Source: Corynebacterium pollutisoli (GTDB lineage Bacteria > Actinomycetota > Actinomycetes > Mycobacteriales > Mycobacteriaceae). From it: a DNA stretch of 64,000 nt. The stretch spans positions 496,001 to 560,000 of the forward strand of contig NZ_FXAR01000001.1 in NCBI RefSeq assembly GCF_900177745.1, read 5' to 3'. The notes below the pieces were generated by a model. It was not told the DNA's origin, did not search any database, and saw only the letters and a program-made list of their open reading frames with translations. This document shows, piece by piece, positions 1 through 64,000 of the stretch (positions are counted from its first letter, which is position 1; each line of letters opens with the position of its first letter). The translations under genes were made by a program, and so were the position numbers.

Positions 1-2925
<2,925 letters not shown>

Positions 2926-2976
2926 CATGGGGGAGTTGATCAGTCGTCATTGTCGCAGTCGTAGGAGTGTGTCCTA

Positions 2977-4605
2977 GTGTTCGAGTCTCTTTCAGACCGC
3001 CTGACCGGTGCCCTCACCGGGCTACGCGGGAAGGGCAAACTGACCGAGGCGGACATCAACGCCACCGCCCGGGAGATCCGCCTCGCCCTGCTCGAGGCCG
3101 ACGTCTCCCTCGCGGTCGTCCGCGGCTTCATCAAGCGCATCAAGGAGCGCGCCGCGGGGGCCGAGGTCTCCGAGGCCCTCAACCCCGCCCAGCAGGTCGT
3201 CAAGATCGTCAACGAGGAGCTCGTCGAGATCCTCGGTGGTGAGACCCGCCGCCTGACCCTGGCGAAGAACCCGCCGACCGTCATCATGCTCGCCGGCCTC
3301 CAGGGCGCCGGTAAGACCACCCTCGCCGGCAAGCTGGCCAAGCACCTCACCAAGCAGGGGCACACCCCCATGCTGGTGGCCTGTGACCTGCAGCGACCGG
3401 GCGCGGTCCAGCAGCTGCAGATCGTCGGTGAGCGCGCCGGCGTGCCCACCTTCGCCCCCGACCCGGGCACGAGCATCGACTCCCACGACCACGACATGGG
3501 CACCTCCCACGGTGACCCGGTGGACGTCGCCAAGCGGGGCATCGAGGAGGCCAAGCGTCTCCAGCACGACATCGTCATCGTCGATACCGCGGGTCGCCTC
3601 GGCATCGACGAGACCCTCATGACCCAGGCCCGCAACATCCGCGATGCCGTCAACCCCGACGAGGTCCTCTTCGTCATCGACGCCATGATCGGCCAGGACG
3701 CGGTCACCACCGCCGAGGCCTTCCGCGACGGCGTCGACTTCACCGGTGTCGTCCTCACCAAGCTCGACGGCGACGCCCGCGGTGGCGCCGCCCTGTCGAT
3801 CCGTGAGGTCACCGGCAAGCCCATCATGTTCGCCTCCACCGGCGAGAAGCTCGAGGACTTCGACGTCTTCCACCCCGAGCGCATGGCCAGCCGCATCCTC
3901 GGCATGGGCGACGTCCTCAGCCTCATCGAGCAGGCCGAGCAGGTCCTCGACCAGAAGAAGGCCGAGGAGACCGCCGCCAAGCTCGGCTCCGGTGAGCTCA
4001 CCCTCGAGGACTTCCTCGACCAGATGCTCATGATCCGGCGCATGGGCCCCCTCGGCAACATCCTCAAGATGCTGCCCGGCGGCAAGCAGATGAACGAGAT
4101 GGCCGACATGGTCGACGAGAAGCAGCTCGACCGCATCCAGGCCATCATCCGCGGCATGACCCCCGCCGAGCGCGAGGACCCCAAGATCCTCAACGCCTCC
4201 CGCCGCAAGCGCATCGCCAACGGCTCCGGCGTCACCGTCACCGACGTCAACCAGCTCGTCGAGCGCTTCTTCGAGGCCAAGAAGATGATGGGCAAGATGG
4301 CCGGACAGTTCGGCATGCCCGGCGGCGGCATGCAGCGCTCCGCCACCAAGAAGCGCCCCAAGGGTCGCAAGGGCAAGGGCGGCAAGCGCAAGGCACCGCG
4401 TTCGCCGCAGATGCCGGGCATGGGTGGCGGCATGCCGGGAATGCCCGACATGGCCCAGCTCCAGCAGCTGCAGAAGCAGATGGAGGCCGGCGGCGGCATG
4501 CCGGGAATGCCGGGCCTGGGCAAGATGCCGGGTATGCCCAAGATGCCGAAGGGCATGGAGGGCATCGACCTCGACAACCTCGACTTCGGACAGGGCAAGA
4601 AGTAG
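2977..4605 (+). CDS. ffh: Signal recognition particle GTPase Ffh
   Basis: Ffh binds signal peptides and 4.5S RNA and delivers ribosomes to FtsY at the membrane. The 542-residue product has the N-terminal four-helix bundle, the G domain with P-loop GLQGAGKTT (residues 107-115), the DTAGRL motif and TKLDGDARGG, followed by an M domain. The final 100 residues form a low-complexity Met/Gly/Pro/Lys tail (repeated MPGM units), longer than in most Ffh proteins but common in actinobacteria. The start is GTG at 2977, directly after an in-frame TAG-containing spacer. A possible -10 box TAGCAT overlaps the glnD stop (2923-2928), so ffh may have its own promoter with a leader of about 45 nt. Confidence 0.96.
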   Translation: MFESLSDRLTGALTGLRGKGKLTEADINATAREIRLALLEADVSLAVVRGFIKRIKERAAGAEVSEALNPAQQVVKIVNEELVEILGGETRRLTLAKNPPTVIMLAGLQGAGKTTLAGKLAKHLTKQGHTPMLVACDLQRPGAVQQLQIVGERAGVPTFAPDPGTSIDSHDHDMGTSHGDPVDVAKRGIEEAKRLQHDIVIVDTAGRLGIDETLMTQARNIRDAVNPDEVLFVIDAMIGQDAVTTAEAFRDGVDFTGVVLTKLDGDARGGAALSIREVTGKPIMFASTGEKLEDFDVFHPERMASRILGMGDVLSLIEQAEQVLDQKKAEETAAKLGSGELTLEDFLDQMLMIRRMGPLGNILKMLPGGKQMNEMADMVDEKQLDRIQAIIRGMTPAEREDPKILNASRRKRIANGSGVTVTDVNQLVERFFEAKKMMGKMAGQFGMPGGGMQRSATKKRPKGRKGKGGKRKAPRSPQMPGMGGGMPGMPDMAQLQQLQKQMEAGGGMPGMPGLGKMPGMPKMPKGMEGIDLDNLDFGQGKK

Positions 4606-4632
4606 CGATTTCGTCCCCGGCGGCGGGCCCGG

Positions 4633-4638
4633 TATAGT
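4633..4638 (+). promoter_or_regulatory. Putative -10 box of the rpsP promoter
   Basis: TATAGT lies in the ffh-rpsP spacer, 136 nt before the rpsP start. It fits the actinobacterial TANNNT -10 consensus well; no convincing -35 is visible. It would give rpsP a long leader (about 130 nt) of GC-rich sequence and independent expression from ffh. Confidence 0.5.
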
Positions 4639-4774
4639 ACTGCAGGTTACTGCGTCATACCGCCCCCGACCACGGTCGGCCGGTCAGTCACACGCAGTGA
4701 AATCCGAGGGTTGAACCGGCCCGCCGACAGGTGGCGGGTGTCTGAACTGCCCAGTGACTTATAAGGAGCCCCAC

Positions 4775-5308
4775 ATGGCTGTCAAGATCAAGCTGCAGCG
4801 TCTCGGCAAGATCCGTACCCCGCACTACCGCGTCGTCATCGCCGACGCCCGCACCCGCCGCGACGGCAAGGTCATCGAGAACATCGGCATCTACGAGCCG
4901 AAGCAGGAGCCGTCCCTCATCAAGATCGACTCCGAGCGCGCACAGTACTGGCTGTCCGTCGGCGCCCAGCCGACCGAGCCGGTCCTCGCACTGCTGAAGG
5001 TCACCGGTGACTGGCAGAAGCACAAGGGCATCGACGGCGCCGAGGGCACCCTGAAGGTGGCCGAGGAGAAGCCCTCCAAGCTCGACCTGTTCAACCAGGC
5101 TCTCGCCGAGGCCAACGACGGCCCGACCGCTGAGGCCATCACCGAGAAGAAGCGCAAGGCCAAGGAAGAGGCCGAGGCCAAGGCTGCTGCTGAGAAGGAG
5201 GCCGCCGAGAAGGCTGCCGCCGAAGAGGCCGCTGCTGCTGAGGCTGCCGAGGCTGCCGAGTCCGAGGAGGCTCCGGCTGAGGAGGCTTCCGAGGAGTCCG
5301 CTGAGTAA
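4775..5308 (+). CDS. rpsP: 30S ribosomal protein S16
   Basis: S16 stabilises the 5' domain of 16S rRNA. The first 80 residues are canonical ([45 protein letters not shown]). After about residue 110 follows an Ala/Glu/Lys-rich, probably helical acidic tail of about 60 residues, typical of corynebacterial S16 and absent in E. coli; the protein has 177 residues. ATG 4775 follows an AAGGAG Shine-Dalgarno sequence (4763-4768). An earlier in-frame ATG (4754) lies before the Shine-Dalgarno and is rejected. A strong hairpin follows the gene. Confidence 0.97.
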
Positions 5309-5320
5309 AGCACTCTGACT

Positions 5321-5360
5321 CGTCCGACCCCGTCCACTGCACAGTGGGCGGGGTCGGACG
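5321..5360 (+). terminator. Rho-independent-type hairpin after rpsP
   Basis: CGTCCGACCCCG pairs perfectly with CGGGGTCGGACG, and an inner CACTG/CAGTG extends the stem, so nearly all 40 nt are paired. No U-tract follows, as is usual for high-GC actinobacterial terminators. It separates rpsP from the convergent cdd gene. Confidence 0.85.
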
Positions 5361-5433
5361 CGATTCACCGGTCTGCAATCGCTGACGTAGAGACATGTTG
5401 CGAACAGGGAGAATGCAGGAAATTGACCCCTGT

Positions 5434-5808
5434 TCAGTCCAGCTTCTGCACACCCGGGCCGAAAGCCCGGGGGAGAAGGTCCGCGAAAGCGACCTCGTGG
5501 CCGTCGACAAGCACGCGGCGGCAGCCGAACTCGGCTAGCACCTGCCGGCACGCACCGCACGGCCAGCACGGCCCGTCGGGGCCGACGACCGCGACGGTGT
5601 CGATCTCGCGGAACCCGGCGGCGACCATCGCCATGACGGCCCCGCGCTCGGCGCACAGGGTCGATCCGTAGGCGGCGTTCTCGACGTTGCACCCGGTGAA
5701 GATCTCACCCGTCGACGTGAGCACGGCCGCGCCGACGGGGAAGCCGCTGTAGGGGGCGTAGGCGTGGCGGGCGGCGCGGCGGGCCTGGTCCAGCAGGTCG
5801 AGAGGCAT
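5434..5808 (-). CDS. cdd: Cytidine deaminase
   Basis: Cytidine deaminase converts (deoxy)cytidine to (deoxy)uridine in pyrimidine salvage. The product has 124 residues, typical for the tetrameric small class with three zinc cysteines. The catalytic motif LCAERG (Cys52, Glu54) and the second zinc motif PCGACRQ (Cys84, Cys87) are intact, as is the substrate motif FTGCNVENAAYG. The start at 5808 has an AGGGAGAA ribosome site just upstream on the minus strand. It is divergent from deoA across 22 bp, so the two salvage genes share a tiny control region; uridine released by Cdd is a substrate for the neighbouring phosphorylase. Confidence 0.96.
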   Translation of the reverse strand: MPLDLLDQARRAARHAYAPYSGFPVGAAVLTSTGEIFTGCNVENAAYGSTLCAERGAVMAMVAAGFREIDTVAVVGPDGPCWPCGACRQVLAEFGCRRVLVDGHEVAFADLLPRAFGPGVQKLD

Positions 5809-5830
5809 GGTTCTCCCTAGGATCGGGGGC

Positions 5831-7072
5831 ATGGACATGATCGACATTATCCGCACCAAGCGCGACGGCGGCGCACTGGGCACCGACGAGATCCGGTGGG
5901 TCATCGACGCGTACACGCATGGCCGCGTCGCCGAGGAGCAGATGGCGGCGCTCGCAATGGCGATCGTGCTGCGGGGGATGGACCGCCGGGAAATCGCCGA
6001 CTGGACGAATGCGATGATCGACTCGGGGGCGCGGATGCGGTGGGAGGGGAGCGTCGACAAGCATTCGACGGGTGGCGTGGGGGACAAGATCACGCTGCCG
6101 CTGGGGCCGCTCGTCGCGGCGCACGGGGTGTTCGTGCCGCAGCTGTCCGGGCGCGGGCTGGGGCACACGGGCGGCACACTGGACAAGCTGGAGGCGATCC
6201 CGGGGTGGCGGGCGGAGCTGAGCGAGGCGGAGATGCAGGCGGCACCGGGCGGGTTCGTTGCGGCGGCGACCGCGGATCTCGCGCCGGCGGACCGGAAGCT
6301 CTATGCGCTGCGCGACGTGACGGGGACCGTCGATTCGATCCCGCTCATCGCGAGTTCCATCATGAGCAAGAAGATCGCGGAGGGCACGGACGGGCTGGTC
6401 CTCGACGTGAAGTTCGGTTCCGGTGCGTTCATGACGCAGCGTGACGACGCCCGCGAGCTCGCCCGCACCATGGTCGAGCTGGGCAACGACGCGGGAGTGC
6501 GCAGCTGCGCACTGATCACGGACATGTCGACGCCGCTGGGGCGCACCGTGGGCAACGCACTCGAGGTGCGCGAGGCGGTGGAGGTGCTGGCCGGCGGCGG
6601 TCCGGCGGACGTCGTCGAGCTGACCCTGGCGCTGGCCCGGGAGATGCTCACGCTCGCGGGTGTCGACGCCGACCCCGCCGACGCCCTGCGCGACGGCCAC
6701 GCCATGGACGCCTGGCGGGCGATGGTCCGCCACCAGGGCGGCGACGCGGATGCCCCGCTGCCGCGGGCCCGCCACACCCACGAGGTGCGGGCGGAGCACG
6801 ACGGCTACGTCACCGGGCTGGATGCGCTCGAGGTCGGTGTCGCGAGCTGGCGGCTGGGGGCCGGGCGGTCGCGGAAGGAGGACCCCGTGCAGGCGGGGGC
6901 GGGCATCGAGATCCACGCGCCGCTGGGCACGCGGGTGCGCCGGGGCGAGCGGCTGCTCACCCTCCACACCGACACTCCGGAGCGTTTCGAGCGGGCACTG
7001 GAGGTGCTGCGCCCGGTCATCGGCGACACCCCGCCCGCGCCGCGCACCCTCATTCACGAGCGGATCGGCTAG
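5831..7072 (+). CDS. deoA: Pyrimidine-nucleoside (thymidine) phosphorylase
   Basis: This enzyme phosphorolyses thymidine or uridine to base plus (deoxy)ribose-1-phosphate. The phosphate/substrate signature is present (DKHSTGGVGDK, then SGRGLGHTGGTLDKLE), along with the ASSIMSKKIAEG and KFGSGAFM motifs of the nucleoside phosphorylase family 3 fold. The length is 413 residues (family about 430). An AGGA ribosome site at 5819-5822 suits ATG 5831. ATG 5837, two codons on, is preceded by GGGGG and is an alternative. The gene is followed after 10 nt by deoC and then by a mutase, together a complete route from nucleoside to glycolysis. Confidence 0.95.
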   Translation: MDMIDIIRTKRDGGALGTDEIRWVIDAYTHGRVAEEQMAALAMAIVLRGMDRREIADWTNAMIDSGARMRWEGSVDKHSTGGVGDKITLPLGPLVAAHGVFVPQLSGRGLGHTGGTLDKLEAIPGWRAELSEAEMQAAPGGFVAAATADLAPADRKLYALRDVTGTVDSIPLIASSIMSKKIAEGTDGLVLDVKFGSGAFMTQRDDARELARTMVELGNDAGVRSCALITDMSTPLGRTVGNALEVREAVEVLAGGGPADVVELTLALAREMLTLAGVDADPADALRDGHAMDAWRAMVRHQGGDADAPLPRARHTHEVRAEHDGYVTGLDALEVGVASWRLGAGRSRKEDPVQAGAGIEIHAPLGTRVRRGERLLTLHTDTPERFERALEVLRPVIGDTPPAPRTLIHERIG

Positions 7073-7082
7073 AACTTGAGGT

Positions 7083-7727
7083 ATGAAGCGCAACGAACTC
7101 GCCCGGTACATCGACCACACCCTGCTCAAGCCGGAGTCCACGGCGGCGGACGTCGAGAAGCTCATCGCGGAGGCCGCTGAGCTCGGCGTCTACTCCGTGT
7201 GTGTCTCGCCGTCGCGCCTGCCGGTGGACGTGCCCGCGGAGGTGAAGGTGGCCACCGTGTGCGGCTTCCCCTCCGGCGCGCACCACTCCCACATCAAGGC
7301 CGCCGAGGCGGCGCTCGCGGCGTCGACGGGTGCCGACGAGGTGGACATGGTCATCAACCTCGCCTTCGCCGTGGACAACGATTTCGAGGCTGTCGAGTCC
7401 GACATCCGGGCCGTGCGCGACGCGATCCCCAACGCGGTGCTCAAGGTCATCCTCGAGACGGCGGTGCTCACCGACGAGCAGGTCACCGCCTGCTGCGTCG
7501 CGGCGGAGCGGGCGGGGGCGGACTTCGTCAAGACGTCCACCGGTTTCCACCCGGCCGGCGGCGCCACCGTCCACGCCGTCGAGCTCATGCACGCCGCGGT
7601 CGGCGGCCGCCTGGGCATCAAGGCCTCCGGCGGCATCCGCGACACCGCGACCGCCCTCGCGATGATCGACGCCGGTGCCACCCGCCTCGGCTGCTCCTCC
7701 TCGGCCGCGGTGCTGGCCGGCCTGTGA
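7083..7727 (+). CDS. deoC: Deoxyribose-phosphate aldolase
   Basis: DeoC cleaves 2-deoxyribose-5-phosphate to glyceraldehyde-3-phosphate and acetaldehyde. The 214-residue class I aldolase has the Schiff-base lysine in FVKTSTG (Lys150), the catalytic lysine in GIKASGG (Lys180) and the aspartate in EVDMVIN (Asp88), in the expected order. The N-terminal [10 protein letters not shown] motif is typical. The gene starts 10 nt after deoA and its stop codon overlaps the start of the mutase gene (GTGA), so the three form one operon. Confidence 0.97.
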
Positions 7728-9136
7728 ACCCGACGGAGTGGGCGGCGCACGACCCGGACCCGGTGACCCGGGCGGAGGTGCAGCGCTGGCTGGCGACCGG
7801 TGACCCGCTGCTCCACGAGCGTTTCGCCGGGCCGTTGACGTTCGGCACCGCCGGCCTGCGCGGGCCGATCGGGGCGGGGGAGACCGCGATGAACGTCGCC
7901 ACGGTCACCCGCGCCACCGCGGGGCTGGCCGCCTGGCTCGGTCCGGGGGCGCGCGTGGTCCTCGGGTGCGACGCCCGCCACGGCTCGGCCGTGTTCCGGG
8001 AGGCGACCGCCGAGGTGCTCTCCGCCGCGGGCATCGAGGTCCTCGCCCTGCCGCCGCAGCAGCCCACCCCGGTGACCGCCTTCGCCGTCCGCCACTTCGG
8101 CGCGGACGCCGGCGTCATGATCACCGCCTCCCACAACCCGGCCACCGACAACGGCTACAAGGTCTACGACGCCTCCGGCTCCCAGATCATCCCGCCCGCG
8201 GACCGGGAGATCGCGGCGCTCATCGACGCCGCCGCCCGGGCCGATGAGATCCCGCGCTCCCGCGGGCTGATCCGGGAGGTCGACGTGCTCGGGGACTACC
8301 TCGCCCGCGCGGTCTCGCTTATCGACGCCCCCTCGTCCCAGCCCGTCATCGTCACCACCGCGCTCCACGGCGTCGGGGGAGCGGTGCTCGCCGAGGCGTT
8401 GCGGCGGGCCGGGTTCACGGACGTGCACCCGGTCGCGGAGCAGGAGCACCCTGACCCGGATTTCCCCACCGTCGCCTTCCCCAACCCCGAGGAGGACGGC
8501 ACCCTCGACCTGGCCTGCGCGCTGGCGGAGCGGGTCGGCGCGGACCTCATCCTGGCCCTCGACCCGGACGCCGACCGCTGTGCCGTGGCCGTGCCGGGGC
8601 GGCAGTTCACCGGCGACGAGATCGGCGCGGTGCTCGGCTGGGACGTGGCGTCCCGGGCCACCGGCGGCACGCTGGCCTGCTCGAACGTGTCCTCGCGGCT
8701 GCTCGGGAAGATCGCGGCCCACTACGGACTCGGTTTCGCGGAGGCCGACACCGGGTTCAAGTGGATCGCCCGCGTCCCGGATCTCATCTTCGGGTACGAA
8801 GAGGCCCTCGGTTACTGCGTCGACCCGCAGTTCGTCGCGGACAAGGACGGGATCACGGCGTGCCTGCGGGTGGCGGAGGTGGCGTCGAAAAGCGATCTGG
8901 TGACGCTGCTCGATGATCTCGGCGAACGATTCGGGCACCACGTGACGCGGCAGGTCGCGGTGCGGGTGGAGCGGGCCGCCGGGGAGAAGGTGGTGCGTGA
9001 GATCGGCCCCGACCGCGTCATCGTGCGCCCCTCCGGCACGGAGCCGAAGATCAAGTACTACTACGAGGCGGTGGCACCCACCCGGGCGGAGGCGCAGGCG
9101 CGGCTCGACCGGCTCGTGGCAGACCGACACCCCTGA
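7724..9136 (+). CDS. pmmB: Phosphohexo-/phosphopentomutase (PGM2/PmmB type)
   Basis: This is an alpha-D-phosphohexomutase superfamily protein of 470 residues, somewhat shorter than usual PGM2-type enzymes. Landmarks are [13 protein letters not shown] near the N-terminus, the phosphoserine loop [15 protein letters not shown], the metal loop DPDADRC, the sugar loop EEALGYC and the phosphate loop [10 protein letters not shown]. By position after deoA and deoC it most plausibly interconverts (deoxy)ribose-1-phosphate and -5-phosphate, the step otherwise missing here. Mycobacterial pmmB likewise lies among deoA, cdd and add genes. A phosphomannomutase role cannot be excluded. It starts with GTG 7724 overlapping the deoC stop. 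Confidence 0.85.
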
Positions 9137-9158
9137 CGGCCGGGGCCGGTCAGGGGTG
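9128..9158. terminator. Bidirectional hairpin between convergent genes
   Basis: ACCCCTGAC (9129-9137) pairs with GTCAGGGGT (9049 + 100, i.e. 9149-9157), with an inner GGCC/GGCC. It includes the mutase stop codon and lies 15 nt before the end of the convergent PRC-barrel gene, so it can serve both. Confidence 0.7.
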
Positions 9159-9172
9159 CGGGGTGGAACGGT

Positions 9173-10012
9173 TTAGCGCAGGTCGCGCTTGTCGTCACGG
9201 AGGGTGCGGTCGCCGCCGTCGACCTCGATCTCCTCGTGGGCGACGTCCTCGGACACGGTCTCGGTGTCGCGGACGGTCTGCTTGTCCAGGCCGACCTTCT
9301 CGACCGGGACGGTCTCCTTGGTCACGTTGACGCGCTCCTCGTGGAGGGTGACGGAGGCCTCGTCGTCGCCGAGGGTGCCGCCGCGGGCAGCCTGGGCGTC
9401 ATCGGCGTCGATCGGGGTGCGCTCGACGCGGACCTCCTCGCGCTCGACGGGGACCTCGACGGTCTCGGTGTCGTGGACGACGTACTTACGCAGGCGGGCC
9501 TCGCCGGTGGTGACGTTCTCCTTGTCGACGTTGAGGCGCTCCTCGGAGCGGATCATCTCGCCCTCGCGGTGGGTGTCGCGGTGTGCATCACGATCGGCGG
9601 CGGCGTCGCGGTCAAGAGCAGCGTCGCGGCGGTCGTCGGTGGTGGCGTAACCCTGGCGGTCGCGGTTGACGACGTCCTCGTCGTAGGTCTCGACGTTCTG
9701 GGTGGACTCCAGGCCGAAGTGGCGGTAGATGGTGTCCTGGTCCGCGTCGGTGAGGTGCGCGTCGTGGTCGATGTTCGGCGCGTCCTGGATGCGGTCCTTG
9801 GAGAAGGCCAGCTTGAGGTTCTCGCCGTCCAGGCGGTGACCACGCAGCGGCACCAGGGAGGAGCTCATACCGAAGAGGCCGTGGCCGATCTCGACGAAGT
9901 CCGGCTGGCCGGTGGAGTCGTTGATGTAGACCTCCTTGACGGAGCCGAGCTTCTCGCCGTCGACGTCGTAAGCGGTGGCGCGGGTGATGTCTCCGATGTT
10001 GCGGTTAACCAT
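9173..10012 (-). CDS. PRC-barrel and DUF2382 (YsnF/AvaK) protein
   Basis: The 279-residue soluble protein has two parts. Residues 1-75 form a PRC barrel (IGDITRATAYDVDGEKLGSVKEVYIND...). Residues about 150-270 form a DUF2382/YsnF domain with repeated charged motifs such as RSEERLNVDKENV, VEVPVEREEVRVER and VTLHEERVNVTKETV. A highly charged Asp/Arg linker joins them. Proteins of this build are stress-associated in many bacteria but their biochemical role is unknown. The 263-bp upstream region contains a perfect GlxR/CRP-type site and palindromes, which suggests cAMP-GlxR control; this is inference. Confidence 0.85.
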   Translation of the reverse strand: MVNRNIGDITRATAYDVDGEKLGSVKEVYINDSTGQPDFVEIGHGLFGMSSSLVPLRGHRLDGENLKLAFSKDRIQDAPNIDHDAHLTDADQDTIYRHFGLESTQNVETYDEDVVNRDRQGYATTDDRRDAALDRDAAADRDAHRDTHREGEMIRSEERLNVDKENVTTGEARLRKYVVHDTETVEVPVEREEVRVERTPIDADDAQAARGGTLGDDEASVTLHEERVNVTKETVPVEKVGLDKQTVRDTETVSEDVAHEEIEVDGGDRTLRDDKRDLR

Positions 10013-10164
10013 TGTCTTGGATTCCTTTCATGTCTGCTTCAGCGGAACACTCACCACGGTAGGGACGTCCGGGGGTGGTCTGCAGCGGGCCGGAGATGCC
10101 GTCGCGGCGTCTGCAACATCGCCCTTGACAGGCGTCGACAGGGCCGTTACAGCGTATCGACGCC

Positions 10165-10189
10165 GCGCATGCGCCACTTTGCATGCAAA
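10165..10189. repeat. Two GCATGC-centred palindromes
   Basis: GCGCATGCGC (10165-10174) and TTTGCATGCAAA (10178-10189) are perfect palindromes with the same core, centres 14 bp apart. They lie in the 263-bp spacer upstream of the PRC-barrel gene, the kind of arrangement expected for a dimeric regulator. A near match of the right one (GCATGCGAAATCCG, 41357-41370) lies upstream of the LapA-like gene. Confidence 0.5.
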
Positions 10190-10264
10190 ATCCGACATGG
10201 GCGGGGACCTGGTTCCTGTGGGGGAACTGGGCATCCGGTGACGATCGGGTTAAGAAACTGGTTA

Positions 10265-10280
10265 TGTGAGTTGTGTCACA
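10265..10280. promoter_or_regulatory. GlxR/CRP-type binding site
   Basis: The sequence TGTGAGTTGTGTCACA matches the GlxR consensus TGTGANNNNNNTCACA exactly. Its right half overlaps the deoD stop codon. It lies 253 bp upstream of the PRC-barrel gene start, so control of that gene requires a promoter close to the site; the remaining spacer down to 10013 shows no other gene. Confidence 0.7.
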
Positions 10281-10986
10281 GTGCTGCCAGGGGGAGGGCG
10301 AGCTCCATCATCCGGGTGAAAGCGGTCTCCCTCTCGGACGCCGAGGTGGCCGCGCCCGTGACGATGTTGTCGGACACCGTGAACACGCCGAGGGCGTCGA
10401 CACCCGCATCCGCGGCGACCGCGTAGAGGCCCGCGGACTCCATCTCCACGCCGAGCACACCCATCCGTGCCCACCGGGAGATCGCCGTGTCATCGGCGTT
10501 GTAGAAGATGTCGGAGGACAGGATGTTGCCCACGTGGACCTCCGTGCCCCGGCGCGCGGCCTCCTCCGTGATCGCCCGGAGCAGCCGCCACGACGCGATC
10601 GGCGCGAACGTGCCCGGCAGGTTGTACTGCGAGAGGAAGCGCGAATCGGTGCACGCGCCCTGGGCGACGATGATCTCGTAGAGGTCCAGCTCCGGCTGCA
10701 TCGCACCACAGCTGCCGACGCGGATGAGACGCTGCGCCCCGTAGACGTGGATGAGCTCGTGCGCGTACAGGGAGATCGACGGGATGCCCATGCCGGAGCC
10801 CATGACCGAGACCTCGTGCCCCTGCCATGTGCCCGTGAACCCGAGCATGTTGCGCACCGCGTTGAACTGGACGACGTCGTCGAGGTACGTGTCCGCGATG
10901 AACTTCGCCCGCAGCGGGTCACCCGGCAGGAGGACCGTCCGCGCGATGGGTGCCCCCTGCGGGTTGATGTGCGGGGTGTCCGGCAT
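10276..10986 (-). CDS. deoD: Purine-nucleoside phosphorylase, DeoD type
   Basis: DeoD phosphorolyses purine (deoxy)nucleosides to base and (deoxy)ribose-1-phosphate. Family motifs are clear: TPHINPQG, VLLPGDPLRAKFIAD, GHEVSVMGSGMGIPS, LIRVGSCGAM and VEMESAGLYA. ATG 10986 gives 236 residues, matches the start of E. coli DeoD and has a GAGAGG ribosome site 6 nt before it. An upstream ATG at 11013, overlapping the cupin gene, would add nine residues and cannot be excluded. Together with cdd, deoA, deoC and the mutase this completes nucleoside catabolism in the region, although deoD is separated by the PRC-barrel gene and lies on the other strand from deoA. Confidence 0.95.
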   Translation of the reverse strand: MPDTPHINPQGAPIARTVLLPGDPLRAKFIADTYLDDVVQFNAVRNMLGFTGTWQGHEVSVMGSGMGIPSISLYAHELIHVYGAQRLIRVGSCGAMQPELDLYEIIVAQGACTDSRFLSQYNLPGTFAPIASWRLLRAITEEAARRGTEVHVGNILSSDIFYNADDTAISRWARMGVLGVEMESAGLYAVAADAGVDALGVFTVSDNIVTGAATSASERETAFTRMMELALPLAAL

Positions 10987-11005
10987 CTCAGGCCTCTCAG
11001 ACAGC

Positions 11006-11413
11006 TCAGACATGGCGCTCTCCCGTCAGCATGCTCAGCAGCAGAATGTTGCGCTCCGGGGCGTTGTCCGGGCAGTCGACCCGGTGCATGACGTGCTCCC
11101 GCAGGTGGACCACCACGCCCGGGGCCAGCCGCACCGTCTCGTCCCCGCACGTGAAGTCGAGCTCCCCCTCCAGACACTGCACCGTGATGGGGTGCGCCGC
11201 CTTGTGGTCGGGGAGATCCTGCCCCGGCGCGAAGGTGAACACGATGAGATTGGCACCGTCACCCTGCAGCAGACGCTGCACCGCCGGGCGCGGCCGGGAG
11301 GGGGAGGGGGCGGGCGCGGCGTCGATGAGCGGGAGGACCGTCATGGCCTCGCCGACGTGGGCCGCCGACCCGGACGTGTCCGGCGAATTCACGGGAACGA
11401 AGTGGTCAGTCAT
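11006..11413 (-). CDS. Cupin-domain protein
   Basis: The 135-residue single-domain cupin has a PGQDLPDHKA...ITVQCLEGELDF first motif and a PGVVVHLREHVMHRVD second motif, in which His residues suggest a metal site. Such small cupins can be regulators, isomerases or oxygenases; the substrate cannot be read from sequence. It sits 19 nt upstream of deoD and is probably co-transcribed. The start at 11413 is preceded by a -10-like TAGGCT exactly 7 nt upstream on the minus strand, indicating a leaderless mRNA divergent from rimM. Confidence 0.85.
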   Translation of the reverse strand: MTDHFVPVNSPDTSGSAAHVGEAMTVLPLIDAAPAPSPSRPRPAVQRLLQGDGANLIVFTFAPGQDLPDHKAAHPITVQCLEGELDFTCGDETVRLAPGVVVHLREHVMHRVDCPDNAPERNILLLSMLTGERHV

Positions 11414-11420
11414 GGTGCCG

Positions 11421-11438
11421 AGCCTAGACGACTAGCAT
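11421..11438. promoter_or_regulatory. Back-to-back leaderless promoters (cupin / rimM)
   Basis: On the minus strand TAGGCT (plus-strand 11421-11426) lies 7 nt before the cupin start. On the plus strand TAGCAT (11433-11438) lies 7 nt before the rimM GTG at 11446. Both fit TANNNT, and both transcripts would begin at the start codon. Confidence 0.55.
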
Positions 11439-11445
11439 GTAACCC

Positions 11446-12012
11446 GTGAATGAGAATGAGGTCCAGATCGGACGAGTGATCAAGCCCCATGGCGTGCGCG
11501 GCGAGGTCGTCGTCGACGCCACGACGGATGACCCGGACGGGCGTTTCGCCGTCGGTACCGTGCTCGAGGGACGCCAGACCGGCAAGACCCTCGACCTGAC
11601 CGTCAAGGCCGTCCGCCCGCACCAGGGTCGCCTGCTGGTCACCTTCGAGGAGATCCCCGGCCGCACCGAGGCCGAGTCGCTGCGCGGGCTGAAGTTCTTC
11701 GCCGAGCCCGTCATCGACGACGAGGACGACGCCTACTACGACCACGAGCTGATCGGCCTGCGCGTGCTCACCGTCGGCGCCGTCAGCGAGGAGGAGGCCC
11801 ACGCCCGCGCCTACGAGGGTGCGCAGCCGGAGCCCGCGGACATCGGCGAGGTCACCGGCGTCGTCCGCGGCGCCGCCCACCGCATTCTCGAGGTCGCGCT
11901 CGACGACGGCGGCGAGGCCATGGTGCCCTTCGTCCACGCCATCGTCCCCATCGTCGATCTGGACAACGAGGCCATCGTCATCACCCCGCCGGAAGGACTG
12001 CTGGACCTGTGA
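11446..12012 (+). CDS. rimM: Ribosome maturation factor RimM
   Basis: RimM binds S19 and assists maturation of the 30S head. The 188-residue product has the RimM N-terminal beta-barrel (IGRVIKPHGVRGEV, FEEIPGRTEAESLRG) and a C-terminal PRC barrel (YYDHELIGLRV...GEVTGVVRGAAHRILEVALDDGGEAMVPFV). The GTG start has no Shine-Dalgarno but a TANNNT box 7 nt upstream. The stop overlaps the trmD GTG by 4 nt, the conserved rimM-trmD pairing. Here rplS is not next to them but 14 kb away. Confidence 0.95.
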   Translation: MNENEVQIGRVIKPHGVRGEVVVDATTDDPDGRFAVGTVLEGRQTGKTLDLTVKAVRPHQGRLLVTFEEIPGRTEAESLRGLKFFAEPVIDDEDDAYYDHELIGLRVLTVGAVSEEEAHARAYEGAQPEPADIGEVTGVVRGAAHRILEVALDDGGEAMVPFVHAIVPIVDLDNEAIVITPPEGLLDL

Positions 12013-12824
12013 GGCTCGACGTCGTCACCATCTTCCCCGAGTACCTCGACCCCCTGCGCCACGCCCTCCTCGGCAAGGCCATCGAGCAGGGGATACTCTC
12101 CGTCGGCGTGCACGACCTGCGCCAATGGGCCACCGACGTGCACAAGTCCGTGGACGACACCCCCTACGGCGGCGGGCCCGGCATGGTCATGAAGCCCGAG
12201 GTGTGGGGCCCCGCGCTCGACGCCGTCGCCGCCGGGGAGGCCGGAGTTGAGCTCGAGAGTTCCCTGCCGCACCTGGAGAAGCCCGTCGAGGACGTCGCGT
12301 CGTCGTACGAGGCGGGGGAGCGCGACGACCGCCCTCTCCTCATCGTCCCGACCCCCGCCGGCAAGCCCTTCACCCAGGCCGATGCCCGCGCCTGGTCCCA
12401 CGAGGAGCACATCGTCTTCGCCTGCGGCCGCTACGAGGGCATCGACCAGCGCGTCATCGACGACGCCGCGCAGCGCTACCGCGTCCGCGAGGTCTCCATC
12501 GGCGACTACGTCCTCATCGGCGGCGAGGTCGCGGTGCTCGTCATCGCCGAAGCCGTCGTCCGCCTCATCCCCGGCGTGCTGGGCAACCGCCGCAGCCACG
12601 AGGAGGACAGCTTCTCCGACGGGCTCCTCGAGGGCCCCTCGTACACGAAGCCGCGGTCGTGGCGCGGGCTCGAGGTGCCGGAGGTGCTGTTCTCCGGCAA
12701 CCACGCGAAGGTCGACCGGTGGCGCCGAGACCAGGCGCTGCTGCGCACGCAGGCCGTCCGGCCCGAGCTTCTCGACGACGCGGAGCTCTCCGACGCCGAC
12801 CGGAAGGTGCTGGGGGAGGGGTAG
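12009..12824 (+). CDS. trmD: tRNA (guanine-N1)-methyltransferase TrmD
   Basis: TrmD methylates G37 of tRNAs and prevents frameshifting. The 271-residue SPOUT enzyme has the N-terminal LDVVTIFPEYLDPL, the DTPYGGGPGMVMKPEV loop, the SAM trefoil-knot region (FACGRYEGIDQRVID and SIGDYVLIGGEVAVLVIAEAVVRLIPGVLGN) and the DHxxW-like C-terminal domain. It starts with GTG overlapping the rimM stop. Its TAG stop forms part of a TAGCGT box that may be the promoter of the next gene. Confidence 0.97.
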   Translation: MRLDVVTIFPEYLDPLRHALLGKAIEQGILSVGVHDLRQWATDVHKSVDDTPYGGGPGMVMKPEVWGPALDAVAAGEAGVELESSLPHLEKPVEDVASSYEAGERDDRPLLIVPTPAGKPFTQADARAWSHEEHIVFACGRYEGIDQRVIDDAAQRYRVREVSIGDYVLIGGEVAVLVIAEAVVRLIPGVLGNRRSHEEDSFSDGLLEGPSYTKPRSWRGLEVPEVLFSGNHAKVDRWRRDQALLRTQAVRPELLDDAELSDADRKVLGEG

Positions 12825-12833
12825 CGTGGTGCC

Positions 12834-13208
12834 ATGAGTCGAGACATCTCCACGGACCTCAACATCCTCGCCCGGCCCGCCGAGTGGGAGCAGCTCTCCA
12901 CGACGCTGCCCGCCCTCCTCGGGAAGTCCGGCTACGACGTCGACTCCGTGCACGGGGAGATCGTCGACCTCACCTGCGAACCCGACAACATGCTCGTCGC
13001 CCAGTTCGCCCGGGAGCAGGGCCGCATGCCCACCACGGAGGTGCTCTACCGGGTGATCATCAACGGCCGCAGCGGCCTGGATCTCAGGGAGGCCACCGCC
13101 GCGGTCGTCGCGGCGTTCCCGGACGGCACCTACTGGTACGGCACCTCGCGCGAGGGTGTCACCGAACCCGGCATCGGCGCCTCCTGCGCCTGGCAGGACC
13201 GTTCCTGA
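12834..13208 (+). CDS. Small conserved-looking protein of unknown function
   Basis: I do not recognise this 124-residue protein. It is soluble, moderately acidic and has no signal peptide or membrane segment. Phrases such as VDLTCEPDNMLVAQF, EVLYRVIINGRSGLDLREATAAVVAAFPDGTYWYGTS suggest a compact alpha/beta fold. Codon third positions are GC-rich like its neighbours. TAGCGT (12822-12827), overlapping the trmD stop, is 6 nt before the ATG, so it is probably leaderless. The methyltransferase gene follows after 3 nt. Confidence 0.75.
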   Translation: MSRDISTDLNILARPAEWEQLSTTLPALLGKSGYDVDSVHGEIVDLTCEPDNMLVAQFAREQGRMPTTEVLYRVIINGRSGLDLREATAAVVAAFPDGTYWYGTSREGVTEPGIGASCAWQDRS

Positions 13209-13211
13209 CCC

Positions 13212-13904
13212 ATGGCCATGTTCGACCGCGCGGCACAGGCCTTCGACAACCATGCCGCCGACAGCGCCTACAACGCCCACTACGACCGTCCCGCCATGCT
13301 CGACCTGCTCGGTGACGTCTCCGGCCTGGACATTCTCGACGCCGGGTGCGGCTCCGGCCTCTACGCCGCCGAACTGCTCGCCCGGGGCGCGCGGGTCGTC
13401 GGCGTCGACGAGAGCGCCGAACTCATCCGACTCGCCCGCCGCCGCGCCCCGGAGGCCGCCTTCCACGTCCAGCCCCTCGAGAAGCCGCTCGACTGGGCGG
13501 CGGACCGCAGCGTCGACCGGGTCCTCATGGCGCTCGTCCTGCACCACCTGCACTATCCCGTCGACGTCCTGCGCGAACTGCACCGCGTCCTGCGTGACGA
13601 CGGCCGCCTCGTCCTCTCCACCGGCCACCCCACCGACGACTGGCGTCGCCGCGGCGGCAGCTACTTCACCACCGAACGCATCGAGGAGACGTGGTCGATG
13701 GGCCTGCAGGTCGCATACCGACGCGCCCCGCTGTCCACCCTCGTCGACGAGTTCGGGCGGGCCGGCTTCGTCGTCGAGAAGCTCGTCGAACCGCGACCCA
13801 CGGAGACGATGCAGCACCGGTACCCGGAGGCGTACGAGAAACTCTCCCGGGTTCCCGCGTTCATCGCCTTCTCCCTCATGAAACACCCGGGGAGCATCCA
13901 GTGA
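13212..13904 (+). CDS. Class I SAM-dependent methyltransferase
   Basis: The 230-residue enzyme has motif I ([30 protein letters not shown]) with the SAM-binding GCGSG loop and acidic Asp at the end of strand 2, a motif IV-like DRVLMALVLHHLHYPVDVLRELHRVLRDDGRLVLS, and a C-terminal part typical of Methyltransf_11 family members. The methyl acceptor is unknown; small-molecule or quinone-like substrates are common for this family. The stop overlaps the next start (GTGA, 13901-13904), suggesting an operon with the broken gene that follows. Confidence 0.85.
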   Translation: MAMFDRAAQAFDNHAADSAYNAHYDRPAMLDLLGDVSGLDILDAGCGSGLYAAELLARGARVVGVDESAELIRLARRRAPEAAFHVQPLEKPLDWAADRSVDRVLMALVLHHLHYPVDVLRELHRVLRDDGRLVLSTGHPTDDWRRRGGSYFTTERIEETWSMGLQVAYRRAPLSTLVDEFGRAGFVVEKLVEPRPTETMQHRYPEAYEKLSRVPAFIAFSLMKHPGSIQ

Positions 13905-14757
13905 AACTCCTCATCAGCGCCGACACCTCCGAGGTACTCGGCTTCACCCCGCCGAGCTCAAGCAGTCGATCCGGGCCAGCGAGGGGCGGGTGGTGCTCTC
14001 CGAGAACATCACCGCTCTCATCCCGCAGGTCACCGACATCACCAACGCCGAGATCGCCCGGGCCTTCGGGGCAGACCTCATCCTGCTCAACTTCCTCGAC
14101 GTCGACCACCCCTACATCCACGGCCTCGACGAGACCGGGTATCCGGTGCGCCGCCTCCGCGAGCTCGTCGGCCGCCCCGTGGGCATCAACCTGGAACCCG
14201 TCGACACGGCAGCCGCCATGCTCGAGGAACGACAGGACGTCGCGCCGGGCCGCCGGGCCGTGCGCGAATCCATTGTGCGCGCCGGGGAACTCGGGGCGGA
14301 CTTCCTCTGCCTGTCCGGCAACCCCGGCTCCGGGGTGAGCAACGCGCAGATCACGGAGACCGTGCGCCTGTGCAGGGAGCTCTTCGACGGACTCGTCATC
14401 GCCGGCAAGATGCACGGCGCCGGGGTGGGCGAGGGCGTCGTCGACAAGCAGGCCGTGGAGGACCACCTCGCCGCGGGTGCCGACATCATCCTCGTCCCTG
14501 CCGTCGGCACCGTCCGCACCGTCCACGCCCGCGGCGGCCTCGTGATGACCACCATCGGCACCAGCCAGGAGACCTCGGATCCCGCCACCATCCGCCGCAT
14601 CGCCCACGACAACAAGATCGCCGGTGCCGACATCCAGCACATCGGAGACGCCGGGCCAGGCGGGTTGGCGGACCCGATGAACATCTATACGCTCAGTGAG
14701 ACGATCCGAGGTCGTCGCCACACAATCTCCCGAATGGCAAGGTCCACACGTAGATGA
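13901..14757 (+). pseudogene. Frameshifted gene of an uncharacterised family (DUF7916-like)
   Basis: Reading from GTG 13901 gives KLLISADTSEVLGFTP and then leaves frame. The frame shifted by one base continues ELKQSIRASEGRVVLSENITAL and stays open to the stop at 14757. The two halves join into one sensible protein of about 285 residues if one G is restored in ACCCCGCCGAGC (13946-13957). The downstream part has glycine-rich motifs (ADFLCLSGNPGSGVS, LVIAGKMHGAGVGEG, GADIILVPAVGTVRTV) consistent with a TIM-barrel-like fold. Homologues are often labelled haloacid dehalogenase-like or DUF7916, from memory. Either a real frameshift or a sequencing error; the downstream half is not degraded. Confidence 0.7.
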
Positions 14758-15440
14758 CAGAGCAGAAAGAACCCGAACTCCCCGGGTTCCTCGCCCACCC
14801 CGACCGCACCGACAAGATCCTCTTCACCGCCCTCATCCTCATGGGCATCTGGTCGCTGGCGCTCATCCCGCTGCGTGCGTGGCTGCTCTCGCACCCGCTC
14901 ATCTACACCCTCGCCGTCGGCGGCTACACCTCCGCGGTCGTCTCCGGTGCGAACGCCTCGGTGGGCAACGGCATCTGGTGGGTCTACCTGCTGTGTTCCG
15001 TCATCGGCGCAGTGAAGTTCATGCCGATCTACTGGGCCATGGGCCGCAAGTGGGGCATGGAGTTCATCGACATGTCCCTTCAGTACATGCCCCGCGCCCA
15101 CCGCTTCTTCCAGCGGGCGGTGAGAAACGAGTCGCCGAAGATGTACGCGGGCACGCTCGCCTTCATCCCCCTCGGCTATCTGCCCGGCCCCGTGCCGAAC
15201 ACCGTGGTCAACGCCGTGGCCGGCCTGCTGAAGATCCGCTTCCCCGTCATGCTCGCCGTCAACATCGTGAGCATCCTGGCGGTCAATGGTCTGTTCATGT
15301 GGCTCGGCTTCACCTACGGCGAGCAGGTGCTCGAGGTCGTCGAGGTCATCAACCGCTACCTGCTGTGGATCACCCTCGGCCTGGTGGCCCTCATGGTCTT
15401 CCGCGCCTGGCGGCAGAACCAGAAGAAGGCGGGGGCCTGA
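14754..15440 (+). CDS. DedA/VTT-like membrane protein
   Basis: The 228-residue protein has about five to six hydrophobic segments (ILFTALILMGIWSLALIPLRAW, WVYLLCSVIGAV, MYAGTLAFIPLGYLPGP, FPVMLAVNIVSILAVNGLFMW, YLLWITLGLVALMVF). A VTT/DedA-like pattern is present: an amphipathic YWAMGRKWGMEF stretch followed by IPLGYLPGPVPNTVVNAVAGLLKI. DedA-family proteins move lipids across membranes, but assignment to that family is tentative. It overlaps the frameshifted gene by 4 nt. Repeat copy 1 lies just after its stop. Confidence 0.6.
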   Translation: MTEQKEPELPGFLAHPDRTDKILFTALILMGIWSLALIPLRAWLLSHPLIYTLAVGGYTSAVVSGANASVGNGIWWVYLLCSVIGAVKFMPIYWAMGRKWGMEFIDMSLQYMPRAHRFFQRAVRNESPKMYAGTLAFIPLGYLPGPVPNTVVNAVAGLLKIRFPVMLAVNIVSILAVNGLFMWLGFTYGEQVLEVVEVINRYLLWITLGLVALMVFRAWRQNQKKAGA

Positions 15441-15446
15441 GGGCCC

Positions 15447-15535
15447 GCGTACCGGCGTACTCCGATTCCCTCCGGGGTGGGGTGTTTTCCCAGGTCGCAC
15501 ATCAGGCCAGCCGGAATCGGAGTACGCGGCAACGC
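15447..15535. repeat. Intergenic inverted repeat, copy 1
   Basis: GCGTACTCCGATTCC (15455-15469) pairs with GGAATCGGAGTACGC (15513-15527), a 15-bp perfect stem with a 43-nt loop, flanked by outer GCGT/ACGC. It lies between convergent genes ending at 15440 and 15561. It belongs to a family with copies at 44846, 57074 and 60954. Confidence 0.85.
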
Positions 15536-15560
15536 GCCGTCACCGGCGGACAGCTGTCCC

Positions 15561-16466
15561 TCAGTTGCCCCGGTACGCCTCGATGAGCGCGGCACCGCGG
15601 GCGGCGTCGTCGACGGTGATGTAGAAGTTCTTCTTCCCGCGCTTGATACGCAGGCCCTCGCCGCCGCGGATGAGGATGGCCCGGCCCTGCAGGCTCATTC
15701 GCCAGCCCCACCCACCCCAGTCGCCGGGGCGTATGTCGACCGCCCCGACACGGGTCACCTCGTCGTGGGGGATGGTGCCGCGCGGGATGCCGGTGAACAG
15801 TTGCCAGTGGGTGCCGTGGGCGTCGACACGCACGTTCACCCCCAGGAACATCACGAACACCGGGACGGCCAGGAACAGCAGGAACGCGGGGATCCAGGCA
15901 CCGTCGAGGAACGCGCTGACGGCGAGTGCGATGAGGGGGAGCATTCCGCCGAGCATGATCCACAGGGGGAATCCCGTCGCCCGGGCGGTGCCGAACCACG
16001 CGGCCCGGGTCCCGGGGCGCAGGGGGACGGAGTCGGCGGGTGCCGGGTCCGGGTCGGCCGGCGGGGGATCGGCGAGCGCACCGACCAGCGCCCCGCCCGC
16101 GATGGCCGCCACCAGCGCCAGGGGGAGCGCGGCGCCGAGGGTGGTGTCCGCGGCGTCGGCCAGCCCGCGCTGCGGGGCGAGGATGAGGACCTGCAGCGCG
16201 GCGACGAAGATGACGGTCCCGGCACCGATTCCGGACATGAGGCGGGTGGTGCTCAGCCGCTGGAAGAGCAGGAGCAGGAGGAGTCCGGTGCCGAGCATCC
16301 CGAGAGTGAGGATGGTCAGCGACTGGAATCCGTCGGGCTGTCCGGTGAAGTCGAAGTGGCTGGCCACCGGGTCGGGCAGGGCGTCGCGGACGCTCAGGGT
16401 CCACCCGAGGGCGGCGCACAGGGCGAGGACGGGGAGGCCGAGGGTGGCGAGGCGGTGGCGGTTCAC
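15561..16466 (-). CDS. DUF1648-type integral membrane protein
   Basis: The 301-residue protein has about seven hydrophobic segments. Its N-terminus (LPDPVASHFDFTGQPDGF) is the DUF1648 signature found in SdpI-like proteins. The soluble C-terminal third (VRVDAHGTHWQLFTGIPRGTIPHDEVTRVGAVDIRP...) resembles a PH-like domain. It is the last gene of a four-gene operon and overlaps the GntR regulator by 4 nt. In related operons such proteins accompany YtrA-type ABC systems that respond to envelope stress or peptides; the exact role here is inference. Confidence 0.8.
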   Translation of the reverse strand: MNRHRLATLGLPVLALCAALGWTLSVRDALPDPVASHFDFTGQPDGFQSLTILTLGMLGTGLLLLLLFQRLSTTRLMSGIGAGTVIFVAALQVLILAPQRGLADAADTTLGAALPLALVAAIAGGALVGALADPPPADPDPAPADSVPLRPGTRAAWFGTARATGFPLWIMLGGMLPLIALAVSAFLDGAWIPAFLLFLAVPVFVMFLGVNVRVDAHGTHWQLFTGIPRGTIPHDEVTRVGAVDIRPGDWGGWGWRMSLQGRAILIRGGEGLRIKRGKKNFYITVDDAARGAALIEAYRGN

Positions 16467-16819
16467 AGAACTCCTCTGACGGTCAGGCCGGCGATGAGGT
16501 CGGCGAGGGGGATGCGGGCTTTCCTGGCGGCGGCGGCCAGCGCGTCGAGGTGCTTCTCGACGCCCTCGTCCATCTCCTCGCGTGGTCTGATCGCGGTCGC
16601 CCCGCGCCCGCGGCGGAGTTCGACGAGGCCGTCGTCGCGGAGTTCGCGGTAGGCACGCAGCACGGTGTTGCGGTTGAGATCGAGCGCGGCGGCGAGGTCC
16701 TCGGCGCTGGGCAGCCGCCCGCCGTCGGCGATCTCTCCGGTGACGATGGCCTTGCGCAGTGCCGCGATGAGCTGGGCGTACAGGGGGACCTGGGAGCCGG
16801 TGTCCAGTTGGATGAGCAT
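16463..16819 (-). CDS. GntR-family regulator, YtrA subfamily
   Basis: The 118-residue protein is almost entirely a winged helix-turn-helix (QVPLYAQLIAALRKAIVTGEIADGGRLPSAEDLAAALDLNRNTVLRAYRELRDDGLVELRRGRGATAI) plus a short helical tail of about 45 residues, the compact build of the YtrA subfamily. These regulators usually repress their own ABC operon. A perfect 10-bp inverted repeat overlapping the operon's likely -10 region (18605-18631) is the obvious operator. The gene starts at the last base of the permease gene and overlaps the DUF1648 gene, so all four are coupled. Confidence 0.92.
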   Translation of the reverse strand: MLIQLDTGSQVPLYAQLIAALRKAIVTGEIADGGRLPSAEDLAAALDLNRNTVLRAYRELRDDGLVELRRGRGATAIRPREEMDEGVEKHLDALAAAARKARIPLADLIAGLTVRGVL

Positions 16820-17553
16820 CAGATCTCCCGGCGGCGGAACGCGGCGAGGCCTGCGGCGACCATCCCGGCCGTGACCAGTGCCGTCACGGCCGCGTCACCC
16901 CAGGTCGGTTCGAGGGTGAGCAGGCCGGTGGGGGACCACGCGTGGGAGGCGGTCCACAGCCCGGCCAGTGCGGTGAGCGCGAACCAGCCGACACCGGCGG
17001 CCGCGGCGCCCAGGGTCGGGGCGCCGAGGGAGGAGGCCAGCAGGGTCACCGCGATGAGGGAGCAGGCGAAGAGCAGCCAGGCGGCGGTGGCGAGGGCGGG
17101 GGTGCGCGGGGCGGTGGGGGAGACGTCGAGAAGCAGGGCGGTGACGCCTGTCATCAGGGCGGTGCTGACGATGGTGATGAGTGTCAACGCCACCGTCACC
17201 GCGAGGAACGCGGAGACCCAGTACCAGGTGCGGCTGACGGGCCGCGCCAGGATCGGGACCGCGCTGCCCCGGGCGATGTCGGCGGAGATCGTCGAGGCGG
17301 CGACAATCGCCACGAGGATGATGATGATCTGGTTGAGGTTGGAGGACCACTGCACCCAGGCGTCCGCCGCCGTGGGGTCGGGCAGGGCGGAGACGTCGAT
17401 GGGTATCTCCCCACCTGCGAGGCTGCCGAGGATCTCGGGCATGAATCTCGCCGTCACGGGGGCCAGGACGGCGAAGAACAGCGCGAATCCGGCGAGCACC
17501 CACGTCGCCCAGGAGGCGCGCAGGACACGGAACTGGCGGGCGAGCAGGGTCAT
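16819..17553 (-). CDS. ABC transporter permease (ABC-2 type)
   Basis: The 244-residue protein has six predicted membrane segments (WATWVLAGFALFFAVLAPVTA, IIIILVAIVAASTISADIARG, WYWVSAFLAVTVALTLITIVSTALM, LATAAWLLFACSLIAVTLLASSL, LGAAAAGVGWFALTALAGLW, GDAAVTALVTAGMVAAGLAAF), typical of ABC-2 permeases with the amphipathic ADIARGSAVPILARPVSR coupling motif. It partners with the ATPase gene just upstream, which it overlaps by 4 nt. Export of a small toxic compound or a role in bacitracin-type stress is plausible, but no substrate can be assigned. Confidence 0.88.
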   Translation of the reverse strand: MTLLARQFRVLRASWATWVLAGFALFFAVLAPVTARFMPEILGSLAGGEIPIDVSALPDPTAADAWVQWSSNLNQIIIILVAIVAASTISADIARGSAVPILARPVSRTWYWVSAFLAVTVALTLITIVSTALMTGVTALLLDVSPTAPRTPALATAAWLLFACSLIAVTLLASSLGAPTLGAAAAGVGWFALTALAGLWTASHAWSPTGLLTLEPTWGDAAVTALVTAGMVAAGLAAFRRREI

Positions 17554-18587
17554 CGGGATCCCTCCAGGGCGGTGGCGAAGGCGGCGTCGAGACGCCCCGC
17601 GGTGGTGAGGTGGATGTCGCGGAAGCCGGCGTCCTCCAGGAGCTGCGCGGTACGGGCGGCGTCGGGAGAGTGGAAGGTGGCGGTGACCTGGTGCGGGTCG
17701 CCGTAGCGTCCGACCAGTTCCGTCAGGGTACCGGCGGCGATGATGCGGCCGCCGCCCAGGAAGACGGCGTGGTCGCAGACGCGTTCCACGTCCGCCATCG
17801 AGTGCGTGGAGAAGAACACGGTCGCACGGCCGCGGAGGGCGGCAATGGTGTCGAGCACCTCCCCGCGGGCGATGGGGTCGAGGGCGGAGGTCGGCTCATC
17901 GAGGATGATGAGCTGCGGGGTGTGGACGAGCGCCTGCGCGATGCCGAGGCGTTGCCGCATGCCGCGTGACAGCCCGCCGATGGGGCGGCGGACCTGGCGG
18001 AGGCCGGCCAGTTCCAGGGCCTCGGCGACGCGTTCCTCCACGTCGTCGACGCCGCTGAGACGGGCGGCCAGGCGCAGGTACCCGGCGGGGCTGAGCCAGG
18101 GGTCGAAGGCGGGGACATCCGGGAGGTGGCCGATGTCGGCGCGCGCCGGGAGGTCGACGGTTCCGGAGTCGGCGTGCGCGAAGCCCATGATGGTCCGCAG
18201 CGCGGTGGTCTTGCCTGAGCCGTTGGGTCCGAGGAAGCCGTAGATGGAGCCGGCGGGGACGTCGAGGTCGACGGCGTCGAGCACCACGTGGTCACGGAAG
18301 CTCTTGTGCAGCGCGCGGGTGCGCAACGGTGCACCGCCGGTGGTGGGGAAGCGGTCGATGAGGTGGCCGGTGGGGGTCGGGAGGGTGTCGGCGCTGCCGG
18401 TGCGTTCGCGGCCTAGGGTGAGGAAGAGGAGCGGGCCGATGAGGTTGGCGACGATGATGACCGCCGCCCAGCCCCAGCGTCCGAGGCCCTTGCTGAGCCG
18501 GTCGGTGGGGGTGCGCAGGAGCACGGTGAGGGCGACCACGAGCAGCGTCACCTGAACGACGGCCAGGGTGATGGCGGCGTAGATCAT
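17550..18587 (-). CDS. ABC ATPase with N-terminal membrane domain (PLDc_N-like fusion)
   Basis: The 345-residue protein begins with two hydrophobic helices (AITLAVVQVTLLVVALTVLL and WAAVIIVANLIGPLLFLTLGR) resembling the PLDc_N domain, followed by a complete ABC ATPase. The Walker A is GPNGSGKTT, the Q-loop region is HLPDVPAFD, the signature is LSRGMRQR and the Walker B is LIILDEPTSALDP, with the switch His in FFSTHSM. The fusion of a membrane hairpin to an export-type ATPase is less usual and may pre-assemble the ATPase at the membrane. It is the first gene of the operon and has an AAAGGG ribosome site. Confidence 0.9.
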   Translation of the reverse strand: MIYAAITLAVVQVTLLVVALTVLLRTPTDRLSKGLGRWGWAAVIIVANLIGPLLFLTLGRERTGSADTLPTPTGHLIDRFPTTGGAPLRTRALHKSFRDHVVLDAVDLDVPAGSIYGFLGPNGSGKTTALRTIMGFAHADSGTVDLPARADIGHLPDVPAFDPWLSPAGYLRLAARLSGVDDVEERVAEALELAGLRQVRRPIGGLSRGMRQRLGIAQALVHTPQLIILDEPTSALDPIARGEVLDTIAALRGRATVFFSTHSMADVERVCDHAVFLGGGRIIAAGTLTELVGRYGDPHQVTATFHSPDAARTAQLLEDAGFRDIHLTTAGRLDAAFATALEGSR

Positions 18588-18604
18588 GAGGCGCCCTTTC
18601 CGCT

Positions 18605-18639
18605 AGTTGTGCTACTGATACTAGCACAACTGCGCAGTT
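18605..18639. promoter_or_regulatory. YtrA-type operator overlapping the ABC operon promoter
   Basis: AGTTGTGCTA (18605-18614) and TAGCACAACT (18622-18631) form a perfect inverted repeat with a 7-bp spacer. The minus-strand TAGTAT in its centre (plus 18618-18623) is a good -10 for the ABC operon. A second palindrome AACTGCGCAGTT (18628-18639) overlaps its right arm. Occupancy by the GntR regulator would block initiation. Confidence 0.75.
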
Positions 18640-18663
18640 GCGCACTCGCGTAAACTGTCCCGA

Positions 18664-20952
<2,289 letters not shown>

Positions 20953-20961
20953 CTCGGGTGA

Positions 20962-22029
20962 TCATCCGCTGACCCCGTTGATGCCGCCGGGCAGGTCGAT
21001 GAACTCGTAGCCGAGGTCCGCGTACTGCTCGCAGAAGCGGGCGGAGCGGACTCCGGAGGCACAGTGCACGACGACCCGTGACGCGTCGCCGAGGCGGCGG
21101 CGGATGGTGTCGGGGGAGAAGATGTCCGACAGCGGCAGCCGCACGGGATCGAGGTCGGCGAGGGAGTCATTGAGCATCTTCTCGTGCGGCTCGCGGATGT
21201 CGAGGAGGATGGCGCGGCCGGCGCGGACCTCGTCGAGCGGGGAGGGGCCGACCGCGCAGGCCTCGCCCCCGTAGGTGGACTCCAGCGAGGTGACCAGTTC
21301 GCGCGTCGGGTCGGCGGCGATCCGGAAGGTGCGGGTGGAGCCGGGGAAGGCGTCGTAGCTGAGCATCCGGCCGGGGACGACGTCGAGGCCGGTGAGGTAC
21401 CCGATCGCGGTGGTGGCCAGGAGCCCGCCGACGACGGCGGTGGTGGCACCGAGGACACCGGCGGTGGCGCAGTCCTCGATCCCGGGGGGCTGGGTGGGGA
21501 ACAGGTCGCGCAGGCCCACGCCGCGTGCTGACGGGCCGGAGGTGAACAGGCAGACGTCGCCGTGGAAGCGCAGCACCGTGCCCCAGACGAGGGGGGTGCC
21601 GGTGATCTCGGCGGCGTCGGCGACGAGGTACTTGGTCTGGAAGGAGTCGGAGCCGTCGATCACGAGGTCGACGGACCCGACCAGCGAGACCGCGTTCGCC
21701 ACGGTCAGACGCTCATTCAAGGCCGTGACTTCAATGCCCGGCTGCAGCTCGGCGAGGCGCTCGGCGGCGACCTCCACCTTCACCCGGCCGACGTCGGAGG
21801 CTCCGAAGAGGATCTGGCGGTGGATGTTGGTGAGATCGACGGTGTCATCGTCGATCACCGTGATGTGGCCGACACCCGCGGACGCCAGCGACTGCATGGC
21901 GGGGCAGCCGAGACCGCCGGCGCCGATGACGAGGACGTGGGCGCGGTGCAGCGCCTCCTGCTGCTCCGGGCCGTAACCGGGCAGGGACAGCTGGCGGGCC
22001 ACCCGCCGCATCTCAGATTCGGGCAGCAT
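20962..22029 (-). CDS. thiF: ThiF/MoeB-type adenylyltransferase with rhodanese domain
   Basis: This E1-like enzyme adenylates the C-terminal glycine of ThiS, and its rhodanese domain can supply sulfur. The 355-residue product has the GAGGLGCPAMQSLASAGVGHITVIDDDTVDLTNIHRQ nucleotide-binding region, the DGSDSFQTKYLVAD motif, and a C-terminal rhodanese domain with active-site loop HCASGVRSA. The zinc cysteines of MoeB are not obvious. It is the last gene of the thi operon, 1 nt after thiG. The ATG at 22029 is preferred, since upstream codons lie inside thiG. Confidence 0.92.
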   Translation of the reverse strand: MLPESEMRRVARQLSLPGYGPEQQEALHRAHVLVIGAGGLGCPAMQSLASAGVGHITVIDDDTVDLTNIHRQILFGASDVGRVKVEVAAERLAELQPGIEVTALNERLTVANAVSLVGSVDLVIDGSDSFQTKYLVADAAEITGTPLVWGTVLRFHGDVCLFTSGPSARGVGLRDLFPTQPPGIEDCATAGVLGATTAVVGGLLATTAIGYLTGLDVVPGRMLSYDAFPGSTRTFRIAADPTRELVTSLESTYGGEACAVGPSPLDEVRAGRAILLDIREPHEKMLNDSLADLDPVRLPLSDIFSPDTIRRRLGDASRVVVHCASGVRSARFCEQYADLGYEFIDLPGGINGVSG

Positions 22030-22030
22030 C

Positions 22031-22816
<786 letters not shown>

Positions 22817-23017
22817 TCAGCCTCCCTGGACTGCGGTGAGAATGTCGATGTTCTGGCCCTCGACGAGCTCGCGGTCCCAGTCGGAACGCGGCACGACGTC
22901 CCCGTCGACGGCGACGGCGACACCGGCTCCCGGCAGCTCACCGAGGGTCTCCTCGAGCAGACCGAGGAGAGTGGTGGCGGCCGTCTCGACGGCCTCGTTG
23001 TTGACGGTCAGGTTCAT
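22817..23017 (-). CDS. thiS: Sulfur carrier protein ThiS
   Basis: The 66-residue ubiquitin-like protein starts MNLTVNNEAVE and ends QGG, the diglycine that ThiF adenylates and that then carries the thiocarboxylate. The VPRSDWDRELVEGQNIDILTAVQGG C-terminal half is typical. It sits between thiO (1-nt gap) and thiG (3-nt gap). DXP, the other ThiG substrate, also feeds the MEP pathway, whose dxr and ispG genes lie about 23 kb away. Confidence 0.96.
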   Translation of the reverse strand: MNLTVNNEAVETAATTLLGLLEETLGELPGAGVAVAVDGDVVPRSDWDRELVEGQNIDILTAVQGG

Positions 23018-23018
23018 G

Positions 23019-24061
23019 TCACTCCTTGTGTCGGTGCGGGTTGCACGCCGCCAGGTCGATGCCCGGGTCGGTGCCCTCCACCAGGTGGACGGCCACGTCG
23101 GCGGCCAGCGCGGTGAGCAGGATGCCGTGGCGGAAGTACCCGGTGGAGACGATGAGGTTCTCGTTCACCCTCCCAAGGTACGGAAGATCGTCCGGCGTGC
23201 CCGGGCGCGCACCCGTGGTGGCCTCGAGGAAATCGCACTCCTCGATGCCGGGCACCAGGCGGGTGGCGTCGCGCAGCAGGTCGTGGACGGCACCGGTGCG
23301 CGGCACCGGGCGGTCGTCCTCGCGGGAGGTGGCGCCGACGGCGATGGTGTCGTCGGTGCGCGGGATGAGGTAGACGGGACGGTCCTCGACGAAACCGCGC
23401 ACGACGCGCGTGAGCAGCGGCTGCAGGTGCGCGGGCACCCCGAGGCGGAGGATGTCGCCGTAGACGGGGCGCAGCTTGAGGCCTGCGTGGAGAGCGGAGG
23501 CGCCGAGGCCGTTGGCCAGGATGACGTGTCCCTCGGGCAGCGCGTCCGCGCGTTCCCGGATGATGCGCACGCCGAGGGTGGACAGGGCGTCGAGCAGCGC
23601 GGCGGCGAACAGCCGCGGGTTGACCTGGTGGTCACCCGGGATGTGCACCGCGCCGGCCAGCTGCGGGCTGAGCGCGGGCTCGAGCGAACGGGCCTGCCGC
23701 AGCGGCAGGCGCTCGGCCGTCATGGCGTGGGAGGCCTGGTACTCGGACAGCTCCGCCAGATGCGTCGCGTCCGCCCGGTCCGCGGCGACGACGAGGGTGC
23801 CCTCGGTGCGGTATCCGGTCGGCAGGTCCGTGTGCTTCTCGACGACCCGCAGCAACCCCGGATACAACTCCGCCGAGCGCAACATGAGGGGGAACAGGGG
23901 CTCCTGCCGGTAGACCACCTCCGCGACCGGGGCGAGCATACCGCCGGCGTGGTGGGTGGCCCCGGAGGCCGGGGAGGGATCCTGCAGGGTGACGTCATGC
24001 CCGCGATCGGCCAGACGCAGTGCGGTGGCCAGGCCGACGAGCCCGCCACCGACGACGGTGA

Positions 24062-24065
<4 letters not shown>
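23019..24065 (-). CDS. thiO: Glycine oxidase ThiO
   Basis: ThiO is an FAD-dependent amine oxidase that converts glycine to the dehydroglycine used by ThiG. The 348-residue protein has the N-terminal dinucleotide fold ITVVGGGLVGLATALRLADRGHDVTL, a GATHHAGGMLAP motif, and the C-terminal FAD motif (TGARPGTPDDLPYLGRV..NLIVSTGYFRHGILL). Use of ThiO in place of the anaerobic tyrosine lyase ThiH fits an aerobic lifestyle. It overlaps thiE by 4 nt. Confidence 0.94.
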
Positions 24066-26595
<2,530 letters not shown>

Positions 26596-26743
26596 GGTCA
26601 TCCTACCACTCGTGGTTTGTGTGGGGGTGGCAGGGTGTGGGAGACTGTGCAGGTTGTATGTAACGGGCACGAACCGGTCGAGCGTCCCACCAGGGAAAAT
26701 GCCGCCAGGGTCCTCTGTCCAGAACTGAAAAGGAACATGTCGC

Positions 26744-27085
26744 ATGAACATTCTCGACAAGGTTGATGCCGCGCAGCTGCGCGACGATATCCCGGCCTTC
26801 CGCGCCGGTGACACCCTCGACGTCCAGGTCAAGGTCATCGAGGGCTCCACGGAGCGTACCCAGCTGTTCAAGGGTGTCGTCATCCGTCGCCAGGGCTCCG
26901 GCATCCGCGAGACCTTCACCATCCGCAAGGTCTCCTTCGGCATCGGCGTGGAGCGTACCTTCCCGGTCCACTCCCCGAACATCGCCTCCATCGAGGTCAT
27001 CCGCCGCGGCGACGTCCGCCGTGCGAAGCTGTACTACCTGCGCGAGCTGCGCGGCAAGGCAGCCCGCATCAAGGAGAAGCGCTAA
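26744..27085 (+). CDS. rplS: 50S ribosomal protein L19
   Basis: L19 lies at the 30S-50S interface. The 113-residue product has the full family pattern ([91 protein letters not shown]). It has an AAAAGGA ribosome site and a leader of up to 140 nt with no other gene between the riboswitch and the start. In many bacteria rplS follows trmD; here it is 14 kb away. A strong terminator follows. Confidence 0.98.
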
Positions 27086-27109
27086 GCGTCACCCCTAAGC
27101 TTCACTGTG

Positions 27110-27143
27110 ATGGCCCCGCACCGGCAGGTGTGGGGCCATTTCT
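27110..27143 (+). terminator. Rho-independent terminator of rplS
   Basis: ATGGCCCCGCACC pairs with GGTGTGGGGCCAT (one mismatch) across a 4-nt loop, followed by TTTCTGTT. Confidence 0.85.
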
Positions 27144-27284
27144 GTTGCCGGCGTCCGGCGTGGTGTCCAGGTGGACCTGACGTTAAAGCGTCGATTGGGG
27201 GTCGTCCTGGGGAAATGCAGGACCAGTGTCAGGTCCAAATGCACACCCGACGTCGCGTCCGCAGCTGCGCGTATCGTCGGCCCC

Positions 27285-27650
27285 ATGACGCTTATCGACG
27301 CCCCCGCGGCCGCTCGTTCCTCCTCGAGGTGGTGTTGGCCGGGGATGATGCGGCGCTCGGCGGGGCGTTGTTCCACGCGTGCCGCCCCTTCGAGCCGCCC
27401 GGTTCGGTCAGCTACTACACCACCTGCGGCGGCACGTCTGTGCCATCGTGGAATGCTCCCGAGGTGACTCCCGCTGCTGTAGCAGGTGCCGTTGGTGCAG
27501 CCCTCTTCCGACGTCGTGCGCGACATCGTGGCCCGGGTCGTCGACAATGCCGCCTACTGGCAGCCGCCGTCCGGACAGGACCGTCTGCTGGCGACCCCGG
27601 AGCTGCGGGAGGCGCTCTCCCGGATGGAGGACTGGTGTGTGTTCGGCTGA
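27285..27650 (+). pseudogene. Decayed reading frame, unknown product
   Basis: No single frame explains this stretch, but coding-like sequence runs through it with frame changes. ATG 27285 gives MTLIDAP. Another frame then reads GRSFLLEVVLAGDDAALGG and SYYTTCGGTSVPSWNAPEV to about 27460. From about 27495 the first frame resumes with VVRDIVARVVDNAAYWQPPS and ATPELREALSRMEDWCVFG before a stop. Third positions are GC-rich in the frame that is read at each point. This looks like a gene with at least two indels. I recognise no family. It lies between rplS and a damaged DUF2625 gene. Confidence 0.5.
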
Positions 27651-27695
27651 CACCGTCCCCCGGCGGTCCGGAGGGAAGCTGGTTTAGCTGCGGTG

Positions 27696-28376
27696 GTGAC
27701 CCGCAGTAGTTAAGAACTCAGCAACGTCCCGAATCCGGCGTGGCCCGCCGTCCGGGATCTCATCCAGCAGCATCCCGACTCGACGAATCTGGATGTGGAC
27801 CCGGAGCAGGGCCGCGAGGTCCTCCGGCACCTGCAGGTGACAGCCGGCTCCCCTCTCGGCGTGTTGGCCCTCAACAGCGGCGGCGTCCTCGCGGATCACG
27901 GGTGGTTCAGAATCCTCGGGGGAGGGAGTGAACGGATGCCTGACCTGGCATCCGCCAGCGGGCTGGCCTCGCCGGACGAGGTGACCGGCCCGCCCCCGTA
28001 TCTCATGGTCGGTTATGACGTGCTCGGCGGCCGCTTCGCCATCGATGGCGGCGGACTGGGAGTAAGCCCCGGTGAGGTCTGTTACTTCGGGCCTGATTCC
28101 CTGACCTGGGATGGTCTGGGAGGTGGGCACGGTGATTTCGTGGCTGCGGCGATCGGCGGACATCTGGCCCCGGCCTTCGCCGCTCTCCGCTGGCCGGGCT
28201 GGGAGGACGAGGTCGCCGCCGTGCCGCCTCACCAGGGGCTGTCGGTGTATCCGCCGCCCTTCAGCAGGGAGGGGAAGGACATTGCCGCGGCATCCCGCCG
28301 GGTCGTGCCCGTGCAGGAACTGTTCAGTTTCTACGATGGGGCGGCTCGTCAGATCCGCACCGGCCAGCCGGATTAG
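27696..28376 (+). pseudogene. DUF2625 family gene with early in-frame stop
   Basis: The 193 residues readable from GTG 27795 match the DUF2625 pattern (LQVTAGSPLGVLALNSGGVLADHGWFRILGGG, PYLMVGYDVLGGRFAIDGGGLG, PGEVCYFGPDSLTWDGLGGGH, LRWPGWEDEV). The missing N-terminus is present upstream in the same frame (ELSNVPNPAWPAVRDLIQQHPDSTN) but is cut off from the likely GTG start (27696, reading VTRSS) by TAA at 27711-27713, codon 6. No ATG, GTG or TTG lies between that stop and 27795. So the gene is either dead, expressed as a truncated form from 27795, or affected by a base error. DUF2625 function is unknown. Confidence 0.7.
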
Positions 28377-28391
28377 GGCCGTCAGCGGCCG

Positions 28392-30092
28392 TCAAGCCAG
28401 CAGCTGACGGGAGGCGAGATCGCGGTAGAGCTCGCTCGACTCCATCAGTGACGCGTGCGTGCCGACGCCGGCGACGCGGCCGTCGTCAAGCACGATGATC
28501 TGGTCGGCGTCGGTGACGGTCGAGAGGCGGTGGGCGACGACGACGAGGGTGCGGTCGGCGGCGGAGGCGTCGATGGCGTCGAGGATGAGCTGTTCGTTCT
28601 GGGAGTCGACGGCGGAGGTGGGCTCGTCGAGAAGCAGGATGGGCGAGTCCATGAGCAGCATGCGGGCGAGTGCCAGGCGTTGCCGTTGACCGCCGGAGAG
28701 GGTGAGGCCGCGGTCGCCGAGGACGGTGTCGAGGCCCTCGGCCTCCTCCATGCGCTCGCGCAGGTTGACCTGTTCGAGGGCCCACCAGCACTGCTCGTCG
28801 GTGGCGTCGGGGGTGGCGAGCAGGAGGTTGTCGCGGACGGTGCCGGCGAGCACGGCGGCCTCCTGCTCGACGTAGCCGACGATCCCGCGTACCGACGCCC
28901 GCGTCAGCCCCGCCATGTCCTGGTCGCCGAGGTAGAGACGTCCGGAATCGGGGTCGTAGAAGCGCTCGATGAGGGCCAGCATGGTGGACTTTCCGGAACC
29001 GGAGGGGCCGACGATGGCGGTCTTGGTGCCGGCGGGGATGTCGACCGAGACGTCGACGAGGACGGGCGTGTCGTCGGAGTAGGAGAAGGAGACGTCGTCG
29101 AAACGCACCGAGCGGGCGGGACGGGCGGGCGAACCGTCGACGGACTCGGGCTCCTCGTCCATGATCTGGTTGATGCGTTCGATGGCGCCCATGGCCTGGC
29201 GAATGGTGGTGATGGCACCGAAGATCGTGCCGAGGGGCATGGACACCATGAACAGGTAGAGGACGAAGGTGACCAGGTCGGCGACGGTGATGGTGCCGGC
29301 GGCGACGCGCGCGCCGCCGATGCCGAGGACCAGCAGGAAGGAGCCCTGCATCGCCAGGCCGGTGGCGGGGAAGATGAGCGCGGCGACGCGGGCGATGCGC
29401 ACGCCCTGGAGCCAGGCGTTGTCGGCGTCGGCACGCAGACCGGTCTCGACGGAGTCCTGGGCCCCGGAGGCGCGGATGGTGCGCACGGCGACGAGTGCGC
29501 GGTCCATGCCGGCGCCGAGGTCACCGACGGCCTCCTGGGCGCGTTTTGTGTAGCGCTGGATGAGGGTCGAGGAACCGATGACGGCGATGAGAGTGACCGT
29601 CACGACCGCCAGCACCAGGCCCAGCATGAACACGTCGACCATGGCCATGAGGATGATCGCGCCGATCATGGTGGCCAGACCGCCGATGGCGCTGACGAGG
29701 CCGCCGGTGAAGGCGGAGCGGATGATGGTGGTGTCGGAACCCAGGCGGGTGACCAGATCACCGGTGCGGTGGCGGTCGTACACGGCGATGGGCAGGCGCA
29801 GGAGGTGGCTGATGAGGTCGTGGCGCGTGGCCTTGACCGCCGTCTCCGCGGTGACGGTGAGCAGGTAGGACTGGAAGGCGCCGAGGACCGACGACACGAC
29901 GAGCAGTCCGACGAGGATCCACGCCAGGTGCGCGATGGGACCCTGGCCGACGGTGGAGATGAGCCGGTTGATCACCAGCGGCTGCGCCAGGCCCAGACCC
30001 GACCCGACGAGGGAGAGCACGACCGCCAGGGTGAGCGCGCCCTTGTGGTGGGCGAGCATGGCCAGCAGCGCGCGGAACGGGGAGGACTTCAT
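28392..30092 (-). CDS. ABC exporter, fused permease-ATPase
   Basis: The 566-residue half-transporter has a six-helix exporter domain (residues about 15-310) and a nucleotide-binding domain with Walker A GPSGSGKST, signature LSGGQRQR, Walker B ILLLDEPTSAVD and H-loop VVAHRLST. The family (MsbA/LmrA-like) exports lipids, peptides or drugs; the substrate is unknown. A minus-strand TAGACT (plus 30101-30106) is 8 nt before the ATG, indicating leaderless mRNA divergent from lepB. The gene interrupts what is otherwise a core block rplS-lepB-rnhB. Confidence 0.93.
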   Translation of the reverse strand: MKSSPFRALLAMLAHHKGALTLAVVLSLVGSGLGLAQPLVINRLISTVGQGPIAHLAWILVGLLVVSSVLGAFQSYLLTVTAETAVKATRHDLISHLLRLPIAVYDRHRTGDLVTRLGSDTTIIRSAFTGGLVSAIGGLATMIGAIILMAMVDVFMLGLVLAVVTVTLIAVIGSSTLIQRYTKRAQEAVGDLGAGMDRALVAVRTIRASGAQDSVETGLRADADNAWLQGVRIARVAALIFPATGLAMQGSFLLVLGIGGARVAAGTITVADLVTFVLYLFMVSMPLGTIFGAITTIRQAMGAIERINQIMDEEPESVDGSPARPARSVRFDDVSFSYSDDTPVLVDVSVDIPAGTKTAIVGPSGSGKSTMLALIERFYDPDSGRLYLGDQDMAGLTRASVRGIVGYVEQEAAVLAGTVRDNLLLATPDATDEQCWWALEQVNLRERMEEAEGLDTVLGDRGLTLSGGQRQRLALARMLLMDSPILLLDEPTSAVDSQNEQLILDAIDASAADRTLVVVAHRLSTVTDADQIIVLDDGRVAGVGTHASLMESSELYRDLASRQLLA

Positions 30093-30100
30093 GTCGGTCC

Positions 30101-30129
30101 AGTCTAGGCCTGCCCCCGGCTGCTAGGCT
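30101..30129. promoter_or_regulatory. Divergent leaderless promoters (ABC exporter / lepB)
   Basis: Minus-strand TAGACT (30101-30106) lies 8 nt before the exporter ATG. Plus-strand TAGGCT (30124-30129) lies 8 nt before the lepB GTG at 30138. Only 45 bp separate the two start codons. Confidence 0.5.
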
Positions 30130-30137
30130 CGGTCCCC

Positions 30138-30920
30138 GTGACTGATGCGGAGAATAACCCCGAGGAGCTGACCGGGTCGACGGCGGCGTCGGCAAGCGAG
30201 GCGGACAACGCCGAGGAGAAGAAGCCCGCACCGTGGTACATCGAGATTCCCGTGGTCATCGCGGTGACGCTGCTGGCGATCTTCCTCATCCAGACGTTCG
30301 TCGGGCGTGTGTACATGATCCCCTCGCAGTCGATGGAGCCGACGCTGCACGGCTGCGCCGGGTGCACGGGTGACCGCATCTTCGTGGACAAGGTCAGCTA
30401 CCGTTTCTCCGATCCGAAGGCCGGGGATGTCGTGGTGTTCAAGGGCACGGACTCGTGGAACCAGGGGTTCGTGTCCCAGCGTTCGCAGAACGATGTCGTG
30501 CGGGCGCTGCAGAATGTCGGCTCCTACGTCGGCCTCGTCGCGCCGGATGAGAATGACCTGGTCAAGCGCATCATCGCCACCGGTGGGCAGACGGTGTCCT
30601 GTCAGGAGGGTGACCCGGCCGTCATGGTCGACGGGCAGCCGGTCGACCAGTCCTACACGCTGACCCCGGTCGCGTACCCGGTCGATCCGGCCACGGGGTC
30701 CGAGGCCTGCGGCGGCCCCTACTTCGGCCCGCTGACCGTGCCCGAGGACAACTACTTCATGATGGGCGACAACCGCACCAACTCCGCCGACTCCCGCGCG
30801 CACATCGGCGACGAGCACCAGGGCACCATCCCGGAGGATCACATCCGCGGCAAGGTCCAGGCCATCATCTTCCCGTTCAACCGCATCGGCGGTGTCGCCG
30901 ACCCGGCGATCCAGGAGTAG
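30138..30920 (+). CDS. lepB: Signal peptidase I
   Basis: LepB removes signal peptides of secreted proteins on the outer face of the membrane. The 260-residue S26A protease has one N-terminal membrane helix ([20 protein letters not shown]), the nucleophile in SQSMEPTL (Ser65), the general base in [12 protein letters not shown] (Lys143) and the [15 protein letters not shown] motif. The N-terminal 30 residues are acidic and cytoplasmic. Cys72 and Cys75 in HGCAGCTGD are an actinobacterial feature. The stop codon shares a base with the rnhB GTG. Confidence 0.96.
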
Positions 30921-31540
30921 TGGAGGAGCTTCTCGACGCCCGCGGTCTCGGCCCCGTCGCCGGCGTCGACGAGGCGGGGCGCGGCGCCTGCTGCGGGCCG
31001 CTCACCGTCGCCGCGTGCATCCTCCCCGCAGGCCCGGTCGACGGCCTGGAGAAACTCACCGACTCCAAGAAGCTCACCCCCGCGTGGCGGGAGAGGCTGT
31101 ACCCGCTCATCATCGACGCCGCGCTCGCCTGGTCGGTGGTGACCATCTCCGCCGCGGCCATCGACGCCCGCGGCATCCAGCACGCCAACATCTCCGGCAT
31201 GCGGCGCGCCGTCGCGCAGCTGGAGGTCCGCCCCGGGTACGTGCTCACCGACGCCTGGCGCATCCCGGGGCTCGACGTCCCGCACCTGCCCGTCGTCGGC
31301 GGGGACGCCGTCGTGCGCTCCATCTCCGCGGCGAGCGTCCTGGCCAAGGTCACCCGCGACCGGCTCATGGTGGAGATGGACGCCCGCCACCCCGGTTACG
31401 GCCTGGCGTCGCACAAGGGCTACTCCACGAAGGCGCACATGGCTGCGGTGCGGCAGCACGGTGCGACCGCCGAGCACCGATACACTTACGCCAACGTCGT
31501 GAAGGCCCACGACGAGTGGCTGAGCATGCAGGAGGTTTGA
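30920..31540 (+). CDS. rnhB: Ribonuclease HII
   Basis: RNase HII nicks RNA-DNA hybrids at single ribonucleotides. The 206-residue enzyme has the catalytic [14 protein letters not shown] motif (Asp17, Glu18), the LTDSKKLTP motif, the [10 protein letters not shown] acidic site and the [15 protein letters not shown] motif. GTG 30920 overlaps the lepB TAG by one base. The order lepB-rnhB-DUF2469-yraN-comM-dprA is a conserved actinobacterial block. Confidence 0.96.
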
Positions 31541-31543
31541 GAA

Positions 31544-31849
31544 GTGAGCGCTGAGGAACTCGACAACTACGAGGCAGAGGTGGAGCTCTCCCTGTACCGC
31601 GAGTACCGGGACGTGGTCAGCCAGTTCTCCTACGTCGTGGAGACCGAGCGCCGTTTCTACCTGGCCAACGCGGTGGAGCTCATCCCTCACACCGACGGCC
31701 GGGACGTCTACTACGAGGTCCGCATGTCGGACGCGTGGGTGTGGGACATGTACCGTTCGGCCCGTTTCGTGCGTTACGTCCGCGTCATCACCTACAAGGA
31801 CGTCAACATTGAGGAGCTGGACAAGCCTGACCTGGTGCTTCCCGAGTAG
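31544..31849 (+). CDS. DUF2469 family protein
   Basis: This 101-residue acidic, Tyr/Arg-rich soluble protein (AEVELSLYREYRDVVSQFSYVVETERRFYLANAVEL...YYEVRMSDAWVWDMYRSARFVRYVRVITYKDVNIEEL) is the conserved actinobacterial DUF2469 protein always found next to rnhB. Its function is unknown. It starts 3 nt after rnhB and is almost certainly in the same transcript. Confidence 0.92.
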   Translation: MSAEELDNYEAEVELSLYREYRDVVSQFSYVVETERRFYLANAVELIPHTDGRDVYYEVRMSDAWVWDMYRSARFVRYVRVITYKDVNIEELDKPDLVLPE

Positions 31850-31889
31850 CACATTTCGCGGATCCGCGTCGTCCGCCCCCGGCCCCGCC

Positions 31890-31913
31890 TGTGGATAACC
31901 CGAGTTATCCACA
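31890..31913. promoter_or_regulatory. Inverted pair of perfect DnaA boxes
   Basis: TGTGGATAA (31890-31898) and TTATCCACA (31905-31913) both match the strict DnaA-box consensus. They form a 10-bp palindrome with a 4-nt loop in the 153-bp DUF2469-yraN spacer. No dnaA, dnaN or recF is near, so this is not an origin. It may be a DnaA titration or regulatory site, or simply a hairpin after the rnhB operon. Confidence 0.7.
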
Positions 31914-32002
31914 GAAACGGGGCTTTTCTACTTGTCCGCACTTTTCTTCCCGCTTCTCGACGCCCACCCTGGGGTCACCACACCAACTCCAGGGGGAAGC
32001 AC

Positions 32003-32374
32003 ATGTCAGTAGCCCATAAACGTCGCACCCGACTCGGCCGCCGGGGGGAGTCCGAGGCCGCCGCCTTCTACCGCCGCCGTGGGGCGGAGGTGCTCGACCG
32101 TAACGTCTCCTATCCCGTCGGCGAGCTCGACCTCATCTGCCGGGAACCGGACGGCACCATCGTGTTCGTGGAGGTCAAGACCCGTTCCGGCCGGGGCTTC
32201 GGCGGGGCGGAGGCCGTCACGGGCCGCAAGCTCGCCCGTCTCCGCCGGGCGGCCGCGCGCTGGTTGGAGGGCCGCGAGTATGCCCGCGTGCGTTTCGACG
32301 TCCTCGTGTTCACCACCATCCGCCACGGCTTCGACGTGGAGTTCTACGAGGGGGTCGAACATGGCGCTCGGTAG
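32003..32374 (+). CDS. yraN: YraN/UPF0102 endonuclease-fold protein
   Basis: The 123-residue protein has the UPF0102 core, a PD-(D/E)xK-like fold: LGRRGESEAAAFYRRRGAEVLDRNVSYPVGELDLICREPDGTIVFVEVKTRSG, where ELD and EVK would be the catalytic acidic and lysine residues. The function is not established; a role in DNA processing is suggested by its steady association with comM and dprA. It overlaps the comM start by 14 nt. Confidence 0.92.
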   Translation: MSVAHKRRTRLGRRGESEAAAFYRRRGAEVLDRNVSYPVGELDLICREPDGTIVFVEVKTRSGRGFGGAEAVTGRKLARLRRAAARWLEGREYARVRFDVLVFTTIRHGFDVEFYEGVEHGAR

Positions 32375-33833
32375 AACCCGCACCGTCGCCCTCGACGGGG
32401 TGACGGCCCGCCCGGTCACCGTCGAGGCGAACATCGGCCCCGGCCTGCCCGGCATCCACCTCGTCGGTCTCGGCGACACCGCGGTGAGCGAGTCGAAGGA
32501 CCGCGTGCGCACCGCCGTGGCCAACTCCCGCCTGCCGTGGCCGAGGACGAAGATCATCGTGTCGATGTCCCCGGCGTCGCTGCGCAAGTCCGGCTCCCAC
32601 TTCGATCTCCCCACGGCCCTGTCCGTGCTGGCGGCGGGCGCACCGGCACCGCGGCTGCGGGATGCGGTGGTGGTCGGGGAGCTCGGTCTCGACGGCTCCG
32701 TCCGCGAGGTCCCCGGCGTCCTGCCCGCCCTGCTCGCCACCCGCACAAATGGCTTCACCCATGCGATCATCCCGCCGGGCAACGCCGCCGAGGCGACGCT
32801 CGTCGACGATCTCACCGTCCTCACCGCCCCCTCGCTCACCGCGGCGTGGGCCTGGGCCACCGGGGAGGGGGAGCTGCCGGTGGCGGTGGGTGACGGGGGA
32901 GCCGGGCACGTCGGTCAGTGCTCCGTGCCGGACTTCGCCGACCTCGCCGGGCAGCGGGAGGCCCGGTTCGCGGCCGAGGTGGCCGCGGCGGGCGGGCACC
33001 ACATGCTGCTCATCGGCCCGCCCGGGTCGGGGAAGTCGATGATCGCGGCGCGCCTGCCGGGGATCCTCCCGCCGCTCACCCCGGCGGAGTCGCTCGAGGC
33101 CACGGCCGTGCACTCGGTGGCCGGCAACGGGAGGGTGGTGAGGCGGGCCCCGTTCATCGACCCGCACCACTCCGTGACCCGCGCCGCCCTGCTCGGCGGG
33201 GGACCGGGCACCGCGCGGCCGGGGGCGGTGAGCCTGGCGCATCACGGAGTGCTGTTTCTCGACGAGGTCTCCGAGGTGCCGGCCGCCATCCTCGACGGGC
33301 TGCGCACCCCGCTCGAGGACGGGGAGGTCAGACTCCTGCGCGCGCAGCGGGAGGTGGTGTTCCCGGCCCGGTTCCAGCTGGTCCTCGCCGCCAACCCGTG
33401 CCGCTGCGCGGCGGAGGACCCCGCGCGCTGCCGCTGCCGCTCACACGAGCGCGCCGGGTACCTGCGCAACCTCTCCGGCCCGATGCGGGACCGGCTGGAC
33501 ATCACGGCCCGGACCTCGGCGGCCGGGGTGCTGGTGGGGGAGGAGGAGTCCTCGGAGGTCATCGCCGGGCGGGTGACGGCGGCGCGGGAACGGGCGATGG
33601 CGCGCTTCGGGTGTGTCAACGCCGCGACGGATCCGCACCTGCTGCGTCGCGAGTACCCGGCCGACGACGTCGGGATGGCACTGCTGGGGTCGCTGCTGGC
33701 GACGGGGGACATCACCCAGCGGGGCGTCGACAGGGCCCTGAAACTGGCGTGGACGCTGGCGGACCTGGAAGGGGCCGGGCAACCGACCCTCGACCACGTC
33801 CACCGGGCGGCGGAACTGCGGGAGGGGGCATGA
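32361..33833 (+). CDS. comM: ComM-like Mg-chelatase AAA+ helicase
   Basis: ComM is a hexameric branch-migration helicase acting in natural transformation and recombination. The 490-residue product has the N-terminal Lon-like domain (VEANIGPGLPGIHLVGLGDTAVSESKDRVRTAVANS), Walker A GPPGSGKSM, Walker B GVLFLDEVSEVP, a Cys cluster CRCAAEDPARCRCRSH and the C-terminal ChlI-like domain. The inner ATG 32361 is chosen because the conserved N-terminus begins there. It overlaps yraN and dprA. Corynebacteria are not known as natural transformers, yet they keep comM-dprA. Confidence 0.94.
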   Translation: MALGRTRTVALDGVTARPVTVEANIGPGLPGIHLVGLGDTAVSESKDRVRTAVANSRLPWPRTKIIVSMSPASLRKSGSHFDLPTALSVLAAGAPAPRLRDAVVVGELGLDGSVREVPGVLPALLATRTNGFTHAIIPPGNAAEATLVDDLTVLTAPSLTAAWAWATGEGELPVAVGDGGAGHVGQCSVPDFADLAGQREARFAAEVAAAGGHHMLLIGPPGSGKSMIAARLPGILPPLTPAESLEATAVHSVAGNGRVVRRAPFIDPHHSVTRAALLGGGPGTARPGAVSLAHHGVLFLDEVSEVPAAILDGLRTPLEDGEVRLLRAQREVVFPARFQLVLAANPCRCAAEDPARCRCRSHERAGYLRNLSGPMRDRLDITARTSAAGVLVGEEESSEVIAGRVTAARERAMARFGCVNAATDPHLLRREYPADDVGMALLGSLLATGDITQRGVDRALKLAWTLADLEGAGQPTLDHVHRAAELREGA

Positions 33834-34981
33834 GGGACTGGGCGTACCTCAACCGGGTCGTCGAGGGGCCCTCGCGTCCGCTGCAGCAGCTGCTGGCCGC
33901 CGGGCGGGACGCCTCCGAGATCGCGCACGGCGTGCGGTCCCGCGCCTCGTGGCTGGGGGAGCTGGCCGGTCAGACCGCGGCCCGTGCCACGTGGGACCGC
34001 GCGGAGGAGGACCTGGCGGCGGCCGCCGCGGTGGGGGCGCGTCTCATCACCCCGGAATGCGCGGAATGGCCGCGCGAGGAGTTCGACGTCGCCTTCGGCT
34101 TCGCCGCCACCGGCCGCAGCGAACACCTGCGCAGCTACCAGGACGACGCCGTCCCTCCGCATGCGCTGTGGGTGCGGGGCGGGCCGTTGCGGCCGGCGGT
34201 GGCGCAGTCCGTCGGGGTGGTGGGTACGCGGGCGGCGACCCGCTACGGGCTCGAGGCGACCCGGCAGATCGCCACCGGCCTGGCGTCTCACCAGTGGACG
34301 GTGGTCTCCGGCGGGGCGCTCGGGGTCGACACCGTGGCGCACGAGGCGGCCCTGGGAGCCGGTGGACTGACGGTCGCGGTGGCGGCGTGCGGCATCGACC
34401 GCACGTATCCGGCACGCAACGCCGCGCTGTTCGACCGGATCGCCGGGCAGGGGGTGTGCGTGACCGAGTACCCGCCGGGTACCCCGCCGCAGCGCCACCG
34501 CTTCCTCACCCGCAACCGCCTGGTGGCCGCGCTCACCGCAGGTACCGTCATCGTCGAGGCGGCCTGGCGCTCGGGGGCCCTCAACACGCTGTCGTGGGCC
34601 GAGGGCCTGGGCCGGGTGGCCATGGCGGTGCCGGGTCCGATCACCGGGGCCGGGTCGCTCGGCTGCCACGAGCGCATCAAGGAGGGCCGCGCCCAGCTGG
34701 TCACGGGGTCCGACGACATCCGGGCGCTGCTGGGTGCCGCCGGAGCACTCGACGTCGCGGAGCAGTATGAGCTGGCCTTCGCGGCCACCCCGGTGCAGTC
34801 GCTGACGCGCAACGAGCTGCGGGTCTTCGACGCGATCGACCCCACCGGGTCCGTCGCCCAGGACATCGCGTTGGGCGCCGGCCTGCCCCTGCCGCTGACG
34901 GTGCACCTGCTCCTCGAGCTGACGAAACGCGGGGTGGTGACGCGGGAGGGGACGGTGTGGTCCCGCGCGGATAGACTGTGA
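33830..34981 (+). CDS. dprA: DNA-processing protein DprA
   Basis: DprA loads RecA on incoming single-stranded DNA. The 383-residue protein has the Rossmann-like core with GVVGTRAATRYGLEATRQIATGLA, TVVSGGALGVDTVAHEAAL, GTPPQRHRFLTRNRLVAAL and VEAAWRSGALNTLSWA, and a C-terminal winged-helix DprA domain (DAIDPTGSVAQDIALGAGLPLPLTVHLLLELTKRGVV). It overlaps comM by 4 nt. Within its last codons a TAGACT box (34972-34977) may start transcription of the recombinase gene. Confidence 0.95.
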   Translation: MRDWAYLNRVVEGPSRPLQQLLAAGRDASEIAHGVRSRASWLGELAGQTAARATWDRAEEDLAAAAAVGARLITPECAEWPREEFDVAFGFAATGRSEHLRSYQDDAVPPHALWVRGGPLRPAVAQSVGVVGTRAATRYGLEATRQIATGLASHQWTVVSGGALGVDTVAHEAALGAGGLTVAVAACGIDRTYPARNAALFDRIAGQGVCVTEYPPGTPPQRHRFLTRNRLVAALTAGTVIVEAAWRSGALNTLSWAEGLGRVAMAVPGPITGAGSLGCHERIKEGRAQLVTGSDDIRALLGAAGALDVAEQYELAFAATPVQSLTRNELRVFDAIDPTGSVAQDIALGAGLPLPLTVHLLLELTKRGVVTREGTVWSRADRL

Positions 34982-34985
34982 CCCC

Positions 34986-35870
34986 ATGAGGCAACACCAG
35001 TCACAGCTCGTGGAGGCGATCGAGGATTTCGCCGACCACTCCCGACTGGTGCTCGGCCGCTCCGAGGCCACCGTCCGCGGCTACCGCTCCGACCTGCTCT
35101 CGCTGGCCGAGAGCGTGCCGACCTTCGCCGCCTTCACCCTGCCCGCCCTCCGCGCCTGGCTGGCGACGGCGGTCCGGGAGGGCCGGTCCCGGGCGACGAT
35201 CGCCCGCCGCACCGCCTCCGCCCGCAGCTTCTCGACGTGGGCCCTGCGGCAGGGACACCTGCAGTCCGACGTCGCCGCCCGGCTGGTCTCCCCGAAGGTC
35301 AACCGGCCGCTGCCCGAGGTGCTCGGCGTGGAGAAGGCGGGGGAGTTCGTCGGTAACGCGGCCTCCGCGGACGAGGTGGAGTTCCTCCGTGACTCCGCGA
35401 TGCTCGAGCTGCTCTACGCCACCGGGGTGCGCGTCTCCGAACTGTCCGGCATGAATGTCAAGGACCTGGACATGACCCGCCGAACGGTCCGGGTGCTGGG
35501 CAAGGGCGACAAGGAGCGCGTCGTGCCCTTCGGGGAGGCCGCCGCCGACGCCGTCACCGAGTGGCTCGCGCGCGGCCGTGGAGAGCTGGCGAGGGACACC
35601 CCGGCCCTGTTCGTCGGCGTGCGCGGCGGGCGCATCGACCCCCGCCAGGTCCGCCGCGTGGTGGAGAAGGCCGGGCAGGTCACCGGCCAGCGCATCACCC
35701 CGCACGGCCTGCGCCACACGGCCGCCACCCACCTGCTCGAGGGGGGTGCCGATCTCCGCGTCGTGCAGGAGATGCTCGGCCACTCCTCCCTGCAGACCAC
35801 GCAGATCTACACCCACGTCTCCGCCGAGCGGCTCAAGGACGTGTTCAAGCAGGCACACCCGCGGGCGTGA
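34986..35870 (+). CDS. xerC: Tyrosine recombinase XerC
   Basis: Xer recombinases resolve chromosome dimers at dif. The 294-residue protein has a SAM-like N-terminal core-binding domain and a catalytic domain with all six key residues in order: Arg149 (TGVRVSEL), Lys173 (GKGDKER), His240 and Arg243 (HGLRHTAA), His266 (LGHSS) and Tyr275 (QIYTH). Its place between dprA and rpsB matches XerC of other corynebacteria rather than an integrase of a mobile element, and no attachment repeats were seen. TAGACT lies 8 nt before the ATG, suggesting leaderless expression. Confidence 0.93.
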   Translation: MRQHQSQLVEAIEDFADHSRLVLGRSEATVRGYRSDLLSLAESVPTFAAFTLPALRAWLATAVREGRSRATIARRTASARSFSTWALRQGHLQSDVAARLVSPKVNRPLPEVLGVEKAGEFVGNAASADEVEFLRDSAMLELLYATGVRVSELSGMNVKDLDMTRRTVRVLGKGDKERVVPFGEAAADAVTEWLARGRGELARDTPALFVGVRGGRIDPRQVRRVVEKAGQVTGQRITPHGLRHTAATHLLEGGADLRVVQEMLGHSSLQTTQIYTHVSAERLKDVFKQAHPRA

Positions 35871-35871
35871 T

Positions 35872-36339
35872 CTACGGATTCGGCTTCAAACGGATCACCG
35901 GCGCGTCGAGCAGCCCCAGCGGGTTGACGTAGTCGTCCGGGCCCCGCCGCGCGCCCCAGTGCAACCCCGGCCAGCCGTCCACGGGGTGTCCCAGGATGCC
36001 GAGCATCTGCCCTTCGCGTACCTCCTCGCCCCTTGCCACCCGCGCGTGGACGGGCTGGTACGTGGTGCGCAACCCGTTGGCGTGGTCCACCGACACCGTC
36101 GGGGTGCCGGCCACCACGCCCGCGAAGGCGACCACCCCGTCCCCGGCCGCCACCACCGAACCTCCCACCGGCAGTGCCAGGTCGACGCCGCGGTGGCCGG
36201 GCAACCAGTTGTGCGCGGGCCGATCGAAGGCGCGCAGGACGTGGACGGAGCCGGTCGGGGAGACGTAGGCGTGTGCGACCCCCGCCACCCCCGGCGCAGC
36301 CACCAGCAGGAACACAAGTACAACGACAATCCACCGCAT
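35872..36339 (-). CDS. Secreted M23 metallopeptidase
   Basis: The 155-residue protein has a signal peptide (hydrophobic core VVVLVFLLVAAPGVAG, cleavage near AHA) and a LytM/M23 domain with zinc motif HRGVDLAL and second motif LHWGARRG. M23 enzymes cut peptidoglycan cross-links, or act as inactive activators when metal ligands are lost; here the H-x3-D and HxxG-like motifs seem present, although HxH is replaced by LHW. It converges on xerC with a single base between the two stop codons. Confidence 0.88.
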   Translation of the reverse strand: MRWIVVVLVFLLVAAPGVAGVAHAYVSPTGSVHVLRAFDRPAHNWLPGHRGVDLALPVGGSVVAAGDGVVAFAGVVAGTPTVSVDHANGLRTTYQPVHARVARGEEVREGQMLGILGHPVDGWPGLHWGARRGPDDYVNPLGLLDAPVIRLKPNP

Positions 36340-36646
36340 ACCCGCGACGGTAGGGGCGACGGGGAGGGGCGGGGCGTCGATAAGCGGGGGACCTGTGGAT
36401 GATGGGGCGGATGTGACGAACCTGTGGACAACTCCGTGTCCCGGTTTGGTGTTCGCAGGCCAGGGGGCTAAAGTAGGCGCCAGCAGTGTGCCCGAAAGGC
36501 GTGCGCTGACTACGCGCGGCGGGGAAGACCGACGTTGACACGGTCCCGGGTATCCGGGTGTCGGCGGCCGGCCTCGTCGCTAGGGTGCAGGACAAAAACC
36601 TGCACGTCAGACAGAAAACCGAAAACTACCAGAAAGTGAGCGTGAC
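36340..36646 (+). promoter_or_regulatory. rpsB promoter and structured leader
   Basis: This 307-bp spacer has no gene. A promoter TTGGTG (36445-36450), 18-nt gap, TAAAGT (36469-36474) would give a leader of about 165 nt. The leader contains a CCCGG/CCGGG hairpin near 36545 and a 7-bp hairpin GTGCAGG (36585-36591)/CCTGCAC (36599-36605), 41 nt before the rpsB start. Upstream lie two DnaA-box-like sequences, TGTGGATGA (36394-36402) and TGTGGACAA (36423-36431), and CGTCGATAAG (36375-36384). Confidence 0.6.
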
Positions 36647-37480
36647 ATGGCAGTCGTTACCATGCGCGAGCTTCTCGATGCCGGTGTCCACTTCGGCCAC
36701 CAGACCCGTCGTTGGAACCCGAAGATGCGTCGCTTCATCTTCACCGACCGCAACGGCATCTACATCATCGACCTGCAGCAGACCCTGACCTACATCGACG
36801 CAGCGTTCGAGTTCGTCAAGGAGACCGTCGCCCACGGCGGCACCATCCTGTTCGTCGGCACCAAGAAGCAGGCCCAGGAGGCCGTCCAGGTCGAGGCCGA
36901 CCGCGTCGGAATGCCGTACGTCAACCACCGTTGGCTCGGCGGCATGCTGACCAACTTCCAGACCGTCTCCAAGCGTCTGCACCGCCTCAAGGAGCTGCAG
37001 GCCATGGATGCAGCGGAGAACGGCTACGAGGGTCGCACCAAGAAGGAGACCCTCATGCTCACCCGCGAGCGCACCAAGCTGGAGCGCGTCCTGGGTGGTA
37101 TCGCCGAGATGACCCGCATCCCGTCCGCTCTCTGGGTGATCGACACCAACAAGGAGCACATCGCGGTCAACGAGGCCCACAAGCTCAACATCCCGGTCGT
37201 CGCCATCCTGGACACCAACTGCGACCCGGACGTCGTCGACTGGCCGGTCCCGGGCAACGATGACGCCATCCGCTCCACCGCCCTGCTGTCCCGCGTCATC
37301 TCCACCGCCGTGGAGGAGGGCAAGAAGGCCCGCGAGGAGCGTCAGCTCGCCGCTTCCAAGGAAGCTGCCGGCGACACCCAGGAGAAGGCCGCCGCCGACG
37401 CCGAGAAGGCCGCCGAGGCCACCGAGGCTGCTGAGGCTCCGGCCACCGAGGCCGAGACCACCGAGGGCGCCGAGAACTAA
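36647..37480 (+). CDS. rpsB: 30S ribosomal protein S2
   Basis: S2 binds the 30S shoulder and platform region. The 277-residue product starts [27 protein letters not shown] and has the usual [25 protein letters not shown] and [13 protein letters not shown] motifs. The last 45 residues are an Ala/Glu-rich acidic tail as in other corynebacteria. It precedes tsf, the conserved pairing, with a terminator-like hairpin in between that probably allows partial read-through. Confidence 0.98.
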
Positions 37481-37506
37481 ACCAGGCACGAGGCCTGAAA
37501 TCCTGA

Positions 37507-37541
37507 GGCCCCCGTCGGTCGTGTACGCGGCGGGGGCCTTT
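37507..37541 (+). terminator. Hairpin between rpsB and tsf
   Basis: GGCCCCCG (37507-37514) pairs with CGGGGGCC (37531-37538), followed by TTTCCC. It may attenuate transcription between rpsB and tsf. Confidence 0.75.
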
Positions 37542-37600
37542 CCCATCGACTACGCTCTGTGGTCGATAACCGTTCCGATACGAGGAGGATCGCCCCGACT

Positions 37601-38428
37601 ATGGCGAACTACACTGCTGCAGACGTCAAGAAGCTCCGCGAGCTCACCGGCTCCGGCATGCTCGACTGCAAGAAGGCCCTGGAGGAGTCCGCTGGTGACT
37701 TCGACAAGGCTGTTGAGATCCTGCGCATCAAGGGTGCCAAGGATGTCGGCAAGCGCGCTGAGCGCTCCGCTTCCGAGGGCCTGATCGCCGTCTCCGGCAA
37801 CACCATGGTGGAGGTCAACTCCGAGACCGACTTCGTGGCCAAGAACGCCGAGTTCAAGGAGCTCGCCGCCAAGATCGCCGAGGCTGCCGCCGCCGCCAAG
37901 GCCAACACTCCGGAGGAGCTCGCCGCCGCTGACGTCGACGGCAAGCCGGCCGGCGATGTGCTGCAGGAGATGTCCGCCAAGATCGGCGAGAAGCTCGAGC
38001 TGCGTCGCGCCGCCACCGTCGAGGGTGACAACGTCGCCGTGTACCTGCACCAGCGTGCCTCCGACCTGCCGCCGGCAGTTGGTGTCCTGGTCGCCTACAC
38101 CGGTGAGGGCGCCGAGGCCGAGGCCGCCGCCAAGGCCGCCGCCATGCAGGTCGCCGCCCTCAAGGCCGGCTACCTGACCCGCGAGGACGTTCCGGCCGAG
38201 GTCGTGGAGAAGGAGCGCTCCATCGCCGAGCAGATCACCCGCGAGGAGGGCAAGCCGGAGAAGGCCATCCCGAAGATCGTCGAGGGTCGCCTCAACGGCT
38301 TCTACAAGGACGTCGTCCTGCTGGAGCAGGCCTCCGTCGCCGACTCCAAGAAGACCGTGAAGCAGCTCATGGATGACGCCGGCGTCACCCTGACCGGCTT
38401 CAAGCGCTTCGAGGTCGGCCAGGCCTAA
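37601..38428 (+). CDS. tsf: Elongation factor Ts
   Basis: EF-Ts recycles EF-Tu from GDP. The 275-residue product has the UBA-like N-terminus ([45 protein letters not shown]), the [16 protein letters not shown] motif and the coiled-coil/C-terminal region. ATG 37601 follows GAGGAGG (37582-37588) and the conserved N-terminus begins there, so an earlier in-frame start at 37559 is rejected. Confidence 0.98.
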
Positions 38429-38443
38429 GCCGCTCATCGACGA

Positions 38444-38474
38444 CCGCCGTCGCCCCTCGGGGCGCGGCGGTTTT
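38444..38474 (+). terminator. Rho-independent terminator of tsf
   Basis: CCGCC and CGCCCC pair with GGGGCG and GGCGG around a 2-nt loop with a small bulge, followed by TTTT (38471-38474). Confidence 0.85.
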
Positions 38475-38540
38475 CGCGTCCCATGGCCACGGGATAGGAT
38501 GGATCCGATTCAACCGCCCCCTTCTCAAGGAGCTCACACG

Positions 38541-39269
38541 GTGACCAACCCCAGCCCGAAACGGACCAGCTACAAGCGCGTCATGTTGAAGCTCGGAGGT
38601 GAGATGTTCGGCGGTGGCGAGGTCGGCATCGATCCCGACGTCGTCGAGAACGTCGCCCGCCAGATCGCCGAGGTGGCGAAGACCGGCGCGGAGATCGCCG
38701 TGGTCATCGGCGGCGGCAACTTCTTCCGCGGTGCGGAACTGCAGCAGCGCGGCATGGACCGCGCCCGCTCCGACTACATGGGCATGCTCGGCACCGTCAT
38801 GAACTGCCTGGCCCTGCAGGACTTCCTCCAGCAGAAGGGCGTCGACTGCCGTGTGCAGACCGCCATCAACATGGCCCAGGTCGCCGAGCCCTACCTGCCG
38901 CTGCGCGCCGCCCGCCACCTGGAGAAGGGCCGCGTGGTCATCTTCGGCGCCGGCATGGGCATGCCGTACTTCTCCACCGACACCACCGCCGCGCAGCGCG
39001 CCCTGGAGATCGGCTGCGACGTCCTCTTCCTGGCCAAGGGCGTGGACGGCGTCTACTCCGACGACCCGCGCACCAACCCGGACGCCGAGCTCTACACGGA
39101 GATCACCCCGCGCGAGGTCATCGAGAAGGGCCTCAAGGTCGCCGACGCCACCGCCTTCTCCCTCTGCATGGACAACAACATGCCGATCCTGGTGTTCAAC
39201 CTGCTCACTGACGGCAACATCGCCCGCGCGGTCGCCGGCGAGCAGATCGGCACGCTGGTCAGGTCCTAG
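38541..39269 (+). CDS. pyrH: UMP kinase
   Basis: PyrH phosphorylates UMP to UDP for nucleotide and cell-wall precursor supply. The 242-residue amino-acid-kinase fold protein has [71 protein letters not shown] and [17 protein letters not shown] 38541 is chosen because AAGGAG (38527-38532) precedes it at good spacing. An ATG at 38499 lies before this ribosome site. Confidence 0.97.
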
Positions 39270-39331
39270 CGGCCCCGGCCCTGCATCCTGGTAGATTGAT
39301 GCAGGTAAACACACCTTAAGAAAGGCTTCCC

Positions 39332-39889
39332 ATGATCGACGAGATCCTCCTCGAGTCCGAGGACCGCATGACCCACACCGTCGAGCACACCCGTGAGGAT
39401 CTGACGACGATCCGTACCGGCCGTGCCAACCCGGCTATGTTCAACGGTGTCATCGCCGAGTACTACGGCGTGCCCACCCCGATCACCCAGATGGCCACCA
39501 TCTCCGTGCCGGAGCCGCGCATGCTGCTCATCAAGCCCTACGAGATGAATGTCATGGGCGACATCGAGAACGCCATCCGCAACTCCGACCTCGGTGTCAA
39601 CCCGACCAACGACGGCCAGGTCCTGCGCGTCACCATCCCGCAGCTGACCGAGGAGCGTCGTAAGGACATGGTCAAGGTCGCCAAGGGCAAGGGCGAGGAC
39701 GGCAAGATCGCCATCCGCAACATCCGCCGCAAGGGCATGGAGCAGCTGAAGAAGCTCCAGAAGGACGGCGACTTCGGCGAGGACGAGGTCCAGGCCGCCG
39801 AGAAGGAGCTGGACAAGGTCACCGCGAACTACGTCGCGCAGATCGACGAGATCGTGGCCCGCAAGGAAGAGGAGCTGATGGAGGTCTAG
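39332..39889 (+). CDS. frr: Ribosome recycling factor
   Basis: Frr splits post-termination ribosomes with EF-G. The 185-residue protein has the full family pattern ([90 protein letters not shown]). It follows pyrH by 62 nt and has an AAGAAAGG ribosome site. The frr-cdsA spacer contains CTTATCGACG (39903-39912), one of the recurrent motifs described in the findings. Confidence 0.98.
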
Positions 39890-39943
39890 GACCTCTTGTC
39901 CGCTTATCGACGACCCGCCCACCCACATCCCAGGAGGCTCCAG

Positions 39944-40816
39944 GTGACGGAAGCGAAGTTGGGGCACCTGCCGAAACCGAAGAACTCCGCCGGCCGCAAC
40001 CTGCCGGCGGCCATCGGCGTCAGCGCCCTCCTCGGCGGGCTCGTCCTCCTGGCGGTGTGGATCGGCCCGGTGGGCTGGTACCCGCTGGTCGCGGCCGCCG
40101 TGGCCGTGGCGACGTGGGAAGTGGTCATGCGCCTGCGGGAGCACTCCTACTTCATCCCCCGCCTGCCGATGCTCCTGCTGGGACAGCTCATGGTGTGGCT
40201 GTCCTGGCCCTTCGGCACCACCGGCCTGGTGGCGGCCTACGTCACCGCCGTGCTGTTCATGATGTTCGGCCGGCTTTTCTACCACGGGCGCTCCACCCCG
40301 CCGCAGAACTATCTGCGGGACACGGCGGTGGCGATCTTCGTGCTCACGTGGATCCCGCTGTTCGCCTCGTTCGCGGCGATGCTCTCGCTCATCGCCTCCG
40401 CCGAGGGGGTGTGGGGCGGGGTGTACATCGTCACCTTCATGCTGTGCGTGGTGGCCTCCGACACCGGCGGTTACATCGCAGGCGTCATGTTCGGCTCCCG
40501 CCCCATGGCCCCGGCCGTGAGCCCGAAGAAGTCGTGGGAGGGCTTCGCCGGCTCGGTCATCGGCGGCGTCGTCACCGGTGCCCTCACCGTCTCCCTGCTG
40601 GTGGGGGAGGCGTGGTGGATCGGCGCGCTCATGGGCCTCGGGCTCGTCGTGTGCGCCACCCTCGGCGACCTCGTGGAGTCGCAGTTCAAGCGCGAACTGG
40701 GCATCAAGGACATGTCGGCTCTGCTGCCCGGCCACGGCGGGCTCATGGACCGTCTCGACGGCATGCTGCCCTCCGCCATGGTCACCTGGCTCGTGCTCAG
40801 CATCGTCGGGGGCTGA
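39944..40816 (+). CDS. cdsA: Phosphatidate cytidylyltransferase (CDP-DAG synthase)
   Basis: CdsA makes CDP-diacylglycerol for phospholipid synthesis. The 290-residue membrane protein has about eight helices and the C-terminal family signature (SPKKSWEGFAGSVIGG, GDLVESQFKRELGIKDMSALLPGHGGLMDRLDGMLPSA). GTG 39944 follows CAGGAGG (39931-39937); the frame is open earlier but that part lies before the ribosome site. A 32-nt perfect palindrome follows the gene. Confidence 0.95.
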   Translation: MTEAKLGHLPKPKNSAGRNLPAAIGVSALLGGLVLLAVWIGPVGWYPLVAAAVAVATWEVVMRLREHSYFIPRLPMLLLGQLMVWLSWPFGTTGLVAAYVTAVLFMMFGRLFYHGRSTPPQNYLRDTAVAIFVLTWIPLFASFAAMLSLIASAEGVWGGVYIVTFMLCVVASDTGGYIAGVMFGSRPMAPAVSPKKSWEGFAGSVIGGVVTGALTVSLLVGEAWWIGALMGLGLVVCATLGDLVESQFKRELGIKDMSALLPGHGGLMDRLDGMLPSAMVTWLVLSIVGG

Positions 40817-40832
40817 CGGCAGGGAAACTCAG

Positions 40833-40864
40833 AGGGGCGGTGGTCGACGTCGACCACCGCCCCT
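40833..40864. terminator. Perfect 32-nt palindrome between convergent genes
   Basis: AGGGGCGGTGGTCGAC is directly followed by its exact reverse complement, with no unpaired loop base. It lies between the ends of cdsA and the LapA-like gene and can form a strong hairpin on both transcripts. Confidence 0.85.
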
Positions 40865-40882
40865 CCACCGTGTTCCGGGTGT

Positions 40883-41338
40883 CTAGCCCTGGAGCTTGCG
40901 CTGGCGCTTGACCTGGCGACGCAGCTCGAACATGCGCACACCGCCGACGAGCGCCATGATGAGCGCACCCGTTATCGCGGAGAACAGGTAGCCGATGCCG
41001 GCCGGGAAGTGGAACGTCCACGACAGGACGTTGAGCTCCACCTGCTGCTGGTTCTGCAGGATGAACACCAGCAGGCCGATGAGCAGCAGCGCGCCGATGA
41101 TGAGCGCCGCCCAGGTGCCACCGGCCAGGGAGCTCTTCACCTTGGTCTCCACCTCGGTCTCGGTGACGGGGCCGCGCGGGGCGGGGCGCTCCTCGGCGTA
41201 GATGTCCCGGTTCTCGTCGAGATGGTCCGGCATCGGCTCGTCGCGGACGGCGGGGGTGCGGTCGGACGTGAGGTCCGGGTCCATGTCGTACACCGGCTCG
41301 CGGTCACGGACGGGATCGTTGTCGTGTGATCGTGTCAT
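40883..41338 (-). CDS. LapA-domain membrane protein
   Basis: The 151-residue protein has a long acidic N-terminal half (Asp/Glu/Arg/Pro rich), then two membrane helices ([61 protein letters not shown]) joined by the LapA/DUF1049 pattern Q-N-x-Q-x-V, and a basic end. LapA homologues help lipopolysaccharide assembly in Gram-negatives; the actinobacterial role is unknown. A GCATGC element similar to the one upstream of the PRC-barrel gene lies 19 nt upstream of the start (41357-41370). Confidence 0.85.
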
Positions 41339-41429
41339 ACCATCATTCAACGCTGTGCATGCGAAATCCGCCACGCAAATGCCCATACACTTGGGTAACA
41401 ACCTGCCGACGTGGAAAGATGGGGGCATT

Positions 41430-42527
41430 ATGGCTGAACCCGTGACCCTCCAGTTCTCCGCGCCCAAGCGCGGCATGCCGCCGACCCACTTCGCCGACCT
41501 CACCCCCGAGGAGCGCATCGCGCGCATCACCGACCTCGGCCTGCCGAAGTTCCGCGCCGACCAGATCGCCCGCCACTACTACGGGCGCTTCGAGGCCGAC
41601 CCCTCCACCATGACGGACCTGCCCGTCGCCGCCCGGGAGACCATCACGAAGGAACTCTTCCCGACGCTGCTGAGCCCCGTCCGCTCCATCGAGACCGATG
41701 ACGGTGACACCACCAAGTCCCTGTGGCGCCTCAACGACGGCACGCTGCTCGAGTCCGTGCTCATGCGCTACCCGGACCGCGCGACGCTGTGCATCTCCTC
41801 CCAGGCCGGCTGCGGCATGGCCTGCCCGTTCTGCGCTACCGGCCAGGGTGGCCTGGACCGTAACCTCTCGGCCTCCGAGATCGTCGACCAGGTGCGCGCT
41901 GCGGCCGCCGCGATGGAGGCGGAGGGGTCCCGCCTGACGAACATCGTGTTCATGGGCATGGGTGAGCCGCTGGCCAACTACAAGCGCGTCATCTCCGCGG
42001 TCCGCCAGATCACGCAGCCCTCCCCGCAGGGCTTCGGCATCTCCCAGCGCAACGTCACCGTCTCCACCGTGGGCCTGGCACCGGCGATCCGCAAGCTGGC
42101 GGACGAGGACATGTCCGTCCGCCTGGCGGTCTCCCTCCACACCCCGGACGATGAGCTGCGCGACACCCTCGTGCCCATCAACAACCGCTTCTCCGTGGAG
42201 GAGGTGCTCGACGCCGCCCGCTACTACGCCGACAAGTCGGGCCGCCGCGTCTCCATCGAGTACGCCCTCATCCGCGACATCAACGACCAGGACTGGCGTG
42301 CCGACATGCTCGGCAAGAAGCTGCACAAGGCGCTCGGCTCCAAGGTCCACGTCAACCTCATCCCCCTCAACCCGACCCCGGGCTCGAAGTGGGACGCCTC
42401 CCCGAAGGAGCGGCAGGACGAGTTCGTCCGCCGCGTCATCGCGCAGGGTGTGCCGTGCACGGTGCGCGACACCCGTGGCCAGGAGATCGCCGCCGCCTGC
42501 GGTCAGCTGGCTGCCGAGGAGAAGTAG
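41430..42527 (+). CDS. rlmN: Dual-specificity rRNA/tRNA methyltransferase RlmN
   Basis: RlmN methylates C2 of A2503 in 23S rRNA and A37 of some tRNAs by radical SAM chemistry. The 365-residue protein has the [11 protein letters not shown] cluster motif (Cys128, Cys132, Cys135), [12 protein letters not shown], and the C-terminal [20 protein letters not shown] with the catalytic Cys. TACACT (41386-41391) is a likely -10 box, leaving a leader of about 30 nt. ATG 41430 is preferred over earlier in-frame ATGs on the basis of family length. Confidence 0.96.
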
Positions 42528-42546
42528 CGACGCTACCGTGGGGTCC

Positions 42547-43311
42547 ATGACTGACCCCACCACGCAGGCCCTGGCGGTCCGTGACCTGACGAAGGTCTTC
42601 GGGCAGCACGTGGCCGTCGACACGCTCTCCCTGGACATCCCCCGCGGTTCGATCTACGGCATCGTCGGGCCGAACGGCGCGGGTAAGACGACGATGATCT
42701 CCATGGTCGCCGGCCTGGCACGCCCGACGGCGGGCCGGGCGTGGGTCGCCGGCCATGACGTGTGGGAGGACCCCCTCCCGGCGAAACAGGCGATGGGTCT
42801 GCTCGTCGACGGTGTCCCCGTCTTCGACCGCCTCTCCGGCCGCGAGTATCTGCAGTACCTCGGCGGCATCCGGGGCCTGCCGCAGGCGGAGGTGGAGCAG
42901 CGCGCCACCGAGCTTCTCGACGCCCTCGGCCTCGCCGACGCTGGCCCGAAGTACATCGTCGACTACTCCGCGGGCATGACGAAGAAGATCCTGCTGGCCG
43001 GGGCGCTGTTGCACAACCCGGAGATCCTCATCCTCGACGAGCCCCTCGAGGCCGTCGACCCGGTGTCGGGCCGTCACATCCAGCAGATTCTGCGACGCTA
43101 CGCGGAGCGCGGCGGCACCGTCGTGCTGTCCTCGCACGTCATGGAGCTGGTGGAGGGACTGTGCGACCACGTCGCCATCATCCACCAGGGGCGTGTCCTC
43201 GCCGCCGGGCACGTGGACGAGGTGCGGCAGGGTGCGAGCCTCGTCGACACGTTCGTCCGCCACGTCGGCGGTCGCGACCTCGACGACGACACCCTGGGGT
43301 GGCTGCGATGA
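42547..43311 (+). CDS. ABC transporter ATP-binding protein
   Basis: The 254-residue ATPase has Walker A GPNGAGKTT, a signature-like YSAGMTKK, Walker B LILDEPLEAVD and H-loop SSHVMELVE. The signature deviates from LSGGQ in the way usual for ABC-2 export ATPases. It overlaps the following permease gene by 4 nt, so the two form one exporter. TACCGT (42534-42539) lies 7 nt before the ATG, indicating a leaderless mRNA separate from rlmN. Confidence 0.93.
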   Translation: MTDPTTQALAVRDLTKVFGQHVAVDTLSLDIPRGSIYGIVGPNGAGKTTMISMVAGLARPTAGRAWVAGHDVWEDPLPAKQAMGLLVDGVPVFDRLSGREYLQYLGGIRGLPQAEVEQRATELLDALGLADAGPKYIVDYSAGMTKKILLAGALLHNPEILILDEPLEAVDPVSGRHIQQILRRYAERGGTVVLSSHVMELVEGLCDHVAIIHQGRVLAAGHVDEVRQGASLVDTFVRHVGGRDLDDDTLGWLR

Positions 43312-44840
43312 CGGGTCTACTGCTCCGACTGCACCGCACCCTGTGGCGGCGGTCGATGAAGGAGAACACGGCCGCCACGATCATGGCGGTGCTCATCGTC
43401 CTCTACGCCCTCATCGGCCTGGTCAGTCTCACCCTGAGTGTCTGGCTGCTGGCCCCGGAGAACCGGGCGTGGGGTGTCGCCGGGATGGTGGGCCTCGGTG
43501 CCCTCGCGTATGTCGCCGTGGCGGTGATCATCCCGTCGGGGGAGTCGCAGCTCAATGCCGCGGACTTCGCCACGCTGCCCGTCACCGCCCGGGACCTGCA
43601 ACCCGCGATGGCGTGGTCGACGCTGCTCACCACCCGTGGGGTCATCGCCGCGCTGAGCACGGCCATCGCCACCGGCGTCGCCGTGTGGTTGTCGAGCTGG
43701 TGGTGGATTCTCGCCATGCCCGTCGCCCTGGTGATGACCCTGCTGTCCGGCGAGCTCGCCCGCATGCTGAGCTCCGGCTCGGGCCGCGTGTCCTCGGAGC
43801 GGATGAACATCCTCAGCGGCGTGCTGGTCATCGCCATGATCTTCGGCTTCAACCTGCTCATGTCCTTCGGCCTTGAGAACATCCCCCTCGACCGGATCGG
43901 CCGCCTCCTCGCGTGGACCCCGGCCGCCGCCCCCGCCGGTGTCGTCGCCGCGCTTCTCGACGCCCACTGGCTCACCGCCCTCGCCCAGCTCGCCGTCACG
44001 GTGGCGACGGTGGTGCTCGGCGCGTGGTGGTGGCGCACCGTCATCACCCGGCGGCTCACCGCCCCGCAGGACTCCGTCACCCGCGAGGAAGTGGGGGAGC
44101 GGCCGGAGGGCATCCTCCTGGCGGGCCTGCCGTACACCCCGGGCGCGATGATCTACTCCCGCGGCCTGCGCTACTTCCGGCGGGACCCGCGCATGGTCGG
44201 AGCGATCGCGTCGTTCCCCATCATCGCCCTGGTGCTGCTCGTGCAGGGTGCCCTCGTCGACGACACCACCCTGTACCTGGGCATGGTGGTCCTCGCCCTC
44301 ATCTCCGGGTCGCTGGCCAGCAACGACTTCGGTTACGACGGGCCGGCCGGCTGGACCCACCTCGTCTCCGGGGTGCCCGCCCGCACGCTGCTCGTGGCGC
44401 GCCATCTCGCCCAGCTCACCCCGATGGTGGTGCTGGTCCTCCTCGTGGACGTGGCCGCCGTCCTCCTCGCGGACGACTCCGGCCGCGCCGCACTCGTGGC
44501 CGTCATCTCGCTCGGGCTGCTCATCTCTGTGGCGGGTATCGCCCTGCTGTTGAGCACCCACAACCCGTTCCCCACCGCGAAGCCGGGCACGAGCCCGTGG
44601 GCCGACAAGTCCGGCTTCTCCGGCGCCGCCTTCGTGGCCGCCTTCGCCTCGCTCCTGCTCGGCTGGATCCCGGCCGCCCCGGGTGCCGCACTGGCCGCCG
44701 CCGGCTGGGTCGTCCCCGGTCTGCTGCTCGCCCTCGCCCTGCCCGCCGCGTTCTACTGGCTGTGCCTGCGCCTGGCCGAGAAGCGGGTGGAGACCCGCCT
44801 CCCGGAGATCTACGACCGGGTCTCCCGCTGGGTGAACTAG
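43308..44840 (+). CDS. ABC-2-like permease, large
   Basis: The 510-residue protein has about twelve hydrophobic segments, roughly twice a standard ABC-2 permease, so one chain may supply the whole transmembrane channel. No conserved motif points to a substrate. Hydrophilic loops are found near residues 145-165 and 235-270. It starts within the ATPase gene (4-nt overlap). Inverted repeat copy 2 begins 6 nt after its stop. Confidence 0.85.
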
Positions 44841-44845
44841 CGGCC

Positions 44846-44924
44846 GCGTTGCGGCGTACCCCGATTCCCTCCGGACCCCCTCGATTCCGGGGGTCGGCGC
44901 GCACATCGGGGTACGCCACAACGC
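44846..44924. repeat. Intergenic inverted repeat, copy 2
   Basis: The outer arms GCGTTG/CAACGC, then GGCGTACCCCGAT (44853-44865) and ATCGGGGTACGCC (44905-44917), are nearly fully paired. Compared with copies 1 and 3, the T-A pair in ACTCCGAT/ATCGGAGT has become C-G, a compensatory change. It lies between convergent genes. Confidence 0.85.
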
Positions 44925-44925
44925 G

Positions 44926-44975
44926 CCCCCACCGGGAGGGAACGAAAAAACCGCCCTCCCGGTGGGGGAGAGCGG
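44926..44975 (-). terminator. Terminator of the DUF2631 gene with alternative fold
   Basis: On the minus strand CCGCTCTCCC pairs with GGGAGGGCGG and is followed by TTTTTT (plus A-tract 44945-44950). The plus strand also allows a 15-bp perfect pairing of 44926-44940 with 44954-44968, mutually exclusive with the first. Confidence 0.8.
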
Positions 44976-44991
44976 TGGAGATTCGTGCTGC

Positions 44992-45483
44992 TTAGCGGGC
45001 CTCGAGCTCGGAGGCGGCGGTGGAGCCGGTGCCCACGGTGCCGACAGAGCCGTTCGCCTCGACTGCCGGGGTCTCGCGCAGGTGCTGGACGCGGGCCGGG
45101 TCGATGTTCATGGCGATGAGCTGGCTGTCGGTCAGGTTGGCGTAGGTGCCCGACAGGGTCTTCTGGTTGTAGGCCCAGTCCGGCTCGCGGTGGTTGGCCG
45201 GCTGGTTACGGGCGGAGAGGGTGCGGACCTGGCTGAGCTTCGGCTCGAAGAGGTGGATCAGCAGGCCGATGGCCACGAGAGCGGCGATGGACAGGAGCCA
45301 GATGGTCTCAACGTGACCCTCGTGGTTACCGAAGTTGTAACCGAGGAGGATGAGCACGGAGACCCAGCCCGCGACCTGGACGGTGGTACGGGAGAGCTCG
45401 CTCCAGCCGAAAGCGGCAGAGGGCACGTCCAGGGTGGAGGTTCCGTTGTGGACCTCAGGCACGATCTCGTGGGAAGCAGCCAC
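44992..45483 (-). CDS. DUF2631 membrane protein
   Basis: The 163-residue protein has two membrane helices ([19 protein letters not shown] and [20 protein letters not shown]), preceded by a soluble start and followed by a soluble tail with the [31 protein letters not shown] segment, the pattern of actinobacterial DUF2631 proteins often found near dxr. The function is unknown. The start is GTG 45483 with an AAGGAG ribosome site 6 nt upstream. Confidence 0.85.
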
Positions 45484-45585
45484 GTTGTTCTCCTTGTCAT
45501 GAAGGCAGGTTTAACTTGCCCCATATCTTTGCACATAGTTCATCCAGGTGCGACAAAACACCCCCAAGAGTTACGGAGTGACACA

Positions 45586-46779
45586 ATGGGGGCCGTGAAA
45601 ACTACCGCTGATACCCCCAGGCGCATTCTTCTTCTCGGCTCGACCGGGTCGATCGGCACGCAGGCGATCGAGGTCGTCGCCGATAATCCGGACCTCTTCG
45701 AGGTGGTCGGCATCGCGGCGGGCGGCTCGGACCCGGCGCTGGTCATCGCCCAGGCGCGGCAGCTCGGGCTGGCCCCGGACCGCGTGGCGGTGGCGGGGGA
45801 GCGGGCGGCCGCGGAGGTGTCGGCGGCGCTCGGCGGGACGGTGATCTCGGGTCCGGGCGCGGCGGAGGAGCTGGTGCGTGCGGTGGAGGCGGACACGGTG
45901 CTCAACGCGCTCGTCGGCTCCCTCGGGCTGGCCGCGACCCTGGCGACCATCGAGTCGGGCACCACCCTGGCGCTGGCCAACAAGGAGTCCCTCGTCGCGG
46001 GTGGTGATCTCGTCATGGCGGCGGCCGCCCCGGGGCAGATCGTGCCGGTGGACTCGGAGCATTCCGCGATGGCGCAGTGCCTGCACTCGGGCACCGAGCG
46101 CGAGGTGGACCGTTTCGTCCTCACCGCCTCGGGTGGCCCGTTCCGGGGTTGGACGAGGGAGGAGATGTGGGATGTCACGCCCGAGCAGGCGGCGGCGCAT
46201 CCGACGTGGTCGATGGGCCAGATGAACACGCTCAATTCGGCGACCCTCGTCAACAAGGGGCTGGAGCTCATCGAGGCGACCCTGTTGTTCGGCGTCCCGG
46301 CGGAGCGTATCGACGTCACCGTCCACCCGCAGTCCATCATCCACTCGATGATCACGTTCACGGACGGAGCGACCATCGCGCAGGCCTCGCCGCCGTCGAT
46401 GAAGCTGCCGATCTCGCTGGCGTTGGACTGGCCGCACCGCGTCGCCGGCGCCCAGCCGGCGCTCGATTTCACGCAGGCGCACGACTGGCGTTTCGAGCCG
46501 TTGGACGACGCCGCCTTCCCGGCCGTCGCCCTCGCACGCGACGTCGCGACGCGGCGGGGCACCTTCCCGGCGGTGTACAACGCCGCCAACGAGGAGGCCG
46601 CCGCGGCCTTCCTGGCAGGGCGGATCCGCTTCCCGCAGATCGTCGACACCGTTGCCGAGGTCCTCGCAGGGGCCGGTCAGTTTGCTGGTGTACCGTCAAC
46701 CGTCGATGACATCCTGACGGTCGAGTCGGAGGCCCGGGTGCGGGCCAACGCGATCGTCGACAAGCTCGAGAAGTCCTAA
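45586..46779 (+). CDS. dxr: 1-deoxy-D-xylulose-5-phosphate reductoisomerase
   Basis: Dxr makes MEP, the committed isoprenoid precursor, with NADPH. The 397-residue protein has the [16 protein letters not shown] nucleotide site, [25 protein letters not shown] (metal and substrate), TASGGPFRG and [37 protein letters not shown] and [15 protein letters not shown] (45575-45578) is 7 nt before ATG 45586; GTG 45595 is a less likely start. dxr, rip1 and ispG are clustered as in mycobacteria. Confidence 0.96.
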
Positions 46780-46787
46780 GGAGACCA

Positions 46788-47999
46788 GTGGGCGGATACC
46801 TGCTCGGCGTGGTCCTGTTCGCCCTCGGCATCGCGGTGACCATCGCGTTGCACGAGGCCGGCCACATGTTCACGGCCCGCGCGTTCGGCATGCGGGTGCG
46901 CCGTTACTTCATCGGCTTCGGCCCGACGGTGTGGTCCGTCCGGCGCGGGCACACGACCTACGGAGTGGCCGCGCTGCCGCTCGGCGGGTTCTGCGAGATC
47001 GCGGGCATGACCGGGCAGGAGCCGGTCACCGAGGAGGAGAAGCCGCACGCCATGGTGAACAAGCCGTGGTGGCAGCGGGTGGCGGTGCTGTCGGGCGGAG
47101 TGGTCGTCAACGTCATCGTCGGCGTCACCATCATCTACGGACTGGCGGTGACCTCCGGCCTGCCGAACCCTGACGTCGACACCACGCCCACCGTCGGTGA
47201 GGTCTCGTGCGTCTCCGACCAGACCGGCCCCGAGACGCTGGCGGACTGCTCCGGCGTCGGCCCCGCGGGCGAGGCGGGTGTGCAGGTCGGCGACCGTATC
47301 CTCGCTCTCGACGGGCAGGAGATGGAGTCGTTCACCCAGCTGCGCGACACCGTGTTGACCAGGCCGGGGGAGGACGTCGTCTTCACCGTTGAGCGCGACG
47401 GGCAGACCCTCGAAGTCACGGTCCCCGTCGCCCCGGTGACGCGTCTCGACGCCGCCGGCAACGAGATCACCGCCGGTGCCGTCGGCCTGAGCAACGCACC
47501 ACTCGAGAACGCCTGGGTGTCCTACGGTCCCGTCGCGGCGGTCGGCGCGACCGGCGCCTTCACGTGGGATCTTCTCGACGCCACCGTCCGCGGCCTGGCC
47601 AGCTTCCCGGCCAAGATCCCGGGGGTCGTCGCCTCCATCTTCGGCGCCGAGCGCGACATCGAGGGCCCCATGAGCGTCGTCGGAGCCTCGCGCGTCGGCG
47701 GCGAGCTGGTGGAGCGCTCCCTGTGGAACATGTTCTGGATGATGCTGGCGTCGCTCAACTTCTTCCTCGCCCTGTTCAACCTCGTGCCGCTGCCGCCCCT
47801 CGACGGCGGGCACATCGCTGTCGTCCTGTGGGAGAAGGTGCGCGACTTCTTCCGCCGCCTGCGGGGCCTGGCCCCGGCCGGACCGGCGAACTACGAGAAG
47901 CTGCTGCCGGTCACGTACGCGATGGCGGCGGTGCTCATGGTGATCGGTGGTCTGGTCATCGTCGCTGACGTGGTCAACCCTGTGCGACTGTTCGGCTAG
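46788..47999 (+). CDS. rip1: Site-2 protease (RseP/Rip1 family)
   Basis: This intramembrane metalloprotease cuts membrane-bound anti-sigma factors or signal remnants. The 403-residue product has the zinc motif HEAGH (His22, Glu23, His26) in the first helix, a PDZ domain (about residues 160-225, [22 protein letters not shown]) and the third ligand motif [12 protein letters not shown], with four membrane helices. It starts 8 nt after dxr with AAGGAG. Its TAG stop is part of a TAGAGT box that likely promotes ispG. Confidence 0.95.
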
Positions 48000-48009
48000 A
48001 GTTGTGCCC

Positions 48010-49167
<1,158 letters not shown>

Positions 49168-49215
49168 GGCGCGTCCCTCGGCGTCGATACGCGGCGGGGC
49201 TGTTAACCTGCGTTC

Positions 49216-51015
49216 ATGACAGGGAAAGTACGTGGGGCGTTGCTCGTGGCCGCCCTCGTGGGCGGGCTCGTCTCCTGCACGCCCAAGCCCCTGGACGCCT
49301 CGCCCGTGGCGGAGGATTTCCTCGCCGCGCTGGCGGAGCGGGATGCGGAGGGGCTGGCGGAGGTCATCGACAATCCGGCCACCGCACAACACATCATCGA
49401 CGCCACCTGGGCCGGACTCCAGGCTGAGTCCTTGACCACCACCCTGGGGGAGGTGGAGGTGCAGGACAACACCGCCACCGCGCGCTACACCCTCGACTGG
49501 CAGCTCCCGCGCGACCGCAACCTCACCTACGACACGTCGCTCACCCTGACGAAGTCCGCCGACGACTGGACCGTGCGCTGGCAGCCCACCGTCGTCCACC
49601 CGCGCCTCGGCGCCAACCAGCACCTCGAGCTGCGGCCCGTGCCCGCGACGAAGGCGAGCGTCGTGTCCTCCGACGGTGTCGAGATCCTCCAGCCGGGCAC
49701 CATGTACCGCGTGCTCGTCGACCTGGGGAAGGTGAGCGACGTGCGGCCGGTGGCGGCGCGGCTGGCGGCGGTCGTCGACAAGCTCGACGCCGCGGAACTG
49801 GCGGAGGAACTCTCGCGCGCCTCCGGCGTGTACTCGGTGACCATGGTCGACCAGCAGGACGGGCCGCGCGTGCGGGACGAGCTGGCCGACGTCGAGGGCG
49901 TCATCGTCAACGACGAGGCCGCGATGGTCAACCGCGACCCCTCCTTCGCCCCCGACATCATGGCGCGCGTGTCCGCCATCGTCGCCGACGAACTCGACGG
50001 CGCCAACGGCTGGCGCGTCATGGCCGTCAACGAGCACCGCGCGCCCATCGACGACGTCGAGTACCACCCCGCACAGCCCGCCCCCGCCATCCGCATCGGC
50101 CTCGACCACGACATCCAGCAGGCCGCCCAGCAGGCCGTCAACCTGCGCGCCGACATGGAGGCGATGACGGTGGCCATCCGCCCCTCCACCGGGCAGGTCC
50201 TCGCGGTCGCCCAGACCGAGGCCGCCGACCGCAAGGGCGACCTGGCCCTGTCGGGCCTCTACCCGCCGGGCTCGGTGTTCAAGATCATCACCGCCACCGC
50301 CGGAATGGAGAGGCAGGGCCTGGGGTCCGGGTCCATCGTGCCGTGCCCGGGGTCGATGAACATCTACGGGCGCATCGTCAACAACTACAACCAGTTCTCC
50401 CTGGGCAACGTGCCGCTCGAGCGGGCCTTCGCGTCCTCGTGCAACACCACTTTCGCGGACATCTCGACGAAGCTGGAGCCGGGGGAGCTGGCGGACGTCG
50501 GTAAGCAGTTCGGCCTCGGGATCGACTACCGGATCCCCGGTCTGCACACCGTCACCGGCTCCATCCCCGAGGGCGAGACCCCGCTCGACCGCACCGAGGC
50601 CGGCTACGGCCAGGGCCTCGACCTCGCCAGCCCCTTCGGCCTCGCGCTCGTCGCCGCCACCGCCGCCCGCGGCGAGACCCCCGTCCCCGTGCTCATCGAC
50701 GGCCACGCGACCGAGGTCTCCGAGGACGTCCCCGCCCCGTCCCCGGAGGCGATCGCGCAGCTGCAGCAGATGATGCGCTCGGTGGTCACCAGCGGCACCG
50801 CCCGCGGCATGCAGGCCGGCGGCGAGATCCACGGCAAGACCGGTGAGGCCGAGATCAACCAGGGGTCGCACGCCTGGTTTGCCGGCTACCGTGACGACGA
50901 CATCGCCTTCGCCACCCTCGTCGTCCTCGGCGGCGGCTCCGAGACGGCCGTGGCGATCACGGACCACATGTTCACCACCCTCGACGGGATGCGGGCCGAG
51001 CGCGGACTACCATGA
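49216..51015 (+). CDS. Penicillin-binding lipoprotein (transpeptidase)
   Basis: The 599-residue D,D-transpeptidase has a lipoprotein signal peptide with lipobox LVSC (Cys21), an NTF2-like domain (residues about 30-130), a dimerisation domain, and a transpeptidase domain with SVFK (Ser353-Lys356), SCN (Ser408-Asn410) and KTG (Lys541-Gly543). It corresponds to the mycobacterial pbpLipo placed between ispG and map. TAACCT (49204-49209) is 6 nt before the ATG. The stop overlaps map by 4 nt. Confidence 0.94.
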
Positions 51016-51884
51016 CAGGCATGACTTCACGCTCCCCCCTCGTTCCCGGCCGCATGTCCCCGATCCGTACCGTCCCCGATCACATCGAGCGACCCGAGTA
51101 CGCGTGGAAGGACGACGTCCAGGAGAACATCGGCGAGCCCTTCATCCAGCCGCCCGAGGTCATCGAGGCCATGCGCGAGGCCTCGAAGATCGCCGCGAAC
51201 GCCCTCCAGGAGGCCGGTGCCGCCGTCGCCCCCGGTGTGACCACCGACGAACTCGACCGCATCGCCCACGAGTACATGCTCGACCACGGCGCCTACCCGT
51301 CGACGCTGGGCTACCGCGGATTCCCCAAGTCCTGCTGTACCTCGATGAACGAGATCATCTGCCACGGCATCCCCGACGACACCGTCATCGAGGACGGCGA
51401 CATCGTCAACATCGACGTCACCGCCTACAAGAACGGCGTCCACGGCGACACCAACGCCACCTTCCTCGCCGGCAACGTCTCCGAGGAGCACCGCCTCCTC
51501 GTCGAACGCACCGAGGAGGCCATGATGCGCGGCATCCGCGCCGCGAAGCCGGGTCGCGAGGTCAACGTCATCGGCCGCGTCATCGAGGCCTACGCCAAGC
51601 GCTTCGGCTACAACGTCGTGCAGGACTTCACCGGACACGGCGTCGGCCCCACCTTCCACAACGGCCTGGTCGTCCTGCACTACGACTCCACCGCCTACCG
51701 CGACATCCTCGAGCCGGGCATGACCCTGACCATCGAGCCGATGATCAACCTCGGCGAGCTCGACTATCGCATCTGGGACAACGACTGGACCGTCCAGAAC
51801 AAGGACTACAAGTTCACCGCGCAGTTCGAGCACACCATCGTCATCACCGACGACGGCAACGAGATCCTCACTCTCGCTGACTAG
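51012..51884 (+). CDS. map: Type I methionine aminopeptidase
   Basis: MAP removes the initiator methionine. The 290-residue protein has an N-terminal extension of about 40 residues with PxxP character (type Ic, as in actinobacterial MapB), then the pita-bread fold with metal ligands in [19 protein letters not shown] (two Asp), [10 protein letters not shown] (His), TIEPMI (Glu) and QFEHTIVI (Glu). ATG 51012 overlaps the PBP stop; ATG 51021 is an alternative. Confidence 0.96.
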
Positions 51885-51893
51885 CGGTGCCAC

Positions 51894-51947
51894 CGCGGTT
51901 CGGCCACTTCAGGGGTGTTTGAACACCCCATAAGTGGCCGAACCGCG
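51894..51947. terminator. Long hairpin between map and mtr
   Basis: CGCGGTTCGGCCACTT (51894-51909) pairs perfectly with AAGTGGCCGAACCGCG (51932-51947), and an inner GGGGTGTT/AACACCCC (8 bp) leaves a 2-nt loop. It lies between convergent genes. Two tandem GGATGACGCG units follow (51951-51970). Confidence 0.8.
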
Positions 51948-51972
51948 CCGGGATGACGCGGGATGACGCGCG

Positions 51973-53346
51973 CTAGAACTCCAGGCCCAGGAGGGCGTTC
52001 TCGGTGACCTCCGGCAGCGCGGGGTGGATCCAGTACTGTTTGGTCGCCACGTCGCGGACGTCGAGGTCGAAGGCCATGACCGTGATCATCTGCTGGATGA
52101 GGGTGGAGGCCTGGGGCCCGTAGTAGTGGGCGCCGAGCAGCTTGCCGGTGTCGCGGTCGGCGATGAGCTTGCAGATGCCGGTGGTGTCCTCCATGGCCCA
52201 GCCGTAGGCCACGTCGCCGTAGTTCTGGATCTTCACGGTGACGTTGTGGCCGGCGGCCCGCGCCGCGCGCTCGGTCATGCCGACGGTGGCGATCTGCGGG
52301 TTGGTGAACACCGCGGACGGCACGTGCTTGTGCGGCATCTCCTGCATGTCCTCGGGGTGGAGGAGGTTGTGGCGCACGGCGCGCATCTCGGCGTTGGCCA
52401 CGTGCTTGAGCATGAAGGGGGAGGAGACGTCACCGAGCGCCCACACGCCCTCGGCGGAGACGGAACGGCCGTACCGGTCGACGTCGATACGCCCGTCCGG
52501 GGTCATGGCGACGCCGCCGCGCTCGAGGTCCATCTGGTCGCCGTTGGGGATGCGCCCGGTGGCGACGAGGAGGACGTCGGCGGTGATCTCGGCGCCGTCG
52601 TCGAGCGTGGCGGTGATGCCGCGGCTGTCGTCCTCGAGGGAGGCGACGGTGCGGCCGACGCGGACGTCGAAACGCTTGACGGCCTGTTCGTTGACGCGGG
52701 AGCAGAGGTCGGCGTCGAGGAGGCGCATGAGGGCGGAGCGGCTGATGATATGCACCTTCGTGCCGAGCGACTCGAAGACGTGCGCGAACTCGAGGGCGAT
52801 GAAGCCGCCGCCGACGATGATGATGGACTGCGGCTGCTGTTCGAGCCGCATGATGTCCTCGTTGGTGTAGTAGCGGACGCCGGATTCGGCGATCTGCTCC
52901 GGGATCATCGGGCGGGAGCCGGTCGCGATGACCACCTGATCGCCGGAGATCACCTGGTCACCGACCTGCAGGGTGCGCTCGCCGACGAAGCGGGCGTGCT
53001 GGTCGTAGACGTCGATGTTGGGGGTCTCGGGGCCGCGCCGGTACGCTTCGCCGCCCTGGGCGATGAGGTCGATGCGCTCGTCGAAGATGCGGGAGACCAT
53101 GGCGGGCCAGTCGACGCGGTACACCTGCGCGCTGAGACCGAGCTTCCCGGCGTGGCGAGCGGAGTGCGCGATGTCCGCCGGGTGGACGAACATCTTCGTC
53201 GGGATGCAGCCGACGTTGAGGCAGGTGCCGCCGAAGGTGCCCTTCTCCACGATCGCGATCGACGTGTCGTCGAACTCCGGTCCCGGAATGGAGTTACCGG
53301 AACCCGTGCCGATGATGATCAGATCGTAGTGCTTATCGACGTTCAC
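51973..53346 (-). CDS. mtr: Mycothione reductase
   Basis: Mtr reduces mycothiol disulfide with NADPH and keeps the actinobacterial thiol pool reduced. The 457-residue flavoprotein has the N-terminal FAD fold (LIIIGTGSGNS), the redox-active pair GGTCLNVGCIPTK (Cys42, Cys47), the NADPH fold IIIVGGGFIALEFAHVFESLG and the C-terminal HPALPEVTENAL with the catalytic His-Glu pair. The mycothiol system itself restricts the host to actinobacteria. Confidence 0.94.
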   Translation of the reverse strand: MNVDKHYDLIIIGTGSGNSIPGPEFDDTSIAIVEKGTFGGTCLNVGCIPTKMFVHPADIAHSARHAGKLGLSAQVYRVDWPAMVSRIFDERIDLIAQGGEAYRRGPETPNIDVYDQHARFVGERTLQVGDQVISGDQVVIATGSRPMIPEQIAESGVRYYTNEDIMRLEQQPQSIIIVGGGFIALEFAHVFESLGTKVHIISRSALMRLLDADLCSRVNEQAVKRFDVRVGRTVASLEDDSRGITATLDDGAEITADVLLVATGRIPNGDQMDLERGGVAMTPDGRIDVDRYGRSVSAEGVWALGDVSSPFMLKHVANAEMRAVRHNLLHPEDMQEMPHKHVPSAVFTNPQIATVGMTERAARAAGHNVTVKIQNYGDVAYGWAMEDTTGICKLIADRDTGKLLGAHYYGPQASTLIQQMITVMAFDLDVRDVATKQYWIHPALPEVTENALLGLEF

Positions 53347-53388
53347 TCAGTCTCCTTCAGACCAGCAGAAATATTCAACGCCTGCAGT

Positions 53389-54360
53389 CTACCTGCGCCG
53401 CAACCAGTCGATCGTGGTGGTCAGCGCCTCCGACAGCGGCTCGGGGCGGGAGAGGAACACGTCGTGGCGGGCGCGTTCCACCGGGTGCACCGTGACGTCC
53501 GCGCCCAGGTGCGGGGCCCACCGCTGGATCTGCTCGATGTCGAGGACCGTGTCGTGGCAGTGGGAATCCTCGCAGTAACCGCGGCCCAGCAGCGAGGCGG
53601 TGGAACACAGCGTGAGCACCGGCACCCCCACATCCACCTGGTCGGTGTGCACCAGCTTCTGGGCGCGCAGCACCTCCCGCAGCCAGCCGAGGTACTTGTG
53701 GTGCCCGCCCACCGGCTTGAAGGTGACGTTAAAGTCCCAGTCGCCGTAGTGGTCCTTGTGGATGGACACCCCGTAGGTGCCGAGGTTGCCGCCCGGGATC
53801 TTCACCGCCGGCAGCAGGCGGCCCAGGAGCCCCGCTACCGGGCGCATCACCGCGACCGCCGCCCGCGGGTACATCATGTCCAGCCACGGCGAGTTGAGCA
53901 CGATCCCCGCCAGCCGCGCATGGCGTTCCGAGTTGATGCGGCGCAGGTGATCCGCCCACAGCGGGACGATGAGCCCGCCGGTGGAGTGGGCGATGGGGAC
54001 GACGGGGGCGTCGATAATGTCGAGTGAGGCGGAGAGCTCCGGGAAGTAGTGCCGGAAATCCGTGCTGTAGTGCCAGCGCTGCCCGTCGCGCCGGGACCGG
54101 CCGCACTTGCGCAGGTCGAGGGCGTAGAAGTTGAAGCCCGCCTCCGCCACGGCCTGCGCGACGTGCGCGTGGAAGAAGTAATCCGTCATGCCGTGCACCC
54201 ACAGCACGCTCGTCCGGCCCGGCACCGGCGTGCCGTAGCGCACGAGGGTGGCGACGATGTCCGTCTCCCCCTCCGGGTCGGGGCCCAGACGGATGTCCAG
54301 GGCGGAGAAATCGGGCCCGAGAAGGTCCGGATACCAGTCGGAGACGTCGACGACACTCAT
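53389..54360 (-). CDS. Alpha/beta hydrolase, monoglyceride-lipase-like
   Basis: The 323-residue serine hydrolase has oxyanion/lid features (VLWVHGMTDYFFHAHVAQAVAEAGFNFYALDLRKCGRS), the nucleophile elbow AHSTGG, and a C-terminal catalytic His in VERARHDVFLSRPE. A related gene accompanies mqo and mtr in C. glutamicum, from memory. The substrate is unknown. ATG 54360 has a minus-strand TAGGGT (54368-54373) 7 nt upstream, favouring this start and leaderless expression. Confidence 0.88.
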   Translation of the reverse strand: MSVVDVSDWYPDLLGPDFSALDIRLGPDPEGETDIVATLVRYGTPVPGRTSVLWVHGMTDYFFHAHVAQAVAEAGFNFYALDLRKCGRSRRDGQRWHYSTDFRHYFPELSASLDIIDAPVVPIAHSTGGLIVPLWADHLRRINSERHARLAGIVLNSPWLDMMYPRAAVAVMRPVAGLLGRLLPAVKIPGGNLGTYGVSIHKDHYGDWDFNVTFKPVGGHHKYLGWLREVLRAQKLVHTDQVDVGVPVLTLCSTASLLGRGYCEDSHCHDTVLDIEQIQRWAPHLGADVTVHPVERARHDVFLSRPEPLSEALTTTIDWLRRR

Positions 54361-54618
54361 GCCCACCACCCTATTACGACCCGCGGGGGCAGGCAGCGGG
54401 GGGAGTGGCGGGCACCGATAAGTTCGCGTTTTACCGGCCTTCATCACACCCCCGGGAACCTAGGGCGTAAGGTTGATGTTTACCGGACAAGGGGAGCGGG
54501 CTCAGCCGCCGAGGACGGAAGAGGCCGCACCCGGAATTGTCCTGCCCGCCGGGAGTTGCCGCCACCCGGCGCGGGCCATCATGGCCAGAACCTTCGACGA
54601 CGAATGAGGTAATGCAAG
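54361..54618 (+). promoter_or_regulatory. mqo upstream region
   Basis: This 258-bp spacer has no gene. TAAGGT (54468-54473) is a likely mqo -10 box, giving a leader of about 140 nt. The repeated TTTACCGG (54430-54437 and 54478-54485) flanks it and could be a regulator half-site pair. A hairpin GCCCGCCGGG/CCCGGCGCGGGC (about 54544-54576) lies in the leader shortly before the mqo start. Confidence 0.5.
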
Positions 54619-56121
54619 GTGTCCAACGAAAACAAGAACGCCCCCAAGGTCACTGACGAGGTCGATGTCGCCCTCGTCGGCGCAGGTGTCATGAGCGCCA
54701 CCCTGGGTGCGATGATCCGTGAGCTCGAGCCCAGCTGGTCCCAGATGATCTTCGAGCGCCTGGACGGCCCCGCCCAGGAGTCCTCCTCCCCGTGGAACAA
54801 CGCCGGCACCGGCCACTCCGCACTGTGCGAGCTGAACTACACCCCCGAGGTCAAGGGCCGCATCGACGTCTCCAAGGCCATCGGCATCAACGAGAAGTTC
54901 CAGGTCTCCCGCCAGTTCTGGTCCCACCAGATCGACCACGGTGTGCTCGCCGACCCCAAGGAGTGGATCAACCCGGTCGCCCACCTGGCCTTCGCCCAGG
55001 GCGACGACCAGGTCGACTACCTCAAGCGCCGCCACGAGGCACTGAAGGACAACATCCTCTTCCCGGGCATGGAGTGGGTCGAGGACGACGCCAAGTTCGC
55101 CGAGCGCCTCCCCGTCATGTCCAAGGACCGTGACTTCGCCGCCGAGAAGGTCGCCTACTCCGGCACCGACATCGGCACCGACGTCAACTTCGGCGCGCTG
55201 ACCAAGCAGTTCCTCACTGCCGCCGAGGCCTCCGGCACCGAGATCCGTTACGGCCACGAGGTCAAGAACATCAAGAAGGACGGTGCCAAGTGGAAGATCA
55301 CCGTCAAGAACGTCCACACGGGTGACACCTCCGTCGTCAAGGCCAAGTTCGTGTTCGTCGGCGCCGGCGGCTACGCCCTCGACCTGCTGCGCAAGGCAGG
55401 CGTCCCGGAGGTCAACGGTTACGCCGGCTTCCCGGTCTCCGGCCTGTGGCTGCGCTGCACCAACGAGGAGCTCATCAACCAGCACGACGCCAAGGTCTAC
55501 GGCAAGGCCAAGGTCGGTGCCCCGCCGATGTCCGTCCCGCACCTCGACACCCGCGTCATCGACGGCAAGAAGGGCCTCCTCTTCGGCCCCTACGGTGGCT
55601 GGACCCCCAAGTTCCTCAAGGAGGGTTCCTACCTCGACCTGTTCAAGTCGATCCGCCCGGACAACATCCCGTCCTACCTGGGTGTCGCCGTGCAGGAGTT
55701 CGCCCTGACCAAGTACCTCGTCTCCGAGGTGGCCAAGGACTTCGAGAAGCGCCTCGTCGACCTGCGTGACTACGTCCCGTCCGCCCGCGCCGAGGACTGG
55801 GAGACCGTCGTCGCCGGCCAGCGTGTCCAGGTGATCAAGCCGACCGCCGCCCCGCGTTTCGGCTCCCTCGAGTTCGGCACCACCCTCATCAACAGCATCG
55901 ACGGCTCCATCGCCGGCCTGCTGGGCGCCTCCCCGGGCGCCTCCATCGCCCCGGCCGCCATGCTCGAGCTGCTTGAGCGCTGCTTCGGTGAGCGCATGAT
56001 CGACTGGGGTCCGAAGCTCTACGAGATGATCCCGTCCTACGGCACCAAGCTCGCCGACGACAAGAAGATGTTCGACGAGCTGTGGGAGTACACCCAGAAG
56101 ACCCTCCAGCTGGAGAAGTAA
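54619..56121 (+). CDS. mqo: Malate:quinone oxidoreductase
   Basis: Mqo oxidises malate and passes electrons to the quinone pool; it is the main malate-oxidising TCA enzyme in C. glutamicum. The 500-residue peripheral membrane flavoprotein has the FAD site VDVALVGAGVMSATLGAMIREL, the SSPWNNAGTGHSALCELNYTPE motif, VFVGAGGYALDLLRKAG and the C-terminal GASPGASIAPAAMLELLERCF. The start is GTG 54619 with GAGG at 54605-54608. Codon use is strongly biased, consistent with high expression. A 12-bp perfect hairpin terminates it. Confidence 0.97.
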   Translation: MSNENKNAPKVTDEVDVALVGAGVMSATLGAMIRELEPSWSQMIFERLDGPAQESSSPWNNAGTGHSALCELNYTPEVKGRIDVSKAIGINEKFQVSRQFWSHQIDHGVLADPKEWINPVAHLAFAQGDDQVDYLKRRHEALKDNILFPGMEWVEDDAKFAERLPVMSKDRDFAAEKVAYSGTDIGTDVNFGALTKQFLTAAEASGTEIRYGHEVKNIKKDGAKWKITVKNVHTGDTSVVKAKFVFVGAGGYALDLLRKAGVPEVNGYAGFPVSGLWLRCTNEELINQHDAKVYGKAKVGAPPMSVPHLDTRVIDGKKGLLFGPYGGWTPKFLKEGSYLDLFKSIRPDNIPSYLGVAVQEFALTKYLVSEVAKDFEKRLVDLRDYVPSARAEDWETVVAGQRVQVIKPTAAPRFGSLEFGTTLINSIDGSIAGLLGASPGASIAPAAMLELLERCFGERMIDWGPKLYEMIPSYGTKLADDKKMFDELWEYTQKTLQLEK

Positions 56122-56135
56122 CTCTGCGGGTGTGA

Positions 56136-56166
56136 GGGCCGCGGCGCACGGGCGCCGCGGCCCTTC
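56136..56166 (+). terminator. Rho-independent-type terminator of mqo
   Basis: GGGCCGCGGCGC pairs perfectly with GCGCCGCGGCCC around ACGG, then TT. Confidence 0.85.
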
Positions 56167-56194
56167 CGCGATTCCCGGTCGTAGGATGGAGGGC

Positions 56195-57067
56195 ATGCAA
56201 CGCATCGTGCCCAACCTCTGGTTCGACCGGAACGCCGACGACGCCGCCGAGTTCTACGCCGCCGCCTTCCCCGACACGCGTATCGACGCCCGCGTCACCT
56301 ACCCCACCTCCGGTCTCCCCGAGTTCCAGGCCGACCGGGCCGGTGAGACGTTGTCGGTGGACGTCGTCATCGACGGTTACCGCCTCACGCTCATCAACGG
56401 CGGGCCCGAGTTCGGGCCCAACCCGTCGATCAGCTTCTTCGTCAACTTCGACCCCTCCCGCCTGGCCGACGCCCGCGGGGCGCTGGATGAGCTGTGGGGG
56501 AGGCTCGTCGACGGCGGCATCGTCCTCATGCCGCTCGACGCCTACGACTTCTCCCCGCACTACGGCTGGGTGGTCGACCGCTTCGGCGTCAACTGGCAGC
56601 TCATGCTCACCGACCCGGCGGGGGAGCCGCGGCCCTTCATCATCCCCAACCTCATGTTCTGCGGCCCGGCGCAGGGCAGGGCGCGCGAGGCCGTGAACGA
56701 CTACGTGTCCCTGTTCCCCGGCGGGCAGGTGGGCACGCGGGTGACCTACCCCGATTCGGGCGCGGTCATGTTTTCGGAGTTCCAGATCTTCGGCGAGTGG
56801 CTCACCGCGATGGATTCCGCGGTGGAGCAGCCCTTCACCTTCAGTCCCGGTGTGTCCCTGCAGGTCAACGCCCACGGGCAGCAGGAGATCGACCTGTTCT
56901 GGATGGGCCTGTCGGCGCTGGACTCCGCCGAGCAGTGCGGCTGGCTGCAGGACCGCTACGGCGTGAGCTGGCAGATCGTGCCGGACAACCTGGCCGAGCT
57001 CTTGGCGCGACCGGGGGCCTATCAGCGGATGCTCGGGATGGGCAAGCTCATCATCGGCGACTTCTAG
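56195..57067 (+). CDS. Duplicated VOC/PhnB-like protein
   Basis: The 290-residue protein has two similar halves of about 140 residues, each with the PhnB/3-dmu-9_3-mt pattern: IVPNLWFDRNADDAAEFYAAAFPDTRI...TYPTSG and IIPNLMFCGPAQGRAREAVNDYVSLFPGGQVGTRVTYPDSG, each ending in a RFGVNWQ or RYGVSWQ strand. Tandem duplication lets one chain build the paired vicinal-oxygen-chelate barrel. The substrate is unknown. TAGGAT (56182-56187), 7 nt before the ATG, suggests leaderless expression, although a GGAGGG ribosome site also fits. Confidence 0.87.
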   Translation: MQRIVPNLWFDRNADDAAEFYAAAFPDTRIDARVTYPTSGLPEFQADRAGETLSVDVVIDGYRLTLINGGPEFGPNPSISFFVNFDPSRLADARGALDELWGRLVDGGIVLMPLDAYDFSPHYGWVVDRFGVNWQLMLTDPAGEPRPFIIPNLMFCGPAQGRAREAVNDYVSLFPGGQVGTRVTYPDSGAVMFSEFQIFGEWLTAMDSAVEQPFTFSPGVSLQVNAHGQQEIDLFWMGLSALDSAEQCGWLQDRYGVSWQIVPDNLAELLARPGAYQRMLGMGKLIIGDF

Positions 57068-57073
57068 CCGGGG

Positions 57074-57151
57074 GCGTACGGGCGTACTCCGATTCCTCCC
57101 GGAACGGCGATTGAGGGCCTCCCCGGGAGGAATCGGAGTACGCCACAACGC
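57074..57151. repeat. Intergenic inverted repeat, copy 3
   Basis: This is the best-preserved copy: 57081-57102 and 57123-57144 are perfect 22-bp inverted arms containing GGCGTACTCCGATTCC, with a 20-nt loop and outer GCGT/ACGC. It lies between convergent genes 7 nt after the VOC gene stop. Confidence 0.9.
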
Positions 57152-57162
57152 GGGCGGTCGGC

Positions 57163-58488
57163 CTAGGTTCCGCAGAAGGTGCGGAACATGTCGTCGAATC
57201 CCTCCGGCGCCGGGCCGCGGAACTCGACTCCGTGGTCGGAGTAGGGGTCGGTGACGGCATCCAGGAGCTCATGGAAGTCCGTGAGGTCGCCGGACTCGGC
57301 GGACCGCAGGGCGGCGTCGAGCAGATGGTTGCGGGGGATGTGGAAGGGGTGTTCCATCGGCTGCGGGTCGAGTGCCCGCCAGTCCGCGACCCACTGCGCG
57401 TCGGAGATGGAGTCCGGGTCGTCGTTGAGCAGGCGGTGGCTCTCAGTGAGGTCGGGGGCGTTGACCTCGAGGTGCTCGAGCCAGCGGCGGCCGATGTCGG
57501 CGTCGTCGGTGCCGAGGGTGCGGGCCAGCTCAGCGGCCTGTGCCTTCTCCCAGCGCTCGGGGAAGGAGTTCATGGTCTCCTGGGCGGTCTCGACGTCGAT
57601 GAGCGGGACCATCGCCTCGGCGAGACGTGCGAGATTCCAGCCGAGGATGGCCGGCTGATTGCGGAACGCGTAGCGGCCGTGGGTGTCGATGGACGAGAAG
57701 AACGTCGCCGGGTCGAAGCGGTCGAGGAAGGCACACGGGCCGTAGTCGATGGTCTCGCCGGACAGGGTTGTGTTGTCGGTGTTCATGACGCCGTGGATGA
57801 AGCCGAGGCGCATCCACTGGGCGACGGTCGACAGCTGGGCGTCCATGACGGCGGAGAAGAACTCGTCGTGAGTGTCCAGGTCCGGGTAGTGGCGCTGCCG
57901 GGCGTAGGTGCAGAGGCGGTCGGTGAGGTCCATGTCCCGACTGACCAGGCGCGTGTACTGCACGGTGCCGATGCGCAGGTGGCTGGCGGCGGTGCGGACG
58001 AGGACGGCGCCGGGGACGGCACCGGTGCGCATGATCTTGCGTCCGGTGGAGATGACGGCCAGCGCGCGGGTGGTGGGCACGCCGAGGGCGTGCATCGCCT
58101 CGGAGACGAGGTACTCGCGGAGCATGGGGCCGAGCGCGCCGCGGCCGTCGCCGCCCCGGGAGAAGACGGTGGGACCGGTGCCTTTGGTGTGGAGATCGCG
58201 GCCGTCGATCTCACCGAGCAGCAGGGCGCGCCCGTCGCCGAGCTGCGGGGAGAGCTGGCCGAACTGGTGGCCGGCGTAGCCCATGGCGACGGTGCGGTTG
58301 CCACCGCGGCCGAGGAGGAACTGGATGCCCTCGGCGCTGCGGAGCCAGTCGGGGTCGAATCCGAGGTCGCGGGCGAGGTCGTCGTTGAGCACCACGAGCT
58401 GCGGGTCGGGCTGCTCCTCGGCATGGGCTGCGTGGACAAGCTCGGGGAAGGCGTCGGCGTAGCTGTGGTCGAGCTGGGGTGCGTTCAT
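57163..58488 (-). CDS. selO: SelO/YdiU protein AMPylator
   Basis: SelO is a pseudokinase-fold enzyme that AMPylates proteins in redox stress. The 441-residue product has SPQLGDGRALLLGEI, LHTKGTGPTVFSRGGDGRGALGPMLREYLVSEAMHALGVPTTRAL, HGVMNTDNTTLSGETIDYGPCAFLD (catalytic and Mg residues) and the C-terminal TFCGT, where Cys stands at the redox site used by eukaryotic selenocysteine. It is about 35 residues shorter than E. coli YdiU. A minus-strand TACTCT (58495-58500) 6 nt before ATG 58488 supports this start. Confidence 0.93.
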   Translation of the reverse strand: MNAPQLDHSYADAFPELVHAAHAEEQPDPQLVVLNDDLARDLGFDPDWLRSAEGIQFLLGRGGNRTVAMGYAGHQFGQLSPQLGDGRALLLGEIDGRDLHTKGTGPTVFSRGGDGRGALGPMLREYLVSEAMHALGVPTTRALAVISTGRKIMRTGAVPGAVLVRTAASHLRIGTVQYTRLVSRDMDLTDRLCTYARQRHYPDLDTHDEFFSAVMDAQLSTVAQWMRLGFIHGVMNTDNTTLSGETIDYGPCAFLDRFDPATFFSSIDTHGRYAFRNQPAILGWNLARLAEAMVPLIDVETAQETMNSFPERWEKAQAAELARTLGTDDADIGRRWLEHLEVNAPDLTESHRLLNDDPDSISDAQWVADWRALDPQPMEHPFHIPRNHLLDAALRSAESGDLTDFHELLDAVTDPYSDHGVEFRGPAPEGFDDMFRTFCGT

Positions 58489-58508
58489 GGTTCCAGAGTA
58501 CGGACTTG

Positions 58509-58527
58509 ATACCCCCGTGGGTATGAT
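58509..58527. promoter_or_regulatory. CsoR/CstR-like operator over the MFS promoter
   Basis: ATACCC (58509-58514), CCGT and GGGTAT (58519-58524) form the pattern of CsoR/CstR-family operators. A near-perfect -10, TATGAT (58522-58527), overlaps its right arm, so a bound repressor would block the efflux gene and possibly the divergent selO (-10 at 58495). No such regulator gene is in the window. Confidence 0.55.
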
Positions 58528-58579
58528 ATATTGTTGACAAGTAACCAAAAACGATTGTCATTAAGCTACGGAGATTCCA

Positions 58580-59812
58580 TTGGCGACTACAGTATCCCCG
58601 GTGTCCACACCATCCGGTAAGAAGGTGCTCATCCCGCCGCTCATTCTCGGCGTCCTCGCGCTGGTCTCGGCGGTCGAACCGCTGTCGATCAACATGTACC
58701 TCTCCGGCCTGCCGCAGCTCGGCCGCGACCTCGACCTCTCCCAGGCCGGCGCGCAGCTCACGCTGACCTTCTTCCTCGCCGGCATGGCCATCGGCCAGCT
58801 CGTCACGGGCCCGCTGTCCGACGCCCGCGGCCGCCGCGGCATCTTCCTCACCGGCGTCTTCCTGCTCGTCGTCGCCACGGTCGCCTCCGCCCTGGCCACT
58901 CACGCCTGGGTGTTGTTCGCCGCGCGCTTCATCATGGGCCTGGCCGGCGGCACCGCGGTGGTGCTCGCCCGCGCCGTCGCCGGTGACTTGGCCAAGGGGC
59001 CGGAACTGGCCCGCGTGTTCTCGCTGCTCATGCTCATCGGTGGCGCGGCCCCGGTGATCGGCCCCATCGTCGGTGGCCTCGTCGTCGACTCCGTCGGCTG
59101 GCGCGGCGTGTTCTGGCTGCTCGTGGTGCTCAACCTCATCACCGCCCTGGCTGTGCTCAGGTGGATCCCGGAGACGATGCCCGTCGAGAAGCGCACGGGC
59201 GGCGGGCTCCGGCCGCTGTTCACCACCATGGGCGGCCTGCTCAAGGACCGCGCCTACGTCGGTTTCACCCTCGGCTTCATCTTCAGCTTCTCGACGATGT
59301 TCGCCTACGTCTCCGCCTCTCCGTTCATCCTCCAGGAGCACTACGGCTTCACCCCGGTGCAGTTCGCGCTCATCTTCGCCGTCAACACGACCGGCATGTT
59401 CATCGTGGCGCTGACCAACGCGAAGATCGTCAAGAAGGTCGGCCCGCTGCGCCTGGCCAAGGTGGGCAACACCGTGCTGCTCGCCGCCACCGTCTTCCTG
59501 CTCGCCGCCGCGCTTGCCGACGCCAACCGCTGGTTCATCCTCGTCGGACTCTTCGTCGTCGTCGCGTCGATGGGCATCAACTTCGCGAACAACTCCGCCC
59601 TGGCGATCTCCCGTGCGGGTGCCGTCACCGGCTCCGCCTCGGCGTTCATGGGCTCCGGTCAGTTCATCATGGCCGGCGTGCTCTCCCCGCTGGTCGGCGT
59701 GGCCGCCGCGGCGGGCATGTCCCAGCCGGTCGCGATGACCGCCGTCATGGTCGCCACCGCGGCCATCGCCGCACTGGGCATCCACTCCGGTGCGCGTCAG
59801 CTCACCCGCTGA
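58580..59812 (+). CDS. Bcr/CflA-family MFS drug efflux transporter
   Basis: The 410-residue protein has twelve membrane segments and the DHA1 motif A-like GPLSDARGRRGIFLTGVF between helices 2 and 3, plus the Bcr/CflA landmarks NMYLSGLPQLGRDLDLS and SGQFIMAGVLSPLVG. It is a proton-driven exporter of drugs or small metabolites. The start is TTG 58580 with GGAG (58570-58573) 6 nt before it. The upstream region is notably AT-rich against the rest of the window. Its 3' end overlaps the convergent ATPase gene by 16 nt. Confidence 0.9.
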   Translation: MATTVSPVSTPSGKKVLIPPLILGVLALVSAVEPLSINMYLSGLPQLGRDLDLSQAGAQLTLTFFLAGMAIGQLVTGPLSDARGRRGIFLTGVFLLVVATVASALATHAWVLFAARFIMGLAGGTAVVLARAVAGDLAKGPELARVFSLLMLIGGAAPVIGPIVGGLVVDSVGWRGVFWLLVVLNLITALAVLRWIPETMPVEKRTGGGLRPLFTTMGGLLKDRAYVGFTLGFIFSFSTMFAYVSASPFILQEHYGFTPVQFALIFAVNTTGMFIVALTNAKIVKKVGPLRLAKVGNTVLLAATVFLLAAALADANRWFILVGLFVVVASMGINFANNSALAISRAGAVTGSASAFMGSGQFIMAGVLSPLVGVAAAAGMSQPVAMTAVMVATAAIAALGIHSGARQLTR

Positions 59813-60903
59813 GTGCGGTTGTCCGTCCGCAGGAACTCCGCCAGGTAGGGGAGCGTGAACGCCACGCGCCCCCACGCCGGCGCCTCGATGAGGCCCCGAT
59901 CCAGCAGCTTGCCTCTGGTGTCGGTGGCCTCATTCGGCTTCTTGCCGATCCGTTCCGCCACCTCCGTGCTGGACACATCGGGGGCGTCGCCGATGAGGTC
60001 GGCCATGGCGCGCAGATACGCCATCTGTGCCGGCGGCACACCCTTGAGGGAGGGGGCGTGGACCTGGGAGCCCATGGTGTGGACGGTCTCCTCCCGCACC
60101 GCCGCGACGTCGTCCCGGGTGATGCGGTCACCCGCCCGGTTCCACGCCAGATAGCCGACGAGCTGCACCAGGTAGGGGTAGCCGCGGGCGATGTCGACGG
60201 CCAGGTCGGCGGCGTCGGCGTCGATTGGTTTGCTGTCCTCTGCGGTGGCCAGGAGGATGGCGCGGGCGTCGTCGTCGGTGAGCGGGCCCAGCTCGAAGCG
60301 GCGCGCGCGGCGCAGGAAGGTCGTGCCCGGCAGGTCGAGGAGCCGGTTGATCCCGTGGGTGAGGCCCGCCATGGCGAGCGCCACGTGGTGGTCGTCGCGG
60401 ATGAGGTCCTGGTGGGTGACCGCGATGGCGGAGAGGTTGTCCGGGTCGGCGTCCTGCACCTCGTCGACGGTGATGAGCACGCCCGTGCCGGTCAGCAGTC
60501 CCAGCAGATCCCGCATCCGGGTCCCGAGGGTGGGGACGGGGTCGGTGGGGTCGAGAAGTTCGGTGTCGACCCGGAACCCGCTCACCTGCACCGCCGTCAC
60601 CGTCCGCCCGGCAGGTGGGGTGAGTTCGGCGATCTTCGCCGGGATGGTCGTGTCGACGAGCGTGCGGACCGAATCCTCCCGGCCCGTCGCGCGCAGCACG
60701 ATCCAACCGTGCTGGGCGGCGATGTCCTCGAGTTCGGTGAGCAGGACGGTCTTGCCGATGCCGCGGGCCCCGTCGATGACCATGCTCCTCGACGGCTCGC
60801 CCGGGTACCCGTCCAGACTTCGGGCGAACTCCTCGAGTACGACCGAACGGCCGGCCCAGTGGTAGGGGCTGGCTCCGAAGGTGGGCCGGAAGGGGTTTCT
60901 CAT
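59797..60903 (-). CDS. Solitary AAA/STAND-type ATPase
   Basis: The 368-residue protein has Walker A DGARGIGKTVLL (about residues 44-55), Walker B VLITVDEVQDAD, a sensor-1-like ALAMAGLTHGINRLLDLPG, an ARF-type FLRRARRFELGPLTDDDA segment and a C-terminal winged helix (DVSSTEVAERIGKKPNEATDTRGKLLDRGLIEAPAW). The build resembles the archaeal-type Orc/Cdc6 or STAND ATPase families that bind DNA or act in defence and signalling; I cannot decide. A minus-strand TAGCCT (60911-60916) is 7 nt before the ATG, followed upstream by two tandem TTGATAAA units. Confidence 0.82.
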   Translation of the reverse strand: MRNPFRPTFGASPYHWAGRSVVLEEFARSLDGYPGEPSRSMVIDGARGIGKTVLLTELEDIAAQHGWIVLRATGREDSVRTLVDTTIPAKIAELTPPAGRTVTAVQVSGFRVDTELLDPTDPVPTLGTRMRDLLGLLTGTGVLITVDEVQDADPDNLSAIAVTHQDLIRDDHHVALAMAGLTHGINRLLDLPGTTFLRRARRFELGPLTDDDARAILLATAEDSKPIDADAADLAVDIARGYPYLVQLVGYLAWNRAGDRITRDDVAAVREETVHTMGSQVHAPSLKGVPPAQMAYLRAMADLIGDAPDVSSTEVAERIGKKPNEATDTRGKLLDRGLIEAPAWGRVAFTLPYLAEFLRTDNRTQRVS

Positions 60904-60953
60904 GCCCCCGAGGCTAGTTGATAAATTGATAAATGTCAGCGGGGGAGGAGGCC

Positions 60954-61040
60954 GCGTGCCGGCGTACCCGTTTGTCCTCTGGGGCCTTCGGCGACCTGGG
61001 GATTCTCCGGATGCCGTGGTAATCGGAGTACGCCAGTACG
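60954..61040. repeat. Intergenic inverted repeat, degenerate copy 4
   Basis: GGCGTAC (60961-60967) and GTACGCC (61028-61034) still pair, and the right arm AATCGGAGTACGCC (61021-61034) is identical to copy 3, but the left arm has diverged. It lies 9 nt before the end of the excalibur lipoprotein gene. Confidence 0.65.
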
Positions 61041-61049
61041 TGCGGGCTG

Positions 61050-61466
61050 CTACTCGCAGCCGATTCCGTCACCATCGCGGTCCAGGTGGCGACCGTATCC
61101 GGGCTGGCCCGCGTATACCGGGGCTGCACCGGCGGCTCGTGCGGCTGCGCAGTTCGCGTAGTGTGTGGCCGTCGCGGCCGGTGCGGGGTCGGGGATCGAC
61201 GCGAAACCCTGCGGAACGGTGTCGAGGTTCGCCTCCACCGGGGCGGGGGCCGGTTCCGGGGCCGGCGGCTCCGCCATCACTGTCTCAGTTTCAGTCTCGG
61301 TCTCGGTCTCGGTTTCTGTCTCCGTCACCGTGGAAGTGACCATCGAGGTGACCTCGACCGTGCTGACCACGGTTTCGGTGAGGGTGGCAGGGCTGCTGTC
61401 GGCGGTTCCTCCGCAGGCGGTGAGAAGCAACGGGGCGGAGAGAAGAAGAACGAGTCGGAGACGCAT
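61050..61466 (-). CDS. Excalibur-domain lipoprotein
   Basis: The 138-residue lipoprotein has a signal peptide with lipobox LTAC and a Thr/Glu/Val-rich extracellular spacer containing a run of Thr-Glu dipeptides. After a Pro/Ala-rich segment it ends in an excalibur calcium-binding domain (YANCAAARAAGAAPVYAGQPGYGRHLDRDGDGIGCE, with Asp ligands in DRDGDG and a Cys pair). Such proteins sit on the outer membrane face or wall; the role is unknown. The inner ATG 61466 is preferred because the signal peptide begins there. Confidence 0.9.
   Translation of the reverse strand: MRLRLVLLLSAPLLLTACGGTADSSPATLTETVVSTVEVTSMVTSTVTETETETETETETETVMAEPPAPEPAPAPVEANLDTVPQGFASIPDPAPAATATHYANCAAARAAGAAPVYAGQPGYGRHLDRDGDGIGCE
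61281..61326. repeat. Hexanucleotide repeat in the lipoprotein gene
   Basis: Units of the form GTCTCG, GTTTCA and GTCTCC repeat about seven times and encode the Thr-Glu run. Because the unit is six bases, slippage changes spacer length without breaking the frame. Confidence 0.7.
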
Positions 61467-61570
61467 CGGATTCCTTTTCGAGGCACAACGGATGCCCGGA
61501 TTATCCCCCTGTCCAGCGATGATCTCTCGCGATATGATCCAGGGCACGTATCCACCACCCCTGAAGGGGG

Positions 61571-62581
61571 CTAGCTGTAATCGGCGAAGATCCGCTGCTG
61601 CTCGCCGTCGAGGATGACCTCACCGCCGTAGGGGAGGATCCACTGCGGGCGCGTGTGGCCGAAGGGGACGCCGCACACGACGACGGCCTCCGGGTTGTAC
61701 AGGGTGACCTGCTCGATGACGGCGTCGTACTGTTCCTCGCGGTCGCGGTACTCGGGGAGGAAGAGGCTGCGTGACGGGGGCCGGGCCACCATGACGCCCT
61801 GCACGGCGCCGATGATGTCGGCCTCGCCGAGGGCGCGGACGATCTCCATGATCCCGTGGGTGTTGGTGAGACGCTGGGAGGCCTCGAGCATGAGGATCGC
61901 ACCCTCGAGGTCCTCGGCGCGCGGGACGCGGTCGGCGAGCGACATCTGCGTGATGACCTCGAAGCAGCCTCCCCAGGTGCGGCCGGAGACGCGCCGGGCG
62001 GGGCCGGCCCAGCGCCACGGTTTCGTCGATTCGCGCAGGCCGTTGACCTCGAGGGCGAGGGGGTCGGACCAGAGGATGCCGTGGTCCTCGGACTCGCCGG
62101 GGTCGGTGATCTCCAGGACGCCGGTGCCGTCGAGGGCGGCGTGGAGGGAGGTGGCGGTGATGTCGTCGATACGCGGGCCGGCACCGATCTGCACCTGGGT
62201 GTTGCCGCCGTGGAAGGCGCGGATGCCCAGGCTGTGGAGCAGGTTGAGGATGTTGGTGTTGTCGCTGTAACCGAAGAATGGCTTGGGGTTCGCGGCGATG
62301 ACGTCCGGGTCGAGGAAGGGGATGACGGTGACCTGGTCGTCGCCACCCAGGGTGGTGAAGATCGCCTCGATCTCCGGGTCGGCGAACGCGGCCATGATGT
62401 CGCGGGCGCGGTCCTCCGGGTAGGACTCGAATTCGCGGGTGGTGGGGTATTCGACGGGCTCGAGTCCGAACTCCTCACGCAGGCGTCGCATGGCCTGCTC
62501 GTGGACCTCCGGACCGAGTGGGGGCGCCGCCTTCGAGGGGGAGAGGACGGCGACCTTCCTTATGTCTGCATCACTACCCAT
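61571..62581 (-). CDS. S66 family peptidase (LD-carboxypeptidase/MccF-like), copy A
   Basis: The 336-residue serine peptidase has the nucleophile in FFGYSDNTN (Ser106), the Glu of MLEASQRL (Glu233) and the His of PFGHTRPQW (His309), the S66 triad. S66 enzymes trim murein tetrapeptides (LdcA) or hydrolyse microcin C (MccF); the TxGGDDQ and HGILWSDP segments look closer to MccF. It lies downstream of a second copy, 17 nt after it, both on the minus strand. ATG 62581 is the first start fitting the paralogue. Confidence 0.9.
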   Translation of the reverse strand: MGSDADIRKVAVLSPSKAAPPLGPEVHEQAMRRLREEFGLEPVEYPTTREFESYPEDRARDIMAAFADPEIEAIFTTLGGDDQVTVIPFLDPDVIAANPKPFFGYSDNTNILNLLHSLGIRAFHGGNTQVQIGAGPRIDDITATSLHAALDGTGVLEITDPGESEDHGILWSDPLALEVNGLRESTKPWRWAGPARRVSGRTWGGCFEVITQMSLADRVPRAEDLEGAILMLEASQRLTNTHGIMEIVRALGEADIIGAVQGVMVARPPSRSLFLPEYRDREEQYDAVIEQVTLYNPEAVVVCGVPFGHTRPQWILPYGGEVILDGEQQRIFADYS

Positions 62582-62598
62582 GGCATCAACTACACCAC

Positions 62599-63609
62599 TT
62601 AGGCTTGCATAAATCCAGAAAACGCGTAGTCGGCGACGACCCGCTTGTCGACGCCGTCCAGCCGCACCCTCCCGCCGTAGGGCAGGATCCACTGCGGCCG
62701 GGTGTGTCCGAACGGCACACCGGCGCACATCACCGCGTCCGGGTTGTAGCGGCGGACGGTGTCGGCGACGATGTCGATCTGCTCCCGTCGGGACAGGGTT
62801 GCATCGGTGTCCAGGCTGGTGGTGGGGGTGCGGGCGAGCATCACGCCGTCGACGGCACCGAGGATCCCGCCCTCCCCGAGAGCGCGGACGATGTCGGTCA
62901 CCACGTCCGTGGGGGTGAGCCGCTCGGAGGCCTCGAGCAGCAGGATGCCCCCTTGCAGCTTCCCGACGCCCGGGAACCTCCCCGCGATCCCCAGCTGGGC
63001 GAGCACCTCCAGACACCCGCCCCACGTGCGGCCCTCGACGATCCGTGGCGGGCCGAACCACTCCAGCGGGTCGCACGGGGTCCGGTGCCCGAACTCCGTG
63101 AGGGCTCGCGGGTCGTCCCAGTCGGGGCCGTGGTCCTCGGAGTCGGCGGGCAGCGTCACCTCGATCTCCCCCGCGCCGCGCAGGGCGGCGAGGAAGGAGA
63201 TGAGGTGGTAGTCCTCCACGTACGGGCCGGGACCGATCTGCACCTGCGTCGATCCGCCGTAGAAACCGGGGACGCCCAGCTGCCACAGCAGGTTGAGCAG
63301 GTTGGTGTTGTCGCTGTACCCGAGGAAGGGCTTCGGATTCGCCCGGATGACCTCCGCGTCCAGGTGCCGGGTGACGGTGATCTGGTCGTTCCCGCCGACC
63401 GAGGCGAGGACCGCCGCGATGGAGCCGTCGGCGAAGGCGGCGGTGATGTCCCGGGCGCGGTCCTCCGGGGAGGCACCGACCTGGCGGGTGGTGGGGAACT
63501 CCACCGGCTCGAGCCCCAGCGCGCGCAGGCGCTCCAGGGCCTGTTCGTGGACGGACGGGTACGCGCCGGGAGCGGCGAAGGAGGGGGAGAGGACGGCGAC
63601 GCGGGTCAT
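62599..63609 (-). CDS. S66 family peptidase (LD-carboxypeptidase/MccF-like), copy B
   Basis: This is a second S66 peptidase of the same length, 336 residues, with Ser99 (FLGYSDNTN), Glu226 (LLEASERL) and His302 (PFGHTRPQW). It is clearly a tandem duplicate of copy A, with long identical motifs but diverged loops, for instance the region corresponding to HGILWSDP in copy A reads HGPDWDDP. The order yaaA, copy B, copy A on the minus strand suggests one transcript. The two copies may differ in substrate, such as murein peptides and peptidyl-nucleotide antibiotics. Confidence 0.9.
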   Translation of the reverse strand: MTRVAVLSPSFAAPGAYPSVHEQALERLRALGLEPVEFPTTRQVGASPEDRARDITAAFADGSIAAVLASVGGNDQITVTRHLDAEVIRANPKPFLGYSDNTNLLNLLWQLGVPGFYGGSTQVQIGPGPYVEDYHLISFLAALRGAGEIEVTLPADSEDHGPDWDDPRALTEFGHRTPCDPLEWFGPPRIVEGRTWGGCLEVLAQLGIAGRFPGVGKLQGGILLLEASERLTPTDVVTDIVRALGEGGILGAVDGVMLARTPTTSLDTDATLSRREQIDIVADTVRRYNPDAVMCAGVPFGHTRPQWILPYGGRVRLDGVDKRVVADYAFSGFMQA

Positions 63610-63614
63610 GCCGG

Positions 63615-64000
63615 TCACACTACAAGCGTCAGCTCCGTCGCGGAGGTCGGGGAAATGTCCAGCCCGGCCGCGCGGGCGATGTCGACGACGTCCGCGGCGG
63701 AGGAGGCCGCGGCCGGCGCGCTCGCCAGCACCCGGGCCAGTTCGCCCTTGTAGTGCTTGTTGAAGTGGCTGACCACCTTGCCGTCCTTCTCCACGCGCAC
63801 GGTCACGGCCCCGGGCACTCTGCCCAGCTGCTGGTAGGCGCCGGAGCGCAGGTCGACGACGAAGTCCTCCTCCGCCAGAGCCTCGGTGATGAGCCGGCCC
63901 CACCGGGAGCGCATGGTGCGTTCGTCGAGCTTCGTGCCGCCGGAGAGCCGGTAGCGGGGGATGAGGTCGCCGGCGCGGACGACACCGAACAGCGCCGAGC
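63615..64000 (-). CDS. yaaA: Peroxide stress protein YaaA, C-terminal part
   Basis: The gene runs off the right edge, so 128 C-terminal residues are seen. The pattern SALFGVVRAGDLIPRYRLSGGTKLDERTMRSRWG and VSHFNKHYKGELARVL is typical of YaaA/DUF328, which lowers free iron and protects DNA from peroxide in E. coli. The stop lies 5 nt before the ATG of peptidase copy B, so the three genes are probably co-transcribed. Confidence 0.9.
   Translation of the reverse strand, partial: SALFGVVRAGDLIPRYRLSGGTKLDERTMRSRWGRLITEALAEEDFVVDLRSGAYQQLGRVPGAVTVRVEKDGKVVSHFNKHYKGELARVLASAPAAASSAADVVDIARAAGLDISPTSATELTLVV

Follow-up and report, generated by a model that had tools for sequence, protein, structure and literature searches.

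Paired DnaA-type boxes upstream of yraN–comM–dprA recur before DNA-uptake genes in Corynebacterium and are probably read by DnaA

The box pair in the DUF2469–yraN spacer

The stretch of Corynebacterium pollutisoli DNA analysed here (64,000 nucleotides; the window) raises the question of what two perfect DnaA boxes are doing in the spacer between a DUF2469 gene and yraN. Positions 31889-31914 read CTGTGGATAAC-CCGA-GTTATCCACAG, with 11-bp arms and a 4-nt loop. The left arm (31889-31899, minus strand) carries the box TTATCCACA at 31890-31898, followed by a G, while the right arm (31904-31914, plus strand) carries the second box at 31905-31913, the 10-mer ending 88 nt before the yraN ATG. Both match the 9-mer exactly and by this match belong among the DnaA boxes, understood as TTATCCACA or a close variant, as at the oriC of this genome. 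A degenerate third box, TTGTCCGCA, with one mismatch to TTRTCCACA, is found at 31932-31940 on the plus strand. The sequence-only reading had described two exact boxes in a 24-bp palindrome; the boxes and the inverted arms are as described, the palindrome reaching 26 bp once the flanking C and G are counted. No other exact copy of TTATCCACA is present in the 64-kb window, for which 100 dinucleotide shuffles gave a mean of 0.02 copies and in no case two. With one mismatch allowed, seven matches were found in the window as against 2.2 expected, a number reached in 1 of 100 shuffles.

The spacer is preceded by rnhB (30920-31540; Pfam RNase_HII) and the DUF2469 gene (31544-31849; Pfam DUF2469, 3.5e-49). 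It is followed by yraN (32003-32374; NCBIfam YraN family), by a gene that we take to be comM from its set of Pfam Mg_chelatase and ChlI domains (32361-33833) and by dprA (33830-34981; Pfam DNA_processg_A, 5e-63), all these genes being on the plus strand and the starts of the last two having been set by script. The earlier remark that no replication gene lies nearby is fair, the upstream operon holding rnhB. As to the supposed remoteness from the origin, dnaA, dnaN and the box cluster between them are indeed on another contig (C12), but in a draft assembly the distance is undefined.

The palindrome is extended by outer arms (GGCCCCG/CGGGGCT) followed by TTTCT, and the resulting hairpin with its T-rich tail (31881-31930, plus strand) is predicted by folding to form a terminator-like end of the rnhB–DUF2469 operon. 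The 156-nt region around it folds at z = -4.57; a consensus terminator scan reported none at the hairpin, and Rfam gave no match in 31500-32300. At this locus, the palindrome probably doubles as an RNA-hairpin terminator of the upstream operon.

Boxes in the genome and the genes behind them

The box had been thought rare in this genome, but the reverse is true: the draft assembly (2.54 Mb, 15 contigs) contains 37 exact copies of TTATCCACA as against 2 for the reversed control, so that the box is over-represented and dispersed. The 10-mer TTRTCCACAG occurs 49 times (2 in the control) and inverted pairs of the form TGTGGA-N6-24-TCCACA 23 times (1 in the control). Twelve of the 49 10-mers fall at replication loci, as judged by Pfam labels, namely in the dnaA–dnaN interval, ahead of dnaA, ahead of dnaB and between crgA (the counterpart of Rv0011c) and a rhomboid gene, clusters of boxes being present between the latter two genes and upstream of dnaB (L023, L025). 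Manual sorting of the 37 non-replication boxes placed 33 of them at a set distance before a gene start, mostly in pairs. Two of the four left over lie at contig ends, in promoter sequence like that of the HNH genes described below; another precedes a carbon-nitrogen hydrolase gene, where the pair is out of register and 13 nt before the ATG, and the last is within a coding sequence (C14:162818).

The genes behind the boxes include several expected to serve DNA uptake. The 10-mer ends 52 nt before the start of comEA (TIGR01259, HHH_3) and 51 nt before that of ssd (TIGR03815), which is followed by a TadA-like T2SSE ATPase gene of the Tad pilus, whereas it ends 88-89 nt before the start in the case of yraN and of a second ssb, encoding an SSB paralogue. 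A further element lies within the window itself, before a gene for an M23 endopeptidase (35872-36339, minus strand; Pfam Peptidase_M23). Its nearer box, TCATCCACAG (36393-36402, minus strand), ends 53 nt before the ATG, and TTGTCCACAG (36422-36431, minus strand) is a direct repeat 29 bp upstream of it. The comEA and M23 boxes of this genome are of the TTGTCCACAG type rather than exact copies of TTATCCACA. What marks a competence regulon, a cis-element shared by uptake and DNA-processing genes, is thus present here.

Other genes with the element appear to belong to mobile or nuclease-like families. In ten HNH-family copies (L013, L016, L017, L019, L026, L027, L109, L110, L116 and L120), several of them cut by contig ends, the box ends 53 nt before each ATG. 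L019 and L026 match Pfam HNH and the other copies are 56-100% identical to L019, L026 or L016 by BLAST; the ten are one family and not all independent. The box also precedes four DUF559-like genes, ending 52, 52, 61 and 62 nt before the start; the nuclease-like DUF559 match was obtained in the relative L348, the own-genome members tested having no Pfam match. The box promoter recurs in this family of proteins of about 300-330 aa (L010, L015, L028, L158 and L348). The remaining cases are a DUF4192 gene, with a box ending 54 nt before a GTG or 63 nt before an ATG, and two genes with neither a Pfam nor an NCBIfam match, in which the box ends 51 nt before the start.

Two further observations concern these promoters and genes. 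At several members a second motif, resembling TTRTCGACG, was seen in the stretch that separates the box from the start codon (window 31930-31960 and 36365-36395; L009, L011, L016 and L019). Its distance varies, and it was not retained as a -35 element on account of this varying placement. In addition, comEC appears to be interrupted in this strain, with pieces at C5:171783 to about 172440 and at C5:210132 (L156, L153, L220 and L221). The pieces match positions 1-33 (below the cut-off) and 28-262 of Pfam Competence and lie about 38 kb apart; between them are a type I restriction system, IS1380 and IS6 transposases, a class 1-type integron integrase and sul1. The gene for the DNA-uptake channel has probably been broken in this strain by a resistance island.

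Conservation, position and phasing of the boxes

Conservation was followed in 41 genomes, comprising this one, 24 of the same genus and 16 of the order. Matches to each gene occurred in 39-41 genomes, from which the best 30 loci per gene were taken, and boxes were scored upstream with at most one mismatch, the same-genus counts including the own genome. Among these loci, upstream boxes were present for comEA in 19 of 19 same-genus loci (33 boxes as against 0.5 expected) and 7 of 11 from other genera, for tadZ in 19 of 20 (38 against 0.7) and 8 of 10, for M23 in 24 of 24 (35 against 0.8) and 4 of 6, for yraN in 16 of 22 (29 against 0.7) and 4 of 8, and for ssb in 19 of 21 (32 against 0.6) and 3 of 9, where the matches from other genera may include the housekeeping paralogue. 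Across all sets, 0.25-0.81 boxes were expected from the rest of the loci and 4 to 38 observed, the control being mostly coding and the intergenic rate about five times higher. With intergenic sequence alone, target gaps contained 4.36 boxes per kb as against 0.32 per kb in other gaps (12 of 215 gaps), the 108 target gaps coming from 150 loci, of which the remainder gave no gap of at least 40 bp.

The position of the boxes is conserved as well. The distance from the end of a box to an in-frame ATG or GTG, any such start being accepted where several exist, is 49-54 nt for comEA in 18 of 19 loci of the genus and 5 of 11 from elsewhere, for tadZ in 16 of 20 and 1 of 10, and for M23 in 15 of 24 and 2 of 6; at comEA and tadZ, most loci of the genus have 50-53 nt between the last box and the start codon. 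Taking all box-to-ATG pairs within 150 nt at these three genes, 50 of 131 fall at 50-53 nt. A set position relative to the start codons of orthologous genes, as is looked for at DnaA-regulated promoters, is therefore a property of these boxes. Most of the comEA promoters displayed also have a TAGCGT-like -10 sequence followed, after 7-8 nt, by the start codon, an arrangement that would be expected of leaderless transcripts.

An open search for an exact box with an ATG at 48-52 nt and a T six bases before the ATG returned 26 matches in 17 of the 41 genomes and none in the reversed control. Eighteen precede families that also carry the element in the own genome: eight HNH (six in a single genome, G016), four DUF559-like (one from the own genome), three ssd, two comEA and one M23. 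Five belong to open reading frames of 27 codons or fewer, two of which (L352 and L355) we take as oriC boxes because they lie close to dnaN. The other three precede different genes (L342, L343 and L361). The gene at L361 (1563-2243, genome G010) encodes a sigma factor of sigma-70 type, ECF-like, whose predicted start lies 52 nt beyond the end of a box, and a regulatory cascade in that species is possible.

The spacer itself is more variable. In 21 Corynebacterium DUF2469–yraN spacers, drawn from the best 80 of 580 loci and scored at no more than one mismatch, there were seven inverted pairs, five direct pairs, one single box and eight without boxes; in Dietzia, each of two records has a single box. 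The direct pairs are all exactly 18 bp apart and cannot form this hairpin; one of these species (L044) carries another hairpin with a T tail. As inverted pairs give way to direct ones in this one spacer, the boxes outlast the pairing. The opposite outcome, in which boxes are lost while pairing is kept and which would have favoured a plain terminator, is mostly not seen, given the five direct pairs, although the eight boxless spacers do count against strict conservation.

The distances between adjacent boxes of a promoter follow a period of about 11 bp, in direct and inverted pairs alike. Direct spacings are 18-19, 29-31, 41-43, 50, 62-63 and 72, with one off-phase at 26, and inverted spacings are 16-18, 27-29, 39-42, 50 and 60-61, with some at 21 and 32. 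Random spacings reached the direct value in 0 of 5000 sets and that for inverted pairs in 4 of 5000; each spacing entered the test a single time for a given gene (21 direct, 24 inverted), one direct spacing of 10 was left out, and the species are related, so that these values are not strict probabilities. Such phasing is what a protein bound to one face of the DNA would give, rather than an RNA hairpin.

The reader of the boxes

The explanation that fits best, to which we assign a probability of roughly 0.6, is that the inverted boxes serve the yraN–comM–dprA promoter as its paired upstream element, within a natural-transformation regulon that is probably read by DnaA. Control of yraN–comM–dprA, one of the options raised by the sequence-only reading, would thus hold, without being confined to these genes: it would extend to the whole gene set, the boxes being one of a set of promoter elements for DNA-uptake and transformation genes that may act together in transformation in this organism. 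In the leaderless-looking members (comEA, ssd/tadZ, M23 and HNH), the last box is 51-53 nt before the start codon in the own genome, which would place it just upstream of a presumed -35 element; yraN and ssb seem to have leaders, to judge from their last boxes at 88-89 nt, if transcripts start where this arrangement suggests. A pair of boxes that face the same side of the helix would be bound by a protein acting cooperatively, of which DnaA is the likeliest candidate, and bound DnaA would recruit or gate RNA polymerase, acting by activation rather than repression. The DNA-uptake genes would thereby be tied to the state of replication initiation.

That the element belongs to an uptake regulon, whatever protein reads it, we regard as very likely. 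DnaA is its probable reader on the strength of the box sequences. The genome encodes a single protein with a Bac_DnaA_C domain, DnaA, and a second DnaA-type protein was dropped as a candidate, there being none. The core consensus of the uptake boxes agrees with that of the oriC boxes of the same genomes, a likeness partly built in, both sets having been picked by TTRTCCACA. Among exact same-genus boxes, a G at position 10 is found in 109 of 134 uptake boxes as against 45 of 100 oriC boxes, an excess that makes another protein possible. The choice of A or G at position 3 shows a weak correlation with that at oriC (rho 0.38, P = 0.06), with no clear co-variation after removal of GC content (rho 0.25, P = 0.23), and was discarded as proof of DnaA. 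In the section of the mycobacterial work consulted, in vitro binding of the M. tuberculosis protein and ChIP-seq of the M. smegmatis one agree on five strong DnaA regions, and com and tad genes are not among them (PMC7738170); E. coli DnaA is described as preferring boxes 2-3 bp apart (PMC11317965). These maps, this preference and the loss of co-variation beyond GC content argue against DnaA. Against the regulon reading as a whole count the yraN spacers that lack boxes, the out-of-register pair at the carbon-nitrogen hydrolase gene, the box within a coding sequence, the kinship of the ten HNH copies and the apparently interrupted comEC. The maps and the preference would suit another activator with a DnaA-box-like site acting on the same regulon, as would the stronger G at position 10, the spacing here being unlike that of the E. 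coli pairs and such targets being absent from the part of the mycobacterial maps consulted (PMC7738170; PMC11317965). We nevertheless consider such an activator unlikely, though possible: the enriched site is the exact DnaA box TTATCCACA, and the genome holds no other Bac_DnaA_C protein, a survey that covers the DnaA-type fold only.

Three other explanations remain. According to one, the palindrome is a plain intrinsic terminator of the rnhB–DUF2469 operon, whose stem resembles DnaA boxes by chance. A stable hairpin followed by a T-rich tail is present in the window and similarly in L029, L030 and L035, so a terminator function can coexist with the box role, and may do so where the pair is inverted. 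As the whole explanation it was rejected and appears improbable, given that direct repeats persist in 5 of 21 Corynebacterium spacers, that boxes recur before the same other genes and that chance would hardly place two exact copies in the window. Even less credence is due to the view that the boxes are a dispersed repeat of the mobile HNH genes or a DNA-uptake sequence. The ten related HNH copies, with one box-to-start distance and several of them cut by contig ends, would fit a repeat, but the boxes also stand at orthologous comEA, tadZ, M23, ssb and yraN genes across the genus. DNA uptake sequences occur in hundreds of copies and are not tied to promoters; here there are tens, with 37 exact copies in the 2.54 Mb, most of which stand at replication loci or keep a set distance from the gene that follows, and they are tied to gene starts. 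The least probable reading, by a small chance indeed, is the datA/DARS-like titration or reactivation site that had been suggested. The boxes are perfect, and any DnaA bound to them would be titrated to some degree. Known datA and DARS, however, are unique sites of clustered boxes with IHF or Fis sites, whereas this locus has only two boxes and a degenerate third, is one among many dispersed paired sites, and shares with many promoters a set position relative to start codons; a lone titration site was rejected on the genome census.

DnaA boxes and the role of DnaA as a transcription factor are already known, and the regulon proposed here can be placed among established systems. ComK, ComX and CRP-S govern competence regulons in which one operator recurs at dispersed com genes. 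The present case is alike in that a single short motif marks pilus, uptake, ssb and dprA/comM genes; it differs in the motif and in that the likely reader is the replication initiator. With DnaA-regulated genes described elsewhere it shares the 9-mer (PMC7738170, PMC11317965, as far as the accessible text goes). The own-genome replication clusters resemble four of the five mycobacterial regions in the available part of that report, while the uptake promoters, mostly with two phased boxes, lie outside the regions it lists (PMC7738170); the pairs of the E. coli regulon, in the excerpt at hand, are 2-3 bp apart (PMC11317965). Tad pili and ComEA/EC are known in actinobacterial transformation from Micrococcus luteus (PMC8467076, PMC4322843, PMC6667448, PMC12849477, in part), whose transformation genes have comEA-comEC, tad and dprA in common with the set found here (PMC4322843, PMC8467076, PMC12849477). 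The accessible portions of these M. luteus papers mention no cis-element (PMC4322843, PMC8467076, PMC12849477, PMC6667448), and one of them describes the competence regulatory cascade as unidentified (PMC12849477). Among the matches listed in a literature search of titles and abstract openings, with few subscription papers, none linked a DnaA box to a competence promoter.

Implications for natural transformation

The control of natural transformation in Actinomycetota is described as an open question in the text available from M. luteus work (PMC12849477). A cis-element that is conserved and keeps a precise position ahead of most uptake genes in the survey offers a candidate regulon and a candidate regulator, and hence a testable lead on how DNA uptake is switched on in these bacteria. 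It is tempting to go further and to propose, at somewhat less than even odds, that natural competence is under the direct control of DnaA as master regulator throughout Corynebacterium and in parts of the wider order. On this view, pairs of DnaA boxes in helical phase would activate the genes for the Tad pilus, ComEA/EC, an SSB, ComM-DprA and a cell-wall hydrolase, and DNA uptake would be licensed by the state of replication. The mobile HNH and DUF559-like nuclease genes would then carry the same promoter for expression when foreign DNA enters, and their possession of the element suggests that selfish nucleases exploit that moment. If DnaA is indeed the reader, DNA uptake would be wired directly to the initiation of replication.
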